Assembly: GCA_040218535.1 (NCBI GenBank)
Contig: JAVJRG010000007.1
Coordinates: forward strand, 1 to 64,000
DNA length: 64,000 bases
Source: Lacipirellulaceae bacterium
Lineage (GTDB): Bacteria; Planctomycetota; Planctomycetia; Pirellulales; Lacipirellulaceae
Direction: 5' to 3'
Part shown: one piece after another, positions 1-64,000 of the stretch
Numbering within the stretch: position 1 is the first letter of the stretch
How the letters are laid out: the number at the start of each line of letters is the position of its first letter
The notes under the pieces: generated by a model
The model's input: only the letters and a program-made list of their open reading frames with translations
What the model was told of the DNA's origin: nothing
Databases searched by the model: none
Position numbers and translations under genes: made by a program

Positions 1-329
1 CCCCGATCGACTTGCGAATCATAAAAGTCTGCCACTGCCGTATCCTTGAATTCCACACTGGCCCAGTCCGCCTGCTGCTCAACGAGCACGAGGTCTTCGA
101 CCAGCAGCAGATCCTCGGCGGAGCTGATCCCAAACCCACCAATCTCCGTCTCTCCCGCATCACGCCAGGCGAGCAACTTGCTCCACGCGTACGGGCTGAA
201 GCGTAAGGTGGGCTTGGTGATGGGAGGCCGCTGATCCGGCAACCGCTTCTTCCGCTTTCGTTGTTTCTGAGATCTCTTCTTTGCCAGTTTCTTTACTGGC
301 TGCTTCTTCTTTAGCTTCTCGGCACGCAT
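1..329 (-). CDS. JAB/JAMM-family peptidase, N-terminal part (continues past the left edge)
   Basis: The frame opens at an ATG at 329, preceded by AGGA at 7 nt, and stays open to the window edge (109 residues seen). The N terminus is strongly basic (Lys/Arg-rich, about residues 2-30). It is followed by a stretch typical of JAB/MPN peptidases: ETEIGGFG near residues 60-67, with Glu62 as the likely catalytic-site glutamate, then [14 protein letters not shown]. The HxH-x7-S-xx-D metal motif would lie outside the window. Family knowledge: JAB peptidases remove or process ubiquitin-like tails. The first 170 nt overlap the 3' end of the E2/RING-like gene in a different frame, so the two are probably translationally coupled. 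The context (beta-grasp protein, E2-like/RING-like protein) supports a deconjugase or tail-processing role. Function is inferred; the domain call is fairly secure. Confidence 0.82.
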
Positions 330-1248
330 CACAGGTTCCTTCTTCAACACAAGAGGTACAAAACGATTGCTCGCAGTCTTCACACGACCGCAGGCAATGA
401 CGACAACAGTTGATTTCACAGGCCCAGCAGGAGTCCATGCACTCGTAGCACTGCAGTTCTTCGCAGTCACAGCAGCAACGCGCACAGTCGTAGCAGAGGG
501 CCGTTTCACATGCAGAACAGTCACAGCGGTCATCAGGAGCGGCAATCCCACCACAGTCGAAACAACGCATCCCCTGCCACTCATCGAGTGCCACATAGGC
601 ACTGTCCGGGTTGTAGGAGAGCAGCACTTGCTGGACGAGCAGAAAGAAATCAAAGAGCCGACCCTCTTTCAGCGCTGCGTTGATGACGCCTTGTCCTTCC
701 CCTTCGCAGAGCGTTTCGCTGGAGACATGTGGGTGGGTGACTTCGCTATCGGTAGCCGCCGGATTGGGCTGGCTAGCCACGACGTGATAAGAGAGCCCAT
801 TGGTGCCAAGCCGCTCCCAGTCGAGAATGATCTCAAACGGGCCCAGTGCGACTTCTTCCAGTTCGATAGGAACGGTTTTCACCGAGATCGTCTGCCGCCT
901 GAGATCGACTGCGACCGAAGCGAACTCTTCGGTCAGTCCGACCAGTTCGCCAATCGCGGTTCTCGCGGTGAGGTGCTCTGCGGGACGAGTCGGCTGCAAC
1001 TCATCCGCAAATCCTTCGGGGCAGAGTGAATGAGCCATCTGTTCGCGAGCGGCTTGATATCTGCGGTGACAGACCCGTGCGGCCAGTAACCAACCCTGTT
1101 GCTGGGCCCGGTGCAATAGCCGCTGCTGTCTCAGGCAGAGATCCCACTGGAAGGTGGGCAGAGCGGGCAAACGCGACAACGCGGCTCCCTGCTGAGAGCG
1201 CTCGGCGATTGCGATCGCCGTTTGGATGAACTGGCGGTCGTGGATCAT
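160..1248 (-). CDS. E2-like conjugating domain fused to a RING-like cysteine cluster
   Basis: This is a 362-residue protein starting at an ATG with AAAGGAG 8 nt upstream. Residues about 100-225 read like a ubiquitin-conjugating (E2) fold: [10 protein letters not shown], then PNPA, then [11 protein letters not shown], where HPH (172-174) stands in place of the eukaryotic HPN and Cys181 is the candidate thioester cysteine. [19 protein letters not shown] follows. Residues 229-309 hold more than twenty cysteines in CxxC-type pairs, resembling RING-like binuclear treble clefs. The C-terminal 50 residues are polar and overlap the JAB gene. The protein may therefore combine E2 and E3-like activities. 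A beta-grasp protein lies upstream and a JAB peptidase downstream; an E1 (ThiF-like) gene is not in the window. The E2 reading comes from pattern matching by eye; the zinc-binding cluster is plain. Confidence 0.72.
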
Positions 1249-1285
1249 AAGAGTGCTCCTTTCGGTATGGATCCGCCATGAGAGT

Positions 1286-1321
1286 AAAAGACTGACCGCC
1301 CGAGCGAAGTCGGACGGTCAG
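1286..1321 (-). terminator. Intercistronic hairpin with T-rich tail
   Basis: Read on the minus strand, arms CTGACCG (1321-1315) and CGGTCAG (1298-1292) pair perfectly. After one mismatch, four more pairs surround a 6-nt loop, and TCTTTT follows at 1291-1286. It lies between the stop of the beta-grasp gene (1335) and the start of the E2/RING-like gene (1248), so it may reduce transcription into the downstream enzymes. Confidence 0.6.
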
Positions 1322-1334
1322 CGGCAAAGGCTCT

Positions 1335-1562
1335 TTACCTACGGCACGCCCCTTCGATCTTGCGTGGCGTGATCGACACGCGATCGCCCTCTTGGAGCGC
1401 CTGGTCACGGGCTGCCGGCAGGCGATTGACCCGAATGAGATAATCTTCTGAACGGGGATGTTTAACGTGGCGGTGAAAAAGCGTCTCGACGGTCGTTCCG
1501 TCAGCGACTTCGACATGATCGGCGAAGCCGGCTCCATCGTTGTTGATTAAGAGGATTTGCAA
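1335..1562 (-). CDS. ThiS/MoaD-like beta-grasp (ubiquitin-like) protein
   Basis: This is a 75-residue protein if translation starts at the TTG at 1562, which has AAAGGA about 7 nt upstream. An in-frame extension to 1661 is possible but adds sequence unlike the family. The pattern matches small beta-grasp sulfur carriers and ubiquitin-like modifiers: strand LQILLINND near the start, [13 protein letters not shown], then [31 protein letters not shown] near the end (written here as seen in pieces [31 protein letters not shown]). The C terminus is EGACRR, not a terminal GlyGly, so either a different C-terminal residue is activated or the tail is trimmed. The neighbours (E2/RING-like and JAB genes) point to a protein modifier and away from thiamine or molybdopterin synthesis. 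No biosynthetic genes are adjacent. Confidence 0.75.
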
Positions 1563-1612
1563 GGTGGGGTCCTTTCGTGAAAGTTGGTTAATCGATGAAA
1601 AGTCAGCTATGT

Positions 1613-1819
1613 TCAACAGGAAAGCTGACAGGCGAACCGTTGAGCGTCGACTTCGTCCCAATCGAGATACTTCTCCGGTTCGTTCTGATCAGAGACGGGA
1701 GGCTCCGGGTCGAAACGCTGATCGAGCGGGTCGGCAAGCGAGAAGCCAAGCTGTTCGATCGTGTCACACGATTCGCCCGTGGCGTTTGCCACGAGACGGT
1801 TGATTAGCGTTTGGTGCAT
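1613..1819 (-). CDS. Small acidic protein at the head of the ubiquitin-like cassette
   Basis: This is a 68-residue ORF with AGGAG about 9 nt before its ATG. It is rich in Asp and Glu, opens with [17 protein letters not shown] and has GFSLADP in the middle. No known domain is recognised. It is the first gene of the minus-strand cassette, 50 nt upstream of the beta-grasp gene, so it is probably co-transcribed with it. It could be an adaptor, a substrate or an accessory factor; the sequence does not decide. Its confidence rests on position, ribosome binding site and codon-like composition. Confidence 0.6.
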
Positions 1820-1880
1820 GAGAGGATACTCCTCTGGGTTAGGGAGCGCGCAGCAGCGATCGCCACGCGAAACACATGAG

Positions 1881-1907
1881 AAAAAGCCCCGCCAGAGATG
1901 CGGGGCT
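1881..1907 (-). terminator. Rho-independent terminator after the TOPRIM operon
   Basis: On the minus strand, stem AGCCCCGC (1907-1900) pairs with GCGGGGCT (1892-1885) around a 7-nt loop and is followed by a T run (1885-1881). It lies about 90 nt past the TOPRIM gene stop and ahead of the ubiquitin-like cassette, so the two minus-strand groups look like separate transcripts. Confidence 0.85.
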
Positions 1908-1996
1908 CACTGAGAGAACCTGCAGGGAGATTGTTTTGACGACAGAACAATCCCTGGAGTACTCTGCGTTAGGCAGACTGGATCAAGTTCGTGCTT

Positions 1997-2722
1997 TCAG
2001 CTATCCACCAGCTGGCGTATTTCCTGCAGCCAGCCGATGAGCTCGTGTTCTGGGTCGGACCGGGCAAGCAGCTTGGGCGTCATCTGGCTAACTGCTTCAC
2101 TGTTGAGCCAACGCTTGGCACTCTCGATAAGTCTCTTCTGGCTGCGCTGAGATAGTGAGCGCCAGGCGAGCTGAGGGGCCGATTCGGCTAGCCTGGCCTT
2201 GGCCAGTGTGACAGCCACATTGGTTTCAGGTTTCATGACCAGCTTGGGGCCACCCGCTCGCTGAATGGCCTTCGGGTGCAGATAGTTCTCTAGGGAGCGA
2301 CGCGAGGTAATGCGGGCCGTGCAGTTGGGGTGCTGGTCGATGCGAGCGACGACCGTAAGACGATTGAGCGCCTCGGCTCCACACTCTTTGTCGTGGAGAT
2401 GAAAGCGTGGTTGACCAAGGCGGGCCAGCCGTTCGCCCCAAGCGGCAATATCGCCGGAACCGCCGCCTCCGGTGGGAAAGAATAGAATCTTCCCTACGGC
2501 TTCCCAATTAGCAAGGTTGGGGGTCTGCTCGTCTTGCTTGTTCAGAATGGCCGACAGGTTGCTCAAGAAGGCAACGTCGTGGTTTCCTTCGACCACGACG
2601 AGCACTGGGTGCCAACGGCCGTCTTGCAGGTTTTTACGATACGTCCCAGTCGATGGGAGTGACTCGGAGTGGCGGTACGCATCCAACTCTCTGTTCGCGC
2701 GTTCCATGACGGTATGACTCAT
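1997..2722 (-). CDS. OLD-type TOPRIM domain protein, putative nuclease
   Basis: This 241-residue protein has TOPRIM hallmarks: a hydrophobic strand ending VLVVVEGNHD (Glu45, Gly46), then FHLHDKE with Asp111 and Glu113 as the acidic pair, and TSRRSLENYL (139-148), the signature seen in TOPRIM domains of OLD-family and related DUF3226/DUF4435-type proteins. No ATPase domain is present, so this is a stand-alone TOPRIM protein. The start overlaps the stop of the upstream lipoprotein gene by 4 nt (ATGA), which indicates coupling. In family terms it would be a metal-dependent DNA or RNA nuclease. Its position beside a CRISPR array and a ubiquitin-like cassette suggests defence, but that is inference. 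Confidence 0.7.
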   Translation of the reverse strand: MSHTVMERANRELDAYRHSESLPSTGTYRKNLQDGRWHPVLVVVEGNHDVAFLSNLSAILNKQDEQTPNLANWEAVGKILFFPTGGGGSGDIAAWGERLARLGQPRFHLHDKECGAEALNRLTVVARIDQHPNCTARITSRRSLENYLHPKAIQRAGGPKLVMKPETNVAVTLAKARLAESAPQLAWRSLSQRSQKRLIESAKRWLNSEAVSQMTPKLLARSDPEHELIGWLQEIRQLVDS

Positions 2723-3246
2723 GGTGATTCCTCTGTGGGATTTGGGGAGTTCTCTGCCGACTGGTCGTGAGGTAGTTGCTGTGGCGACGGCGCGGATTCA
2801 GTTGAGGCCTCTGGAGGCGGCTCGTTCGTCCCTGTCAAAGCCAAGATGTGACAGGACTGCTCAGCAACAAGCAGCTCAAGGGCGTCCAGCTCCACCTCGG
2901 TTGCCGTGGGTCTGGCATGCAGCAACTGCCATGTCAGTACCAGCACAAGGACTGCAACAAACACTACGGCAAAACCTTGCCGTGCTCGGTGTCGCTCCCC
3001 ATCGGCACGGCGCGTCTCGGCCAGTTGGCGACGTTGTGAGTTGAGGTCGGTCCAGCCGTGGGATAACGCCTGGCGTTCCTGCTGGACCTGTTCTTGCAGC
3101 TGGGACATCTGGCGGTTCTGATCGGCTTGCCGGTCGGCAGCCTCGGTCGCTACTTGGACCACCCGCTCGTCGCTGCTGCAGCCTGCCAACAAGAGGCTAG
3201 TCAGCATAATCAGTCGAATTTTTCGTCGGCTTGTTCTTCGGTTCAC
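2719..3246 (-). CDS. Coiled-coil lipoprotein with one membrane helix
   Basis: This 175-residue protein starts at a GTG at 3246 with AGAGG just upstream; an ATG at 3207 is the alternative. Basic residues lead into a hydrophobic stretch and the lipobox LLLAGC (Cys23), a type II signal peptide. Residues about 30-88 are Gln/Arg-rich and predict a coiled coil. Residues 91-110 (GFAVVFVAVLVLVL onward) form a membrane helix. The tail is Pro/Glu/Ser-rich and looks disordered. No family is recognised. It sits between a small membrane protein (50-nt overlap) and the TOPRIM gene (4-nt overlap), so all three form one operon. A lipid anchor and a separate helix in one short protein is unusual; if the helix is the real anchor, the lipobox may be fortuitous. 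Confidence 0.62.
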   Translation of the reverse strand: MNRRTSRRKIRLIMLTSLLLAGCSSDERVVQVATEAADRQADQNRQMSQLQEQVQQERQALSHGWTDLNSQRRQLAETRRADGERHRARQGFAVVFVAVLVLVLTWQLLHARPTATEVELDALELLVAEQSCHILALTGTNEPPPEASTESAPSPQQLPHDQSAENSPNPTEESP

Positions 3247-3376
3247 GGTACCTCTTGGGTTGAAGTATGAGTTGCAGTAGTCGCTCCAGCGTTCGCCGCA
3301 GACGATGCTCGCGAGCTAGAGCAAAACCCAAAACAATCAGCGCCAGCGCAAGGGCCAGCGCAATCAGCTCCGCCAT
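3197..3376 (-). CDS. Small single-helix membrane protein
   Basis: This is a 59-residue ORF starting at the ATG at 3376, preceded by GGAG in CCAGGAGACTGCT. Residues 3-20 (ELIALALALALIVLGFAL) form one membrane helix, followed by a basic, Arg/Lys-rich cytoplasmic tail. A longer ORF in another frame covers the same bases but has no start signal and an odd Cys/Gly/Ala/Thr composition, so this frame is preferred. It leads the operon with the lipoprotein and TOPRIM genes. Its function is unknown; a membrane-anchoring partner is one possibility. Confidence 0.55.
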   Translation of the reverse strand: MAELIALALALALIVLGFALAREHRLRRTLERLLQLILQPKRYREPKNKPTKNSTDYAD

Positions 3377-3535
3377 AGCAGTCTCCTGGAGTGATTAAGG
3401 CCAGAACTTGGCCAAGAAGTGGCTTTGGGAAAGCTATTCGCTTCCTCAATTAATTATGCCACGGTTTGGGGGCGGATTTAGCAGCCATGATGAACTTCAT
3501 CCCGGTCATGGTCGCCCGGAGCGAGGGCGGTTCGT

Positions 3536-5025
3536 GTTTCAATCCGCGCTCCCGCGAGGGGAGCGATCGTGGCTGGGGCGGCGTGAAGACCTTGGCAATG
3601 CGTTTCAATCCGCGCTCCCGCGAGGGGAGCGATGTTGCGTTTGGTGCGACCGCTGGAAGGAACGCGAAGTTTCAATCCGCGCTCCCGCGAGGGGAGCGAT
3701 CTCACAAACTTAGCGAAGTCCACAGCAGGCCCTTTGTTTCAATCCGCGCTCCCGCGAGGGGAGCGATTTCGTAAGGGGGCGAAGTAAAAACTAAGTCGAC
3801 TGTTTCAATCCGCGCTCCCGCGAGGGGAGCGATGCCAGCGAATGTGGTACTCGTCGCCGAGGTGGTGTTTCAATCCGCGCTCCCGCGAGGGGAGCGATGA
3901 TCGGGAATCGGCAATCGCCCACCTACGCGAATTGTTTCAATCCGCGCTCCCGCGAGGGGAGCGATATTAGACCATGACCTACCAAACCGACCCCACTTTT
4001 GTTTCAATCCGCGCTCCCGCGAGGGGAGCGATCTCAGTTCCGTCCACGTAGAGCCGAAGCTTGGCTGTTTCAATCCGCGCTCCCGCGAGGGGAGCGATAA
4101 CGAAAGCCACACAACCACAACCAACCATGAGAGTTTCAATCCGCGCTCCCGCGAGGGGAGCGATTTGAGCTATACAATCACCACCGAATTACTCAACAGT
4201 TTCAATCCGCGCTCCCGCGAGGGGAGCGATCGAGGCAGTGACGGGCAGCACGAGCAATCGCCAGCAGTTTCAATCCGCGCTCCCGCGAGGGGAGCGATCG
4301 GAGCTTGTAGGGTTTGCTTTGTCCGGTATTTGGTTTCAATCCGCGCTCCCGCGAGGGGAGCGATGGCTCTCCGCAAGCACGACCTGCCGACCCCCGTGGT
4401 TTCAATCCGCGCTCCCGCGAGGGGAGCGATCAGAGCGCCAAGAGCAACAAATGCAATCCCAATAGTTTCAATCCGCGCTCCCGCGAGGGGAGCGATTGGC
4501 GTCGGACCTGAAAGTCTTGCAGGTCAAATACGTTTCAATCCGCGCTCCCGCGAGGGGAGCGATCCTCATCGGGCATTCCGTCGTTGGTTACAATGATGTT
4601 TCAATCCGCGCTCCCGCGAGGGGAGCGATGGGAGCAGTTGAAGCAACAGAAACAAAAGCAAGAGGTTTCAATCCGCGCTCCCGCGAGGGGAGCGATGTCG
4701 AGCCGGAACGATCTAATTCTAAAACAATAGTTTCAATCCGCGCTCCCGCGAGGGGAGCGATCTGCACGCTGATCGCCAAGGTGTCTTTGTTAATCGTGTT
4801 TCAATCCGCGCTCCCGCGAGGGGAGCGATGTCGATGTCGGCCAGTCGGCCCCGTGTGTGATGGTTTCAATCCGCGCTCCCGCGAGGGGAGCGATACCGTA
4901 AGAACTGTACCTAGTCGAAGTGCCTGTAGTTTCAATCCGCGCTCCCGCGAGGGGAGCGATACTGAGCAAAGCTAGGCAGGTCATAGTCGGTTTGTTTCAA
5001 TCCGCGCTCCCGCGAGGGGAGCGAT
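3536..5025 (-). CRISPR. Type I-C CRISPR array, 23 repeats and 22 spacers
   Basis: Twenty-three 32-nt repeats lie at 3536, 3602, 3669, 3736, 3802, 3867, 3934, 4001, 4067, 4133, 4199, 4267, 4333, 4399, 4465, 4532, 4598, 4665, 4730, 4798, 4863, 4929 and 4994. I saw no base change in any copy. Written on the plus strand the repeat starts GTTTCAATCC, contains the inverted repeat CGCTCCC/GGGAGCG around GCGAG, and ends in AT. Spacers are 33-36 nt. On the minus strand the repeat ends ATTGAAAC, the usual 3' end of type I-C repeats, so transcription runs right to left from the leader at 5026-5235, the same direction as the cas operon. The newest spacer should be the one next to 4994. Confidence 0.98.
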
Positions 5026-5235
5026 CCCGCCATCGTAAACCTCGTTGAGGTTGGCGGCTAGGATACGTTATTCGCGAACCTGCTGGTGGCGTGCCAAATT
5101 GCAGGTATGTGTTGATAGCACACATGAGCTAACTCGCCAAAATAAATGCACTTAAGACAATCGCGAACCCCAGAGGGCACCAGCGTGCGCTGACGGGTCG
5201 CGACGGGATGGGCACAGACTAGCAGGTTCTCACGG
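5026..5235 (-). promoter_or_regulatory. CRISPR leader
   Basis: This 210-nt gene-free stretch lies between the cas2 stop and the first (leader-proximal) repeat, upstream of the array in its inferred direction of transcription. Next to the repeat is an inverted repeat: AACCTC (5038-5043) pairs with GAGGTT (5047-5052), extended by CCGCCA (5027-5032) and TGGCGG (5052-5057) across a 5-nt bulge. This may be a recognition element for Cas1-Cas2 or simply a structure. No clear -35/-10 pair could be chosen by eye. Confidence 0.7.
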
Positions 5236-5526
5236 CTACGCAATCAGCGGGCCGTCGACGTCGTAGCCGGCTTTCGCTCCGACGTGTTCCACGCGGCGTT
5301 TCCAGTTCGCGCCAAGGTAGTAGAAACGCAGGCTGTCTTCTTCCGGTTGGATCAGTCCCAGCAGGCGGTCTTTGCATTCGGTCCACTCGGCAGGACTTAC
5401 CTTCATTTCAAAGACGGAATTCTGCACGCGCTGGCCGTAGTCGAGGCACGTCTTCGCAACACGCGAAAGCCGCTTTCGTCCCGCCTTTGTTTTCGTGGAA
5501 ACATCGTAAGTGACAAGAACATACAT
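5236..5526 (-). CDS. cas2: CRISPR-associated endoribonuclease/integration protein Cas2 (type I-C)
   Basis: This is a 96-residue protein of normal Cas2 length. It opens with [13 protein letters not shown], the ferredoxin-like first strand with the conserved Asp8, and contains RVQNSVFE and [18 protein letters not shown], typical of the I-C subgroup. Cas2 dimers bridge two Cas1 dimers in the spacer integration complex. It is the last gene of the cas operon, 27 nt after cas1, and is followed by the leader and array. Confidence 0.97.
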
Positions 5527-5553
5527 CAGGGCTCGCTCCCAACAGTATTCGTT

Positions 5554-6585
5554 TCACTTCCAGATCATCGGTGGATATGCGTCAATGTCGTCACGCAGAT
5601 ATCGGGCCAACAGGCGAGCCTGCAAGTGCATCAGCAGGCCGACGGTCACGCGTTCCTGCAAGTACGGGTGAAGGATTTCCTCCTGCTTGCGTTCTTGCCA
5701 CGCTACCAGCACCTTCTTACGAGTCGCATCGTCCATCGTCACGCCGCCCGTTTCGCCGGTGGTGAATCCCGCGGCGGAGACTTGCCCACGATTCACGAGC
5801 GTCAGCATCACCCGATCAGCCAACGCTGGGCGGAACTCTTCCATCAGATCGAGGGCCAAGCTGGGACGTCCGGGTCGGTCGCGATGAAGAAAGCCAACCG
5901 CTGCATCAAGGCCGACCGCTTCGCAGGCACTACGCACATCGTGCAGCAGTAATGTGTAGACCAACGAAAGCAACGCGTTGATCGCATCACGTGGAGGGCG
6001 ACGGCTCCGTTTCGTGAACTGAAACGCCCGGTCGCTACTGCCGACGAGGTCGTTCATCGCCCCGAAATATTGCACGGCCGCTTCCCCTTCGAGTCCACGG
6101 ACGCGGTCGGCTGAATCGGCGGCCTTCACTTCGACCACGCTCGCACTGAGGCGTTTGGCGACGGCCTGCAAACGCTCAGTCCGCTCCGTATCGCCTGAGT
6201 CACGAGCCGTGCGGAGGAGCACGTTGCGGCAGTTCGCGAGTTTGCCAAGCACCACCGAGCGAGCGATTTCGCAAGTGCGTTTCTCGTCGTCCGCGGCACG
6301 ATACTGAGCTCGCCGCAGCAGGACATTGCCTGGCGAATAACCGACCACCGCAGCCAGGAACTTGCCGTGCAGCGAGTGTAAAGAAATACTCACGCCGGCC
6401 TCGGCACAAGCACCCATCAATGCCGGGCTCACACCCACGCGGCCGAAGCAGGCGATGCTTTCGAGATTGTGCAGAGGAATCCGCAGTCGGGTTTCCTTCT
6501 CAACCCTCACAACGACGGCTTGCCCATCCTTTGCTAGATAAGCTCCGTCAGTCGTGACGAACAGCGTGTTGAGGTGCGTCTTCAT
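5554..6585 (-). CDS. cas1: CRISPR-associated integrase Cas1 (type I-C)
   Basis: This is a 343-residue protein from the ATG at 6585 ([18 protein letters not shown]). The open frame reaches 6702 but the extra residues do not resemble Cas1 and would overlap cas4. The N-terminal beta domain has [19 protein letters not shown]. The catalytic domain has [12 protein letters not shown] (metal-binding Glu), later [30 protein letters not shown] with the conserved His and Asp/Glu residues (seen in pieces [13 protein letters not shown] and [13 protein letters not shown]). It integrates new spacers together with Cas2 and, in I-C systems, Cas4. It lies 29 nt after cas4. No strong ribosome binding site is visible, so coupling is likely. 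Confidence 0.97.
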
Positions 6586-6614
6586 CGCGGTGCTGTGTAC
6601 ACGGAGGGAATGGC

Positions 6615-7298
6615 TTAGCGGATTGATTGAACGTAAGCAGAAGCAGTTTGGCGACCGGGCGGCGGTGGCAAGCATTTCTCGTAAAGCGAGCAGGTATAGC
6701 ACTTCTTTTCCCGCACCGCGAAAGGGACTTCACCGCTCGCCATGATTGCATGGAAACGAGCGGCAGCTTGGCGCGTGATTTCGCGCAGCGGAGTATCCAG
6801 CGGCACATCCACGCGCCGTCGCATCGTGCCATAGAAAAGCTGCCCATCGTCGATCCGCACGCCGAGCATTTCCTCCAGGCACATTGCCTGAACGCAAAGT
6901 TGCACGCGATCGCAATCGTTCTTCTTCGGCTTGCCCCGTTTGTACTCGACGGGCGTGATTTCCCACTGGGTAAGCTCTTCGGGTGTGGCTTGCAGGATGG
7001 CCTGGGTGAGCGTACGACCGCGCGGCTTCGTGCCAGCGGGTGGTCGCCACAAAACGACATCGGCGACCCCGGAAAGGCCCAACTCCAGCGACCGCAACGG
7101 CAACCCCCGGGTGATGCGCTCGCCATCTCGCGTTTCCGGTTTCCCCTCATGCGCCTTCTTGTGTAAGACGTTCCCTTCGGCAGTGAACCGATTCTCCTCC
7201 CAGAGCCGCTCAACGTGAATAAGGGCACACTGCCGCTCACAGAACCGCAGGTGCTGGAGGGCGGAGAGCGGGAGGAGGTTGGACTCGGGGTGGGGCAT
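6615..7298 (-). CDS. cas4: CRISPR-associated exonuclease Cas4
   Basis: This is a 227-residue RecB-like nuclease. The N terminus has [10 protein letters not shown], and the C terminus has [14 protein letters not shown]; together these supply the cysteines of the Fe-S cluster. The nuclease core shows GVADVV (metal-binding Asp) and [13 protein letters not shown] (Glu and Lys of the PD-ExK motif). Cas4 trims and selects prespacers by PAM with Cas1-Cas2. It lies 17 nt after the cas7 stop, in the fixed type I-C gene order. Confidence 0.96.
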
Positions 7299-7315
7299 TG
7301 GTGGCTTTCACCCCA

Positions 7316-8194
7316 TTAAAATTTGCGATCAATCGTAATGCCGTCAGGAAGATCACTCTCGTCGATCCTCACTTCGTAGTCGGAAAACTCGCGTGGAGGT
7401 TTTCCTTCATCATTGGTCTTCTGGGCCACGCTCACGCGATCAAAAAGTTTGTTCGCGGGGGCATTGCCAAGGGCGTCTTCGTGTTGGAAGCAAATCAGTG
7501 CTTGTGGAGCCATTTCGCCGCGGGCTGCTGAGCGATCACTGTCGAACATCTGGGCGAGCGACTTCCAGAAGAGTTCCAGGTCTTCCTCGCCGAAGCCGGT
7601 CTTTTCCGCAAGGTGCGGATTGATGAAGCCGTGGGCACGGTAGAGTCCGTAAGGGACGGTGAACTTGCGGCCCATTGTACGATTGCCCCCTTCTTGTTTT
7701 TCAGCTTCACGCTCGGTAGTGACCGCACAGCGGGTCACAGCGTGTTCCTGAGAAATGATCGGGTCAATACTCTGGGCCAAAGTAAACTGGATAGGACCGC
7801 GAACCTGACCGCAGTTGACATCGGTGGTCATGACCGCACCGAAGCTGCGGACATCGTAAAAATTTTGGCACATCCAAGCGGTTAGCTCTTGATCTTCCTG
7901 TGCCTTCTTCTCACCCTTCGATTTTCGCTTTTTGGGGTCAAGCTTCAATGCTTCGTAGGCTAAAGCATGCTGGTTGTTGAGGATCGCTTTTTCTTGCACA
8001 TAAATCTGATGCCCCTCGGAACCATCCTTGGCCAGCGCAACGAAATTACGCACCTTGCGTTTTAGGCAAACGTCTGTCACTAAGCCATGCCCAGTTTCCG
8101 GGTCAACACGAGGGAGGTTTCCGGCATCGGGGTCGCCGTTAGGATTGCCGTTCTTGACGTCGAAGAGATAAACAAAGTCTACGCGGGGAATCAT
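7316..8194 (-). CDS. cas7: Type I-C Cascade backbone subunit Cas7 (Csd2)
   Basis: This 292-residue protein of the Csd2 family has the conserved N terminus [19 protein letters not shown] followed by [18 protein letters not shown], which is near-diagnostic for type I-C. Cas7 copies line the crRNA spacer to form the filament of the interference complex. It follows cas8c by 62 nt, a gap long enough for its own ribosome binding site, which fits the high copy number needed. Confidence 0.97.
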
Positions 8195-8256
8195 TGTGAA
8201 AGGCCTTCGCTATTTGTGGTGAACGAGTGTATCGAGAATGAGATCATCGCTGAAAG

Positions 8257-8637
8257 TTATTCTGCGGTTGCAGCTTCTGGTTCGTCTTTCGACTTCCTTG
8301 TGAAGATTTCCTGACGTTGATGGTAGTAACCAATGGCGAACTGCCCTTGCTCTTTCATGGGTAAATGGGTTGGAAAGTCGTCGATCCGACCGGCGATTTC
8401 TTGAATCCGCTTTTCGTGGTAAGTCTTCGCCCCTTTTTCAAGCTTGCCAAGATGATGTTGGTTCATCCGAATTAAGCGAGGGAAAACGCTCGCAGGCGTC
8501 GAGGAAGCAGAACTGAAATAGCGGTCCTTGATCGTGGCATTGATGCCCGGCAGGGCATCTTCTTGCGATTTTTCCAGCGCGGCGAATAGTCTGCCGAGGT
8601 GATAGGCCATGTCGGGTCGGTCGGGGTCGAGGCTCAC
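8257..8637 (-). CDS. cas11c: Cas11c small subunit from an internal start inside cas8c
   Basis: Within cas8c and in the same frame, GGAG stands 6 nt ahead of a GTG at 8637. Starting there gives 126 residues beginning (M)SLDPDRPDMAYHLGRLFAAL and ending at the cas8c stop. Known for type I-C: the small subunit Cas11c is made by internal translation of the cas8c gene at this region, and Cascade needs it. The length and the SLDP...LGRLFA context agree. That the GTG is used here is inferred from the ribosome binding site and the family precedent. Confidence 0.8.
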   Translation of the reverse strand: MSLDPDRPDMAYHLGRLFAALEKSQEDALPGINATIKDRYFSSASSTPASVFPRLIRMNQHHLGKLEKGAKTYHEKRIQEIAGRIDDFPTHLPMKEQGQFAIGYYHQRQEIFTRKSKDEPEAATAE

Positions 8638-9993
8638 GGGTAGCTCCAATTCGTAGTTACGGTTGAGGCAGGCTTTGATCGCTGCTGCGCGGATGAAACG
8701 CACTTCTCGGTCAGCCTTGATCCGTCGCAGCAGAGAAGAGTAGAAAAGATGTGGGTACTTTCCACCAGTGATGATGGCTCTCAACAAAGCCCCTTCCAGC
8801 AAGTCGGGGATGTCTTTCGCATCGCGGACCGTCTCACGAAGCAATCTCCACATCGGAGGGTGGGGTAAGTCTTTTAGGCCGCGAGCGATTTCGAGGTTCT
8901 GAAAATGCAGAGCGAGGTTGTTCGTCAAGTCTTGGATTGTACTACGCCACCAGAAGCGGACAGAAATGCGAGCAGCGTTGGGTGCTAGTCCAAGGATGTA
9001 AAACTCGGTGTCCGGCTCGCCAAATTCTCCTGGAAACTTGCCTCGAGAGATTTTTTCTAGGATCGCGCCGATTCGATTCGCAAGTTCTTCGTCCTCGGCA
9101 GCACTGGAAGGATCAAGGGCGAATGGGAGGAGCTGCTCGACGGCACTAGGCTTGTCTGTCCAAAAGACTACCGAGGTGTCGCCGAGGCGGATGCATTGCT
9201 CGCTGGCGAGCAATCGGTTAAGGGCGACGCAGTACTGAAAAGCAACTTGCTCGTTGACTGCCGCATTCGAGCCGCCATCTTTGCCATAGGACTCATAGGC
9301 TTTGTCATTGAAGGACACCAGCAACGCGCCAGCCGACTGCCCGCCCCAGACACCTTTGATTTTCGGTTCGTGCAGACGAGCAACAGGACCAACTTTGCCA
9401 CTGACAAGGCATTGAGCAATCGTGTCCTCATCTTTTACTTCGGCTTCTTCGATCTGCTTATTCCACCACTTCGTGATTGGAGGACTCTCGTGAACATATT
9501 GTTTTTTCGATCGCAACTTGAAGACGCCGAAGCCCGTTTTCACTTCAGTCAGGATCCGAGTCTTTTCGTCGTTGCCGACGATCTCAGGGTTCCAGGTTTC
9601 TAGAAAGGTGCATACGGCAGAGAATTCAGGCGAGTCGATTTCCTCTTTCAAAGCCAAGTGCTTGTCGCGGAACGCCTCAAATGCTTCTTTGGTCCGCTCA
9701 GGCTTGTTATCATCAGGTTTGTAACCCAATGCATAGGAAGAATTGTCCCACAGGAAGCAGGGATTGATGCCCGAGCCAGAAGGCTTTGCGCTACCCAGCA
9801 CGATGAGCGACTGATTCTTCAGCTTCCCTTTTTCGTCGGGTTTTCGGGCGTCTTGGATTTCAAACAGCGTGCCATCTTCTTCCAGCACGACGATGAATGA
9901 AATCTGCTGACGGCTATACCCGTACGCAGCGATATCACAATCAAGATCGGCAGCCAGTCGTTCGTAGTAATCGTTGAGCGCGTGGAGCAGCAT
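8257..9993 (-). CDS. cas8c: Type I-C Cascade large subunit Cas8c (Csd1)
   Basis: This 578-residue protein is of the Csd1 family (usual length about 570-620). It begins [16 protein letters not shown] and carries PCFLWDNSSYALGY, YCVALNRLLA and FWWRSTIQDLTNNLALHF, features familiar from Csd1. Cas8c recognises the PAM and starts R-loop formation. The start ATG shares one base with the cas5c stop (TAATG), so the two are coupled. Its 3' end contains a separate internal translation start for the small subunit (see the entry at 8257-8637). Confidence 0.96.
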   Translation of the reverse strand: MLLHALNDYYERLAADLDCDIAAYGYSRQQISFIVVLEEDGTLFEIQDARKPDEKGKLKNQSLIVLGSAKPSGSGINPCFLWDNSSYALGYKPDDNKPERTKEAFEAFRDKHLALKEEIDSPEFSAVCTFLETWNPEIVGNDEKTRILTEVKTGFGVFKLRSKKQYVHESPPITKWWNKQIEEAEVKDEDTIAQCLVSGKVGPVARLHEPKIKGVWGGQSAGALLVSFNDKAYESYGKDGGSNAAVNEQVAFQYCVALNRLLASEQCIRLGDTSVVFWTDKPSAVEQLLPFALDPSSAAEDEELANRIGAILEKISRGKFPGEFGEPDTEFYILGLAPNAARISVRFWWRSTIQDLTNNLALHFQNLEIARGLKDLPHPPMWRLLRETVRDAKDIPDLLEGALLRAIITGGKYPHLFYSSLLRRIKADREVRFIRAAAIKACLNRNYELELPVSLDPDRPDMAYHLGRLFAALEKSQEDALPGINATIKDRYFSSASSTPASVFPRLIRMNQHHLGKLEKGAKTYHEKRIQEIAGRIDDFPTHLPMKEQGQFAIGYYHQRQEIFTRKSKDEPEAATAE

Positions 9994-10715
9994 TACTCAG
10001 CCTCCGCAGGCGAGGGGAGCGGAGGGACTTCAATCACGCCGTTCTTCATTTTCGCCTTGAAGAAGCGGGCTTCGACACAACGCTTCTCCCCGGTGTGGCC
10101 GTCGATCAGGTCAAACGCTCGCCCCTCTGGCTTGCTGTAAACCATGTCGTGTAGCATGTAGCCGAGGTCCTCTTCGCCGACGAGTTGCGACTCGGGGATT
10201 GGGGCTTCAACCCAATCGAATTCGCAAGCGAATTCCCGCGTGCCCAGATAGGGGCGGTGAAAACATTGCCCATTTTCTGCACGGCGTTTGAACATGTTGT
10301 AATGCTTGGCGACCGGTTCGCTGTCATCGAGTAGCTCGAAGCGTGCCTCAATGACGTAGGCAACGTCACGCAAAATGGTGGCGGCTCGCTGTTGGCGATC
10401 GTCTTCGACGACAATCGAGAGTGGCTTACTGGTTTCGCCCTTCTCAGCTTGTTTCATCGCAGTTTTCGCGTTCCGTTCAGACGCCTTGCTGGCAACTTCG
10501 TTTCGGCGCAGGTTGGTAAACACCGGCGGCTTCAGCACATGTAGCCGCTCGATCACCCAACGAACTTGTGGCTTCCAATAGATCGCTTCGAGGATACCGC
10601 GAGCCGCCGAGGGCGTGATGACGTCGTACGAGAGACGTTCCACCTTGGCTTCAGGGCGAGTGAAACAGGCGTAATCGCCCCAGACTTTGAGTCGGATGGG
10701 AGAAGGTTTGCTCAT
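9993..10715 (-). CDS. cas5c: Type I-C pre-crRNA endoribonuclease Cas5c (Cas5d)
   Basis: This 240-residue protein is of the Cas5d family. It begins [20 protein letters not shown], with the family hallmark [14 protein letters not shown] and then [20 protein letters not shown] (seen in parts). In type I-C, which lacks Cas6, this protein cleaves pre-crRNA in the repeat and stays on the 5' handle. It lies 6 nt after cas3 and overlaps cas8c by one base. Confidence 0.97.
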
Positions 10716-10721
10716 AAGGAA

Positions 10722-12938
10722 TCACACTACCAGACTTTCAGGTTCGCGCCAGCCAGGGCGGTCTAGCATTAGCCCGAGCTGATGGTCGTAGAGGCTGTCG
10801 TTCGTAAGGATTGCGTAGCCGTGATCGGTTAGCTCGACGTCGCCGGCAGCGATGAGTTGCTTGTAGATCTGTTCGTAGACGGATACGGAGTAGCGTTGCA
10901 ACTGCCGAAGCAGCTTACGAGAAGGTCCAGCATGTCGTAACTGCTTGATTAGTCGAGATCCGAGGGTACCATAGGACACGTAAACCGTTTCGCCTTGGTC
11001 GGCGATCATGCGGAACCGCTCAGCAGCGGTTTTGAAGTTGTAGGCGAAGCCGCCAAGCTCTTCTGGGAAGCAGGCCATCACTTGCTTATCATCCCAGCGA
11101 TGAGCGCCCGCCTGGTTCCAATAGTGGAGATCGAAATACTGTTGTATCGCGGCCGGGTCGAGCGGGTCGGCATATTCAGGGAGGACTTCTCGCGTGGTCG
11201 CAGCGGTGGCGCCGAGGTAGCCTTTCACCTGGCAGTCGCTGGGGTCAAAAAGGTAAACCTTCCCGGTGGAGCGGAGCCCCTCGCGATTACAACGCCCGGC
11301 GGCTTGGGCCACGGAATCCAGCCCGGCCATCGAGCGAAACACCACCGGGAAATCAACATCGACACCCGCTTCAATGAGTTGTGTCGAAATGACACGGCAT
11401 GGCAGATTGTTTTTCAATCGGTCGCGAATGATCTCAATCAGTTCGCCCCGGTGCTGACCGCAGAGAAGCGTACTAAGGTGAAACAGTGAGGGATTGTCTT
11501 CGTCATTTTCCCTCAGGGCGGCAAACAGCTTGGCCGCATGGGGCCGCGTATTGACGATGCACAGGAACGATTCCTCTCGTTCCAGTCGTGCCACGAGTTG
11601 CTCGTTAGTGACCGAGCCAATTCGCTCAACCTCGACACGCCGCATCCGCTCGTAGAGCTGCGTCGGCTCTGGAATCATCTCACGTACGTCTTCCAGGCCA
11701 ATCTTGAAGTCATCGTTCTTTGTAATGGCAGGCTGCGTTGCCGTGCAGAGAACTACCGTACAGCGGTAGTTGGTCACGAGCTCGCGCAGCGCTTCGATAC
11801 AAGGACGGAGCAACTCAACCGGCAGCGTTTGTGCTTCGTCCAGCACGATGACACTACCAGCCAGGTTGTGGAGCTTACGGCAACGGGAGGTGCGGTTGGC
11901 AAACATGGATTCGAAAAGCTGGACGTTCGTCGTTACCACAAGCGGTGCGTCCCAATTTTCTGCTATCAGGCGGTTGCGGTACGTTTCTTTCTCAGGGTCG
12001 AGATTGGAATGATGCTCAAGCACGCTATCCTCTCCCAAACTTTGCAGGGCACCACGGAATGTCTGAGCCGTTTGTTCGATGATGCTGGTGAAGGGTATGG
12101 CGTAGATCACACGCGACAGCCCATGTTCAATCGCGTGCTTCAGCGCAAACTGCAAGGACGAGAGCGTCTTGCCGCCCCCGGTTGGTACCGTCAAGGAAAA
12201 GAAGCCAGGGACGCTACTTGCCGCGTCTTTGCAAGCTAACAAAACCTCCCGGCGGCACTCATTAACCTCGCTGTTGACAGCCCCCGAGGCAAGTCGCGCG
12301 AGATGCCCTTCGAGTGCCACGGCTATGTCACTGAGTCGGATGGATTTTTGCGGTCGCTGCTGCGACCTCTCGGGGCTCATGAAGCCTTCCGTGCACAGAA
12401 AGTCTGCATCGACCAAGCAAGAGAACAGCATCCGCGTAAAGAAAGCGAGCTGGAAGGAAGCCCTCCTGCGATCAGGGCCTATGTTGTAGCCCTGGAGACT
12501 CAGCTCAGGGCACGACAGAAGTCGCGGGGGCGCAGAGCTCCAATCACAGATTTCCTTCTTGAGTCGTTTCTGGTCAAGATCCAAGGTATCGGCCAGCCCC
12601 GAATGATGCCCGGCAATGACGTAAGCAAGTAGTCGCCCAAATTGCCCAGCTGCGGTCATCGCATGCTGCGCTCCTGCGGTCGAGTGATCGACGCGACCGG
12701 CGTACTGCTCGAGGTGAGCCTCGAAGCCATTCTCTTTGTCGAGGTACGCTTGGAACTCCGGCGAGTATTTTCCTAAGTCGTGCCATCGTCCAGCGATTGC
12801 GCCCCAGTCGCGTGCTTTGAGAGGCTTCGCGAATCGTGCGGCCAACTGTGCAACTTCGTTGAGATGAGTTTCCAGCAGTTCCCACCGGTCATGGTCGTGG
12901 CCTTTGAGGCTATGTGCGTAGTACTTGTGAGTTGACAC
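10722..12938 (-). CDS. cas3: CRISPR-associated helicase-nuclease Cas3 with HD domain
   Basis: This is a 738-residue protein starting with GTG at 12938. The N-terminal HD nuclease shows YAHS (His9), THLNEV (His25), GRWHDLGK (His53-Asp54), DHSTAGA and AGHHSG. The superfamily 2 helicase has Walker A PTGGGKT (252-258), Walker B LDEAQ (366-370, a DEAQ variant of DEAH/DExH), and motif VI QAAGRCNREG. Cas3 is recruited by Cascade, unwinds and degrades the target strand. It is the first cas gene; no Shine-Dalgarno is visible at the GTG. The promoter should lie in the roughly 200 nt upstream. Confidence 0.97.
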   Translation of the reverse strand: MSTHKYYAHSLKGHDHDRWELLETHLNEVAQLAARFAKPLKARDWGAIAGRWHDLGKYSPEFQAYLDKENGFEAHLEQYAGRVDHSTAGAQHAMTAAGQFGRLLAYVIAGHHSGLADTLDLDQKRLKKEICDWSSAPPRLLSCPELSLQGYNIGPDRRRASFQLAFFTRMLFSCLVDADFLCTEGFMSPERSQQRPQKSIRLSDIAVALEGHLARLASGAVNSEVNECRREVLLACKDAASSVPGFFSLTVPTGGGKTLSSLQFALKHAIEHGLSRVIYAIPFTSIIEQTAQTFRGALQSLGEDSVLEHHSNLDPEKETYRNRLIAENWDAPLVVTTNVQLFESMFANRTSRCRKLHNLAGSVIVLDEAQTLPVELLRPCIEALRELVTNYRCTVVLCTATQPAITKNDDFKIGLEDVREMIPEPTQLYERMRRVEVERIGSVTNEQLVARLEREESFLCIVNTRPHAAKLFAALRENDEDNPSLFHLSTLLCGQHRGELIEIIRDRLKNNLPCRVISTQLIEAGVDVDFPVVFRSMAGLDSVAQAAGRCNREGLRSTGKVYLFDPSDCQVKGYLGATAATTREVLPEYADPLDPAAIQQYFDLHYWNQAGAHRWDDKQVMACFPEELGGFAYNFKTAAERFRMIADQGETVYVSYGTLGSRLIKQLRHAGPSRKLLRQLQRYSVSVYEQIYKQLIAAGDVELTDHGYAILTNDSLYDHQLGLMLDRPGWREPESLVV

Positions 12939-13346
12939 AATTTGTTGCTAGCGCGTGATCGATGAAGGGCGAAGAAAGCAAAGACGCAAAGGTCAAACGG
13001 ACTCTGAAACGATAGCAAGCTGCTCATGGTCGCCTAGACCGCCATTCTTTTTTTCCAGCTTTGAGATGTTGAGAAGCTTTATCTCTTTTGCAGGACTTGG
13101 TTTGTGTCAGTTCTCCAGTTTGTTTGTTTTCGGCACGACCGGATCTCCGGTCATGCCGAAGACAAACTTAGAGTGACTTTAAACGAAGGCATTTTGCCAA
13201 ACGTCGAATGTCGATTCCGCCCGTCTCTTCGCGATCGTGTCGGTGCGTCGCAAACGATTTCTAGTGCTATGTCTAATTCGCTGATAGCTAAAAAAGCCCA
13301 CCACCCTGGGCTGGAGGGTCCAGCCCAGGTCATTGGACTTGCGATC
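12939..13346. other. Gene-free interval upstream of cas3
   Basis: No convincing ORF is seen in these 408 nt. The interval must hold the cas operon promoter on the minus strand. It also contains a near-perfect 46-nt hairpin (13122-13167) and the 3' flank of the serine recombinase gene. Confidence 0.6.
13122..13167. repeat. Near-perfect 21-bp inverted repeat
   Basis: The arm 13122-13142 (GTTTGTTTTCGG then CACGACCGG) matches the reverse complement of 13147-13167 (CCGGTCATG then CCGAAGACAAAC) at 19 of 21 positions, around the loop ATCT. There is no T run directly after it on either strand. It may be a REP-like element, a recombination site or a transcription barrier between the cas operon and the recombinase. 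Confidence 0.8.
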
Positions 13347-15506
13347 TCACCCCTGCCCACCTGTTTTATTTTGGGCATCCCTGCGTTTTTGATTGATCTC
13401 TTTGCGTCGCGCCCGCCCATCAGGAACTGGTAGCCCGCGATCCTGGTGGTATTTGACGACGGCTTCGCGCACGACTGCGAGGCCGATGTTGAGCTCCTTG
13501 CCGATTTCATGGACTAAGTGGTCTTGGTTGAAAAGTGCCATGATCTCCTTGGCGAGGCGTGTTGCTTTCGTGTTTTTTTCCAAGCGACCTCGCAGCGATC
13601 GACCGTCTGGGACTGGAAGGTTGCGAGAGGTATGCCAGTAGGCGAATGCTTTGCTGTAGAGCTTCTTGCTGATTTCGAGCGAACTTTGAATTTCCTTAGC
13701 TGGCACACCCTTATCAAACATTTCCTTGACTTGGTCAGCAAGCTCAATATGTCTGGTGCACGGCGGATCCTTGAAGTCGATCTTGAACGTTTCGGATAAC
13801 TCGCTATCGTTCGAGGACTCTGTACGGTAGCCAATCGCCGAAGCGACATTGTCGAGTTTAATGCGAAATTCTCCACGCAAATGATGGCGTTTCCTTCCCT
13901 CTCTCCGTACTTCGAATACTGTAATTCTGCCATCAATCACCTTTCGAAGAGCATGAGCAGCAGATGTCGGGTCGTCACGTAGTAGGTTGTCCAGCTCCGA
14001 AAGCTTCGACACGAGCCAATCTTTGGTAGGGGCCGCAGGACGGCTATCTTTTTGGGTCTTTAGAGTGCGAATTTCAAGTTGGAGGTCCCGCCTTTCACTC
14101 TGTCTCTTTTTAAGCCGCTCATTGACATCACTACTGGGATTGGTTTCGTAAAGATCCAGTAGATTAGATATACCTCGGTCTACTTCCTTCATTTGATCCT
14201 CAAGCGTCTTGAGTCTTGCCGGAGATTCCTGCTCAATCTTGTTCCAACATGCCAAGGTTGCTTGGAATAAGAATTCGATCCAGCGCTCATCAGCTAGGAT
14301 ACGGTGACTGATCGCATCCAGAATCATTTTTTCAGCAAGCTCACGCCGCAGGGTCGTTCGGCAGCTGCAAACCCCATCACGATATCCTTTGCAATGCATG
14401 TAACTGCTTGATGGCCCACCCACATGCAGTAGTTGACCCTTCTCACCGGCTTCTTCACGCTGCTGCAAGCAATCGCCACATTGGACAAGACCTTGAAGAA
14501 GGTGTCGCGGATTCGCATGGCTCGATTTGGGAGTAGCTCCCTTCCATACACCGTTCTCTTTTCGACTGCCAGCATACAAGTCACTATTGTGAGCGATTCG
14601 GTCTTGTGCAGACCGAAAAACACCCACATCGACGATGGTTAGGTGTGGCATCTGCCGTACGATAATCCCTTCGTCGTTACTCTCACGGTCTACTTTGATC
14701 TTTCTTCTCGTCAAGGGATCCCGAACCGTCTTGGTTTTCCCCCATACCCAAATCCCCACATATTTCGGGTTTTTCAAAATGCCCATAACACCTGTGGTAC
14801 TCCAATTCCGTGATTGTGCATGTCGTCCTTTTGGAGCCTTTAGTCGATTAAGTTCTCGCACAATCCAACGGCAAGATTTTCTTTCTACGGCGAACCAATG
14901 AAATATCTTGCGAACCCATTTCGCCTGCTCTGCATTGATGACGTACTCCTTTAGAGGCTTGGCGTTCTTGCAAGTCCTCTGTACTGCTGGATCGGAGGCT
15001 TCAACGGTGTCGTAGCCATAACAGTGATCTCCAACAGCAAATCCTGCTTTCGCAGTGCCTCTAAGGCCCCTCAAAACCTGTTTCCGGAGGATTTCTAGAT
15101 ACTGTTCATTAAGGAAGCCATTGATAAGAGCTGGCAATTTCCACGGGGTACCAGATGCTGTATCTATGTTGTCATCGATAGCGATGACGCGAATCTGTCG
15201 AGCCTCGACCAGCTCGCTCAACGTGTTTAGAGATTGCATTAGGTCACGAGATAGCCGAGAGAGGCTTTCGAAGATCAAAACGTTTATCTCGCCAGCACGG
15301 GCGGCTTGCATCATAGCGTCGAAGCCTGCCCGATCTGGCGAAGCCCCTGACGTGCCTTTGTCGAAAAATTGGTAGCGTGGATCGACTTGCAACCCTTCTC
15401 GGCGAGCACATTCATTACACTTATCCTGCTGATCAATGATGCTCCTCTCATCTTGCATCGCCGTTGAAAACCTTGAGTAGGTGGCCACCCCTGTTGACGG
15501 CCCCAT
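13347..15506 (-). CDS. Large serine recombinase
   Basis: This is 719 residues from the ATG at 15506; the frame stays open to 15683. The later start puts the nucleophile Ser14 (in TYSRFSTAMQDERSI) at the usual distance from the N terminus, while the extra 59 residues include an unrelated hydrophobic stretch. The catalytic domain continues with FFDKGTSGASPDRAGFDAM, NVLIFESLSRLSRD and IDDNIDT. The recombinase domain has GILKNPKYVGIWVWGK, and a zinc-ribbon region has LVQCGDCLQQ...MHCKGYRDGVCSC. A coiled coil (about 480-530) and two C-terminal repeats with LPVPDGR follow. Such enzymes integrate phages, transposons or ICEs at att sites. It sits beside a tyrosine integrase, in a variable region. Confidence 0.88.
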   Translation of the reverse strand: MGPSTGVATYSRFSTAMQDERSIIDQQDKCNECARREGLQVDPRYQFFDKGTSGASPDRAGFDAMMQAARAGEINVLIFESLSRLSRDLMQSLNTLSELVEARQIRVIAIDDNIDTASGTPWKLPALINGFLNEQYLEILRKQVLRGLRGTAKAGFAVGDHCYGYDTVEASDPAVQRTCKNAKPLKEYVINAEQAKWVRKIFHWFAVERKSCRWIVRELNRLKAPKGRHAQSRNWSTTGVMGILKNPKYVGIWVWGKTKTVRDPLTRRKIKVDRESNDEGIIVRQMPHLTIVDVGVFRSAQDRIAHNSDLYAGSRKENGVWKGATPKSSHANPRHLLQGLVQCGDCLQQREEAGEKGQLLHVGGPSSSYMHCKGYRDGVCSCRTTLRRELAEKMILDAISHRILADERWIEFLFQATLACWNKIEQESPARLKTLEDQMKEVDRGISNLLDLYETNPSSDVNERLKKRQSERRDLQLEIRTLKTQKDSRPAAPTKDWLVSKLSELDNLLRDDPTSAAHALRKVIDGRITVFEVRREGRKRHHLRGEFRIKLDNVASAIGYRTESSNDSELSETFKIDFKDPPCTRHIELADQVKEMFDKGVPAKEIQSSLEISKKLYSKAFAYWHTSRNLPVPDGRSLRGRLEKNTKATRLAKEIMALFNQDHLVHEIGKELNIGLAVVREAVVKYHQDRGLPVPDGRARRKEINQKRRDAQNKTGGQG

Positions 15507-15849
15507 TCCATTGTCACCAGGCAATGTAGTGGCAGCGGCGAGACCTGAGAGCAGCAGCGCGACGATCAAGAGTTTGTCCCTGTTTTGTCCCTGTTTGCTA
15601 CCTCCATAACCAGAAACAACCGGTAATGATCGGGGAAGACCAGAAACGCTTAACTCTAAAGCTTCCAGTGACTTGCATCGCAAGTGCTGCTCGGGAAGAG
15701 AGTTAGCTAAATGGTAGCCGGAGAGTCCCTTGCCCTCCGCTCCGCACCTAGTGGCTACCGCAAACGCTCATATTTAAGCCGTTTGCGAAGCTGCTTTCGA
15801 TTGACACAGTCGACTGAGTCAATACTGTGCCAATCAGTGGGCTCGGCAA

Positions 15850-17121
15850 TCAAGTTCTTGCCTCAGGACCACTGGGTCCGGCATCCTCCTCATCGTTGTT
15901 GTCCCCGGCTTCGTCAACGGAACGTCCGTTGTTCCTACCGAGGAAATCTAAGTGATTCATCTGACGTTTCGCTTCTTCGTCGTGCAGGTGGTAATAATGC
16001 TTGATCATTTCGCTGTCTGCGTGTCCGAGCCACTGCATCACGATTCGTTCAGGGACGCCGCTATTTGCACATTTTGAACAGAAGTAGTGTCGGAAGCTAT
16101 GAAAGCGACCATCTTTGAAGCTGAGTTCACCGTCATGAGATGGAAACTTCTCCGAGAGTGGTTCGATGACATCCCTTACGAAGATGCGTCGCGCGGTATC
16201 GGGCTTAAACGCTCCGCCACGCGGGCCATTGAATATGTTCCTCCCTTTTCTTTTCTTCGTCTTAAGTACCTTCGACAGCTCAGGGTAGAGAGGAAGCGAA
16301 CGACTACGACCGCTCTTGGTTTGCCTTCGTTCGTCGCGTTCACCAGCAGCATGCCCTGATTCGTCATGGAGCTTTAACTGACCTTTCTCGAAATCGATAT
16401 CTGACCACCGCAATGATCCAAGTTCCGAAATTCTGAAACCTGTGCAGGCTAGGGTGACGATGATGTCGCGTAGCCAGTGCAACTCCTCCGATTTCGAGCA
16501 ACGCTCAATCATTGCGCTGACTTCATCAACCGTGTAGCAGTATCCGTGCTGACTCTCTACTTTTCGGAGTTTCAGTTTAATCGGCTCCACCCCCGCCAGC
16601 TGGCCATCCTCAATGAGCCAGCGAACGCACCCTGAAAGTGTCACGAGTTCGTTTCGAATCGACTTACTGGCGTAACCCTTGCTCTCTAGGTGGGCTGCGT
16701 ATCCATAGAGCTCTTTTTCGGTGACGCGGTTCCATGTTGCAATTTGGTTAGCCTCCGCAAACTCAACGAACTTATCGAAGACTGTTCGGTATCGCTTACG
16801 CGTCGACTTCTTGACACCTCCAGCGACACGCGGTCGTGCAAGATGCTGCTCGTAAGCTGTGCGACCTTCGCTCAATGTAAGTAGCTTGACGTTTCCATCC
16901 TTGCGTTTTCTTCTCTGGATTAGCCCCAGTTCTTCTGCCTGCTTCGTGTCCAGATGCGGTAGCAAACGCAATGCTTCCTGCTTATCCTTCGTTCCCAGCG
17001 AGTGCCTCCCGGCGTTTACCGAATTCGATCGACCATCGGCGTACCATACTCCATTTCGTTGGTGTAGCTTCCAGATGAAATGTAAGCATCGTACTTGCTC
17101 ATTTTTCCTCTGTCTTGGCAT
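15850..17121 (-). CDS. Tyrosine recombinase (site-specific integrase)
   Basis: This 423-residue protein has an ATG preceded by AAGG at about 7 nt. The N-terminal half holds a SAM-like core-binding domain (about 85-185). The catalytic residues are all present: Arg230 in TGFRISEL, Lys269 in [11 protein letters not shown], His341-x-x-Arg344 in HSFRHYF, His367 in LGHAD, and Tyr376/377 in [10 protein letters not shown]. It is therefore likely active. It follows an excisionase-like HTH gene by 23 nt, a common integrase/directionality-factor pair of integrated elements. Attachment sites were not identified. Confidence 0.95.
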
Positions 17122-17144
17122 ATGTTACCTTCTTTTAGTTGAGG

Positions 17145-17495
17145 CTATCTTGTCCACTGCGGGCTTGGCCCTGACAGCTTGGACGATATAGGGGTCGTTA
17201 TTTGGCAGTGGGCTGATGTTTGCGGTTGTATTGACCGCTTACTGCTACAGGGGTTTGTAGCTGGGCTAAAGCAGGCTAGCTCAGACTTGGGGATCCGAAT
17301 TGCATGCCCTTTGCCGCCCGGTTGATACATGGCGATACTTCCGTCTGCTAGACGCCGTCGGACCGTTGCTATTGATAGGTTGGATGCGATTGCATACCCC
17401 GCTGGCGTCAACCAGTTGACCTCCTCGTTGGAAGGGTCATGAGCGGGCTTCTCTTGAGCCGAGTCAACTTCTCTGCCTTCGCTTTTTCCTGGCAT
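17145..17495 (-). CDS. Excisionase-like helix-turn-helix protein
   Basis: This is a 116-residue protein. Residues about 28-72 carry a winged helix-turn-helix of the excisionase/MerR-like type (HTH_17): WLTPAGYAIASNLSIATVRR, then LADGSIAMYQPGG and IRIPKSEL. The rest is polar and probably disordered. It lies immediately upstream of the tyrosine integrase on the same strand, so it probably acts as a recombination directionality factor or a local regulator. Confidence 0.75.
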   Translation of the reverse strand: MPGKSEGREVDSAQEKPAHDPSNEEVNWLTPAGYAIASNLSIATVRRRLADGSIAMYQPGGKGHAIRIPKSELACFSPATNPCSSKRSIQPQTSAHCQITTPISSKLSGPSPQWTR

Positions 17496-17879
17496 CTGCT
17501 CAATCCAATGTCACTGTTTCAGCACGCCGCAAAGGCTGCTTAAGTTCGGTTGGATTTAATCATGCAGATCCAGCAAGGTCGCACACGAGGAGCTGACTGG
17601 GAGTTCACTGGGAATTCAGACTCAGTGGGCAGCAAGACGTGAAGTGGCTTGCACGCAGCTGCTGGGCAGATTCTTGGAAAACTTCCAAGCGAGAAGCGTG
17701 TTGATTACGCGAGATAGCGGGAAGCGGATCCTCGACCAAGCGATTCAATCAGAGCTAGGTCGAGAATTGGTAGGCAGATCGAATTCGAGAAGCGGCAGGA
17801 TGATAGAGTGGCGGCGAGCCGCTAGGCTACTGCTTTGCCGATGAGAGATAAACAACGCGGAAAGCCTTGTCAGCAATGC
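17496..17879. other. Gene-free interval
   Basis: In these 384 nt I see no ORF with a good start or family match, no tRNA and no clear repeat. It lies inside the putative mobile element. Confidence 0.4.
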
Positions 17880-18515
17880 TTACGAGTCAGACAGTTCCCA
17901 AAAAATTTTCTGGCCACCCCCTGCAGCGTGAAACTTAAGACCGCTTAGCTTACCGTTCAGGGATCGCAAGGTTTCGTATAATTGCTCCACGCCGAGTGTC
18001 AGCGGATTTTCGATACTCTTTGGCCAGAATTGTGCCTGAAAAGCATCCAGGACTTGCTGAATGTTAGTAGGGTTCTCGTTTATCCTAACCGTCCGAATCA
18101 CTTCGTCGCGCAGCCGAAGCTCACCCCGCGCTGAATCCCACACTGGCTTTGGGGAGGCATTAGCCTTGCCAGAGTCTCTAATTCCGATCTCTCGCCTGAG
18201 CCAAGCAGCCCGGTTGGCAGATATGAGATCGACACCTTCGGCAATATCGATCACGGCCGATTCTAACGATCCGGCGCGAACGTATTCCCACATGCCCAGA
18301 ACGCCACGGCTACGATAGGTACTATCAAAGTCGTTACCAAAAACCTGTTTTTCATGTTCCGACAGGAGTCGTTCCCATACTCGCCATGCTATTGCTGAGC
18401 CACCTAAACGCGAATAGGTTTCGGCCAGCGTCTCGCCGACCTTGCGGGGAATCTCTCTGCCATCTGTTGTCAGCAATGTTGGAGAATTGCTATCGGTTCC
18501 TTCCGATCTAATCAT
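17880..18515 (-). CDS. Unrecognised 211-residue protein in the integrase region
   Basis: This ORF starts MIRSEGTDSNSPTLL and has even, protein-like composition throughout, with IAWRVWERLLSEHEKQVFG and YVRAGSLESAVIDIAEGVDL predicted helical. There is no signal peptide or membrane helix. The C-terminal part contains LYETLRSLNGKLSGLKFHAAG. No domain is recognised. It lies about 380 nt upstream of the excisionase-like gene on the same strand and may be cargo of the integrated element. Confidence 0.55.
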   Translation of the reverse strand: MIRSEGTDSNSPTLLTTDGREIPRKVGETLAETYSRLGGSAIAWRVWERLLSEHEKQVFGNDFDSTYRSRGVLGMWEYVRAGSLESAVIDIAEGVDLISANRAAWLRREIGIRDSGKANASPKPVWDSARGELRLRDEVIRTVRINENPTNIQQVLDAFQAQFWPKSIENPLTLGVEQLYETLRSLNGKLSGLKFHAAGGGQKIFWELSDS

Positions 18516-20328
18516 GATAATTACTCAGGCTCAAGTCGAAGTTAAATGGTAGTAATTCGATCTCTCTCAATTTATCCGTAAACCCTCGCCCATTTCAAAT
18601 GCAGATAATCCAAGCGCATTTCTCTGGAGAAAAAACATGACGTTGCGTACGATGGTCGATGTAATAAACGATGTCAAAGCTAAGCGCCTCAGCGTATATT
18701 TATGCCACGAACTGGCATTCAATTTAGGGATACATGATCGGCAAATACTTTTATCTTCCGGGACATCATCGGTGCTTTTTGGCACCCCGAGCTAGTATGC
18801 AGAGGCTTGCCGAAATAGCGTGATTCGATATAAGTCATTGAAAGCTAGTGGCTTAAGGCATGACAGCGTAAAGAAGGTTTTGCTACGGTGCTCTTCCGAG
18901 GACCATCGCTATACCTTGGTCGCAGTTTCAGCCTTTATGATCTAAACGGGAGGTCTACCCAACTTGGTGTCCCAAACGGTAGCAGCCGACTATGGTAACT
19001 CAGGCCCCCAAGCCTTCATTGGCAGTTGTGATTACTGCTTTGGCTTGCCGGTCTTTTCGCCGTGGGACCTGACACACCCCATTTTGCATCAGGACAGCGC
19101 TGTGTCTCCGAGATTATGGTCGCAGCTTCGGGTAATAAGAACTTTTGGACCGCGCGGCGAGGCATCCCTCAGCCAGCTAATTCGTCGCTTTCGATTTGCG
19201 GACAATCTTATTCATTTCCAGGCTCGTTTTCAACATTTTAGAATTTAGCTAGACCGATTATCAGCAAGGAGCGACCCCCAAATTATCGAAGAGAGATGCA
19301 AGCAGGACGGTGGCGCCGCGAAAAGCGCACCGGTAAGATTAAGAAGCTGGACGATTCGTGGCCTCAACAGCGTGATGCGGACTCTAGTGTATCCGGCTGG
19401 CAGGACGTCCTTCACGGCATCTGGGCGTTAACCGATGCTGTGTCGCCTACTTGTTGGCTAAGGCTTTCTCGAACCAGCCTGAAACACTGTTCTTTCGAGT
19501 CTTGCGTTCCGGATCAGAATTCAATACCAGCACATCCGTAACGCGAGTTCCTTCAGAGGCAGTCTGCGGGGTGAGGGAAACGTTTTCGCTTGACCGGCCA
19601 GTTGGGCGGCCGTGAGGATGATCACCGAGGTAGCCACTGCTGTACTCGGCTCCTCCCGGCTTAGCTGCGGAGGTGTCGTCGCCGTGAGCAGACCGCTGCG
19701 TCTAACGCAATAAGCTTAGCTGCTGAAACTGGTCCAACCGCTAGCTGGAAGACACTAATCGAACTGCAATAGGTCTAGTTGCCGCATCAAAGAGGCGAAA
19801 CTCAGGGCAGGACTAAGGAACATTCCTACGATTCCAATTCCTTGTCACTGATGTGGACCTCACACAAATCCTCAACGAAGTGAACAACGTCGGCAAGCAT
19901 TCACTGTCAGACAGGCCCACGATTCAATAACCCTTACCGGCGAAAACTGATCCCACCCATTGGAGTGGCGATCGGATTTTCGACGATTCCAGCGGAGATT
20001 TTGATCTTCGACGCAAATCAGCAGAACTCATCGAGGCCGGTCCCGATTCTACACGAACCACTGGGGAGTGATTGACAGAGTAAGAAATAGGCAAGTAACC
20101 ATCGCGACAAGAGCCGAACCTGGCACGAGATTCAGCGAGATTTAAGTTCAAACGATAACGATTGGGCATTGTCGTTTGGGATTTCTAGCATGATTCTCGA
20201 TGCTCGGTTATACCGGGGATGGATTAGTTCTCGAGTCTCCTCCGTCTTTGACCTTCCCCCCATTTCCTGGTCCATGCGGAATGTGAGATGTTTTAGTATC
20301 TTGCATTTTCGAAGGAGGACCTTGAGCC
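18516..20328. other. 1.8-kb stretch without convincing genes
   Basis: Only short ORFs (60-95 codons) on both strands occur here. None has a ribosome binding site with a recognisable domain. No tRNA, CRISPR or clear tandem repeat is seen. In this gene-dense region it most likely represents decayed mobile DNA, with the left end of the IS3 element inside its last hundred bases. Confidence 0.5.
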
Positions 20329-20595
20329 ATGAAACGGAAGCGTTACACGGAAGAGCAGATTGCGTTTGCTCTTCGGCAGCATGAAGCGGGAACGTCGGTT
20401 GCGGATATCGTCCGTAAGATGGGGATTTCGGAACAGACCTTCTATCGGTGGAAGAAGAAGTTCGACGGACTCGGTGTTGCTGAGCTTCGTCGGTTGAAGC
20501 AACTAGAAGAAGAGAACCGCAAGCTGAAGCAGCTAGTTGCAGATCTCAGCTTGGATAAGAAGATGCTGCAGGATGTCGTCTCGGGAAAGCTCTAA
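20329..20595 (+). CDS. IS3-family transposase OrfA (first element)
   Basis: This is an 88-residue protein with a strong AAGGAGG 10 nt ahead of its ATG. It begins MKRKRYTEEQIAFALRQHEA and carries the IS3 helix-turn-helix (ADIVRKMGISEQTFYRWKKK), then a leucine-zipper-like helix (LRRLKQLEEENRKLKQLV) and LDKKMLQDVV. OrfA binds the element ends and is normally joined to OrfB by a programmed -1 frameshift. Its own orfB is lost after about 50 codons, so this copy cannot make its complete transposase. Confidence 0.92.
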   Translation: MKRKRYTEEQIAFALRQHEAGTSVADIVRKMGISEQTFYRWKKKFDGLGVAELRRLKQLEEENRKLKQLVADLSLDKKMLQDVVSGKL

Positions 20596-20618
20596 AGCCC
20601 GATCGTCGCCGAGTCCTG

Positions 20619-20948
20619 GTGAAAAAGCTGCAAGTTGGATACCAGGTAAGCGAGCGTCGAGCATGTTGTGTGCTCGGCCATTCGCGTAGCACGCAGCGTT
20701 ACCAGAGCACTCGAGAGGATCGGGCAGCACTGAGAATTCGAATTCGCGACTTGGCAGCCGTACTGCAGGCCTTGGAAGTAAGCGAATCGACACTCGATCG
20801 CTGGCGCAAGCAGTACGGCGGGATGAAGGCTGAGGAAGCGGTTCGCCTGAAGAAGTTGGAAGACGAGAACAAGCGATTGAAGGAGATCGTGGCCGACCAG
20901 CAACTGGACATCAAAGCACTCAAGTTTATCGCGGAGGGAAACTGGTGA
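20619..20948 (+). pseudogene. Chimeric ORF: start of one IS3 orfB fused to the end of another IS3 orfA
   Basis: Residues 1-46 (MKKLQVGYQVSERRACCVLG onward to RIRDLA) match the beginning of the orfB that belongs to the first element. Residues from about 49 (LQALEVSESTLDRWRKQYGG, then KKLEDENKRLKEIVADQQLD and IKALKFIAEGNW) are the HTH and zipper of a different orfA. The change occurs near 20757-20766 without breaking the frame. This points to recombination or deletion between two nested or adjacent IS3 copies. Confidence 0.8.
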
Positions 20949-21973
20949 GCCCTGCTCGGAAGCGTGAGGCCGTGTGCAAGTTGCAATCGCAACTTGACCT
21001 GTCCGAACGCAGGGCCTATCGAGTCCTCGATCAGCCACGTAGTTGTCAGCGTTGCGAGGCGCGTCCACGCAGCGATGAAGCGAACTTGGTCAGGCGCATG
21101 TTGGAGTTGGTGCGCGGCAGGCCTCGCTTTGGCTATCGCCGCATCGCGGCACTGTTGCGTGCCGAAGGCTTGCGGGCGAGCGACTCGCGGATCCTTCGGC
21201 TCTGGAAACAGGAGGGGCTGAAAGTGCCTCAGAAGAAGCGAAAACGGAGGCGTTTGTGCAGCAGTGAGAACGGTTGTCATCGGCGTCGGGCAGAACACAA
21301 AGACCACGTGTGGGCGTGGGACTTCGTATTTGATCAGACCACTGGCGGAAGCCAACTGAAGTGGCTTTCGATCGTCGACGAGTGCACGCGAGAGAACTTA
21401 GCGCTGAAGTGCGACCGGAGCATCACCAGTGAGGATGTCATTGACACGTTGGCCGATCTGTTTGCCATGCGAGGCGTGCCGTGGCACATTCGCAGCGACA
21501 ATGGACCCGAGTTCGTGGCGAAGGCCATCCAGCGATGGCTGAAGCAGCTAGAGATCGAAGCATGGTACATCGAGCCCGGCAGCCCTTGGGAGAACGGCTA
21601 CGCCGAGAGTTTTCACAGTCGGTTCCGCGACGAGTTTTTGGCCCTTGAGGAGTTCGAGAGCCTGGCCGCCGCGAGGAAGCTGACGACGGCTTGGAGAGAG
21701 GATTACAACCAATATCGACCGCACAGCTCGCTGGGGTACGTTGCCCCCTCAGAGTTCGCGGCTCGCTGCAGTTCTTCCGTTCGGCCTACGGCCTCACTCA
21801 AGAACTGCAGCGACGTGACCCAGCCCCCGACCTTCATAACGGATGGTACAGATTTTCCATGCTGGTCACTACCACTATTCTCGAAAGGGAGCCTGACGCT
21901 CACAATGCTCTGTAATGCGATGACGCAACTTCAAGTAAATATCGTAGGTGCGGCGTGTCCAAAGTCCTGTTAG
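20945..21973 (+). CDS. IS3-family transposase OrfB (second element)
   Basis: This 342-residue protein starts at a GTG overlapping the preceding stop by 4 nt. The HTH_21 region has RPRFGYRRIAALLRAEG. The rve integrase core has the DDE residues: Asp in WAWDFVFDQT, Asp in HIRSDNGPEFVA, and Glu in ENGYAESFHSRFRDEF. The C-terminal 35-45 residues probably run past the true end of the element into an older IS remnant. The upstream orfA lacks its N terminus, so the element may be unable to move by itself. Confidence 0.92.
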   Translation: MSPARKREAVCKLQSQLDLSERRAYRVLDQPRSCQRCEARPRSDEANLVRRMLELVRGRPRFGYRRIAALLRAEGLRASDSRILRLWKQEGLKVPQKKRKRRRLCSSENGCHRRRAEHKDHVWAWDFVFDQTTGGSQLKWLSIVDECTRENLALKCDRSITSEDVIDTLADLFAMRGVPWHIRSDNGPEFVAKAIQRWLKQLEIEAWYIEPGSPWENGYAESFHSRFRDEFLALEEFESLAAARKLTTAWREDYNQYRPHSSLGYVAPSEFAARCSSSVRPTASLKNCSDVTQPPTFITDGTDFPCWSLPLFSKGSLTLTMLCNAMTQLQVNIVGAACPKSC

Positions 21974-22084
21974 ATGTGCCTTATCAGTAGTTGTTGAATC
22001 TGAAGAAAAAGCCCGAACCAATTCACTGAATTTAGCGGCACTGATTGGTAAACTCTTGTAGTACCTGTTTACCCGATGTTTCAT
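21875..22084 (-). pseudogene. IS1595-type transposase, N-terminal remnant
   Basis: This is 69 residues beginning MKHRVNRYYKSLPISAAKF, then SELVRAFSSDSTTTDKAHLT and YLKLRHRITEHCERQAPF. The pattern fits the zinc-ribbon/HTH N terminus of IS1595-family transposases, where the DDE/DDN domain should follow. The match stops abruptly at 21886 and the frame ends two codons later, where the IS3 element begins. The family call is from memory of the pattern. Confidence 0.6.
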
Positions 22085-22156
22085 AGAACGAAGTTTATTT
22101 CGCTACGCCCTCAGCGTCCTAAGACCCCAAAAAATATCTAGAAGCGGTTTCAGGAT

Positions 22157-22220
22157 ATCAGCCGCAACACGATATCATCCGGTTTTCACGGCAACCGTGT
22201 GCTAACGCCCGGCGGCTGAT
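22157..22220. repeat. Palindromic intergenic element
   Basis: Outer arms ATCAGCCGC (22157-22165) and GCGGCTGAT (22212-22220) pair perfectly. Inside, ACACG (22167-22171) pairs with CGTGT (22196-22200), and alternatively CACGG pairs with CCGTG around CAA at 22187-22199. It lies 65 nt past the stop of the sulfatase gene and may be a REP-like unit or a transcript end. Confidence 0.6.
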
Positions 22221-22285
22221 GGATTATTGGAAAAAGCTTTTAGTTTCACGAAAGTAAGAGAATAATCAGCAAACCCCAATATTAC

Positions 22286-23749
22286 TCAAGGTGCGTTTTT
22301 CGCCACGTTCGCTTTACTGAAACTAGCCTCGAGCTGCGTCCGTAAGTCGGAGATTACTTGCTTCATGTTGGGCTCTTTGGCGAGATTGTTGTTCTCAGCA
22401 GGATCCTCTTGTTGATCGAACAACATCTCACCAATGACTTGACCTTTGCCATTGTCGTCACGGAAGAGCGTGTAGCGATAACGATTTGTGCGAATGGTAT
22501 CGCCAATCTTAAATCGACCGATTGCCGCTTCACGATGACTTTTGCTCGTATCCTTTAACAAACCAACTGCACTTTGCCCAACCAATTCGGTGGGTGTATC
22601 TAGTCCACTGAGCTCGCACAGCGTGGGAAAAATGTCCGTAAATTCGGTAATGGATTGGGTTGCCTGGCCCGGCTTGAAACCTGCTAGCGTGGGCGCGGAG
22701 ATCATCAACGGGGTTCTCATCGAGGTCTCAAAGCAACAATGCTTACACCACATCCCGTGCTCGCCCAAATTCCAACCATGGTCGCCTAACAGCACGATAA
22801 TTGTGTTTTCCGCCTCTCCGCTCGCTTCTAGGGTATCTAGTAGTTTCGCGATTTGTGCGTCCGTGAAGCTTACGCAAGCCCGATAGGCAGCGATAAGTTG
22901 CTTGGCGACTTCGGGAGATACCGAGCCGGTTTCTGGCATGCCCGCGTAGCTGCGAAGTTCCCCCCAGTTCGAAAAAGCGAACTCAGGCGCATCACAAGTT
23001 CGTATGAAGTTATCAGGCAACCTCATGTCGCGAGCTTGGTAGTGCTGCCAATATTCTTCGGGAGCGACAAATGGGAGATGCGGTTTGAAAAAACCAGTAG
23101 CGAGGAAGAAAGGCTTTGAACCCTTGGAGAGTCGCTCGATTGATTGGCAAGCCGCCTCGGCAATTTTTCCATCGGCTAATTCATTGTCGGCGACGTTTGC
23201 CAATTCCCAAGCAGGACCGTTGTTTTTCCAATCGCCGCTTGCTTGGCGTACTTCATAAATAGCCTTGCTTTCAGGCTCGGTGTAACCGGGCCACTCATAA
23301 AAAGACTTGCCCTCGGTCCACCCGTTGGCAGAGTCTTCCGGGAAGTGAAAGACTTTTCCATAGAACGCCGTGTGATAGCCATTCTTCAAGAAATGTTCAT
23401 TAAGGGTGACGGCCTCAGGGGCATCGCGTTCGGCCCAAGTGTCGTAGTCGATGAACCGTGTTGGCGTGCAACGCAGCCCTGTCATGACCGACGCGCGTGA
23501 CGCACCGCAGACGGAGATGTTGCAATAGGCACGGTCAAACCGTACGGAACGTTCGGCCAACCGGTCGAGTCCTGGCGTGTGCATCGCTTCGACGCCGTAG
23601 GCGGCAATTTCGGGGCGCAGATCGTCGACCCAAATCATCAAGACATTGGGCTGTTGCTCTGCTTGTGAGCTACTGACAGGCGCGAGAAAAGCTGCAGAAA
23701 AAAGAATGATGAAACGACGTATACACGACGGCTTTATGAGTTTATTCAC
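22286..23749 (-). CDS. Secreted sulfatase, iduronate-2-sulfatase-like
   Basis: This 487-residue protein has a signal peptide (residues about 10-31, FIILFSAAFLAPVSSSQA). The sulfatase fold has NVLMIWVDDLRPEIAAYG with metal-binding Asp42-Asp43. The active-site motif is CGASR (Cys81 to Arg85), where Cys81 must be oxidised to formylglycine, and then TGLRCTPTR. Later come GKVFHF, KPHLPF and LLGDHGWNLGEHGMWCKH. These agree with iduronate-2-sulfatase-like enzymes, common in planctomycetes for sulfated polysaccharides. The substrate cannot be fixed from sequence. The next gene upstream on the same strand is a beta-helix protein, which also suggests polysaccharide processing. Confidence 0.93.
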   Translation of the reverse strand: MNKLIKPSCIRRFIILFSAAFLAPVSSSQAEQQPNVLMIWVDDLRPEIAAYGVEAMHTPGLDRLAERSVRFDRAYCNISVCGASRASVMTGLRCTPTRFIDYDTWAERDAPEAVTLNEHFLKNGYHTAFYGKVFHFPEDSANGWTEGKSFYEWPGYTEPESKAIYEVRQASGDWKNNGPAWELANVADNELADGKIAEAACQSIERLSKGSKPFFLATGFFKPHLPFVAPEEYWQHYQARDMRLPDNFIRTCDAPEFAFSNWGELRSYAGMPETGSVSPEVAKQLIAAYRACVSFTDAQIAKLLDTLEASGEAENTIIVLLGDHGWNLGEHGMWCKHCCFETSMRTPLMISAPTLAGFKPGQATQSITEFTDIFPTLCELSGLDTPTELVGQSAVGLLKDTSKSHREAAIGRFKIGDTIRTNRYRYTLFRDDNGKGQVIGEMLFDQQEDPAENNNLAKEPNMKQVISDLRTQLEASFSKANVAKNAP

Positions 23750-23781
23750 GTAGACAATTGCTCATTGAGGAAAAGTTAATT

Positions 23782-25731
23782 CTAAGTGACTTGACCATGC
23801 CAGCGGGAACGCTTGATTCTGCAGATGGTGATAAATGCGACGAGCATCACGAGTGTCTGTGGCTCCGGTACGCCTGTAAGTTGACCAATCGGGAGCGAAG
23901 AACCGTAGTCACTCTTCCACTCGTGAAGATTGCTTTGCAGTGGTGAGTCGTCACGTTGCCAGGCAAGAAAATCTTGTCCATCGACATCTGTGTCTTGGTC
24001 AAAGTCGGCGAGAACGTCTACCTCGACTGTATGACGTGCAGCACGGCCATCGTTGTCCCAGACTACAAGCGTGACTTGATGCATCCCCGCTCTCTCGAAG
24101 TTTTGCGTTGGCGCCAGGTCGAGGACGGGCACACCTTCATCGAAGTCCCAGAGAATATCATCGGGCATTGTGCTGTTATCGTCCGAGTAAGCCATGCCGA
24201 AATCGATTGGACTTCCGACTGACACGATTGAATCGCTGAGAATCATCGCCAGCGGGGCCGTGTTGTCGAAGCCAGTGTCAGTTGGTGTAGCCTCTGAACC
24301 GCCGTTGTTTTCAACCGTGTTGTTCGAGTCAAAATGAACCGAAGGAAAAACTTTTGTGCCGTGGAAGGCGTCGCCGGTATTTTGAGTGACAACATTCTCG
24401 TAGAAGACGAGTTCGCTGTGATTGCTGCCACCGATTCGGAAGGCATGACCGTTATTACCTGAGACTTCATTCGCTTCAAAAACAATCTCGCGTACGCCCT
24501 CGTCTAATCCTGGTCCGCCGCTTAGCAGACGAACCCCCGCATAGGTGAATGAGGGGTCGTCGGATGTCGCTTGGGAGTTGATAAATTTGTTGTCGTAGAA
24601 GTAGAGGCGATGCACGGGCGTTCCCGCATTCGCATGGATTTGTGCGTTGCGACCACTACCCTCAGAGAAGGTATTACGTCCCAGGAAGACGCGTTCTACG
24701 GTCTCGTTATTGTTGGCGACGACCAGAAGACTCATCCTCGCACCAGGCCCGACGAAGTTATCAGTAAAAATGTTGTCATCTCCACTCGCTAGTTCGAGCC
24801 CAGCGGTTTCAATTTCAGTTCGATAAGCTGGCGTAATAATCTTGTTGCGACGAACTGCTGTCTTACTCGCGCTCGCCATACTAATCCAGCGATCGACTTG
24901 GTTGTCTTCAACGACCGAGTTGCTGCTGCCACCAAATAGTTCAATGCTGAGGCCATCGCCTGCCCATTGAACACTCGTAGGGCCGTCGTAAAGTCCCGAA
25001 TCAATGACCGTGTTACGTTGGACAACCATGTTGGATGAATGAGCGAAATGGATACCGGTCCGACCGACGTCTTGGATCAGATTGTTGACTACCTTGTTGC
25101 TCGGGGAATTGTTTCCCCGAATGGCCGTACCACGGATAGCATCGACGCCAATGTTGCGTATCTCATTCCCCTCGATCAGTGAATTGGAAACACCGCTGGC
25201 GAAACGGATGCCCGAGTTCGATCCTCCCGAGAAATCCGTTTGTACCTGAGTAATATCGCGTACTCGCATGTTGCGAATGACATGTCCCGAAGTGTTTTGG
25301 AGAAGGATGCCATTCATGGCCCGTGCTGGACTCGTTCCGTTGCTTTGGGTACCCGTCCCGTCGACAGTGAAATTCTCCAAAGTCACATTGTTTCGCGACG
25401 AGCCATCGATACGAATCACTTCCGAAGTTGTCGAACTTCCCATGTACTCAAGCGTTGAGAGATCGCGACCGAGGCCACTGATTGTAATTCCCGTTGTCGG
25501 GAACACAGGACCGCTGAGGTGGAACGTGCCCTCGGGAATAATAACACGGTCCCCTGGTGAGGCTGCAAAGATGGCCGTCTGAATGGCAGTGCGATCATCT
25601 CCGCCGCCACTGGTGGCACCGAAGTCAGTGATGACAAAGTCAGCCGCGTTAGCCATGCCAGCTATTCGGCTGACAACGAATGCTGTAATCAGGCAGTGAG
25701 CTAACTTTTTGGTAGCTGTTTGCGCAAACAA
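23782..25731 (-). CDS. Right-handed beta-helix protein with dockerin-like motif and PEP-CTERM tail
   Basis: This is a 649-residue secreted protein with a signal peptide ending near SRIAGMANA. The first part resembles pectate-lyase-3/glycosyl-hydrolase-28-type beta helices: FVITDFGATSGGGDDRTAIQ, IPEGTFHLSGPVFP and many NTV/NNLI turns (about 30-480). A PKD-like stretch follows (DILWDFDEGVPV...VTLVVWDNDG). DFDQDTDVDGQDFLAWQRD is a dockerin-like calcium motif. The C terminus VPEPQTLVMLV plus basic residues is a PEP-CTERM sorting signal. It probably binds or cleaves a polysaccharide and is sorted to the cell surface. Confidence 0.88.
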   Translation of the reverse strand: MFAQTATKKLAHCLITAFVVSRIAGMANAADFVITDFGATSGGGDDRTAIQTAIFAASPGDRVIIPEGTFHLSGPVFPTTGITISGLGRDLSTLEYMGSSTTSEVIRIDGSSRNNVTLENFTVDGTGTQSNGTSPARAMNGILLQNTSGHVIRNMRVRDITQVQTDFSGGSNSGIRFASGVSNSLIEGNEIRNIGVDAIRGTAIRGNNSPSNKVVNNLIQDVGRTGIHFAHSSNMVVQRNTVIDSGLYDGPTSVQWAGDGLSIELFGGSSNSVVEDNQVDRWISMASASKTAVRRNKIITPAYRTEIETAGLELASGDDNIFTDNFVGPGARMSLLVVANNNETVERVFLGRNTFSEGSGRNAQIHANAGTPVHRLYFYDNKFINSQATSDDPSFTYAGVRLLSGGPGLDEGVREIVFEANEVSGNNGHAFRIGGSNHSELVFYENVVTQNTGDAFHGTKVFPSVHFDSNNTVENNGGSEATPTDTGFDNTAPLAMILSDSIVSVGSPIDFGMAYSDDNSTMPDDILWDFDEGVPVLDLAPTQNFERAGMHQVTLVVWDNDGRAARHTVEVDVLADFDQDTDVDGQDFLAWQRDDSPLQSNLHEWKSDYGSSLPIGQLTGVPEPQTLVMLVAFITICRIKRSRWHGQVT

Positions 25732-25889
25732 AGGCCTCTCCTCATGTTCTGTTTAGCCGAAAACGATGGTTCCGCACATCGTCATGGCGTCATTGCGATT
25801 GCTGCACACGCCGCACACTTGGTAGACGAAGCATGGCAGCATTCAGAGTCAACTAGAATGCGAAATCTGTTTTCATGTCAGCGTCATCG

Positions 25890-26411
25890 TTAATCTGGGG
25901 CAAGTTCGGTTTCTGCCTGCTCTGGTTTCACTTTTCCCGCCAATAGTGCTTCATACTGAGCGTCGTCACGGATTTCCTTCACCTCGCTGGAAGTGAATCC
26001 CACCAAGCGGACTCCGTCGAGCCCCTCGGTTTCGAATGTCACCGGGTGGTAAGGGCCCATTTGTCCGCCTCGTAACCCATATCGCACCTTGATTTCTGCT
26101 TGGTCGCGTTCGGATATGAACAATGATTCCAGGTTGCTTCGATCGATTCCCATTTGTTTAAGGTTCTTCGCAACCCTTTCTTGCGCGAGTAACTCAATGA
26201 ATTCAGCCTTGTCACTCGGGCCGTCGAAATTGCCATTGCGATGCTGAAAAAGCAAATAACAGTTCGCAAGCCTCTGAACGTTGTTCTTGTTGAGCTCAGC
26301 CACCTGCTTGCTGAAATCAGGTCCACCGCAGCCGAGGCAAGTGAACACGATAACTAACGCACAGTTAAAGATTCGTGCGAAGGTTCTGGGACTGAGTGGG
26401 TAGGAATCCAT
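25890..26411 (-). CDS. Small planctomycete lipoprotein beside a DUF1559 gene
   Basis: This 173-residue protein has an N-terminal hydrophobic segment ending in FTCLGCGG, a likely lipobox (LGC). The mature part includes KNNVQRLANCYLLFQHRNG, ERVAKNLKQMGIDRSNLESL and VTFETEGLDGVRLVGFTSSE. No domain name is known to me. Short proteins of this look often lie directly downstream of DUF1559 genes in planctomycetes, and here the DUF1559 gene ends 60 nt upstream. Its function is unknown. Confidence 0.75.
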   Translation of the reverse strand: MDSYPLSPRTFARIFNCALVIVFTCLGCGGPDFSKQVAELNKNNVQRLANCYLLFQHRNGNFDGPSDKAEFIELLAQERVAKNLKQMGIDRSNLESLFISERDQAEIKVRYGLRGGQMGPYHPVTFETEGLDGVRLVGFTSSEVKEIRDDAQYEALLAGKVKPEQAETELAPD

Positions 26412-26471
26412 AGAACAAAATCGATTAGCGTGAAATGGGAATCATGTAGATGATTCGCTGATAAACTCTGC

Positions 26472-27596
26472 CTAGAGCTCAGGCGCGACGCGACCAGTCG
26501 AACGACGACCAAGGATCGCAAGCGTCAACCCGTCGACGTCATCATTGACGAATCGAACGGACCCATCGGCATAGACCGCAAGCATGCCACCCGAATGAGC
26601 GGAACCGAGTCCTCGATCGCCGGCATAACTTCCCGATTGTTGGAATCGCTGGTTGACTGCGGTGCCGTCAGAAATAACGGCTTGCCCACCTTGCTGAAAG
26701 TCAATCGGAGTGACGGGTCGCATGATGTCCCAATCGCAGCCATCAAAGTAGCTTTCCGCATCCCACCAGTTTCCATCAGAGGGAGGGTTGTCGCCGAATG
26801 TGTAACGCTCAGCGGCGATCGATTTCTCAGCGATCATCAGAACATTTGAAGTGCCGTCCTCGATGGCACTGCTATCTACTTTTGAGTACCGGTGCAACAT
26901 TAACGGGCGAGCTGAGGGATTGCTCTCGTAATCGCTCGCGTTGCCGCGGAAATGGCCTGCTTGCTTGATGACACCTGTACACAATTGCAACTCTTGAACC
27001 TCTTCAAACGGTTTGCTGTGTTGCATGCCAGCATCCCAGTTCCAAGCCGCCGGAAGGCTCGAGTCCCGTAGTTTAGCATGAAACGTGGGGGATGCAACGA
27101 TGCCGCAATAGTCTCCAACGGGGTAGGGGCCATCACCTGTCGGCAAAAAAACGTAGGAGCGGTCACCACGGGACGGACAGTTGAAAAGCGGAACCCTTTG
27201 GAAACGGAAAGCCGACGAACCTACCATCCCTTCAGCCTCGCGAAGCTGGGTGAGGTTCCCCTGCTCCGCGTAGTTGAGTATCTGGAATGACCAGCCCAGG
27301 TTTTCATCAGGCGTGACGGCCTTCATGTGACCCGCCCCGAAAACCCCACCGCCGTTATAGCCGGCCGTCGGATAATGTCCCAGCGCGGACTCTTGATTGA
27401 GGCACGCTAAGCCAATTTGTTTCAAGTTATTCTGACATTGTGTTCGTCGAGCCGCTTCACGTGCTGCTTGAACTGCAGGTAACAGGAGCCCGACGAGAAC
27501 TCCGATGATCGCTATCACCACGAGCAGCTCGACAAGTGTGAACCCTAGGGTGCCATGTTGCCTGTGACGCGGATTGAGACATTTCTGTTTTTTCAT
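26472..27596 (-). CDS. DUF1559 domain protein with type IV pilin-like N terminus
   Basis: This is 374 residues from the ATG at 27596, which has AAGGAG 12 nt upstream; an ATG at 27623 is also possible. The prepilin motif [20 protein letters not shown] is complete, with the methylation-type Phe and Glu5, followed by [20 protein letters not shown], the DUF1559 hallmark. The C terminus has [19 protein letters not shown], the usual closing motif. These abundant planctomycete proteins are thought to form pseudopilin-like envelope structures; the exact role is unknown. Confidence 0.95.
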
Positions 27597-27832
27597 CGTG
27601 TTCCGTTGCTCCTTCTTTGGCATGGACCGTGTCGATCGCCAGTGAAGCGTTCCCTGTGCACGCCACTGCCTCTTCCTAGCTAAGGGTCAACCCTCTTGCC
27701 TGCCCCCAGGAGGACAAGCGAATTGTTAAATCATTCCAGCCAACTTGACGTCTAATTGAAAGGTTCGCATTGAAGGCTTGCACCCGGCGTGCCATCCGCA
27801 GACGAATCGCCGGGTGCACGTTCTTCTAACAA

Positions 27833-29332
27833 TTATGCACGTCGACGTAGTACAGAAAGCATCGCAGAGAGACTCCCAAGCAGCAGGAGTGCTGTTGAGG
27901 GCTCTGGAACTGCCCCCGCGGATGCGACTGATGGGTTGGCATTATTACCATAGTTATCCAGAAAGTCAGTCAAGCCCTCCGGGGTTCCGTTAGTACGCTG
28001 CCACTCCAGGAAATCTCCGCCATCGACATCTCCGTCGCCATCAAAGTCGCCAGCCGTAGCATTAACCGGTGCGATTCGCCATTCCTGAATTTCCAATTGA
28101 TGGACGCCAGCATTGAATGTTGTGAGACCAAATTGCTGAGCCTTGATGGGGTCCATGCCGCCAAATGCGTCGATAACCGACTGATCGCCTGCGTTTCCGA
28201 AATCGCCGAATGAGTAATTCTCAGGGGAAAACGGCACGCTGATCGTAACAAACTCAGTCGCTCCCTCTTCAAGTCCGCTAATATCGGCACGGAACTGCGC
28301 GAAATCGAAGTCGCCATCGTCATCAGGGTCTACATTGATGCGGAAATCAATTTCGGTCGCTCGTGTCTGATTAACGGGGTCATCCAGCGGCAGTAAGCGT
28401 ACGTCCATCTCGAACTGAGCTTGGCCTCCTCCTGGGATCTCGAAGACTTCACCGCCTCCAAATTGCTTAACCCAGACGCCACCCTCGGTTTGATTCGAGT
28501 CTTCACTTACAGGCAGGGGGTCGCGTAAGAGGATGACGTTGTTGACCGTATCAGCTATGATCCTAGGCCCCGTGGCAGGACTGATCATCTCTGCCAAACT
28601 GCTGAAGTTACCACCCTGAGCAAAGGCTGCAGCATCGATCCGTACCAGCGGTGCTGTAGGGTCGGCTTCTGCCGTCAGCAAGATGTTGTCGAGCGAGAAG
28701 CCGTGACCTGAGACAAAGGTTTCATTAGGGTCAACACCAGCCTTATTGATGTTCGCTTGAAAGGTGAATCCGGTTGTGCCTAGTGAATTGAGGCCCGTAA
28801 TAAAATCCGACGCGTCGAGAGTAGAAAGTGGAATGTTGAAGGACTGAAAAGCCCCCGCGGTATCAAGTGCTCCCAGCCCTAAGTCAAGCGGGAAGGCGCC
28901 ACTACCCATACCATTGGGCTGCAAACGTACACCGTTGAGTGTCGCACCACCTAACGTAGCGATGTCGAAGCTAAGGTTCACTCGGTCAATGTTTTCTTGA
29001 GCAATTGAACCACTTACGAATTGCCCATCGAGGGCAAAATCAAATCCCGTCAATCCACCACCAGCGAAAGCAGCATCGGCAAGAAGAGTCGCATTGGTTT
29101 CGTTGATGCGAACGCGTCCAACAAATCCACCGTTACCGAACGCGTTATTATCGTAGCTAACGTTTAGTGGGTTCCCCCCTGGGTTGTCGGGTCCTGAAAA
29201 CCCAAAGCCACCTGTTGGAGTGTTGTCAAAATCGAAATCCGCAATCGTATTGATTTGGCCGTATGATCCAGAGGTAGTAAGCAAGCACAACGCAACCGCA
29301 GTGAATGCATGAAACGACGCTCGAAAAGTCAT
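27833..29332 (-). CDS. Secreted PEP-CTERM protein with dockerin-like motif
   Basis: This 499-residue protein has a signal peptide ending near TTSGSYGQ. The body is Asp/Gly/Asn-rich and beta-strand-like, with FDFDNTPTGGFGFSGPDNPG and LNSLGTTGFTFQANI, compatible with a carbohydrate-binding or jelly-roll fold, though none is named with confidence. AGDFDGDGDVDGGDFLEWQR is a calcium-binding dockerin-like element. VPEPSTALLLLG then RRRA is a PEP-CTERM sorting tail. It is probably surface-located. Confidence 0.85.
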   Translation of the reverse strand: MTFRASFHAFTAVALCLLTTSGSYGQINTIADFDFDNTPTGGFGFSGPDNPGGNPLNVSYDNNAFGNGGFVGRVRINETNATLLADAAFAGGGLTGFDFALDGQFVSGSIAQENIDRVNLSFDIATLGGATLNGVRLQPNGMGSGAFPLDLGLGALDTAGAFQSFNIPLSTLDASDFITGLNSLGTTGFTFQANINKAGVDPNETFVSGHGFSLDNILLTAEADPTAPLVRIDAAAFAQGGNFSSLAEMISPATGPRIIADTVNNVILLRDPLPVSEDSNQTEGGVWVKQFGGGEVFEIPGGGQAQFEMDVRLLPLDDPVNQTRATEIDFRINVDPDDDGDFDFAQFRADISGLEEGATEFVTISVPFSPENYSFGDFGNAGDQSVIDAFGGMDPIKAQQFGLTTFNAGVHQLEIQEWRIAPVNATAGDFDGDGDVDGGDFLEWQRTNGTPEGLTDFLDNYGNNANPSVASAGAVPEPSTALLLLGSLSAMLSVLRRRA

Positions 29333-29436
29333 CAGAAGCCTCTAACTGAGTTTTAATGGAGAATAACTGCCAGTAGTTGGCAATCCGACTGCCTATCACC
29401 AGCGAACTTTTGCCGTATATATCCTTCTCCCTGCAC

Positions 29437-29476
29437 CTGTCGGCGGGCCAACTGAGGGAGCTTGACCCACCGACAG
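29437..29476 (-). terminator. Hairpin downstream of a PEP-CTERM gene
   Basis: Arms CTGTCGGCGGG (29437-29447) and CCCACCGACAG (29466-29476) pair with one mismatch around an 18-nt loop, with weaker pairing outside. It follows the stop at 29498 on the minus strand. No T run follows, so it may stabilise the 3' end and not terminate by itself. Confidence 0.45.
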
Positions 29477-29497
29477 TGTGAGGGAAGTCTCTACAGA

Positions 29498-30199
29498 CTA
29501 CTTACGGCGTTGACACACGCCCAAAGCAAGCGTGCCGAGGCCGAATAAAGCTAGGCTTGAGGGTTCGGGGATGGTTACGCCGGTGACACTGACGTCTTTG
29601 ACGAAAACATTCGCTGCGGCAACGACTGAGTTATTACCCTGATCGCCGTCTTCACCCGCTTGGGGAAGCTGAAAAGCAAATTCAAAGTGAGTAATCGGCG
29701 CGCCAGTCATATCAACCGCAGGAATCACAACGCTAAAATCCAAATCCTGAAAGCTCGTTGCGTTATTCATGTCAGCAAAAGGTCCGAAGGCTTCGACCCG
29801 ATTGGCAAACTCACTGCCACCGCCGAATTGCAAGTTGCCATCGTTGTTTGCGTCGTTATAAAAGCGAAATTGCAAGCGAGCTGCAGTTACCCCAGGGTTG
29901 GCCGTTGAAAGGAACTTGCCGACGGCGTTGAGTGTATCGCCCGGTGCTAGACCAAAGCTCGATAAGTCGATAAAGTTCGGACCATAGAGATCAGAGAATG
30001 AGGCGAGTGGGTCGCCCGTAATATTGGTGCTAGTACCACCCGTGGGGTCCGTGACACCTACCATGGAATCATCGAGCCCAAAACGGGCGTTAAGCTCATC
30101 GCCGTTTGGAGCATCAATCACCACAACAGTTGCGGCTGATGCGCCAGAGACACTAATCAGCGCTGCAACACATGTGGCAGCAAAAAACTTCTGAATCAT
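29498..30199 (-). CDS. Secreted PEP-CTERM protein
   Basis: This is 233 residues from the ATG at 30199, which has AGGAG at 7 nt; the frame extends to 30259 but only this start gives a clean signal peptide (FFAATCVAALISVSGASAA). The body (LSSFGLAPGDTLNAVGKFL, LQFRFYNDANNDGNLQFG) is beta-rich, and IPEPSSLALFGLGTLALGV then CQRRK is the PEP-CTERM sorting signal. No catalytic motif is seen. Its function is unknown. Confidence 0.87.
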   Translation of the reverse strand: MIQKFFAATCVAALISVSGASAATVVVIDAPNGDELNARFGLDDSMVGVTDPTGGTSTNITGDPLASFSDLYGPNFIDLSSFGLAPGDTLNAVGKFLSTANPGVTAARLQFRFYNDANNDGNLQFGGGSEFANRVEAFGPFADMNNATSFQDLDFSVVIPAVDMTGAPITHFEFAFQLPQAGEDGDQGNNSVVAAANVFVKDVSVTGVTIPEPSSLALFGLGTLALGVCQRRK

Positions 30200-30767
30200 T
30201 AGAAACTCCTCCCAAAAAGAAAAAACAAAAGAATCTCGGCTAATCTGCTCAACTCGCAAGCTGAACGTCTGCCCCGACTAGCTGGACATCACCTGACGCA
30301 TAGCAACAAGATCATCTCGATTCGTTTAACTCCGAATCCCAAATAATCGCCCGAGTCAATGCGTTTGCACGCAAACTCCCATCGAGTCGAACGAGCTATA
30401 GCCTCTCTAGTAGGAAAACAGCGCGAGAGGCCGGATCGTCAACAATTTAATCGTATCGATTGGAGAAAAATTATTGCAAGCTATTGCTGAAACCGTCTCC
30501 CGCGCGCAAGTCACTTAGGTAAAACCATTTACGTCAAAATATGGGCGTTAGAATGCGGGAGGCAACCTATGTACTCCCTTGCTGTTGGGGGCTGAGCGGG
30601 CTTGAAGCTGGTGATCGTACAAACCCGAAAGATTATCGTTGACAAACACACCGATTGGTTCGTTTGTTAGTTAGCGGAGTTCAACTAGAAGCTCTAAATT
30701 TCTCGGTAGACTGTTGTCGGCTCCAATGGGTAGTTGCTGAGGACTCAGATTATTCCCGGTAGTTATT
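30200..30767. promoter_or_regulatory. Divergent intergenic region with a GTTTGC/GCAAAC palindrome
   Basis: This gene-free interval of 568 nt lies between a minus-strand PEP-CTERM gene and the plus-strand sigma factor gene. At 30363-30376, GTTTGC and GCAAAC flank AC, a possible operator. A, T-rich stretches near 30440-30540 may hold promoters, but none could be assigned firmly. Confidence 0.4.
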
Positions 30768-31397
30768 ATGCGACCCACCAGCGATTCCAACTTCGAGAGG
30801 TCTCAAACAACATCGTCTGCATCGAGCCAGCCAGGATCGAGTCAGCCAGCGTCAGGTGGCGAAGTCACTGATCGCGGAGTCACTGAGGAGTTCTATCAGC
30901 TTCTTACCCAACATCAATCACGTCTTCGTGGCTTTGTTAGGTGTTTGCTATTTAACGCTGCCGAAGTCGATGATGTGTTGCAAGAGACGAATGTGATTCT
31001 CCTACGCAAAGCGAGAGGCTTTCAGCCGGGGACGAACTTTTGGGCATGGGCGAGCACAGTTGCCCGTTACGAGGTGTTGTCACACTTCAAACGGTTGGGG
31101 CGAAACAAGCATGTTCTCAATAGCGAACTGATGCAAGAACTAGTGGTTGTCGTCGAAGAAAGGCTTGAGAATCTCGAAGAGCGCCGCAGCGCACTCTCTG
31201 AATGCTTTGAAAAACTGACACCCGCCCGCCGGCAATTATTAGAGATGCGATACAGTCTAGGACACTCAATTGCGGCGATTGCGGAAACAACGCAGCGTCC
31301 TGCCGGCTCGATTCGACAAACGCTGTATCGGATTCGTCAAACTTTAATGGCTTGCATTTCCGCACGCCTCAAGGCGGGACAGACCCCAGGCATTTAA
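30768..31397 (+). CDS. ECF-type RNA polymerase sigma factor
   Basis: This is a 209-residue protein with a polar N-terminal stretch. Sigma region 2 has VRCLLFNAAEVDDVLQETNV then LRKARGFQPGTNFWAWASTVARYEVLSHFK. Region 4 has LTPARRQLLEMRYSLGHSI and AETTQRPAGSIRQTLYRIRQTL. The NFWAWASTVARYEVL pattern fits the planctomycete/verrucomicrobial ECF subgroup. It lies 87 nt ahead of a FecR/LamG gene, a pairing typical of this subgroup. It probably controls the genes downstream, but the targets are inferred. Confidence 0.94.
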   Translation: MRPTSDSNFERSQTTSSASSQPGSSQPASGGEVTDRGVTEEFYQLLTQHQSRLRGFVRCLLFNAAEVDDVLQETNVILLRKARGFQPGTNFWAWASTVARYEVLSHFKRLGRNKHVLNSELMQELVVVVEERLENLEERRSALSECFEKLTPARRQLLEMRYSLGHSIAAIAETTQRPAGSIRQTLYRIRQTLMACISARLKAGQTPGI

Positions 31398-31484
31398 GTC
31401 CGTTTCAATGAACTAGAGATATTAGATACTTAAACACTTACGGACAGCACCAATTATTATCTTATTATCTTTTAGCGAAGAGCA

Positions 31485-33125
31485 ATGAAACACCCCTACT
31501 CCGAAGACGATTGGGCAGATCTGCTTCAGAGAATCGTTGACGATGAAGTTTCAAGTGTTGACTTAAAGCGTCTAGAAGCGATTCTGTTGGACGATGGTGC
31601 GAAACAAGGAGAGTTTGTCGATTATCTTTTGATGCATGATCTGCTTGACGAATGGCTTGGTCCAGAGGGGCTGATCGGTGCCGTTGACATGCTCTCCAGT
31701 GATGAGACGCTGCCCCACTCGCCTAGCGTAGTGTCAGCAGGAGCCTTGGCGTTAGAGACGAAAGCGGAGCGAAGATTCTCAGCGAACTTAGTTTGGGGCC
31801 TCGCGATTGCTCTCTTAGTCGCGATGGGTACTTGGGCCTACTGGCCCATACGGCATCAACCGAATCGCTTCGCAAAAGCAAGTTCCGATGAGAAACACAC
31901 TCAAAACGAAGCTATCGCAGTTGCCCGGCTTGCGAGCGGCTATCAGGTGCAGTTTAGCCAAGACAAGCAGCCAGAAGGCGACTCCTTTCGAGCCGGAGAA
32001 TATCGCTTGGAGCGTGGGGCCGCAGGAGTCATCTTTGATAATGGTACGAAACTGGTCGTTGAATCTCCAGCAGAATTTACGATCGTGAATAGCATGTCGG
32101 TCGTGCTACACCAAGGAAAGGTTCGAGCTCACGTCCCCGATGCGGCTAAAGGATTTACGATCTCCACACCCGACTTCGAAGTTGAAGATCTCGGCACGGA
32201 GTTTGGCGTTTCGGTGCTCGATGATAAAACAGCCGATGTTCGCGTGTTTTCAGGCAAGGTGCGTTTGCTGCAAGAAGGAGAACTCCTCAAAGAGTTGGCT
32301 GTCGGCAGCGGAGATTCTTGGTTGCAAAGAAATGGTCCCGAAATAGCAAACATCCGCGGGACTAGCTACCTCACTTCGGCTGATCTGGGACGTCGGCGAT
32401 GGAACGAATTCAAAGCTGAACTCTTGACTGATCCCACGCTCGTTTTCTATCTCGACTTCGAGCGAATTAGTCGAGAACCCAGCCGTGTCGCCAACGTTGT
32501 ACGCAATGATGAGATGTCTGACGGTGTCCGACGCGGTAGTGCGATTGTTCAAGGTCGCTGGCCAGGTACGAAAGCCATGCTGTTTGAAAGTTTCGATGAT
32601 TCGCTGGATGTTGACATTCCTGGAGAATACGAGGCATTTACAATTACAGCTTGGCTACAACTTCATTCGTTTAGTTGGCCCTATCAAACGATCCTCAATT
32701 CAAATGACTGGAGGCAAGCGACCCACCATTTCAACATCATGCGAAATGGCTCGCTCGATGGCGGTATTCGTCGTGACGAGAATAAAGACTTCGAGAATTT
32801 CAGGATTCACTCAAGCGAAGGAGAAATACAAGTCGGCGATTGGAAGCTTGTTTCGTGCGTCGTGAATGCACGGCTTGGTCAGGTCAGCTACTATGTTGAT
32901 CGAGAACTGGTCTCGGGTAGTAAAGTTGAGCTTCCGCAGTCCTTTTTGACTTTTGGCCCGAGTACCATTGGCAACTGGGGGCACACGCCAGATTTCGCGC
33001 CAGGAGGCCCCCTATTCTACGATCGCCCGCTCTGCGGTCGCATCGACGATATCGCACTTTACAGTCGGCCATTGACGGCAAAAGAAATCAGTGAACTTTA
33101 CAGGGCCGGAAATGGTTTCAAGTAA
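31485..33125 (+). CDS. FecR/LamG-domain membrane protein paired with the sigma factor
   Basis: This is a 546-residue protein. Residues 1-60 form an anti-sigma-like N-terminal region (LLQRIVDDEVSSVDLKRLEAI). A membrane helix lies at about 102-120 (LVWGLAIALLVAMGTWAYW). The FecR domain follows at about 150-265 (VVESPAEFTIVNSMSVVLHQ; FEVEDLGTEFGVSV; VRVFSGKVRLL). The C-terminal 200 residues form a LamG/concanavalin-like module (FDDSLDVDIPGEYEAFTITA; GRIDDIALYSRPLTAKEI). It probably senses a carbohydrate outside and controls the sigma factor. Its 3' end overlaps the start of the GH5-like gene. Confidence 0.9.
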   Translation: MKHPYSEDDWADLLQRIVDDEVSSVDLKRLEAILLDDGAKQGEFVDYLLMHDLLDEWLGPEGLIGAVDMLSSDETLPHSPSVVSAGALALETKAERRFSANLVWGLAIALLVAMGTWAYWPIRHQPNRFAKASSDEKHTQNEAIAVARLASGYQVQFSQDKQPEGDSFRAGEYRLERGAAGVIFDNGTKLVVESPAEFTIVNSMSVVLHQGKVRAHVPDAAKGFTISTPDFEVEDLGTEFGVSVLDDKTADVRVFSGKVRLLQEGELLKELAVGSGDSWLQRNGPEIANIRGTSYLTSADLGRRRWNEFKAELLTDPTLVFYLDFERISREPSRVANVVRNDEMSDGVRRGSAIVQGRWPGTKAMLFESFDDSLDVDIPGEYEAFTITAWLQLHSFSWPYQTILNSNDWRQATHHFNIMRNGSLDGGIRRDENKDFENFRIHSSEGEIQVGDWKLVSCVVNARLGQVSYYVDRELVSGSKVELPQSFLTFGPSTIGNWGHTPDFAPGGPLFYDRPLCGRIDDIALYSRPLTAKEISELYRAGNGFK

Positions 33126-34263
33126 TCGACTTCTAAGCTGCTTCCTTGGATTTTGCTACGCTTATGCCTTCGGGTGGTCAGCATTCGCTGCCGAAAGTGA
33201 AGTCCTAGGGCGTGTTCATATTGAGGAGAATCATTTCGGCAAAGTAGTTGTCGCCGCCGACGACCAACCCATGCGCGGAACGTCAGTGATGATGAATAAG
33301 TATCAGCGGCACAACGGGGAGACACGCTACTTCTACGATCCAGAATACTGGCAGATGTTGAGGGCTAATGGCATCACAGCACTTCGCATAGCGGTGTTTG
33401 ATCCTTGGCAACGGGCCCACGGTGATCCGGGGGACACCACGCCCTATCCGCATGGCGACTTTAGTGATCTCTACGATCAGGCGGAGATGTTCTATGAACT
33501 GGACTATCTCATTGAGACGGCTGGCAAGCATGGCATGTCGGTTCTCGTCAACTACCACAACACCGGTGGCTATCGCGATCCCGACCATTCTCAGCCGACG
33601 AACGAGAAGGGGGAGTTCCCCTACTTGGAATCAATGGATGAAGTAGTCAACTTTTGGGAGCTCGTGGCCCCTCGTTACGCAAACCGCACGCACGTCTTTT
33701 ACGAGCCACTGAACGAATACGCAAAATGGCGGCCCGACAACTACACAGATGAAGTACTCGGAGATACGTATCGCATCTACGAAGTGATTCGCCAGCGAGC
33801 CCCTCAAACTCATATCGTTTTGCTATCTTTCGCAAACCACATCCCACAAGACCCAGTAAAGCATTCGATGCTCAAAACCGCGCGAAAGTTGGCTGCGTTG
33901 GGAGTCGATTTTTCCAACGCATCGGTCGCGTTTCATCCCTACAACCCGAAGCCTGAGCATGTGAATCCCGAAAAGTATATTCTGGAACTGATGGCCGAGT
34001 ATCCCGTCATTAACACGGAGCAAAACTTTCCAGTGAAGTCGATAGAAGAACTCGACTGGCTCGACGCCAGCGGTTTAGAAGGTGACAAGCTTGGGGTGCA
34101 ATCAATGGAGCGGCTGGGTATCAGTTGGTTCCATTGGAACATCGATACGCCGAAGAGATTTCGTGACTACTACATCGGCAAACTGCTACCGGATGCCAAG
34201 GAGAAAGGATATCTTTGGCAAGCGGCAAGTCAGGAGCACGAAGCTGATCCTGTCCCAGAATGA
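33112..34263 (+). CDS. Secreted GH5-type glycoside hydrolase (cellulase-like)
   Basis: This is 383 residues from the ATG at 33112, giving signal peptide MVSSNRLLSCFLGFC through AFAA; a GTG at 33091 is less suitable. The (beta/alpha)8 GH5 pattern is clear: LRANGITALRIAVFDPW, GMSVLVNYHNTGGY, FYEPLNEYAKW with Glu202 as acid/base, and VINTEQNF with Glu303 as nucleophile. It likely hydrolyses a beta-linked glucan or mannan; the substrate is not predictable. The start lies within the FecR/LamG gene end (14-nt overlap), so it belongs to the sigma-factor operon. Confidence 0.85.
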   Translation: MVSSNRLLSCFLGFCYAYAFGWSAFAAESEVLGRVHIEENHFGKVVVAADDQPMRGTSVMMNKYQRHNGETRYFYDPEYWQMLRANGITALRIAVFDPWQRAHGDPGDTTPYPHGDFSDLYDQAEMFYELDYLIETAGKHGMSVLVNYHNTGGYRDPDHSQPTNEKGEFPYLESMDEVVNFWELVAPRYANRTHVFYEPLNEYAKWRPDNYTDEVLGDTYRIYEVIRQRAPQTHIVLLSFANHIPQDPVKHSMLKTARKLAALGVDFSNASVAFHPYNPKPEHVNPEKYILELMAEYPVINTEQNFPVKSIEELDWLDASGLEGDKLGVQSMERLGISWFHWNIDTPKRFRDYYIGKLLPDAKEKGYLWQAASQEHEADPVPE

Positions 34264-34589
34264 CACGGCTGACTGCTTGCTCTAAAACATCTTACCGGCG
34301 AAAATACCTGCACCTTCGATGCTGATCGAGTGAGATCGAAACGGCGCACCTATGAACTTCCGCAATAGCAACGACTTCGCTTCAGAACGGCACCAATTTT
34401 TTGGGTACCCCAGAATATATTCACTGACCAGTACAAGCAAGTTTGTGTGCAGCGTCCGAAACGGATTCGAACGTACTAGAGCTCCTAATAAGTGATGATT
34501 TCATAATTGCTATGCCGCTAACTCAGCGTGCGAGTCTCGTCGGCAAGCAATTCTACTTCCCAACACGTTTTTCTAAGCTGCTTTAGTTT
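34264..34589. other. Gene-free interval
   Basis: The 326 nt between the GH5-like and sulfatase genes show no ORF, RNA gene or repeat that I can support. A promoter for the sulfatase gene is likely somewhere here. Confidence 0.4.
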
Positions 34590-36068
34590 ATGCCATCTAC
34601 GCTAGCACCTGACCTGTTGAGTTCAGTAGCGGTCGCCATAATCCTGGTCACGAGCATCTCTACAAGAGCAGAAGAGTTAGCTCGGCCCAACGTTGTACTC
34701 ATTCTTGCAGATGACCTAGGGAATCACGATCTAGGTTGTATGGGTAGCGACCTCCACCAAACGCCCAACATCGACGCGTTTGCCGAACGAAGCGTTTTGT
34801 TCACGAATGCCTACGCTCAACCCACTTGTTCGCCGAGCCGCGCTGCCATCCTCAGCGGTAAGAATCCAGCCCGCCTAGGGATCGTTGGTCATGGTGGAAT
34901 TCGTTCGATGTCAGGCGGAGGCGAATTCTTAATCGCGGAAGAATACACTCTCGCCGAGGCGCTGCGTGATGGAGGCTATTCGACATGCCATATCGGCAAG
35001 TGGCATGTCGGCGTCAACGAAGATACCGTGCCTGAAGCTCAGGGCTTCGAAAAAGTAATCGCCTCGAACGATTTCTGTTGTCCTGGGAGTTTTCATTATC
35101 CCTATCGAAACAAGAGTAAGTCCGGGAAGGCCCTCGAACGCAGCGCCGTACCGGACTTGGAAGGCTACCAATCGGGCGATCATCTTACTTATTGTTTGGG
35201 CGAAGAGGCGGCCAAGTACCTGGAAAGCCGCCGCGGCAACGATCAACCCTTCTTACTTAACCTTTGGTACTACGCGGTTCACACACCCATCGAGGCAAAC
35301 AAAGAAAAGGTAGATCACTTCAAGGATCTCGTGACGCCACGCGCAAACCACGACAATCCCAATTATGCGGCACTCGTTTCGCATCTCGACGACAGCGTAG
35401 GTCGAGTCCTTTGTGCCCTGGAGGATAATGGCTTGGCCGAGAATACCATTGTGATCTTTTTTAGTGACAACGGTGGCGAGGTTCGCAAGGGCATTACCTC
35501 GAACGCTCCACTCCGGTCAGGAAAAACAACCGTCTACGATGGTGGCACACGTGTACCACTCATCGTCCATTGGCCGGGCGTTACGAAACCAGGAGCCCAA
35601 TGCGACGAAAGCGTTGTCGGGCACGATCTCTACCCGACGCTCCTTGCGGCCACCGGTGTTTCAGGGCGTTCCGATCAGAATAAAGCGATGGACGGCGTAG
35701 ACCTGACGCCGCTGTTGCGTGACTCCAGCGGTCGACTCAAACCTCGCTCACTGAAATGGCTGCGTTACGGTGAAGCCGTGCATTATCCGACCTACGGCGA
35801 CGATCCGGTGTTCGGCCCTAGTGCAGCGATTCGTGAAGGGGATTGGAAGATGGTTCGGCGTTATCCTACGCCACATGGTTTGGAAGAGCGATTCGAGTTA
35901 TTCAACCTGATAGACGACCCCGGCGAAACAAACAATCTCGCCGCGTCTCGTCCTGAGATACTCGATCAACTGAAGGGAGAGCTTACCGACTGGCAAAGCG
36001 AAATCAAGATCCCAAGTTATCGGGCATTAGCCTACCCTGCTTTTGAAAAGCTGGAGCTGCGGGAATAG
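34590..36068 (+). CDS. Secreted arylsulfatase
   Basis: This 492-residue protein has a signal peptide (about 8-27). Metal-binding Asp41-Asp42 lie in NVVLILADDLGNHDLGCMG. The sulfatase signature is CSPSR (Cys80, the formylglycine site) followed by AAILSGKNPARLGI. GGYSTCHIGKWHVG, IFFSDNGGE and LKSGKTTVYDGGTRVPLIV (here APLRSGKTTVYDGGTRVPL) complete the arylsulfatase A pattern. It is probably exported and acts on sulfated polysaccharides. It is convergent with the DUF1501 gene, with only 34 nt between. Confidence 0.95.
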   Translation: MPSTLAPDLLSSVAVAIILVTSISTRAEELARPNVVLILADDLGNHDLGCMGSDLHQTPNIDAFAERSVLFTNAYAQPTCSPSRAAILSGKNPARLGIVGHGGIRSMSGGGEFLIAEEYTLAEALRDGGYSTCHIGKWHVGVNEDTVPEAQGFEKVIASNDFCCPGSFHYPYRNKSKSGKALERSAVPDLEGYQSGDHLTYCLGEEAAKYLESRRGNDQPFLLNLWYYAVHTPIEANKEKVDHFKDLVTPRANHDNPNYAALVSHLDDSVGRVLCALEDNGLAENTIVIFFSDNGGEVRKGITSNAPLRSGKTTVYDGGTRVPLIVHWPGVTKPGAQCDESVVGHDLYPTLLAATGVSGRSDQNKAMDGVDLTPLLRDSSGRLKPRSLKWLRYGEAVHYPTYGDDPVFGPSAAIREGDWKMVRRYPTPHGLEERFELFNLIDDPGETNNLAASRPEILDQLKGELTDWQSEIKIPSYRALAYPAFEKLELRE

Positions 36069-36102
36069 CGATACGCATCTAATCGATGGCTTGTTACGGC
36101 TG

Positions 36103-37521
36103 TTAGCTGATGATCGATTTCACAACGTGCGCAGGTTCAACCCCGCTGAGTTTGAGGTCGAGTCCCTGAAACGGATACGTGAAGCGATGATGCTCGATGC
36201 CGAACAGGTGCAGTAGCGTTGCGTGCAAGTCATGTACTGACACAACATCCTCGACTGCACGGTAACCGAGCTCATCGGTTGCCCCGTAGACGATACCGGG
36301 CTTCACTCCGGCACCGGCCATCCAGATACTGAAGCTATTGATGTGGTGATCTCGGCCAGTCCCCTGCGCCATGGGCGTGCGTCCGAATTCGCCACCCCAA
36401 ATCACCAAGGTGTCTTCGAGCAAGCCGCGACTCTTGAGTTCAGACAACAGCGCCGCGGTGGCTTGATCGGTATCTCTTGCTGATTTTTTGAAATCTCTTT
36501 CCAGGCTAGAGTGGTGGTCCCAACCACGATGGTAGAGTTGGACGATACCAACGCCCCGCTCTAGGAGTCGTCTAGCCAACAAGCAATTCGAAGCGTAAGA
36601 ACCATCACCGGGAGACTTGATATTGTAAGCCTTGATCGTGGTCGCCGACTCGTCTCGCATGTCGGTCAGTTCTGGAATGGCGGCTTGCATGCGAAACGCC
36701 ATTTCGTACTGGGCGATGCGAGTGTCGATTTCCGGATCGACTACGCGTTTCTGCATCCCCACATTCAATCGGCGGATCTCATCGATCAACTCACGCTGCG
36801 TGGCGCGATCGATACCGCGAGGGTTATCGATGTAGTGGACTGGTGCCCCCGACGCTTGGAACTGGACGCCTTGGTACCGGCTGGGTAGAAATCCAGCGCT
36901 CCACTGTCGCGCAGAAATTGGCTGCGAGCCCGGTCCGGACGAGGACATCACGACGTAGCCTGGCAGGTTCTCCGTTTCTGCTCCCAAGCCGTACAACAGC
37001 CACGACCCCATGCTGGGACGGCCTTTAATGATTGAGCCACTATTCAAGAAGGCGTGTGCCGTATCGTGATTGATTTGCTCGGTGGTCATGCTGCGAATAA
37101 TGCACAGATCGTCAACATGTTTGCCTGTGCGAGGAAACAGGTTCGACCACTCGATGCCGGACTGCCCAATTTTCTTGAATTCAGCGATCGATTTGCGGGC
37201 GATCAACGGCTTGTTTTGCAGTTGAGCAAGTTGCTCCCCTTTCGTGAACGATTCAGGAAAGGGCTGTCCGTCTAGCCGGTCCAACTCTGGTTTGGGGTCC
37301 AACGACTCAAACTGACTGGGCCCGCCTGCCATGCACAGGTGCAGGAGGCGTTTGGCACGCGGCGCAAAGTGGGGCAGGCCTTTTTGACTCGGCCACGGAT
37401 GTGCAGCATTCGTGGCGCCGCTTGCTTGCCCGGCCGCAAGTGAGGCTAGCGCAAGCGAACCCACTCCGGCAAACGATTGGGACAAGAAGGTACGTCGTGC
37501 GATTTCAAATTCGGCATTCAT
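36103..37521 (-). CDS. DUF1501 protein with Tat signal
   Basis: This 472-residue protein has a twin-arginine signal: ARRTFLSQSFAGVGSLALAS. The DUF1501 hallmarks are LLHLCMAGGPSQFESLDPKP, RSMTTEQINHDTAHAFLNSG, LLARRLLERGVGIVQLYHRG and VIWGGEFGRTPMAQGTGRDH, an alkaline-phosphatase/sulfatase-like fold. DUF1501 genes almost always follow a Planctomycete cytochrome-c/DUF1549/DUF1553 gene, as here (64 nt after it). The pair is believed to work together in the envelope, but the reaction is unknown. Confidence 0.95.
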   Translation of the reverse strand: MNAEFEIARRTFLSQSFAGVGSLALASLAAGQASGATNAAHPWPSQKGLPHFAPRAKRLLHLCMAGGPSQFESLDPKPELDRLDGQPFPESFTKGEQLAQLQNKPLIARKSIAEFKKIGQSGIEWSNLFPRTGKHVDDLCIIRSMTTEQINHDTAHAFLNSGSIIKGRPSMGSWLLYGLGAETENLPGYVVMSSSGPGSQPISARQWSAGFLPSRYQGVQFQASGAPVHYIDNPRGIDRATQRELIDEIRRLNVGMQKRVVDPEIDTRIAQYEMAFRMQAAIPELTDMRDESATTIKAYNIKSPGDGSYASNCLLARRLLERGVGIVQLYHRGWDHHSSLERDFKKSARDTDQATAALLSELKSRGLLEDTLVIWGGEFGRTPMAQGTGRDHHINSFSIWMAGAGVKPGIVYGATDELGYRAVEDVVSVHDLHATLLHLFGIEHHRFTYPFQGLDLKLSGVEPAHVVKSIIS

Positions 37522-37585
37522 GGTTTCGCTAGATGGCTCAAGCGGGACAACACGGCGTGGTTTCAGTTCCGTAATGGTATGTTGA

Positions 37586-40500
37586 CTAATATCTGGTAAT
37601 GCATTCGTGTGAGTTCAAGATCGCTCGGCAGGCCTGAGACCAGGCGGCAAGTTGCGTGTCCGCGGTCAGGCTCGTCGGCCTGTATCGCACTGCGCCCAAG
37701 AATGTCTGTGCTCGTTCTGGTGCCTGCTGGAAACGACGTTCTTGACGACGTACGAAGTCCGTTAAATGCCTGAGTTCTTCCTCGCGAGCAGGACGCAATA
37801 AAGCACGATGAAAGGCACGCTGTAGAAAGTCTTCGAGCGTCGGATTTTCGACACCTTGCAGCAGCTTATCTGCCATCGCCACCGACGCCTCGACAAAGGA
37901 AGGGTCGTTCAGCAAGGTTAACGCTTGTTGCGGGCTATTCGAGAGAGGACGCTCAGCAACGCACTCATCGCGAGCGGGTGCGTCGAAATTGGTTAGCATG
38001 GGATGTAAGAAGGTGCGCTGCCAGTGCGTGTAAACGCCTCTTCGGTATTGCTCATGCGCAGGACTGGTCGGATAGGAGCGTCCTGGAGGCGAGATTATTC
38101 GCCAATGCCCTCGCGGCTGATAGGGAAGTATACTCGGTCCGCCGAGGTAGCGTTTCGAAAGTAAGCCAGCGATTTCAAGGGCGTTGTCACGCAGAACTTC
38201 TGCTTCCAAGCGACGAGCAGACTGCTGGGCTAGCAAGCGATTGTAGGGATCGACTACTTTCAAGTCGTCTCTAATTGCAGCAGCCTGCTGATAGGTGTTA
38301 CTAAGTACCATCAGCCGAACGATGTGCTTACGATCCCAGCCGCTGTTGATGAACTCGCTCGCCAACCAATCGAGTAGCAGCGGATGACTGGGCCATTCGC
38401 CCTGACTGCCGAGATCGTCGAGCCGGGAAGACAAGCCCGTGCCAAAAAACTGCTGCCAGGTGTAATTGACAAAGTGACGAGCCGTGAGTGGATTGTCCGG
38501 CGAAGTTATCCAACCGGCGAGATCAAGTCGCGATTGCCTGTGGTCATCTCCCATGGTCTTCGTATCTGTGCTGACTAGGAATTCGGGGGGCCTGGGCTTC
38601 ACGAATTCACCCTCTTTGCTCTGCCAGTCGCCACGTGGCAACACGCGACTGCGCCGGCGTTTTGCTTCTTCAACCGGCTGCGCAATCATCGTCATGGCGA
38701 AGCCCGAGTGCCGTTGTGCTACGAGCCGCAGGGCCTTCCGAAATGCCTCGGGGTAGCGAGTCTTGGGAGTTGTTGACAGAAACCACGCTGCAAAAGTGGC
38801 TTGTGCTGGAGACCCTTCAGCTTTCAACCGCTCGCTTACCGCGGGCTTGCCAGCGACATTACGGACGAAAGGAGAGAATGAGACTCGCACGCGGCCTACG
38901 TCAGCGGATCTAAGAGTTACGAATAAGGAATCCCCATCTTCGAGAGTTACTGGGCGCTCAAAATGGTACACGGCCGTATGCTTCAGGCGCGCCTCGTCGG
39001 AGGGCAGTTGCCATACTTCTGGACCGCTAGCCCAACGCTTGCCCAGGTATTCTGGAATGCGGCTCTGTTTGTATTCCATCGGTCGTTTGCGATCAGCAAT
39101 CGCCCAGGCGATTTCGAGCTGCTGATTTCTCGAGCGAAAGAGCTTGTCCGGTGGATTGATGCTGACCTTGGGAGTTGGCAGGTCTGGCTTGGTCTGCCAC
39201 AAAGTATTGCGCTCGGCATCAAGCAAGATGACTCGATAGCCGGTCAGTCGCGAACCGAGCTTCCCGTCGGTTCGATTCCAAATACGAACTTCCTGAATCG
39301 CATGTTCACCTGCTAGATTCAATTCCCACCAGGAATGCGATTCTTTATTCGTATGCGAAACGGAGTTGGAGCGTTTCATGTCTCCGTCCGTAATGCCGTC
39401 GATCGCTTTGCGGGCTTCGCCACCAGGATAGGTGCTGGACTGTCGGGCAACTCCGGCCGGGGCGACATTCACCATCTGCCCGTCAGCTTGCTTCACCAAC
39501 ACTTCCACTTCCGCCAGAGATAAGAACTGCTGATGCGGCAACTCGATTCGAACATATCTTGGCAACGCTACGGTGGTGGCTGGCGTGTCGCGCTGAGCTT
39601 TGGCAACCCTCGTGATTTTGGGAACCGAAAGCTCGAAGTGACCGTCCGCTTGTCGACCGACGAAACCGCCATGACGTTCGTCCGGCAAGACTTCTAACCG
39701 CATCGAGACAATGGGAATCGAAGTAGGGGCATGTAGCTCCAGAGTAATATTTTCCGCACCTGCAGGGTCGCCCTCGAATAGCACGCTTTGATCTTCGAGC
39801 AGCGTTGTCTTGGTCGCACCTGCACTCTCTACTTTGGAAATCTTTGCCGCTTGCCACCCCTCCGGATTACTTTGCAACCAGGACTTGAGTTGCTGGGCCC
39901 ATGCTTTCATCTCGGCTGACGTACGCTGCTTTTCAGGAACCGCCGCTGCCGCGAGGTCTTCTACTACTGCTTCGCGTTCCAGCAAGGACGCCCAAGTCGA
40001 GGCAGAGTCGATGCGCATCTCTGGAGGAAACGGGTGATGGTTTCCGAATCCATCCAGTTCTGGGTTCGGCGTGTAGTCGTTCGGCGCATAATCGTAGTCG
40101 GCATAGATTCCCCACTGCCGCAGATCGTCGAAATAAGCTCCCAGTGAATAGAAGTCCTTGATCGTGAAAGGATCGAACTTGTGGTTGTGGCACTCGCAGC
40201 ATCCCGTGGTCGAACCGAGCCATGCCGTCCCCAGCAGACGAACTCGGTCAGCCGTGTACTTCGCTAAGTACTCTTCAGGCTGTCCGCCACCTTCGCGGGT
40301 CATCATGTTGAGGCGAAGCACCCCGGTAGCCGCCAATTGCTCGGGGGTTGGATTCGGGAGCAGGTCACCCGCCAACTGATCACGGGTAAATTCATCAAAC
40401 GGTTGATTGCGATTGATCGAGTTGATCACAAAGTCACGATACGGATAGATGTTATGGTTTTGATCGCCGTGGAAGCCCACCGTGTCAGCGAAGCGCACCA

Positions 40501-41188
40501 GATCCAGCCACCGAATCGCCATGCGTTCGCCAAAATGTGGGGAGCTTAGTAGTCGTTCCACTTCCCGAGCATAAGCGTCAGGAGAATCATCATGGAGGAA
40601 TCGCTGGACTTCCTCGGGTGTCGGAGGTAAGCCGATCAAATCAAGACTCAGTCTCCGCAGGAGTGTTCGCTTGTCGGCTTGCGGGCTGGGCTTTAAGCTT
40701 TCGCGACCGAGTCGATCGTAAATGAAGGCGTCGATTTCATTACCGATCGGTAGCTGCACCTTGGGGACGCTGGGTCGTTCGATTTTGGTGTACGACCAAT
40801 GTTGTTCGTATTCGGCCCCTTGTTCTATCCAACGTCGGATTAGAGCTTTGTCGTAAGAACTGAGTTGGTGCAGAAAGTCTTCCGGCGGCATTTGCTCACC
40901 GTCACCGAGCCCCATGATTCGTTGGTAGACTTCTGAATCTTCCGCTTCACCTGGAACGATGCCGGTACGTGTTTCATCTGACAGCTTGGAAGTTGCTGCC
41001 TTGAAGGAATCGATACGGAAGCCCGAGTCATTCGCTTCATCATCTGGCCCGTGACAGACAAAGCAAGTCTGCGACATGATGGGCCGAATGTGCGCATTGA
41101 AGGTTACCTTTTGGGGCAAACGCTCATCCGCCGAAGTGCATTGCTCAAAGATGGCCAAAAGCAGTAGACAAACACTAACTCGCATCAT
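37586..41188 (-). CDS. PSCyt1/DUF1549/DUF1553 protein with an embedded discoidin domain
   Basis: This is 1200 residues from the ATG at 41188. The frame reaches 41302, but the later start gives a signal peptide (MMRVSVCLLLLAIFEQCTSA) and removes overlap with the upstream gene. The Planctomycete cytochrome C domain has IMSQTCFVCHGPDD (heme CxxCH at 42-46). DUF1549 has IDAFIYDRLGRESLKPSPQA, LSLDLIGLPPTPEEV and a second Cys/His site CCECHNHKFDP. In the middle lies an F5/8 type C-like region (ARQSSTYPGGEARKAIDGIT; SWWELNLAGEHAIQEVRIWN). DUF1553 follows (RLDLAGWITSPDNPLTARHF; RPLSNSPQQALTLLNDPSFV). It is a probable periplasmic redox or sugar-processing protein; its biochemical role is unproven. Confidence 0.93.
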   Translation of the reverse strand: MMRVSVCLLLLAIFEQCTSADERLPQKVTFNAHIRPIMSQTCFVCHGPDDEANDSGFRIDSFKAATSKLSDETRTGIVPGEAEDSEVYQRIMGLGDGEQMPPEDFLHQLSSYDKALIRRWIEQGAEYEQHWSYTKIERPSVPKVQLPIGNEIDAFIYDRLGRESLKPSPQADKRTLLRRLSLDLIGLPPTPEEVQRFLHDDSPDAYAREVERLLSSPHFGERMAIRWLDLVRFADTVGFHGDQNHNIYPYRDFVINSINRNQPFDEFTRDQLAGDLLPNPTPEQLAATGVLRLNMMTREGGGQPEEYLAKYTADRVRLLGTAWLGSTTGCCECHNHKFDPFTIKDFYSLGAYFDDLRQWGIYADYDYAPNDYTPNPELDGFGNHHPFPPEMRIDSASTWASLLEREAVVEDLAAAAVPEKQRTSAEMKAWAQQLKSWLQSNPEGWQAAKISKVESAGATKTTLLEDQSVLFEGDPAGAENITLELHAPTSIPIVSMRLEVLPDERHGGFVGRQADGHFELSVPKITRVAKAQRDTPATTVALPRYVRIELPHQQFLSLAEVEVLVKQADGQMVNVAPAGVARQSSTYPGGEARKAIDGITDGDMKRSNSVSHTNKESHSWWELNLAGEHAIQEVRIWNRTDGKLGSRLTGYRVILLDAERNTLWQTKPDLPTPKVSINPPDKLFRSRNQQLEIAWAIADRKRPMEYKQSRIPEYLGKRWASGPEVWQLPSDEARLKHTAVYHFERPVTLEDGDSLFVTLRSADVGRVRVSFSPFVRNVAGKPAVSERLKAEGSPAQATFAAWFLSTTPKTRYPEAFRKALRLVAQRHSGFAMTMIAQPVEEAKRRRSRVLPRGDWQSKEGEFVKPRPPEFLVSTDTKTMGDDHRQSRLDLAGWITSPDNPLTARHFVNYTWQQFFGTGLSSRLDDLGSQGEWPSHPLLLDWLASEFINSGWDRKHIVRLMVLSNTYQQAAAIRDDLKVVDPYNRLLAQQSARRLEAEVLRDNALEIAGLLSKRYLGGPSILPYQPRGHWRIISPPGRSYPTSPAHEQYRRGVYTHWQRTFLHPMLTNFDAPARDECVAERPLSNSPQQALTLLNDPSFVEASVAMADKLLQGVENPTLEDFLQRAFHRALLRPAREEELRHLTDFVRRQERRFQQAPERAQTFLGAVRYRPTSLTADTQLAAWSQACRAILNSHECITRY

Positions 41189-41262
41189 TACTTTTCTATT
41201 CGCCTGATTGATTGGATCGGCTGAGGTGTGTGTACGCCTATGGTGCCGTAGCATCGACAAAC

Positions 41263-43779
41263 CTACTTCGTCTTCAGAGTCGTTGACGTTGACGAACGCC
41301 ATTTCGGGCCAAGCTCTAGGTCTTCACGGATCTGCCTAAGAGTTGGCCGGGGATTTTCTGTCTTCTGCAAAGTGATTTTTTGATCTGAGTTGCGGTCTCG
41401 ATCTGTGATAACAACCGTGAAAATACTCTCGTCTGAATTATAGACGAATACTTCACATCCGGTTGCGGAACTCACTTCTAGGTGGTCTTCACTGGAGAAG
41501 ATAAGTTGGCCTTCGAGGGCTCCTGCCGTGGGCACGAGTTCAATCAAGACAGTATCGTCCGTAGTTCGCACATTCGCAATTTCCGCAGCCCCCATGCTCA
41601 TATGCAAGTTGGAGCCGATTAGGGTGGGGCGAGAAGCTGAATCAATTGGCGTCAATCGCAGAAGTCGAGAGCAGTATTTCGGCACGCTATCGAACTCATA
41701 GGAAAGGTCCTGAATGCCGTGATATTTCTCCTCCCAAAATGACCAGACATGAAATTTCTGGTCTGCTGTTTCTGCAGGCGCGCGATCTATTTTCAGATTT
41801 TGAGATTCGTGATGATCGGGATTCCAAGTCACCATCGAGATCCACTTGCCCCAATCACGGTTCGCAACGAACCCAAATTGCGAGTTCAGCACATCCGTAC
41901 CGCCTGACAAGTTGTAGCCTTTCTCGGGCGTCACTGGGTGCATAATCTCTAGCATCCTCAGTTTGTTCTCTGTCAGAAAGTGAGAATCGTTGAGAAGGTC
42001 GGACACCATCATCGTCCCGCCATAGAGCGAAAGGATGCCGTGGAAAGTTTGGACGGTGTCCATGTTCTGATAGTGTTGTGCCTTCTTATTTTGACCAACA
42101 AACCGAGGGTCGAGGAGCGCATTGCCCGTGTCATCAATGCGTGTCACGTCGGGGTCACAGGCGATCAGTCGGTTGTAGAATGACGCACAGCCAATCTGCA
42201 GAATGGGAAACCATGAACCGTGAACGTTGGATGGTTTGCCAAACTCATTGGGGGGATAGCAGAAGGCCCACTTTTGATTGCTGTCGGTTCCTATGCGCGT
42301 GGCATCAGCGATACCCAGCACAGCTCGCGCTGGTCCTCCGTTGCAGGCCAGCAGATAGCTCTCCTCACCGATGGCATCTCGCCATAATTGATATTGACGA
42401 CGTTGCATTTCAAAACGGGTTGCTTTGGGGTCCCAATAGCCGGATTCAATATCCGCCACCAAAGAGAAGTCTGTTTTGAAGTAGCGGTAACCCTGGTCGT
42501 AAAGCCGCTTCAGTTCACCCGTCATGTACTCGGCTGCGGCAGGTGACGACGGGTCGAGTGAACCTGTCGTTGGCTTGCCGATTCGGGCTCCCACATACCA
42601 CGACTTGTCGAACGCACGTACTCCATGGCCTCCTTGACCACCGAAATGCACTAGCCGACCGTCGATAATACGTTGGGAGTTTGGTGTGGCCGGGCATAGC
42701 CACACACCCGGCATCACGTTGGCTTCACGGAATGCGCTGGCCAGTGCCCCCATGCCACGCTTGAATTTACCATTCGCGTGCCACCGATGCCTTCCTATCG
42801 ACCAGCCCTCGTCAACTTGGAGGGTCTGGAAGGGATAGCGATCCCGGTGCTTAGCCACATAGCTGGCGACCTTCTGGCAGTGCTGTTCCGTTACATGAGC
42901 TCCGGCACAGTACCAGCTGCACCAGCCAAACAAAGGAGGAGTATCGCGTGGCTTGAAGGTCGTTCGCAAATACTGTACGACCGCTTCACTTGCCGATTTC
43001 CATGATGCCGTGGATACCAAGATGGTCTCGCTGGAACGGCTTTCATCTGGTTCTACCAGAACACCGGTCATTTCGCTGGTCACGTCGATTCTTAACTGCT
43101 CTCTATTTTTCGGAGTGTGCAGATGAGTCCAGACCCAGGAGACATCGCCAACTGCGCTAATGCTTAGCCCTGATTCACCGTGGTTGGTATATAGCGTGAA
43201 ATCCTCTTCGTAGGGAATCTCACGGACTGTGTCGTCCGGGCTTGATTGGTCTGTGCGTAGTTGTCCTCTCTCGATGAGGTCGTGCAACGTGTCGTAGTAG
43301 CGAGCGTATTTCAAGTAGCGTGACGCGGTCATCCATGCCGCAGTGCTTCCGTCGACTTGTAGCGCGCCGGGTGGTGTGTCAATCAGAAAGAAACGCCGGA
43401 GGCGAATGGGCTTGTCGCTACGATTCGAGAATTCGCAGCGAAGCGTACCGCCGGGATGATTTTGCAATTGCGTTATCTGGTACGCCAACTGATAGCCACC
43501 AGGATGGCTCCAAAGCAGAGTCGTCGCGCGTCCTGGGCCCAACGGTGTTTCAGTTTCGTGAACTTCGCTTTTATGCGGGGGTCCAACGATTCGCCAGTCG
43601 ATTAGCTTATCAGACGAATCAAGCAACTGGACGCCTGGGCGGACATCTTGAATGGCGACTCCTTCACCGTGGATCGAAGCAACACCACGGTCCCTATCGA
43701 TTTTGATCTCGGCAATCGCCGCATCATCAACGGTGAAGACGGCAACAAGGAGAACAACCGGCATACCTACACGAAACAT
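41263..43779 (-). CDS. Secreted alpha-galactosidase-like protein (GH36 type)
   Basis: This is 838 residues from the ATG at 43779, chosen because it gives signal peptide MFRVGMPVVLLVAVFTVDD onward; a start at 43839 adds a non-secretory leader. The GH36/melibiase barrel shows LFGWCSWYCAGAHVTEQHC, FQTLQVDEGWSIG, MPGVWLCPATPNS, YFKTDFSL (nucleophile Asp) and IGTDSNQKW (acid/base Asp). It likely removes alpha-galactosyl groups, as in raffinose-family or galactosylated sugars, though other alpha-glycosides are possible. It is third in a minus-strand run after two GH32 genes. Confidence 0.85.
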   Translation of the reverse strand: MFRVGMPVVLLVAVFTVDDAAIAEIKIDRDRGVASIHGEGVAIQDVRPGVQLLDSSDKLIDWRIVGPPHKSEVHETETPLGPGRATTLLWSHPGGYQLAYQITQLQNHPGGTLRCEFSNRSDKPIRLRRFFLIDTPPGALQVDGSTAAWMTASRYLKYARYYDTLHDLIERGQLRTDQSSPDDTVREIPYEEDFTLYTNHGESGLSISAVGDVSWVWTHLHTPKNREQLRIDVTSEMTGVLVEPDESRSSETILVSTASWKSASEAVVQYLRTTFKPRDTPPLFGWCSWYCAGAHVTEQHCQKVASYVAKHRDRYPFQTLQVDEGWSIGRHRWHANGKFKRGMGALASAFREANVMPGVWLCPATPNSQRIIDGRLVHFGGQGGHGVRAFDKSWYVGARIGKPTTGSLDPSSPAAAEYMTGELKRLYDQGYRYFKTDFSLVADIESGYWDPKATRFEMQRRQYQLWRDAIGEESYLLACNGGPARAVLGIADATRIGTDSNQKWAFCYPPNEFGKPSNVHGSWFPILQIGCASFYNRLIACDPDVTRIDDTGNALLDPRFVGQNKKAQHYQNMDTVQTFHGILSLYGGTMMVSDLLNDSHFLTENKLRMLEIMHPVTPEKGYNLSGGTDVLNSQFGFVANRDWGKWISMVTWNPDHHESQNLKIDRAPAETADQKFHVWSFWEEKYHGIQDLSYEFDSVPKYCSRLLRLTPIDSASRPTLIGSNLHMSMGAAEIANVRTTDDTVLIELVPTAGALEGQLIFSSEDHLEVSSATGCEVFVYNSDESIFTVVITDRDRNSDQKITLQKTENPRPTLRQIREDLELGPKWRSSTSTTLKTK

Positions 43780-43852
43780 GGGTGAGTACCTATCAGAATA
43801 TCTGTCTAAAAATCGCAAATAATGCCTCGTGTCGAACACCCGAACTGGATGT

Positions 43853-46066
43853 TTATTCCCAAATATTGTGCATAGGGTAGATGACTAATTCTTTGACTTG
43901 AGCATCGCTGCTGATCGCGAAAGTAGGCCCCGGATCGGTGTGCAGGGAGCCCATCGAATAAGCTGCTTCGCCCTTGTTCCAAAAGCACTCGGTTATGCCG
44001 CGATCGATTAGAAACCGGGCGTGCAAGTCTCCCCGGGGATGAAGTGACATAGCTCCGTTGTCGTTTCCATTTTTCGTTCGTGTGAGCTGCTTTGTTGACG
44101 TGTCGAAAACGAACCCATGCTGCGAGAGCGTGACCTCCACCTTAGCTTTTTGCTCATCCTTCAATACCAGGATAATGTCGTATAACCCCTCCTTCGGCAA
44201 ATTGTTGAGTTGCTCCTGGCATTCGCTGCCGCTTACGTTTTGCACACGAACGATTGGCTCGTCACGCAGTTCTTCTACTTCTTGGGCCGGTTCGTAGTGC
44301 AACACGTCATCTCCGTTGATTGCCCGGAGCGTCATGCGCAATGGGAGCGTGGCACAGCTGTTGAAGGGCTCATCGGGAAAACGTGTGCCGGCCGCCCAGC
44401 CCATCATGAGATGCCTGCCATCGGGCTCGTTGGCGAACGTGAGTGCTCCGTAGAAGTTGGGACCTTGATGAGCGCGGCGTATTGGCGTGACAGGCGTGAA
44501 TGTCCGGCCATCGAAACGGCCCAATTGATAGGCAGATCCAATTTTCGTCGGTGGCTTATCAAACGCCTCGCTATTGTAGCCCCCGTACAGCAGCCAAAGG
44601 TCTTCCCCAGTTGTGGGGGACTTCATTTGTAAAAATTCAGGGCACTCATTCCAACCGGGAAGCACGCTGACCTGCTCCCACTGCTTCAGGTCTTTGGAGC
44701 GCAGAATTCTATAGGTGCGCGGTTGGCCGACAAATAGAATCATAACGAAATGCTGCGAAGGCTCGTGCCAGATAACTTTCGGGTCGCGATCACCTTGCCC
44801 CATATTGTTCACGATCGGATTCTCGGGATAGCGCTGCCAAGTTCTGCCTCCGTCGGCAGTCGTCGCTAAATGCTGTGAGAAGGGCGAAGTCCCCGAAAAG
44901 AATAACGCCGGCGTTGGCACGGGACGATTGTCGTTGATGCCGGGAAATTCCTGCTCGATAACCATTGCGGTGCCCGAGAAGATGTTTCCCACAGCATCGG
45001 GATGCAACGCAATTGGCCATTCTTCCCAGTGCAGTAGGTCACGGCTGACCGAATGCCCCCAGTGCATGTCGAATCCTGTCGAGTGGCCGCTCATCGTCGG
45101 ATTCGACTGGTAGAAGAGATGGTAAACACCCTCGTGGTGGTGCGTGCCGTTGACGTCATTCATCCAACCCATTCGCGGGCTGAAATGGAACCGTGGTCGG
45201 TATGGCCCTTCGTACGCCTTGGGATCAACGAGCTTCTCATTGCTAAACTTCAATCTCTCTAGCACTTTTGCGTCAATCGAACGGTATCGCAATGTTACCT
45301 GTTGCCCCCGGAACTCGCTGACGTCCGCGCTGTACCAGAAGTCAGGGTCCTGCCCTTCAGCTGGAAACATTAGTCGCAGAAAACGAAGGACTCGACCGTC
45401 CTCTTCAATCGTAAATTTTGCCACCCCAGGTTGTTGACGCTTTTCCCGATCTAGTAGCGGAAGTTGTAGATAGTCACCGTCAATGCGGACCACTCGTGTG
45501 CATTCGACGGGTCTGGGTACCGGCTTGTCTGTGCCACGAAAATCGTCAGCATTAATATGGCCCCAGCCTCCAGTGGCATGATCGAAGATCTGCAGTCGGG
45601 CGATCTTGCCTTGGTACTTCTTCACATCCGAGCTAACAATCACCATCGTTTCGCTATCGACACCAGTTGCGAGTTCAACAGTTTCGCCCCCCACCAGCAG
45701 TTTCACGCCCACCTTTCCGGGCAACTTTCCAGCTCCAATCCGGAACGTGAGGTAAGGATGTCGAATCGTAAACTCGCGAGAAGTCAGCGTGCCAGTCAGC
45801 CGATCTCCAGCGATATCGCCTGCTTTTCCAGCCCGGCCGTTGAATTTCTCGTAGCCGCCAATCCACCACTTTCCCTGAAGATTGCTAGACTCCCGTCCTC
45901 TTGCTTTTGGGTTATCTCCCTTCGTGGGTTGGATGCGGAAGGCCTCGCCCTCTGCTACCCAGCCCTCCAGCGTGCCCGACTCGAAGTCAGAGTTAGGGAA
46001 CAAGAGTTCGTCTGCTTGCGCGGCTGAGGCAAGAAGAGTGAGCAAGCAGATTGATAGCATCTTCAT
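43853..46066 (-). CDS. GH32 fructan hydrolase with N-terminal accessory domain
   Basis: This is 737 residues from the ATG at 46066, giving signal peptide MKMLSICLLTLLASAAQA; the frame is open to 46201. Residues about 20-260 form a beta-sandwich-like accessory region (LFPNSDFESGTLEGW...GEAFRI). The GH32 five-blade propeller begins PRFHFSPRMGWMNDVNGTHH (nucleophile Asp in WMND; note DVNG instead of DPNG). DRDPKVIWHEP is the RDP motif, and GWNECPEFLQM contains the catalytic acid/base Glu. The C terminus is the usual beta-sandwich. All three catalytic residues are present, so a levanase, inulinase or invertase activity is expected. Confidence 0.93.
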   Translation of the reverse strand: MKMLSICLLTLLASAAQADELLFPNSDFESGTLEGWVAEGEAFRIQPTKGDNPKARGRESSNLQGKWWIGGYEKFNGRAGKAGDIAGDRLTGTLTSREFTIRHPYLTFRIGAGKLPGKVGVKLLVGGETVELATGVDSETMVIVSSDVKKYQGKIARLQIFDHATGGWGHINADDFRGTDKPVPRPVECTRVVRIDGDYLQLPLLDREKRQQPGVAKFTIEEDGRVLRFLRLMFPAEGQDPDFWYSADVSEFRGQQVTLRYRSIDAKVLERLKFSNEKLVDPKAYEGPYRPRFHFSPRMGWMNDVNGTHHHEGVYHLFYQSNPTMSGHSTGFDMHWGHSVSRDLLHWEEWPIALHPDAVGNIFSGTAMVIEQEFPGINDNRPVPTPALFFSGTSPFSQHLATTADGGRTWQRYPENPIVNNMGQGDRDPKVIWHEPSQHFVMILFVGQPRTYRILRSKDLKQWEQVSVLPGWNECPEFLQMKSPTTGEDLWLLYGGYNSEAFDKPPTKIGSAYQLGRFDGRTFTPVTPIRRAHQGPNFYGALTFANEPDGRHLMMGWAAGTRFPDEPFNSCATLPLRMTLRAINGDDVLHYEPAQEVEELRDEPIVRVQNVSGSECQEQLNNLPKEGLYDIILVLKDEQKAKVEVTLSQHGFVFDTSTKQLTRTKNGNDNGAMSLHPRGDLHARFLIDRGITECFWNKGEAAYSMGSLHTDPGPTFAISSDAQVKELVIYPMHNIWE

Positions 46067-46109
46067 AGTAGCTTTCCAAAGTTTGTAGGGAGGATGTTCG
46101 GGAATAAAA

Positions 46110-47576
46110 CTATTGCGCTCTGGCACGCTTTGGTGGTGAGTGATCGAAATTCCATATCGTTTGCACTTCAAAGAGTTTAGCCTCACGGAGATTCGCTTCA
46201 CCTTTGACCATTAGCAATCGGACTGGCTGCGGGACATCAGGAGGGAACGTGGTGAAGGTCATTGTGGCGAGGCCGTCGTTAACGAAAACTTCCAGCGAAG
46301 TCGCGTCTGCTAACACACGGAGGCTGCTCAGGGGCTGTTCGAGCTTGACGGTTCGGTCCCTGATGCTAATCGAATGTTGGGTGAGAGAAATCGGCACGCC
46401 CAACACGTCGAACAGTATTTGACCTTCTGAGAAAATTGAAAGCTCAAGCTGCAAGTCATACGAGTGAGAACCGACACCCAACTCTTCGATTTGCCCCTCA
46501 GTCAGCGCAGCTTGCTTGAGGCCTTCGCGCTTTCCATAGAGTTGGCTGATTTCACAGATTGGCTGCTTGCACAATCGAAGCCTGCCAGCAACGCGTCGCA
46601 AAGAGAGTGACGTTGGGAAACTATGCTGCTGGTCGAAGGGCATACCCGGATATTTCCCGCCCCGGATCCAGCAAATCTGAATCACGCGGCCATCAGAAAG
46701 ATGCTTCCAAGTTTGATTTGCTGACAATGTATCTTTGCTGCCGTAATCAAGCGGCAGTGCTTCCCCGTGAGGCGAAAATCTCGTGCCATCGAAAGTCCCC
46801 GTTGTATACTTGGCCCAGTCCATTGCTACCCAAGCTTTCGACTTTTCTCCTTGAATCGGAAGCTCGAAGACATCTGGACAGACATAGAATCCTGAAAGAT
46901 GGCTTTGTCGGGTCCATTGCTTTAGGTCAGGAGACGTGAAGATCGAAAAACCGCCTTGTTCGTGCGCGGATACTCCTCGTAGCTTTTGTGCATTAAGATT
47001 CTCGTACAACACCATGACCCAACGCTGCTGTTGCTCATACCACATCACATGCGGGTCGCGAGCAGATAGCGGGAAGGAACGCTTCGCATCGTGACGCAAC
47101 TTGAGTACTGGATTCCCTTCGTAACGTTTCCAACTCATGCCTTGATCGTTGCTGAACGCCAAGCATTGGCCCTCGCCCCAACTCGTGAAGACAGCAACCA
47201 GCGGCGGAGCTTCGCCAGTCTGCAGACCACTTGTGTTGTCGTGGTCGATAACAGCACAGCCTGAAAAGGCGGGATGTCCGTTGGCGGGGCTTATCGCGTC
47301 ATTCAGTTGATTCCAATGAATCAGGTCGGTGCTAATCGCATGCCCCCAACGCTTTGCGTTGATGGGCCCTGCTTGAAAGAAGAGATGATACTTGCCATCA
47401 ACGTACACCAATCCGTTGGGGTCGTTGATGTAACCCTTGGCAGAAGTGAAGTGAAATTGCGGACGCAGTGCCTCACGGTACAGTTCGTTAGCAAGGGCAC
47501 TTGAGCATATGAAGGCAGAGGCGATCAACGGCCAGATGGTGAGGCTGCTCCTGTTGGTGCTAAAGATGTTGCCCAT
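46110..47576 (-). CDS. GH32-family protein lacking the usual acid/base glutamate
   Basis: This 488-residue protein has a signal peptide (about 10-29). The GH32 motifs include AKGYINDPNGLVYVDGKYHL (nucleophile Asp52), WGHAISTDLIHW and SARDPHVMWYE (Asp174). Where the family has ECPD, this protein has YVCPDVFELP: Val232-Cys-Pro-Asp. The DNA (GTC TGT CCA GAT) leaves no doubt. The acid/base glutamate is thus absent at the expected place. It may be a fructan-binding or much weakened enzyme, or use another residue. It is first in the minus-strand run, 44 nt ahead of the second GH32 gene. Confidence 0.92.
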   Translation of the reverse strand: MGNIFSTNRSSLTIWPLIASAFICSSALANELYREALRPQFHFTSAKGYINDPNGLVYVDGKYHLFFQAGPINAKRWGHAISTDLIHWNQLNDAISPANGHPAFSGCAVIDHDNTSGLQTGEAPPLVAVFTSWGEGQCLAFSNDQGMSWKRYEGNPVLKLRHDAKRSFPLSARDPHVMWYEQQQRWVMVLYENLNAQKLRGVSAHEQGGFSIFTSPDLKQWTRQSHLSGFYVCPDVFELPIQGEKSKAWVAMDWAKYTTGTFDGTRFSPHGEALPLDYGSKDTLSANQTWKHLSDGRVIQICWIRGGKYPGMPFDQQHSFPTSLSLRRVAGRLRLCKQPICEISQLYGKREGLKQAALTEGQIEELGVGSHSYDLQLELSIFSEGQILFDVLGVPISLTQHSISIRDRTVKLEQPLSSLRVLADATSLEVFVNDGLATMTFTTFPPDVPQPVRLLMVKGEANLREAKLFEVQTIWNFDHSPPKRARAQ

Positions 47577-47650
47577 AGTTCTTTGCTCACAGCATCCCGC
47601 GGGCTAATTTCCAGACCATTTTGTTTACTTGAACGTCACCAGCTGATATT

Positions 47651-47680
47651 ATCAAATACAGACGATCATTCATATTTGAT
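47651..47680. promoter_or_regulatory. Candidate operator between divergent GH32 and IclR genes
   Basis: Perfect 8-bp arms ATCAAATA (47651-47658) and TATTTGAT (47673-47680) are separated by 14 nt in the 137-nt divergent intergenic region. The location would suit binding by the adjacent IclR regulator. Binding is inferred. Confidence 0.5.
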
Positions 47681-47713
47681 ATCTCAGGCTAATCATCCGT
47701 CAGGGCCGAAGCA

Positions 47714-48478
47714 ATGGCTGAAACTCAAAAATCCCAAGCCACCAGCCTCCATCGCGGCCTGTCTGTCTTGGAGTTCCTAGCGACAGCTCAGCCCTCAGCC
47801 ACGATTGCCGAGCTGTCGGAACGCCTCGGTTACCCAACCGCCTCTCTCTATCGCATTGCGTCTGTGCTAACCGAAATGGACTACCTCGGACGCGATCCGA
47901 CGACGAAGCGATATCATCTCACCAATAAGATGCTCCGCTTTGGACAACCACAGAGTCAACAGCGCGGCTTGGTCGAGGCGGCAGCCCCAGCATTACGTGG
48001 GCTTTGGAAATCAACGGGCGAAACTAGCCAAATCTGCTGCCTTGCCGATACCGACACGGTTGTACTCGAACAGCTTATCTCTGTGCATCCGTTCAAGTAT
48101 TCGACCAACATCGGTGCTCGAACTCCCAGCTACAGTTGTGCTCCCGGAAAGGCAATGATCGCCTGGCTGCCCGACGAACTACAGGAGAGTTTGATTACAA
48201 GGCTCAAGTACAAGCGATTCACTTCGACAACCATCACGAGCCGAAAGCATTTCCGAGAGGACATCAAAGCAATTCGTCGCCGAGGCTATGCGATTGATGA
48301 TGGAGAAGGCCTGGAAGGCATTCGATGCGTTGCTGCGCCAATACTCGACGGCAACGCTTGTACTGCTGGAGCCATTACCATTGCGGCACCAGCTTCAAGG
48401 TTGCCGGATCAAACTATTCAGGCGGTAAGCAAAATCGTGATGCAAGCCGCACATGCCGCAGGCGAATCTTATCGATAG
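47714..48478 (+). CDS. IclR-family transcriptional regulator
   Basis: This is a 254-residue protein. The N-terminal winged HTH has SLHRGLSVLEFLATAQPSAT then IAELSERLGYPTASLYRIAS, the IclR pattern. The C-terminal effector domain has STNIGARTPSYSCAPGKAMI, KHFREDIKAIRRRGYAIDDG and EGIRCVAAPILDG. Normal IclR length. It is divergent from the GH32/GH36 run and directly ahead of the giant secreted protein, fructokinase and transporter genes, so it probably controls the sugar locus in response to a sugar or sugar acid. Confidence 0.95.
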   Translation: MAETQKSQATSLHRGLSVLEFLATAQPSATIAELSERLGYPTASLYRIASVLTEMDYLGRDPTTKRYHLTNKMLRFGQPQSQQRGLVEAAAPALRGLWKSTGETSQICCLADTDTVVLEQLISVHPFKYSTNIGARTPSYSCAPGKAMIAWLPDELQESLITRLKYKRFTSTTITSRKHFREDIKAIRRRGYAIDDGEGLEGIRCVAAPILDGNACTAGAITIAAPASRLPDQTIQAVSKIVMQAAHAAGESYR

Positions 48479-48543
48479 CTCTCCCTCCGAACCGGTGAGT
48501 AGGTAAATGGCATCCATTCTTGGCCGTATCTGGAGTTCCCACG

Positions 48544-51500
48544 ATGAAAAAAGCCAAGTCAACGCTGAGAAGACAACTTCGCTACGAACCGCTCGAACAG
48601 CGTCAGTTGTTAACGACTTTTTATGTCGACGACGTTGCCACCAACGGGGCTGGAACCTTTGCGAGCCCGTTCAATACGATCCAAGCGGGAGCGAATGCGG
48701 CCCATGCGGGCGATGCAGTGCTGATTCGGGGTGGCACGTATCGCGAGACAGTCAGTGTTCCTAGCAGCGGAACTTCAGCGGCCCCCATTACTTTTCGCGT
48801 CTACAACGACGAAGAGGTTGTCATCTCCGGTGGCGATTCAATCGGGGGATGGACGCTCGCCCCGACGGTTGGCCCAGACGTTTGGGTTGCGAATGCCCCC
48901 TGGAACACCAACGGCAACACCGACGCGAATACGTTCTTCGTCGATGGCGATATGAAATACGAGGCGCGGCTATTTGCCGAGAACGACTTTCTCGACCGCC
49001 ACGACTGGGGACAACATTCGCGAAGCGATTTTGCGAGCGACTTCTCAAGCATCACGCTCTCACACCTCGCCGGCTATGGCGACGATTATTGGAATGGAGC
49101 GACGCTGAACTTCGTGCAGCAATCCGTGGAGATTGTTGACTACCAGTCAGCCACCGGCAAATTCACGTTTGCCAACAGTCTCAACCCGAGTGCGAAGAAC
49201 GACTGGTACTTTCACTACATCAACGACACACTCAAGGTGCTCGACAAGCCGGGCGAGTGGCATAAGCAAGGCAGTTCCCTCTACTACAAGGCAGCTCCAG
49301 GGGAGAACCCGAATAATCTTGAAACCGAACTCAAGAGCCGCCCCTTCGCCTTTCAACTCGGTGGCCGGTCTCACATTACCCTCGAAGGGCTAGTCCTGCG
49401 GGGTGCGAGTATCGATACCAATTCGGGCACCAACTTTCTCTCCCTGAAGGACAATGTTCTCTACGCTTATGACCGTGCTAACTTCGGGCGGATGTTTTTC
49501 GAGGGCGACAATTACGATGTTCGCGGTAACGAGTTTTACGAGACGTGGAATCAGACGTTCTCCACCACCGGCGATAACCATGTGATCGTCAATAACTACT
49601 TCCATGACATCGGGCTGACGCCGCTGAATCGAGTTCTCGGTACCACAGGCGCTTCCGACACGGCGGAGGATTTGCTCTTTAGCCGTAACACTGTGCGTAA
49701 ATTCTCGCGGAGCGTGTTCGATGGTTATCCCAACAACGCGGACATTAGCTACAACCTGTTCGAGCAGGCGGGGACGTTGACGCTCGATACGGGCGTTTTC
49801 GACAGCGATGGGGGTAACGGGAACAGTAGCCAGGCTCAGATTCATCACAACGTGTTCCGTGACACCGACACGCACGACATCTATATGGCGTTTTACGGAC
49901 GCAATGACAATGCGGTCATTCACCATAACATTATTTACGACTTCCAGTCCGCGGCTCTCGAGGAATTCCGCGCCTTCGGAACGAATTTCCGACAGGTGTA
50001 TCACAACACGATCATCAGCAACACGCCGCCCAACGGGCGAATTGGTTCGACCCTGCCCGACGCGGTAGTGCAAACGCGGTACAATAACAACCTGCAAATC
50101 TCGCTGATTAACACCGAAGCATTGGGCGTCGACACGCGTGGCAATCATAACTTCAAGCCTGGCGATTTCGTCAACTTTGCGGGTGGAGACTTACGCCTGC
50201 AAGCCAGCTCAGTGGCCGTCGATACTGGCATTGTGTTGCCGGGGATCAACGATGGCACACACGGGTCCATGGTATTTGGCGGCGAGGCCCCCGACGCGGG
50301 TGCGTTAGAACTGGGCCAAGCGATGTGGGACGTGGGGCACGATTCCGCCAACCCACCCAACCCCAACTACAGTTGGACGCCGCTACCGGGGACAAATCTG
50401 GCAAGTAACAGCCTGCTGCGAGACGGAATGGATGACTGGACCATCCTCGCCGGAACGACCGATGCTCAAGATCGAAACTCTTGGAACCTGCAACAGTCGG
50501 GCGCCGCGCTTACCGGATCCTTCCGCACGAAGAGCATCGAATTCTTGCCAGGGGCGGCAATCAGTAAGACCTACACGGGGCTCAAACCGAACACGACCTA
50601 TACGTTCGGAGCGGTCGCCCGACTGGCCAATCGACTCAACAATGCTGACGACTATGACAGCTCCTCGGGATCCATCACCACCGGCACGCACCGCGGCGAG
50701 GACTACATTACCGACATGACTGCCGGAGAGTGGGTCCGCTACAGCGATGTCGACTTCGGCGAGCCAGGCCAGTACGACCGACTCGACTTTCTGCAAATCC
50801 GACCGCCTGGAAAGTTCGAGACGTCGATCGACAACGTCGGCATTCAAGTTCGCTTGGGTAGTCCCACAGGGCCACTGCTGACGGAGATTGAGCGTGTCCG
50901 AACCGGCACGCCGGGTGATCGCTGGCGAGCGGACCGAGGTGAGTTCTCTGGCGTTTCTGGTTTGCAAGATTTATATGTCTCGGTCAGCGGTGCCAATTCA
51001 TCCAATCTGGGGATCGGTAGCTTCCGCTTGCTCAAGTCAGGCGTACCGGCGGAGGATCGGTTAACGGCTCGCATCAGCTCCCCGGGTTCTTTGACGCAAG
51101 TCTCGCGGCTGGGGAGTGAGGATTGGATTGGCGGATACGAAGAGATCACCTTCACGACCGGTCCGACCGCGACCGAGGCCACTGTGGAGTTCAGCAACGA
51201 CGGTCGGCTCAATGCGTATCTCGATCGTGTGTTACTTGTCGAGAGCTACAGCACGCGCGGCGATCAGCCTCGCGATATTTCCAGCGGAGCAGTGGGCTTC
51301 AGATCGATTGATGCAACCACTGCGGCTGTCGATGGCAACTTGACCGACGGCTTGGCGGCCACGGAAACGGTCGGTGGCGATCATGTGGGAAGTTGGGTGC
51401 AGGTGGACCTCGGGCAGCAGCAAGCGATTTACGATATTAGCCTAGCGGCACCGCAAACCGCCCCCGGCAGGCTGAGCAACTTCCGTGTTTCGGTTTGGTC

Positions 51501-54500
51501 GAGCGATCCGCAAAGGGGCGGCACGGAATTGTGGGGGCAGGATTTTCTCACCGATAGTCACTCGCTCGACGCTGGTGAGGTGCTCAAGATTCAGGCCGAC
51601 AGCATCGGACGCGATGGCCAAACGCGGCTCAACTCCGCACAGGGACGCTTCATTAGGGTTCAACTCTTGGGCCCCAACAGCGCCGGCGGCAATCAGATCG
51701 CGCTGGGCGAAATACAGATCAACGGGTACGACCTGAGTAATCTGACCACCACCGACAGTATCGCTTCTCAATCCTCAACGGCTGGCAATAACACCGCCGA
51801 CTTGGCTGGGGATACCGCCGCGGGAACCTATTCGGAAACGCTCGCCTCTGCCACCAATAGTTGGTGGCAGACTCGCTTCGTGCAGTCGCTTGGGATCGGC
51901 CAGATCGAGATTACCAATCGCGACAATGCGTCGTTCTCCGACCTGAGTAACTTCAAAGTCTCCGTCTGGGATGAGAGCCCGGCCGACGGTGGCACGAAGC
52001 TTTGGGAGAAGGATTACTTTAGCACCGGCAGCCTCGGACGCGGGGAGACGCTACGAATCGATGGGGGCGAGGTGAGCGACACCTCAACGCGGCGGCTGGG
52101 CTCGGTTCACACGGGGCGCGTCGTGCGGATCGAGCTCTTGGGCACCAACAAGAATGGCAATGGGCGGCTTGCGCTGGAGAATGTCCGCGTTGCGGCCAGC
52201 TTCGACTCTCCGTCCTTAGGCAATGTCGCCCAGCGGGGCATCGCCTCCCAGAAGAACGATCATTACGGTGACGGTGGTGGGAGAATCGGTGCGGGCTCAG
52301 CCATTGATGCAATCGACGGAGATATTTCGACCGTGTCCAACTTCACTTCCGCCAAGAGCGAACCGGGGGTTTGGTGGCAGGTCGAGTTGCCCCAAGAGAC
52401 ACCGGTCGAGCAGATTGTCCTTTACAATCGCACCGACTCGGCAAGTCGGCTGAACAATTTCAACGTGACCGTCTGGGACGGCGATCCAGAGGGCGGGGGT
52501 ACCGAATTGTGGGGCCAAACTTACAACTATTCTTCCAGCGCGCCGGTCTTCTCCACGGGCTCCTTCATCGGTGCTGGCGGGGCGTTGATCATCGATGGCA
52601 GCGATACTGATGGTGGACTCCGGTTAGACGATGTTCAAGGTGCCCGCTATGTGCGGGTGCAACTCAACACCGCCAATATTCTCTCGCTTGCCGAGGTGCA
52701 GGTTTGGACGCCCGTCGATATGGTTGATCTTCCCGGGCCAACCACTTCAGCCAACCTCGACCTGGGGACTCCCTTCTCCCCTGTTCACAACAGTAACTGG
52801 CAAGGCGTTTCGCCCACGACCTATGGTGATATTTGGTGGTACGGCCAGCCGAATTCTGATTACCAACTCGCAGCACCAAACAACAACATCAACCGCGATT
52901 TTGTCACTAGCACTGAGGAGGCGACACTCAATGTCCGCGTACAGCCCGGTGTCTATCGCGTCACGCTCAACATGGGCGATGCGGATAACGACCGCGACAA
53001 TATGCAGGTGTGGGCCGAGTCGCAACTGATTTCCAACGACATCGACTCGCCCGCGGGGCAATACAGCTACGTGTGGGAAAATGGTGCTTCGAGTACGCCC
53101 CGCGAATTCGACGTCGAGGTTTATGATGGCATCCTCAGCCTGAAGTTCGACGACACGAGCGACGTAGCTGGTGCCGCCCCAGGTTGGGTGCTCAATAGAA
53201 TGTCTCTCACTCGAGTGGCCGACTTACCCACCGTCGTCAATCCGTTTCTTTCGCAATACGACTATGACCTGGGCACCAGCACTTCACCTCTCGAAGGCGG
53301 CTTTGGGTTGATCAAGCACGACACCTATGGTGACATCAGCTGGAGTGGCACGGTAGCATCTGAAAACCGCAACACCGGCAGCGACCTGAACCGTGACTTC
53401 GTCTACGGCAGCTCAGCAGCAACATTAGAACATTCGGTCTCAGACGGCATTTGGGATGTCACGGTCAACCTGGGGGATGAAGATCTCGCCCGTGACAACA
53501 TGATGGTTAGCGTTGAAGGGCTCGTGCAACTGGCCGATGTCGATACGGCGGCGGGTGAATACCTGGAAACAACCTTCCGAGTGATCGTCTCTGACGGCAG
53601 CTTGAGCCTGCAGATGGATGACAATGGGGGCGTAGATAACGAGTGGGTACTGAATCGTTTATCCCTATCTAAGGTCAATGATTTACCGATTGCTCCTGGA
53701 GACTTTAATGCCGATCTAAAAGTTGACGGTGAAGACCTCTCGCAGTGGCAGACTCAGTACGGAACGCAAGGTGCAGCTGATGCGAATCTCGATGGACAGG
53801 TGTCAGGGCTGGACTTCTTAACATGGCAGCGTAACTTCGGAATAGGGGTTCCAATCGTCACGACGTTGGTAGACGCCAATATCGGGAACGGTTCTTTTGA
53901 AGACCACACCGGATCGACAGGACTAGCGGTCAATGAGAATGAGCAGCAAGCGCTTTCCACCGGTGGTACACCAGCAACGATTCCAAGTTGGACGCTCAAT
54001 GCCAGCACGGGCATCGGTGGCTGGAAGGCGAGTGACCCGAATGTCGCTTCTGATGGCACGGCTTACGCAGTTGCCTATGACTCGGCGGAGGTCCTACTCA
54101 CTTCGTCGACGCTGACTTCTCATGTAACTGCTGAGGGAGATGAATATACGCTGGAATTCGATACCGGTAGTAGCAACGGTGCACCACGCGTCTATGATGC
54201 GAGGCTGATCTTTAATGGAGTAACGCGTTCTCTAGGTAGCGTCATCGACACAAACACGGTTTCTGGCATTCCCAGCGAATTCTTAATGACCCGCAGCATT
54301 CAGTACACGGCTGTGGCGGGTGATGTGGGATTTAGTCCGATTGTTGAGATCTTCATAAATAATCAAGGAGGACTTTCAAAGAGCTATCTCGACAATGTTG
54401 TGTTGATCGTAAGTCAAACAGCTACTGGACCGCTGGAGCAGTCTGTAGCTTCTTCTACTTTGAGCATCACATCGCCGTCGTCGGTTACATCGACTACAGC

Positions 54501-54783
54501 ATTGAACGAATCGGAAGTAATCCCAGATGCCGCTGTTGCAGCCTATTATGAATTGCTGACACAGGGAACCAAAGAATTATCGGAAGCACGATCTCAAGAT
54601 AGCACCATCGATCCCCAAGTCTATTCTCATTCTCCTGACTCACCTTTCGTGTTGCTCCAACCTCTGCGGCGTTCGCAATTGCGACCAGAGTGGCCAGACG
54701 AACGAGATAAGACAGACGCCGCTGAAGCTGAAGAAGTAGTTGATGTTGTATTTTCATTGGACGAATGGAATCCAACCTTCTGA
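48544..54783 (+). CDS. Giant multidomain secreted protein: beta helix, discoidin-like and malectin-like repeats
   Basis: This is 2079 residues from the ATG at 48544 (MKKAKSTLRRQLRYEPLEQR), an N terminus of the planctomycete LEPR/LEQRQLL kind. Residues about 25-590 form a right-handed beta helix (FASPFNTIQAGANAAHAGDA; IRGGTYRETVSVPSSG). Three discoidin-like modules share NFRVSVWSSDPQRGGTELWG, NFKVSVWDESPADGGTKLW and NFNVTVWDGDPEGGGTELWG (about 930-1390). Two malectin-like modules share TTYGDIWWYG/DTYGDISWSG and a later LNMGDADNDRDNM/VNLGDEDLARDNM pair. A dockerin-like motif (APGDFNADLKVDGEDLSQWQ; DANLDGQVSGLDFLTWQ) and a final domain follow. It probably binds or cuts extracellular polysaccharide. 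No PEP-CTERM tail is seen. Confidence 0.9.
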   Translation: MKKAKSTLRRQLRYEPLEQRQLLTTFYVDDVATNGAGTFASPFNTIQAGANAAHAGDAVLIRGGTYRETVSVPSSGTSAAPITFRVYNDEEVVISGGDSIGGWTLAPTVGPDVWVANAPWNTNGNTDANTFFVDGDMKYEARLFAENDFLDRHDWGQHSRSDFASDFSSITLSHLAGYGDDYWNGATLNFVQQSVEIVDYQSATGKFTFANSLNPSAKNDWYFHYINDTLKVLDKPGEWHKQGSSLYYKAAPGENPNNLETELKSRPFAFQLGGRSHITLEGLVLRGASIDTNSGTNFLSLKDNVLYAYDRANFGRMFFEGDNYDVRGNEFYETWNQTFSTTGDNHVIVNNYFHDIGLTPLNRVLGTTGASDTAEDLLFSRNTVRKFSRSVFDGYPNNADISYNLFEQAGTLTLDTGVFDSDGGNGNSSQAQIHHNVFRDTDTHDIYMAFYGRNDNAVIHHNIIYDFQSAALEEFRAFGTNFRQVYHNTIISNTPPNGRIGSTLPDAVVQTRYNNNLQISLINTEALGVDTRGNHNFKPGDFVNFAGGDLRLQASSVAVDTGIVLPGINDGTHGSMVFGGEAPDAGALELGQAMWDVGHDSANPPNPNYSWTPLPGTNLASNSLLRDGMDDWTILAGTTDAQDRNSWNLQQSGAALTGSFRTKSIEFLPGAAISKTYTGLKPNTTYTFGAVARLANRLNNADDYDSSSGSITTGTHRGEDYITDMTAGEWVRYSDVDFGEPGQYDRLDFLQIRPPGKFETSIDNVGIQVRLGSPTGPLLTEIERVRTGTPGDRWRADRGEFSGVSGLQDLYVSVSGANSSNLGIGSFRLLKSGVPAEDRLTARISSPGSLTQVSRLGSEDWIGGYEEITFTTGPTATEATVEFSNDGRLNAYLDRVLLVESYSTRGDQPRDISSGAVGFRSIDATTAAVDGNLTDGLAATETVGGDHVGSWVQVDLGQQQAIYDISLAAPQTAPGRLSNFRVSVWSSDPQRGGTELWGQDFLTDSHSLDAGEVLKIQADSIGRDGQTRLNSAQGRFIRVQLLGPNSAGGNQIALGEIQINGYDLSNLTTTDSIASQSSTAGNNTADLAGDTAAGTYSETLASATNSWWQTRFVQSLGIGQIEITNRDNASFSDLSNFKVSVWDESPADGGTKLWEKDYFSTGSLGRGETLRIDGGEVSDTSTRRLGSVHTGRVVRIELLGTNKNGNGRLALENVRVAASFDSPSLGNVAQRGIASQKNDHYGDGGGRIGAGSAIDAIDGDISTVSNFTSAKSEPGVWWQVELPQETPVEQIVLYNRTDSASRLNNFNVTVWDGDPEGGGTELWGQTYNYSSSAPVFSTGSFIGAGGALIIDGSDTDGGLRLDDVQGARYVRVQLNTANILSLAEVQVWTPVDMVDLPGPTTSANLDLGTPFSPVHNSNWQGVSPTTYGDIWWYGQPNSDYQLAAPNNNINRDFVTSTEEATLNVRVQPGVYRVTLNMGDADNDRDNMQVWAESQLISNDIDSPAGQYSYVWENGASSTPREFDVEVYDGILSLKFDDTSDVAGAAPGWVLNRMSLTRVADLPTVVNPFLSQYDYDLGTSTSPLEGGFGLIKHDTYGDISWSGTVASENRNTGSDLNRDFVYGSSAATLEHSVSDGIWDVTVNLGDEDLARDNMMVSVEGLVQLADVDTAAGEYLETTFRVIVSDGSLSLQMDDNGGVDNEWVLNRLSLSKVNDLPIAPGDFNADLKVDGEDLSQWQTQYGTQGAADANLDGQVSGLDFLTWQRNFGIGVPIVTTLVDANIGNGSFEDHTGSTGLAVNENEQQALSTGGTPATIPSWTLNASTGIGGWKASDPNVASDGTAYAVAYDSAEVLLTSSTLTSHVTAEGDEYTLEFDTGSSNGAPRVYDARLIFNGVTRSLGSVIDTNTVSGIPSEFLMTRSIQYTAVAGDVGFSPIVEIFINNQGGLSKSYLDNVVLIVSQTATGPLEQSVASSTLSITSPSSVTSTTALNESEVIPDAAVAAYYELLTQGTKELSEARSQDSTIDPQVYSHSPDSPFVLLQPLRRSQLRPEWPDERDKTDAAEAEEVVDVVFSLDEWNPTF

Positions 54784-54891
54784 TGACTCCACTTGAGTAC
54801 GATCAGTATTTAGGGGATGCTAGCGATCCGCCGATTTTACAGAATATTTAATCTATCCGTCTCTACACTAAGCGTATCACGAAAATCAGGT

Positions 54892-55791
54892 ATGGCTCAA
54901 CTTCCCATCATTGTAGGAATTGGAGAAACACTTTGGGATTGTTTTCCTGATCGACAATGCCTAGGTGGTGCACCGTTGAACTTTGCTTGCAGTGCGGCGG
55001 AATTGGCCCAGTCTTCAGCACAAGTTTCCCTTGTAAGCGCTGTGGGTACTGATGAACTGGGGCGTGAAGCGCTTGCCAAGTGCGCTTCCTACGGTGTTGA
55101 TGTTCGTCACGTCACAAATTTGCAGCGTCCCACAGGACAGGTTTTCATTGAGGTGGACGCGAATGGCGTGCCGTCCTATCGCTTCAAAGATCACGCCTCT
55201 TGGGACCACCTACCCTGGACTAGCGATTTGGAGAACCTCGCTAAGCAGTGCGATGCAGTTTGCTTCGGAAGCCTTGGGCAGCGGAGTGAGGTTTCGCGGC
55301 AGTCCATCCAGCTATTTGTCAGCAGCGCACCCAAGACAACGCTCCGCGTTTTCGACATTAACTTGCGATCGCCATTTATTGACTTCCAGGTGATCGACCA
55401 GTCGCTGCTACTAGCCAATGTCTTAAAACTAAATGACGAAGAATTACGCATTCTTGCTCAGCGATACGATTTGACTGGCAGTGAAGCAACATTGCTTTCA
55501 GCAGTATCGGCTCGATTCCAACTGCACACGATAGCTCTTACAAGAGGAGTCAACGGATCGATGTTGTGGTCGCACGAGACGGTTTCGGAAAGCTCCGGCA
55601 CATCTGTCAAGGTCGTTGATACGGTCGGGGCTGGCGACGCGTTCACTGCTGCACTTGTGTTGGGCCTGTTGAGCAAGGAGACGCTTCACATGATCAACAA
55701 CCATACAAGCCAGGTGGCTGCCTACGCATGTTCTCAGCCCGGAGCAACGATGGCGTTTCCAACTGATCTGCGCGTGAGTGCGAGTCGATGA
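54892..55791 (+). CDS. PfkB-family carbohydrate kinase, probable fructokinase
   Basis: This is 299 residues from the ATG at 54892 (MAQLPIIVGIGETLWDCFPD); the longer frame from 54817 adds unrelated residues. It shows the ribokinase/fructokinase fold: CLGGAPLNFACSAAELAQ, VSLVSAVGTDELGREAL, FDINLRSPF and the PfkB signature VVDTVGAGDAFTAALVLG with the catalytic Asp. Beside GH32 enzymes and a sugar symporter, phosphorylation of fructose to fructose-6-phosphate is the most likely role. Substrate is inferred from context. Confidence 0.9.
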   Translation: MAQLPIIVGIGETLWDCFPDRQCLGGAPLNFACSAAELAQSSAQVSLVSAVGTDELGREALAKCASYGVDVRHVTNLQRPTGQVFIEVDANGVPSYRFKDHASWDHLPWTSDLENLAKQCDAVCFGSLGQRSEVSRQSIQLFVSSAPKTTLRVFDINLRSPFIDFQVIDQSLLLANVLKLNDEELRILAQRYDLTGSEATLLSAVSARFQLHTIALTRGVNGSMLWSHETVSESSGTSVKVVDTVGAGDAFTAALVLGLLSKETLHMINNHTSQVAAYACSQPGATMAFPTDLRVSASR

Positions 55792-55922
55792 TCAAGAAAA
55801 CAGGTTCGCAATAGTCTATTTATAGCTTACCACAACGCAACATACTGCCATCTTATCGTTCCAAGCATCTACTGCCGTCAGAAGTTTCACAAGCTTCTTT
55901 CTCCATACTAATCTGATTTCCA

Positions 55923-57536
55923 ATGGCACTCTCTACGAAACTAATATTCAGCGCTGTCGTTGCTGCACTCGGTGGTTTTCTCTTTGGATTTGACACGGTT
56001 GTTATTTCCGGAGCGGAACAGAAATTCCAGTCGCTCTGGGACCTCAACGACAGTCTTCACGGCTGGGCAATGAGCTCGGCGCTATGGGGTACTGTCGTGG
56101 GCGCTCTGTTGGGCAGTGTTCCAGCAGATCGCTTCGGTCGCAAAGCGACCTTAATTTGGGTTGGCTTGTTCTTTCTTGTTTCCGCCGTTTGGTCTGGGTT
56201 GGCAACGGATGTGTATTGCTTCATGATCGCTCGCTTTGTTGGCGGCCTCGGGGTAGGAGTATCAACAGTTGCAGCGCCGCTGTACATTGCTGAGATCGCA
56301 CCAGCCGAGAAACGTGGGTTTCTCACCGGTCTTTTCCAGTTCAACATCGTCTTTGGAATTCTCGGTGCTTTCCTTTCCAATTCCCTGCTCGAGGGGACGA
56401 GCGAGGATGATTGGCGATGGATGCTCGGCATCGAGGGATTTCCGGCGGTGATCTACACGATCGCTGCCCTCTTCATTCCCGAGAGTCCGCGTTGGCTGAT
56501 CGGCATTCAAAGTCGACGCAATGACGGCCAAGCGGTACTTGCGGAGATAGCACCAGAAGCATCCGACGAAGAAATCACGAGTATGGCGGACGCGATTGAG
56601 GCCGCGTCAAAGGCCGAAGTTAAAGCGACCGGTGGAGCCACATTCCCCAAACAATTGAGGGTTCCTATTCTATTGGCGTTCCTCGTGGCATTTTTCAACC
56701 AGCTTTCTGGGATTAATGCCATTCTCTACTTCGCGCCACGGATCCTTGGAATGGCGGGGCTAAGCGATCCGCGCATGGGACAGGTAGGCATCGGACTGGT
56801 GAATCTTGTCTTCACAATGGCTGGACTGTGGATGATCGACCGCGCTGGTCGCCGTACTTTGCTAATCATTGGATCGCTTGGATATATCGCATCACTAGCG
56901 ATTGTTTCGGCTACGTTTTTTGTCAACGAACCCGCCCTCAACGTCGCAGGAGACGCCTTAGCGCTCAAAAACGCTGAGGAAACATTGCAGCATGCCGAGT
57001 CTGAGGGAACAACAGGGGAAGTCTTTACATCCAGCAGGAGAAAGTCGGAAGACGCTCGGGCAACCTTCTTGAAATCGATAGCCCGAGATGATTATCAAGG
57101 CGAGCGAATAGGACTCAACCCTTCTGCCTCCAGCGAGGATATCATTGCGGCAGCGGATCAAGCAGCAGGCGAAGCCACAGAGCTCGTTGGCGACGGAAGC
57201 ATAATTGTATTGCTGGGCATTTTTGCGTTTATCGCATCGCACGCGATTGGGCAGGGCGCTGTGATATGGGTACTGATCTCCGAAGTCTTCCCCAACGAAC
57301 ACCGCGCCATTGGCAATTCGATTGGTAGTGGCACCCATTGGGTCTTTGCAGCACTGATAACGCTTTTCTTTCCTACGTTGGTTAGCTACTTTGCTCCCGG
57401 GTATGTTTTTGCCTTTTTCTGTTTCATGATGGTAATGCAGCTCGTCTGGGTGCTCACTTCCGTCCCCGAGACAAAGGGCGTTCCACTTGAGCAAGTCGAG
57501 CGAAGTTTGGGAATCTCACAACTTATTGCCCCGTAG
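55923..57536 (+). CDS. MFS sugar/H+ symporter with an extra loop
   Basis: This 537-residue protein has 12 predicted membrane helices of the sugar-porter family. Motifs are FLFGFDTVVISGAEQ, DRFGRKATLIWVG, ARFVGGLGVGVSTVAAPLYI, PESPRWLIG, FFNQLSGINAILYFAPRI and VPETKGVPLEQVE. Between the eighth and ninth helices is an unusual hydrophilic insert of about 90 residues (ALALKNAEETLQHAESEGTT through AAADQAAGEATELVGDG), which makes the protein longer than the usual 450-480. It is the last gene of the plus-strand group and likely imports fructose, sucrose or another hexose. Confidence 0.93.
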   Translation: MALSTKLIFSAVVAALGGFLFGFDTVVISGAEQKFQSLWDLNDSLHGWAMSSALWGTVVGALLGSVPADRFGRKATLIWVGLFFLVSAVWSGLATDVYCFMIARFVGGLGVGVSTVAAPLYIAEIAPAEKRGFLTGLFQFNIVFGILGAFLSNSLLEGTSEDDWRWMLGIEGFPAVIYTIAALFIPESPRWLIGIQSRRNDGQAVLAEIAPEASDEEITSMADAIEAASKAEVKATGGATFPKQLRVPILLAFLVAFFNQLSGINAILYFAPRILGMAGLSDPRMGQVGIGLVNLVFTMAGLWMIDRAGRRTLLIIGSLGYIASLAIVSATFFVNEPALNVAGDALALKNAEETLQHAESEGTTGEVFTSSRRKSEDARATFLKSIARDDYQGERIGLNPSASSEDIIAAADQAAGEATELVGDGSIIVLLGIFAFIASHAIGQGAVIWVLISEVFPNEHRAIGNSIGSGTHWVFAALITLFFPTLVSYFAPGYVFAFFCFMMVMQLVWVLTSVPETKGVPLEQVERSLGISQLIAP

Positions 57537-58318
57537 CTTATTGCTCTCCACGCATCCTCAGCGATACACATTCCCGCATCGAATGGTTTCTTCGACGCTG
57601 GAAAGTTGATCGAAGTACCTCCCACTCACTGACACCCAACAGCCGATTGGTATCCAATCGGGGGGTACTCGCGATGCCAATTTGGTGACACGTTCCTCAG
57701 CATCAAGTCAAGCATTGAGTATACTCTTCTCCTTGGTGACGCACGGTCAGTAAACGGACATCGCGGAACGGCCGATTGACCAATCGAGAACGTTGGCGAG
57801 CGAGTCGCAGCGCGACACCGCTGCGAGTTCAGCGAATTGCCAAGTGAAGGAAGTTGCATCAACTTCGCTGAATTCCGCAGTGAGCTAGGGCGCAGAGGTC
57901 GTTTTCCCCGCTGCGCCGAAGGCCGAAGCCTTCCAGACAGCGGCTGATGCATCCGCTGACTCCAAGGCACTGCTCTGACTGCACGAGGTCGTGTTGCCCG
58001 ATTGGAGATATAGTTCGGAACTCGATCAGAATCAGTATGGTCTTTCTCAACGATACCGACTTCACTCTACTTCAGAGTGCGTTGAGCGGGCTCTCAGTTT
58101 GATGTCATATTCTATACGGCTTTCAACTTGGAAACTTCGAGCGACTCGAATTGACAACACCCGTTGGAGTTACGATTAGATTGTCGAAGTCGTCACCCGA
58201 GGAGGTGATCTCCTCCGCTGGAATCGGACACTGGAGGAACGCCGAACTCGATGTACCTGCGGTGATATTTCGGAGCGAGAAATTGAGTTTGGTGCGGGCG
58301 ACCGAAGCGCCACAATCG
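57537..58318. other. Gene-free interval
   Basis: I see no gene that I can support in these 782 nt. Short ORFs occur in both directions without ribosome binding sites or family resemblance. It separates the plus-strand sugar operon from a decayed minus-strand gene. Confidence 0.45.
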
Positions 58319-59088
58319 TCAGCCCATGAACTTCTGAGCGTTCACCAAACTATTACTCGTGTCGTGCATTTTCGCTTTCGGGTAGTCGAACAACTTGTTA
58401 AATGTACGTACAAAGTGGAACTGGGTAGTGCCCCAAAGTCGGCGAGTGGAGTTTGTCTCGATTGCCCGACGCAAAATATTAAGTAGTTGCTTTTCCACTG
58501 CCGGATTCTCGTGGCCAATCTCGCCGACACGCCAGATCAAAGGACAGAAGTATTTGCCGACCGTTGAACCGTCGAAATTTCGTTGGGGACGATCCCGCGT
58601 CCATTCGGGATGCCTGGCCCACTTGTAAATGAGCTAAAGCAGCGGCATCACTGCTGACTCACCGATCTGCTTCAATGCATCATGGGCAAAGTGATCAGGA
58701 AAAAGCACGAGATTGCTCAATTCAGTGGCCCCCCGCCAGCATTCGATCTAGGATATTGATCCAGTATTCCGTTTTATGGTCGACCGGCAGGCGCCTCAGT
58801 TTTGCCTCAATCTGCGACTGGACTTCATCATCAATCATTTTGACTGGCCGACCGTCCAAATAGTCGAGGCTTCCGAAGTATCCATCGGTATGTTCTACGC
58901 ATAGTTGACAGTCAGCAGTAGTCGGCAGCGGTTCAAGTGACCTTCCCCCCCATAAACAGTACCAGCGTTTTGAGGGGAAGGTCAGAATCGTCCTGCGCAA
59001 ACCCGCGCTGAGCCAGCAACGAGATCGATAGTCCGCCAAGCGTTGCGGAGGAAATGAATTGAAGTCGTTGCATCGTGGGTTTCATCAT
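58319..59088 (-). pseudogene. Decayed secreted protein gene with two frameshifts and one stop
   Basis: From the ATG at 59088 (10 nt after the GH2 stop) a signal peptide reads MMKPTMQRLQFISSATLGG then LLAQRGFAQ. At the 7-G run (58951-58945) the frame must shift to continue as GRSLEPLPTTADCQLC and DDEVQSQIEAKLRRLPVDHK to NILDRMLAGG. At a second G run near 58732 it must shift again to ATELSNLVLFPDHFAHDALK. An in-frame TAG follows MPLL; after it the same frame continues KWARHPEWTRDRPQRNFDG, IWRVGEIGHENPAVEKQLLN and WGTTQFHFVRTFNKLFDY to the stop at 58319. The original protein would be about 255 residues, secreted, of unknown function, perhaps with HEAT-like helices. Confidence 0.65.
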
Positions 59089-59098
59089 AGATTATCCG

Positions 59099-62000
59099 TT
59101 AGTTTGCCGTCACTGGTTTGGCGAACAGGATGATGTTGCGTGACCGCGGTACTCCTTTGCCCTGATCTGCGTTGCCAGGAATCCGAAGGCCTTCGTCTTT
59201 GCTGAGACGTTTTTGGTAAAGCAGCATCGTCCCGCGATTCAGCTTTACCTTGTCGCCTGTCTTGTGAAAATCCTTCAGCCAGGTGGGCACCGGAACTTTG
59301 GGGTCATGTGCCACGTAGAGCTCTAGATCCTTGCCGGCAGTTGCGACGATGTAGTCGGCAGCCCAATAGGTGCTGTCACTTTGAGCGGTGCGAACGACGC
59401 GACTGTCTCGCAAGTATTCAGGGATCTCCTGAATGAAGACCCTGGCGTCATCAGAGTACGCGAGAATTTCATCGCGATAAGGATCCTCCATGCCGCCGGC
59501 TCCCGTACCGGTATAAGCAAACATCGAGAACATCTGGTCCGACTCGTCTGTTCCCGGGAGCGGCGGGGGCACAACGTACCTTAGTTCGGTAAGCTCAGCG
59601 AGTTTGTCCGCATCAATTTCAGGTCGGTCTGGTAGCGACGATTCCAACACAGTTGGCAACGTTTCCAGAATGCCACCCCGCAAGTCGACGGGTTTTGAAT
59701 TCAAACGCAGTGTCGCTGGCTTCAACCCCTCACGCCGCGCGGTCAGAACCACCTCGCCGGCCTTCAATGTTGAACGAATGCTGACGCGATTGATTCCGCA
59801 TTCGGTATCGAGATACAGATGGTTCGTGCTATCTTCGGTGCCACTGTTGTAACCGCCTCGCCAAATTCCAGGCCCGGAAACTTCAAAGTCCACGCGTGCT
59901 TGATCGGTCGGGCAACGTAGGCCCTGTGCGTCGACGACCTCAAAGTCGATCAATGCGATGTCTGAACCATCGGCCAACCACCCCCCGGGAGCCGTCATGG
60001 GCGTGAGCTTGAGTGCCACGGGCTGGACCGCCGTTTGTTTCACTTGCGAAGCGATTTCGACACCATCGCGGTATGCGACGACTTTGATCTCGCCTGGCTC
60101 AAATTTGACGTCAGGCCACGTGAAGAGCGTGTTCAGGCTGCGCTGACCTTGTCCAAGACTCTTACCATTGACGAACAACTCGGCGCGGTCTGCTTTGGCG
60201 ACAGCGTACATCGGCTTCACCGTCTCTGCTGGATAGTTCCAGTGGCCAATCAGATGCACGCGATCTTCGTCGTCCCAGGTCGCCTGCAACGCCCAATACG
60301 CTTCCTTTGGCAATCGCACTGCATCGACCTCGCCGGTCGCGCGAGCACAATCGGTTCGTTGCCGCGTCCCGTGGGTTCCATCCGAAAAGATCCAGTTCGC
60401 GCCGCCCGAGTGTTCAGGTTTGCTGCCGAACAAGGTCCACCACTGGTCGATCGCATTTGTCGCGAAGCCTTCGGAAGCAATGTGATACGTATTCAGTTCA
60501 GCCAGTTTTCCGAGGTTGCCGAAATCGGGTGGTGAATACTTGTCCCAAACCCGGCGAGGAGTTTCAGTGCGGTCGTATTCGGTTTCAACAACCGGCAGCG
60601 AGGGTAGCGCTCGAGTACGTCCCACCGTGCCCAGTTCAAGGTCAATGCTGTCTAGCATCGCGGGCGTCGACATGCGGAATCCGAAATAGCGTTGGCCTCT
60701 GGGGTCCCATTGACGCGTGATCTCCTTCATCTCCGCCGCATGTTCAGGACTCACGCTGTAGTTACCGCCTTCCCAAACGCAGATCGCGGGATGATTGCGG
60801 TAGTAAATGATCATGTCGCGGAACGCTGCCGTGCGAGTCGCCCAGGCTTCCCCCTGGCAATCTTTCTCGCCATCAACGCCCGGCATGATCGTCACGAAAC
60901 CGTATTTGTCGCTGCTTTGAACTCCAACCGGTGGCCCGGCGCAGTGGCCCCAGCGGATCAGGTTGCCACCGGCTTCCTCCATCAGCTTCAGCGTGTAGTC
61001 GTGCATCCAGTTTGGGATGCCCGCACCCAAACCGGCCCAACCCGCGATTGGCTTTTGGCCCCAACCATGCAGTTTCAGCGGATGGCCATTGATCCAAAAA
61101 CCGGTGTCTCGATCGAAACGAAAATTGCGAAATCCAAACGGCGTCGTACTCACGTCGCGGGTCACGCCGTCGACATTGACCTGGACCCGCACTCTGTAAA
61201 CATACGGGTAATCCGGTTCCCAAAGATGTGGATCGTCCACATCCAAAGCCGATGTGACTTTCAATTTTTCGCCGGCTGGAATGCTGGCAGTCTGTTCGGC
61301 TTGAGCTACCGGATTCCCTTCGTTGTCCAATAACGTAAACTCAATCGTGGCTTCTACCGCACCGTCTTGTGAATTTGCGATCTCTGCTGTCACACCAACT
61401 TTGGCGTGATCCTTGGCAAGCGACTCGGTCCACGCGTAGATGCCTTCGGTACCCAGGTTGGCATGCAGTGGCAACGTCACATGGACTGGATCGAGCACAT
61501 GCAGATAAACGTTGCGGTAAATTCCTCCATGCGGCGGATGCCAGTTTTGGTGGTGCCACGGCGTATCGCCGGCGTAGAGTTTTGGCTCGACGGTGTTATC
61601 CGCTTTCACCGCCAACACGTTGGTTCCATCGGTGTTCAGGTACGGGGTGAGATCAAATGCAAACGGGATGAAGCCGGTCTTGTCTTGCCCAAGATGATGT
61701 CCGTTCAGATAAACGTCGGCGACCTGCCGGACCCCTTCAAACTCAATGTAAACTTTCTTGCCTTGTGTTCCCGCAGGCAACAAAAACTCTTTGCGATACC
61801 AGGCCGCGCCTTGCCATAGGTCCGTCTCTCCTTGGTGTCCGCCGTCGCCGAAATTATTGAAGGTGTCGATGTCATTCCACGTGTGAGGGCAACTGACGCT
61901 CGTCCACTCGCTGGCATCGAAATCCACTGCTTCGGCGCCCGTCACATCCTCGCGGATGAAACGCCAATCCGCGTTCAGGTTGAACTTTCTAGCCGTCGGC

Positions 62001-62176
62001 TCAGCACTCTGTATCTGAGCGGTTAGCTCGCCGAAACTGATAAGCGTTGCTACCAAGGCTGCGAACAGAGGTAGCGTCCGTTGACGCAAACGCAGCCTGA
62101 AGTCGCAGATCGATGATTTCGCAGGGCGGAAAATGGGTTGTTGGAGCCAATCGAGCATTACGTTATCAGAGGGCAT
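59099..62176 (-). CDS. Secreted GH2-family protein (beta-galactosidase-like)
   Basis: This is a 1025-residue protein with a hydrophobic export segment at about 35-54. The GH2 sugar-binding domain is FNLNADWRFIREDVTGAEAV, CPHTWNDID, WYRKEFLLPAG and VADVYLNGHHLGQDKTGFIP. The immunoglobulin-like domain and TIM barrel follow (NGHPLKLHGWGQKPIAGWAG; GNLIRWGHCAGPP). The nucleophile region is VVETEYDRTE (Glu533). At the acid/base position the sequence is CVWEGGNYSVS: Asn472-Tyr473 where most GH2 enzymes have Asn-Glu. C-terminal DUF4982/Ig-like domains are suggested (DRAELFVNGKSLGQG). It follows the TRAP transporter genes by 38 nt. Confidence 0.9.
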   Translation of the reverse strand: MPSDNVMLDWLQQPIFRPAKSSICDFRLRLRQRTLPLFAALVATLISFGELTAQIQSAEPTARKFNLNADWRFIREDVTGAEAVDFDASEWTSVSCPHTWNDIDTFNNFGDGGHQGETDLWQGAAWYRKEFLLPAGTQGKKVYIEFEGVRQVADVYLNGHHLGQDKTGFIPFAFDLTPYLNTDGTNVLAVKADNTVEPKLYAGDTPWHHQNWHPPHGGIYRNVYLHVLDPVHVTLPLHANLGTEGIYAWTESLAKDHAKVGVTAEIANSQDGAVEATIEFTLLDNEGNPVAQAEQTASIPAGEKLKVTSALDVDDPHLWEPDYPYVYRVRVQVNVDGVTRDVSTTPFGFRNFRFDRDTGFWINGHPLKLHGWGQKPIAGWAGLGAGIPNWMHDYTLKLMEEAGGNLIRWGHCAGPPVGVQSSDKYGFVTIMPGVDGEKDCQGEAWATRTAAFRDMIIYYRNHPAICVWEGGNYSVSPEHAAEMKEITRQWDPRGQRYFGFRMSTPAMLDSIDLELGTVGRTRALPSLPVVETEYDRTETPRRVWDKYSPPDFGNLGKLAELNTYHIASEGFATNAIDQWWTLFGSKPEHSGGANWIFSDGTHGTRQRTDCARATGEVDAVRLPKEAYWALQATWDDEDRVHLIGHWNYPAETVKPMYAVAKADRAELFVNGKSLGQGQRSLNTLFTWPDVKFEPGEIKVVAYRDGVEIASQVKQTAVQPVALKLTPMTAPGGWLADGSDIALIDFEVVDAQGLRCPTDQARVDFEVSGPGIWRGGYNSGTEDSTNHLYLDTECGINRVSIRSTLKAGEVVLTARREGLKPATLRLNSKPVDLRGGILETLPTVLESSLPDRPEIDADKLAELTELRYVVPPPLPGTDESDQMFSMFAYTGTGAGGMEDPYRDEILAYSDDARVFIQEIPEYLRDSRVVRTAQSDSTYWAADYIVATAGKDLELYVAHDPKVPVPTWLKDFHKTGDKVKLNRGTMLLYQKRLSKDEGLRIPGNADQGKGVPRSRNIILFAKPVTAN

Positions 62177-62214
62177 AGTTCGTCTCGTTGATCACAATCT
62201 CTAAAGGGCAAAAG

Positions 62215-63564
62215 TTAAGGGGCGGCGATTTCATCACCGCGCATGAACGTGCTTTTCTGGACGTCTTCGGCCTTCAACTGTTTGGTCTGCACGGGTAACC
62301 AGAGCGAAGCTACCGGAACGTACGTGATCACCATTAATGCGATGATCATGGATGCAAAAAAGGGAAGCATCGTCTTGGTGACTTTGGCGATCGTTGTCTT
62401 ACCAACGCCGCATCCGATAAACAGGCAGGTGCCAACCGGCGGCGTGCACAGACCAATGCACAGATTGGCAATCATCATGATTCCAAAATGCACCGGGTGC
62501 ATGCCCAGTTGCTCGACCACCGGTAAGAAGATCGGTGTGAAGATCAGAACCGCCGGTGTCATGTCCATGAACGTCCCGACACACAGCAGCAGAACGTTGA
62601 TCGTTAGCAGGATCACGATCGGATTTGCAGACAATCCCAGCAGCGCCGCGCTAACAGTTTGCGGAATGTTCGCCATCGTCATGATCCAGCTCATGCCCGA
62701 ACTGGCACCGATCAACAGCATGACAACTGCCGTCGTGATACCGGTTTGCAATAATAGATCGGGCAGTTCTTTCAGCTTGATCTCTCGGTAGACCACTACC
62801 GACAGCAAAAATGCGTAAACAACCGCGATGGCGGCCGCTTCGGTGGCAGTGAACACGCCCGCCAAGATTCCTCCAATGACCACGACAATCAGAAACAGAC
62901 TCAGAAAAGCGCGTCGAAAGTTGACCAGAATCTCTTTCAACGAAGCGCGTGGTTCCGAGGCGCAACTATTCCGAACTGCAAACCCACCGCATACCAACAT
63001 GATGAACAGTCCGGTGACGATCCCGGGGATGATTCCGGCCATGAACATGGCAGCGATCGAAACCGATCCCGCAGCGACCGAATAGACGATCATGATGTTG
63101 CTCGGAGGAATCAATAGACCAGTCGTCGCGGCGGTCGTGGTCACGGCGACGTTGAATTCTCGGTTGTAACCCTTGCGATTCATCTCCGGGATCATGAACC
63201 CGCCCACCGACGAAACGGCGGCTGCTGCTGATCCAGAAATCGAACCAAACAGCATGCAAGTCAATGTATTCACGTACGCCAATCCGCCAGGAAGGAAACC
63301 AACCAACGTCGCGGCGAAATCGATCAGTCGCGTGGCCATTCCGCCACGTCCCATTAAATGACCGGAGAGAATAAAGAACGGAATCGCCAACAGGGCGAAA
63401 CTGTTGACGCCATTGGCCATGTTCGCGGCGACGACCACCGAGGGATCCGAACCTTCGGCAAGGATCGCGACAAACGTGGACAGCGCGATCGCAACCGCGA
63501 TCGGCACGTCCATCACCAGTAGCAACAGAAAGACAGTCACCAGAATGAGCGCAACGGTTCCCAC
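62215..63564 (-). CDS. dctM: TRAP transporter large permease DctM
   Basis: This 449-residue, strongly hydrophobic protein starts at a GTG that shares one base with the dctQ stop (TAGTG). It has the DctM pattern: ILSGHLMGRGGMATRLIDFA, GSISGSAAAAVSSVGGFMIP, TTGLLIPPSNIMIVYSVAAG, and near the end TPPVGTCLFIGCGVGKTTIA. The about 12 helices form the solute channel of a tripartite ATP-independent, sodium-driven importer of sugar acids or related solutes. The C terminus is extended by about 25 residues. The periplasmic binding protein gene is not in the window. Confidence 0.96.
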   Translation of the reverse strand: MGTVALILVTVFLLLLVMDVPIAVAIALSTFVAILAEGSDPSVVVAANMANGVNSFALLAIPFFILSGHLMGRGGMATRLIDFAATLVGFLPGGLAYVNTLTCMLFGSISGSAAAAVSSVGGFMIPEMNRKGYNREFNVAVTTTAATTGLLIPPSNIMIVYSVAAGSVSIAAMFMAGIIPGIVTGLFIMLVCGGFAVRNSCASEPRASLKEILVNFRRAFLSLFLIVVVIGGILAGVFTATEAAAIAVVYAFLLSVVVYREIKLKELPDLLLQTGITTAVVMLLIGASSGMSWIMTMANIPQTVSAALLGLSANPIVILLTINVLLLCVGTFMDMTPAVLIFTPIFLPVVEQLGMHPVHFGIMMIANLCIGLCTPPVGTCLFIGCGVGKTTIAKVTKTMLPFFASMIIALMVITYVPVASLWLPVQTKQLKAEDVQKSTFMRGDEIAAP

Positions 63565-64000
63565 TATTCGAGGTCTCCCGCGGCCGAGGTCTCGAGACCC
63601 GAATCACCCAGTTTGTCGGCAGGTGTGGCGATCCTTTCCAACAGGTTCTCAATGGTGTAAAGAACCATGAACACACCCGAGATGGGCAACGCGAGATAGA
63701 CATAACCCATCCGCCAGCCCAATGCGGGTGTTACTTGCTCCATAGCGAACGTATCGCTAACCACCCGAGCGCCACCATAGAGAAAGATAGCGAAGGCAAA
63801 GAACAGGACGATCAAATGGCCAATCACGGCCATGCTCTTGCGAGCGTCCACATGGAACTTGCCGACGAAATAGTCCACGCCCAAATGGCCTTTAGTGCCG
63901 AACGCGACAGCACCACCAAGCAACGTGACCCAAACGAGCAAAAACCGAGCAAGCTCTTCGGTCCAATTAGCCTGTTGTCCCATGGCGTAACGAGTGAAGA
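63564..64000 (-). CDS. dctQ: TRAP transporter small permease DctQ (cut by the right edge)
   Basis: The frame is open to the window edge. The sequence FTRYAMGQQANWTEELARFL reads straight through the Met at 63983 and matches the conserved end of the first DctQ helix (FxRYxxGxxxxWTEELARF), so the Met is internal and the true start lies beyond 64000. LLVWVTLLGGAVAFGTKGHL, GHLIVLFFAFAIFLYGGARV and YVYLALPISGVFMVLY are the remaining helices. It is coupled to dctM by one-base overlap. Confidence 0.94.
   Translation of the reverse strand, partial: FTRYAMGQQANWTEELARFLLVWVTLLGGAVAFGTKGHLGVDYFVGKFHVDARKSMAVIGHLIVLFFAFAIFLYGGARVVSDTFAMEQVTPALGWRMGYVYLALPISGVFMVLYTIENLLERIATPADKLGDSGLETSAAGDLE

Follow-up and report, generated by a model that had tools for sequence, protein, structure and literature searches.

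Several bacterial ubiquitin-like (Ubl) conjugation systems are known, some of which act in anti-phage defence. BilABCD brings a Ubl, an E2, a JAB and an E1 together in one operon; in the part of its description that concerns the components (PMC11354881), BilA has two Ubl domains, BilD has an extra inactive half and a Cys domain, and BilB carries a CEHH motif. The class 6d operons of Iyer 2006 also hold Ubl, JAB, E1 and E2 together, some of them on mobile elements, and the passages devoted to them (PMC1779556) give an E2 without the classical histidine. FtsH ternary conflict systems (eLife 2020) comprise JAB, E1, E2, Ubl and a prokaryotic RING, with the Ubl fused to the E2 and the RING separate in the section that treats them (PMC7159879). 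In addition, the lambda/T1 tail proteins TAPI/TAPK provide a phage-borne Ubl and JAB, for which the relevant passage of PMC1779556 describes a tail module and no E1 or E2.

The DNA analysed here, called the window, is a stretch of 64,000 nucleotides from a Lacipirellulaceae bacterium and forms the start of contig C7 in a 13-contig genome. According to the original prediction, it opens on the minus strand with a Ubl, a 362-aa protein that carries HPH...Cys181 ahead of clustered cysteines, and the beginning of a JAB gene; all three are indeed present (Table 1). The JAB open frame starts with an ATG at position 329, overlaps the E2 gene, and runs to the contig edge. The last 141 bases of contig C2 are identical to positions 1-141 of the window; past this overlap, the JAB gene continues on contig C2 to L005:12037 and is followed by an E1 gene at L005:11391-12047 (218 aa), which matches Pfam ThiF (1.9e-22) and is the ThiF-like E1 looked for beyond base 1. 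It is likely that the window copy joins the JAB and E1 genes on contig C2; the join is short of certain because two further copies, on contigs C13 and C11, stop at the same repeat within their E2 genes.

Table 1. Features of the cassette and its adjoining genes in the window (positions are those of the forward strand).
Feature	Position	Strand	Basis or remark
JAB (JAMM) gene, 5' part, ETEIGGFG	1..329	minus	rest on contig C2
E2-like protein with fused zinc domain, 362 aa	160..1248	minus	conservation and AlphaFold model
Predicted tandem binuclear treble-clef zinc domain, C229-C309	322..564	minus	conservation and fold matches
Predicted E2 (UBC-like) domain, residues 94-226	571..969	minus	AlphaFold model and VIA-align to E2 chains
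Cys181, putative thioester cysteine	706..708	minus	invariant in 52 sequences
HPH motif, residues 172-174 (H172-P173-H174)	727..735	minus	invariant in 52 sequences
Ubl, 75 aa, beta-grasp, KIEGA near C terminus	1335..1562	minus	TTG start
Conserved 68-aa protein	1613..1819	minus	matches in 42/80 loci
TOPRIM-like protein, 241 aa	1997..2722	minus	label by motif; relatives in 17/80 loci
Lipoprotein-like coiled-coil protein, 175 aa	2719..3246	minus	label by eye; relatives beside C13 and C11 copies
Small hydrophobic protein, 59 aa	3197..3376	minus	similar ORF at L008:9269-9478, by eye

The explanation that we favour, with somewhat better than even confidence, is that these genes form a complete cassette for reversible Ubl conjugation, in which the E2 is fused to a zinc domain and which moves between phages and integrative elements; both the conjugation and its target are putative. 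Like BilABCD, the cassette has Ubl, E2, JAB and E1 in one operon; unlike BilABCD as it is outlined in PMC11354881, it has a single Ubl, a 218-aa E1, an HPH...C motif, and a zinc fusion. In PADLOC at E 0.1, the E2 and Ubl of the window family match no model, BilA and BilB included, while the JAB matches JAB models only and the E1 matches E1-E2 models and, weakly, BilD (2.3e-6); membership in BilABCD was rejected on these profiles. The presence of Ubl, JAB, E1 and E2 together is also shared with class 6d, in contrast to the HPH of the window E2, since the class 6d E2, in the passages cited above, lacks the classical histidine. In NCBIfam, the E2 and Ubl gave no match of any kind at E 1, the JAB matched no PRTRC model, and the PRTRC ThiF model gave the E1 24.5 bits against a cut-off of 144.75. 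Membership in PRTRC, which we take to be the same as class 6d, was rejected on these scores. The Cap3 model of type II CBASS gave 18.3 bits against 200, and no CD-NTase was recognised in the scanned part of the recurrent neighbour clusters. Unlike the arrangement outlined for the FtsH ternary conflict systems, the window E2 is fused to the zinc domain and the Ubl is separate.

A second Ubl system lies on contig C5 of the same genome (L164, G000:C5:1515000-1533000, genes 1652-9478). Each of its members scores over the Pfam cut-off: a YukD-like Ubl, a ThiF E1, a JAB, a UQ_con E2, and two Prok-RING_1 proteins, of which one has a trypsin domain. This system resembles the window cassette in that genes for Ubl, ThiF E1, JAB and E2 are clustered with those for zinc proteins; however, its RING and E2 are separate genes, whereas in the window the E2 and the zinc part form one chain with no Pfam match for either part. 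Pfam detects the system on contig C5 and not the window E2; therefore, the window cassette represents another family. Titles and abstract openings among the literature matches shown name neither this E2-zinc cassette nor a complete phage-borne Ubl cassette, and the priority of either description is uncertain.

In the 362-aa protein, residue 181 is followed by 24 cysteines, and the conserved set C229-C309 comprises 20 of these. In a 52-sequence alignment (A5: the window protein and 51 of 64 complete relatives), no variation is seen in HPH, C181 or 12 of the cysteines, and another eight cysteines reach 90%, which agrees with the expectation that Cys181 would be conserved in homologues. Near copies, cut rows and stop-bearing rows were dropped from the alignments, among them A6 (the window and 49 of the 51 relatives in A5), A1 (16 of 23 E2s), A2 (15 of 19 E1s), A3 (15 of 20 JABs) and A4 (16 of 22 Ubls). 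E2 matches occur in 73 of the 80 loci from genome_contigs; all 72 that extend to the motif have HPH...C and the cysteine pattern, and an in-frame stop was read in six of these.

The AlphaFold model built from the 52-sequence alignment has a mean pLDDT of 89 and a pTM of 0.72. By our own count, 23 of the 50 VIA-align matches listed are E2 chains, and among these listed matches residues 94-226 are covered solely by E2 chains; for UBE2S, 118 residues align with Z 7.8 and rmsd 3.5. The remaining listed matches align the helical N terminus, are unrelated and have similar Z. In Foldseek, the model gave no match at E 0.001, and E2s first appear at E 0.63. No Pfam family, those of E2 included, matched the window protein at E 1; UQ_con (PF00179) did not match its gene even at E 10, its sole match in the genome being another gene, on contig C5 (8.9e-11), and no E2 is found among 20 PDB profile matches of the protein. 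An E2 fold for residues 94-226 is thus supported by structure prediction and the motif, to a moderate degree because all VIA-align Z values are below 8 and the Foldseek E values are above 0.3; the predicted domain lies where the original prediction had placed a UBC fold (residues 100-225).

The cysteine part, folded alone, has a pLDDT of 88 and is predicted to be a tandem binuclear treble-clef domain of the RING/FYVE/PHD class, nearer to FYVE/PHD than to RING. Structure comparison pairs it best with fingers of the FYVE, PHD and related types (Z 3.4 to 6.0): the second half aligns with the FYVE domain of Vps27 (Z 6.0 over 49 residues), and the first half matches PHD fingers and an SLP4 finger titled RING domain (Z 5.0 over 52), the sole entry so titled, with FYVE/PHD matches scoring above or level with it. 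At E 1, Pfam searches with 16 members yielded no Prok-RING family, while Pfam Prok-RING_1 does detect proteins of the second Ubl system in this genome. Therefore, the proposed E2-RING fusion is supported in part: the fusion is real and conserved, but the best matches of its zinc part are to FYVE, PHD and similar fingers, and not to RING ligases specifically. The fold matches do not separate a RING as such from FYVE/PHD.

Whether the zinc part has an E3-like role or serves in targeting appears about evenly balanced, as judged from predicted folds. As a targeting module, to which we give somewhat less than an even chance, it would dock the protein to a membrane, a nucleic acid or another protein, and the E2 would transfer alone. 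This agrees with the FYVE, Rab-effector and PHD fingers among the best fold matches, and with the variation of the zinc units: L062, L093 and L110 lack some conserved positions, and the cysteines after the motif number 1 to 45 in viral E2s. The fold class, however, does not distinguish docking from E3 help, and a weak profile match to Midline-1 (E 0.002) leans the other way. Viral E2s L197, L198 and L201 have 5, 1 and 3 cysteines after the motif; therefore, the zinc domain is not universal in viral E2s.

A sample of 297 genomes from the class has the family in 46, some matches being fragments. In a sample of the phylum, 29 of 343 genomes match, 20 of them strongly (E 4.5e-42 or better, as read from the table) and eight in the cysteine region only. 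Also in this sample, G512 (L133, L134) has a distant E2-cysteine fusion that reads HPHPH...PCLGN and adjoins JAB and E1 matches. A Ubl search of genome_contigs gave 94 relatives, of which 80 were kept, nearly all labelled Planctomycetota; L108 (labelled Chloroflexota) and L118 (labelled Emcibacter) are short contigs that may be binning errors. Among the named carriers are Lacipirellula limnantheis I41, Neorhodopirellula pilleata Pla100 and Rhodopirellula sp. SM50, and no Ubl relative was matched in plasmids. In Planctomycetota, the cassette is patchily distributed and multicopy, and frequently has large serine recombinases and an AAA+/DUF2997 module in its vicinity.

Among the 80 loci, many of them cut by contig ends, an AAA+ gene is present in 36, DUF2997 in 32, a helical 362-aa accessory protein in 43, an 87-aa protein in 45, and a serine recombinase family in 28, with 34 copies co-oriented and one opposed. 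The recombinase of the C11 copy matches Pfam Recombinase (9.3e-16). Positions 13914-15305 of the window (minus strand) weakly match this C11-copy recombinase (E 2e-14, 19% identity). DUF2997 occurs in 10 of 58 genomes, E2 in nine of 59, and both in seven; the DUF2997 assignment is solid (1e-17), and DUF1257 stays under the cut-off (E 0.093). The AAA/DUF2997 module is also found without the cassette. An AAA/DUF1257-like/DUF2997 module is seen at L143-L153 with no recognised Ubl cassette, and at L151 an AAA gene is near an HSP70-like gene. The neighbour AAA protein, labelled AAA by Pfam, presumably resembles Ycf46, and the helical accessory protein, on which Pfam gave nothing useful, is one that we take to be DUF3150-like. 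In Synechocystis, the account in PMC4284462 places DUF2997 beside DUF1257 (ycf35) and fed7. A 'sliding-clamp-like' label for another neighbour was discarded as Pfam gave nothing. Pfam gave no confirmation of the TOPRIM-like label either; as a neighbour, the TOPRIM-like gene of the original prediction does recur (Table 1).

Searches of IMG/VR gave six and then eight contigs with the Ubl and 29 with the E1 (32 distinct by name). Among the 29 contigs found with the E1, profiles detected the E2 in 28, the JAB in 29 and the Ubl in 26. All four genes, in the order Ubl-E2-JAB-E1, are present in 25 of the 29; excluding five contigs that had helped to build the profiles, this is 20 of 24, and 19 of 23 when host-like L177 is also left out. 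L177 is not counted as phage because, by eye, bacterial-type AAA, TOPRIM-like and 68-aa genes sit there next to one that resembles a recombinase. All 29 contigs have the JAMM motif, 27 of 28 the E2 motif, and 17 of the 26 Ubl matches KxxG, nine being without the pattern. Viral L160 has HPN instead of HPH. PHROGs matches were obtained for ten selected neighbours on five contigs; for nine, the best match falls in DNA, RNA and nucleotide metabolism (Sak4, DNA polymerase, exonuclease VIII, SSB, DnaB and RusA), and the tenth is a phosphoesterase/SbcD. Terminase_6N scores over its cut-off in 2/9 and 7/22 records (8/30 without the record of L177) and Terminase_3 in 1/20 viral records, where the IMG/VR records may be fragments. 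Tandem Ubl repeats, two E1s, and additional JAB-like and E2-like genes occur in L162 and L163. The tandem Ubl and second E2-like genes lie at L162:53-586, L162:4560-5225 and L163:4551-5216.

Named phages gave no match to the window E2, the viral E2s or the JAB; 80 of their records, crAss-like and Flavobacterium phages included, are a distant match to the E1. In Bacteroides phage PhiCrAssBcn22 (L175, 2082-5696) and Flavobacterium phage Fpv1 (L176, 1578-5669), a JAMM-motif protein adjoins an E1 annotated as thiamine biosynthesis protein (crAss-like E1 against that of L044, E 2.5e-18), and a 420-444 aa protein with an HSH...C stretch (by eye) lies upstream. These ThiF loci share JAMM and E1 with the cassette, but relatives of its E2 and Ubl were not detected in them. 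Unlike the lambda/T1 tail module, the viral cassettes include all four genes, and on several contigs they lie near replication genes.

In a tree of 63 E1 sequences, 27 planctomycete E1s and that of L177 form one clade (0.90) within viral E1s. Therefore, transfer from phage to bacterium is the likelier direction, and the Planctomycetes probably acquired the cassette from phages, as far as the E1 sequences indicate. This is short of proof because the backbone support of the tree is uneven, the placement of its root depends on two distant phage E1s, and in a tree of 40 sequences viral L171 falls inside the bacterial clade. The cassette is considered mobile because its relatives lie in phage replication/recombination regions and its copies are multiple and near recombinases. 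A more specific scheme, to which we give slightly under an even chance, suggests that tailed phages encode complete cassettes near replication genes, that the planctomycete copies are their captured descendants, and that the E2-zinc protein is a self-contained E2/E3. As a tentative part of this scheme, the E2 of phage cassettes would usually be zinc-fused, and some phage cassettes would have tandem Ubl repeats and doubled enzymes. Ubiquitin-like signalling would then take part in the DNA replication of phages or in their takeover of the host.

Host anti-phage defence is an unlikely alternative: during infection the cassette would tag proteins of the phage or of the host, much as Bil or type II CBASS do, and phage copies would then be counter-copies or captured defence genes. 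This alternative accords with the patchy, multicopy distribution, with the matches of the E1 to the PADLOC E1-E2 and BilD models, and with the inclusion of defence among known bacterial Ubl systems in the accounts cited (PMC10097602; BilABCD, PMC11354881). Against it, the E2 and Ubl match no PADLOC model, cassette relatives occur in phage replication regions, and viral E1s branch outside the bacterial clade. The original prediction had also reasoned that a cassette beside CRISPR may serve defence. In a simple repeat scan of the window and 125 loci (L033-L157, some overlapping), CRISPR-like arrays were found only in the window, L143 and L139; the repeat of the L139 array differs, and L143 has no recognised Ubl cassette. 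With adjacency not recurrent among these loci and relatives carried by phages, that reasoning is not supported and the CRISPR adjacency looks incidental; a defence role argued from it was set aside. Overall, a role for the phage or element appears likelier than host defence.

The partner proteins agree with a conjugation cassette. The best Pfam match of the Ubl is ThiS (E 6.6e-4, 20.6 bits), under the cut-off of 22.5. A pattern search found TPxKIEG in the Ubl at 74 of 80 loci, followed by A in 70, G in three and T in one, and the tail beyond the KIEG glycine ranges from 1 to 49 residues. The E1 has conserved GxGxxG and DxD, belongs to Pfam ThiF, and is nearest to ThiF/MoeB/MccB types in profile matches; the JAB has a conserved HxHP...S..D motif and belongs to Prok-JAB (25.7 bits against a cut-off of 25). 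The order Ubl-E2-JAB-E1 holds in the fetched loci that contain all four genes. A sulphur-carrier or small-molecule pathway, in which Ubl, E1 and JAB would make a thiocarboxylate without protein conjugation, is highly improbable despite the nearness of the Ubl to ThiS and of the E1 to the types above, since a dedicated E2-like protein with an invariant cysteine lies in the same operon and no cofactor or sulphur genes were recognised in the recurrent neighbour clusters.

Protein conjugation by the cassette is considered very likely, and the reversible conjugation that we favour may proceed as follows. The JAB would trim the Ubl after the conserved KIEG (at G71), exposing a C-terminal glycine. 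The single-domain E1 of 218 aa would adenylate the Ubl and pass it to Cys181 of the E2 as a putative thioester. The fused zinc domain may position the substrate or boost transfer, an E3-like role in cis, and the JAB would afterwards take the tag off. The tagged target would most likely be a protein that acts in replication or recombination of DNA or in host takeover, to the benefit of the carrier phage or element. The family is set apart by the zinc module in the E2 chain and by whole-kit relatives in phages. If it works in this way, phages use reversible protein tagging, and their deep diversity offers material on how E2s and zinc-finger partners joined before eukaryotes.

The E2 gene is under purifying selection. 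Among the three copies in this genome, its dN/dS is 0.12-0.17, and that of the zinc part is 0.00-0.06; three pairs in G011 gave 0.26, 0.42 and 1.04, the last from very few changes. When the copies on C13 and C11 (L007, L008) are compared, silent divergence is 1.09 in the E2 part but only 0.14 in the zinc part, a drop that suggests gene conversion. Several cassette copies are also seen in single genomes at L155, L156 and L157 (G182) and at L033-L039 (G011). The copies share blocks of 2-5 kb, at 97% in G182 and about 80-97% in G011, and these homologous blocks have sharp starts and stops. No attachment site could be fixed at the block ends in G011 and G182; a 20-bp palindrome (up to three changes) lies near one end in four of nine G011 loci.
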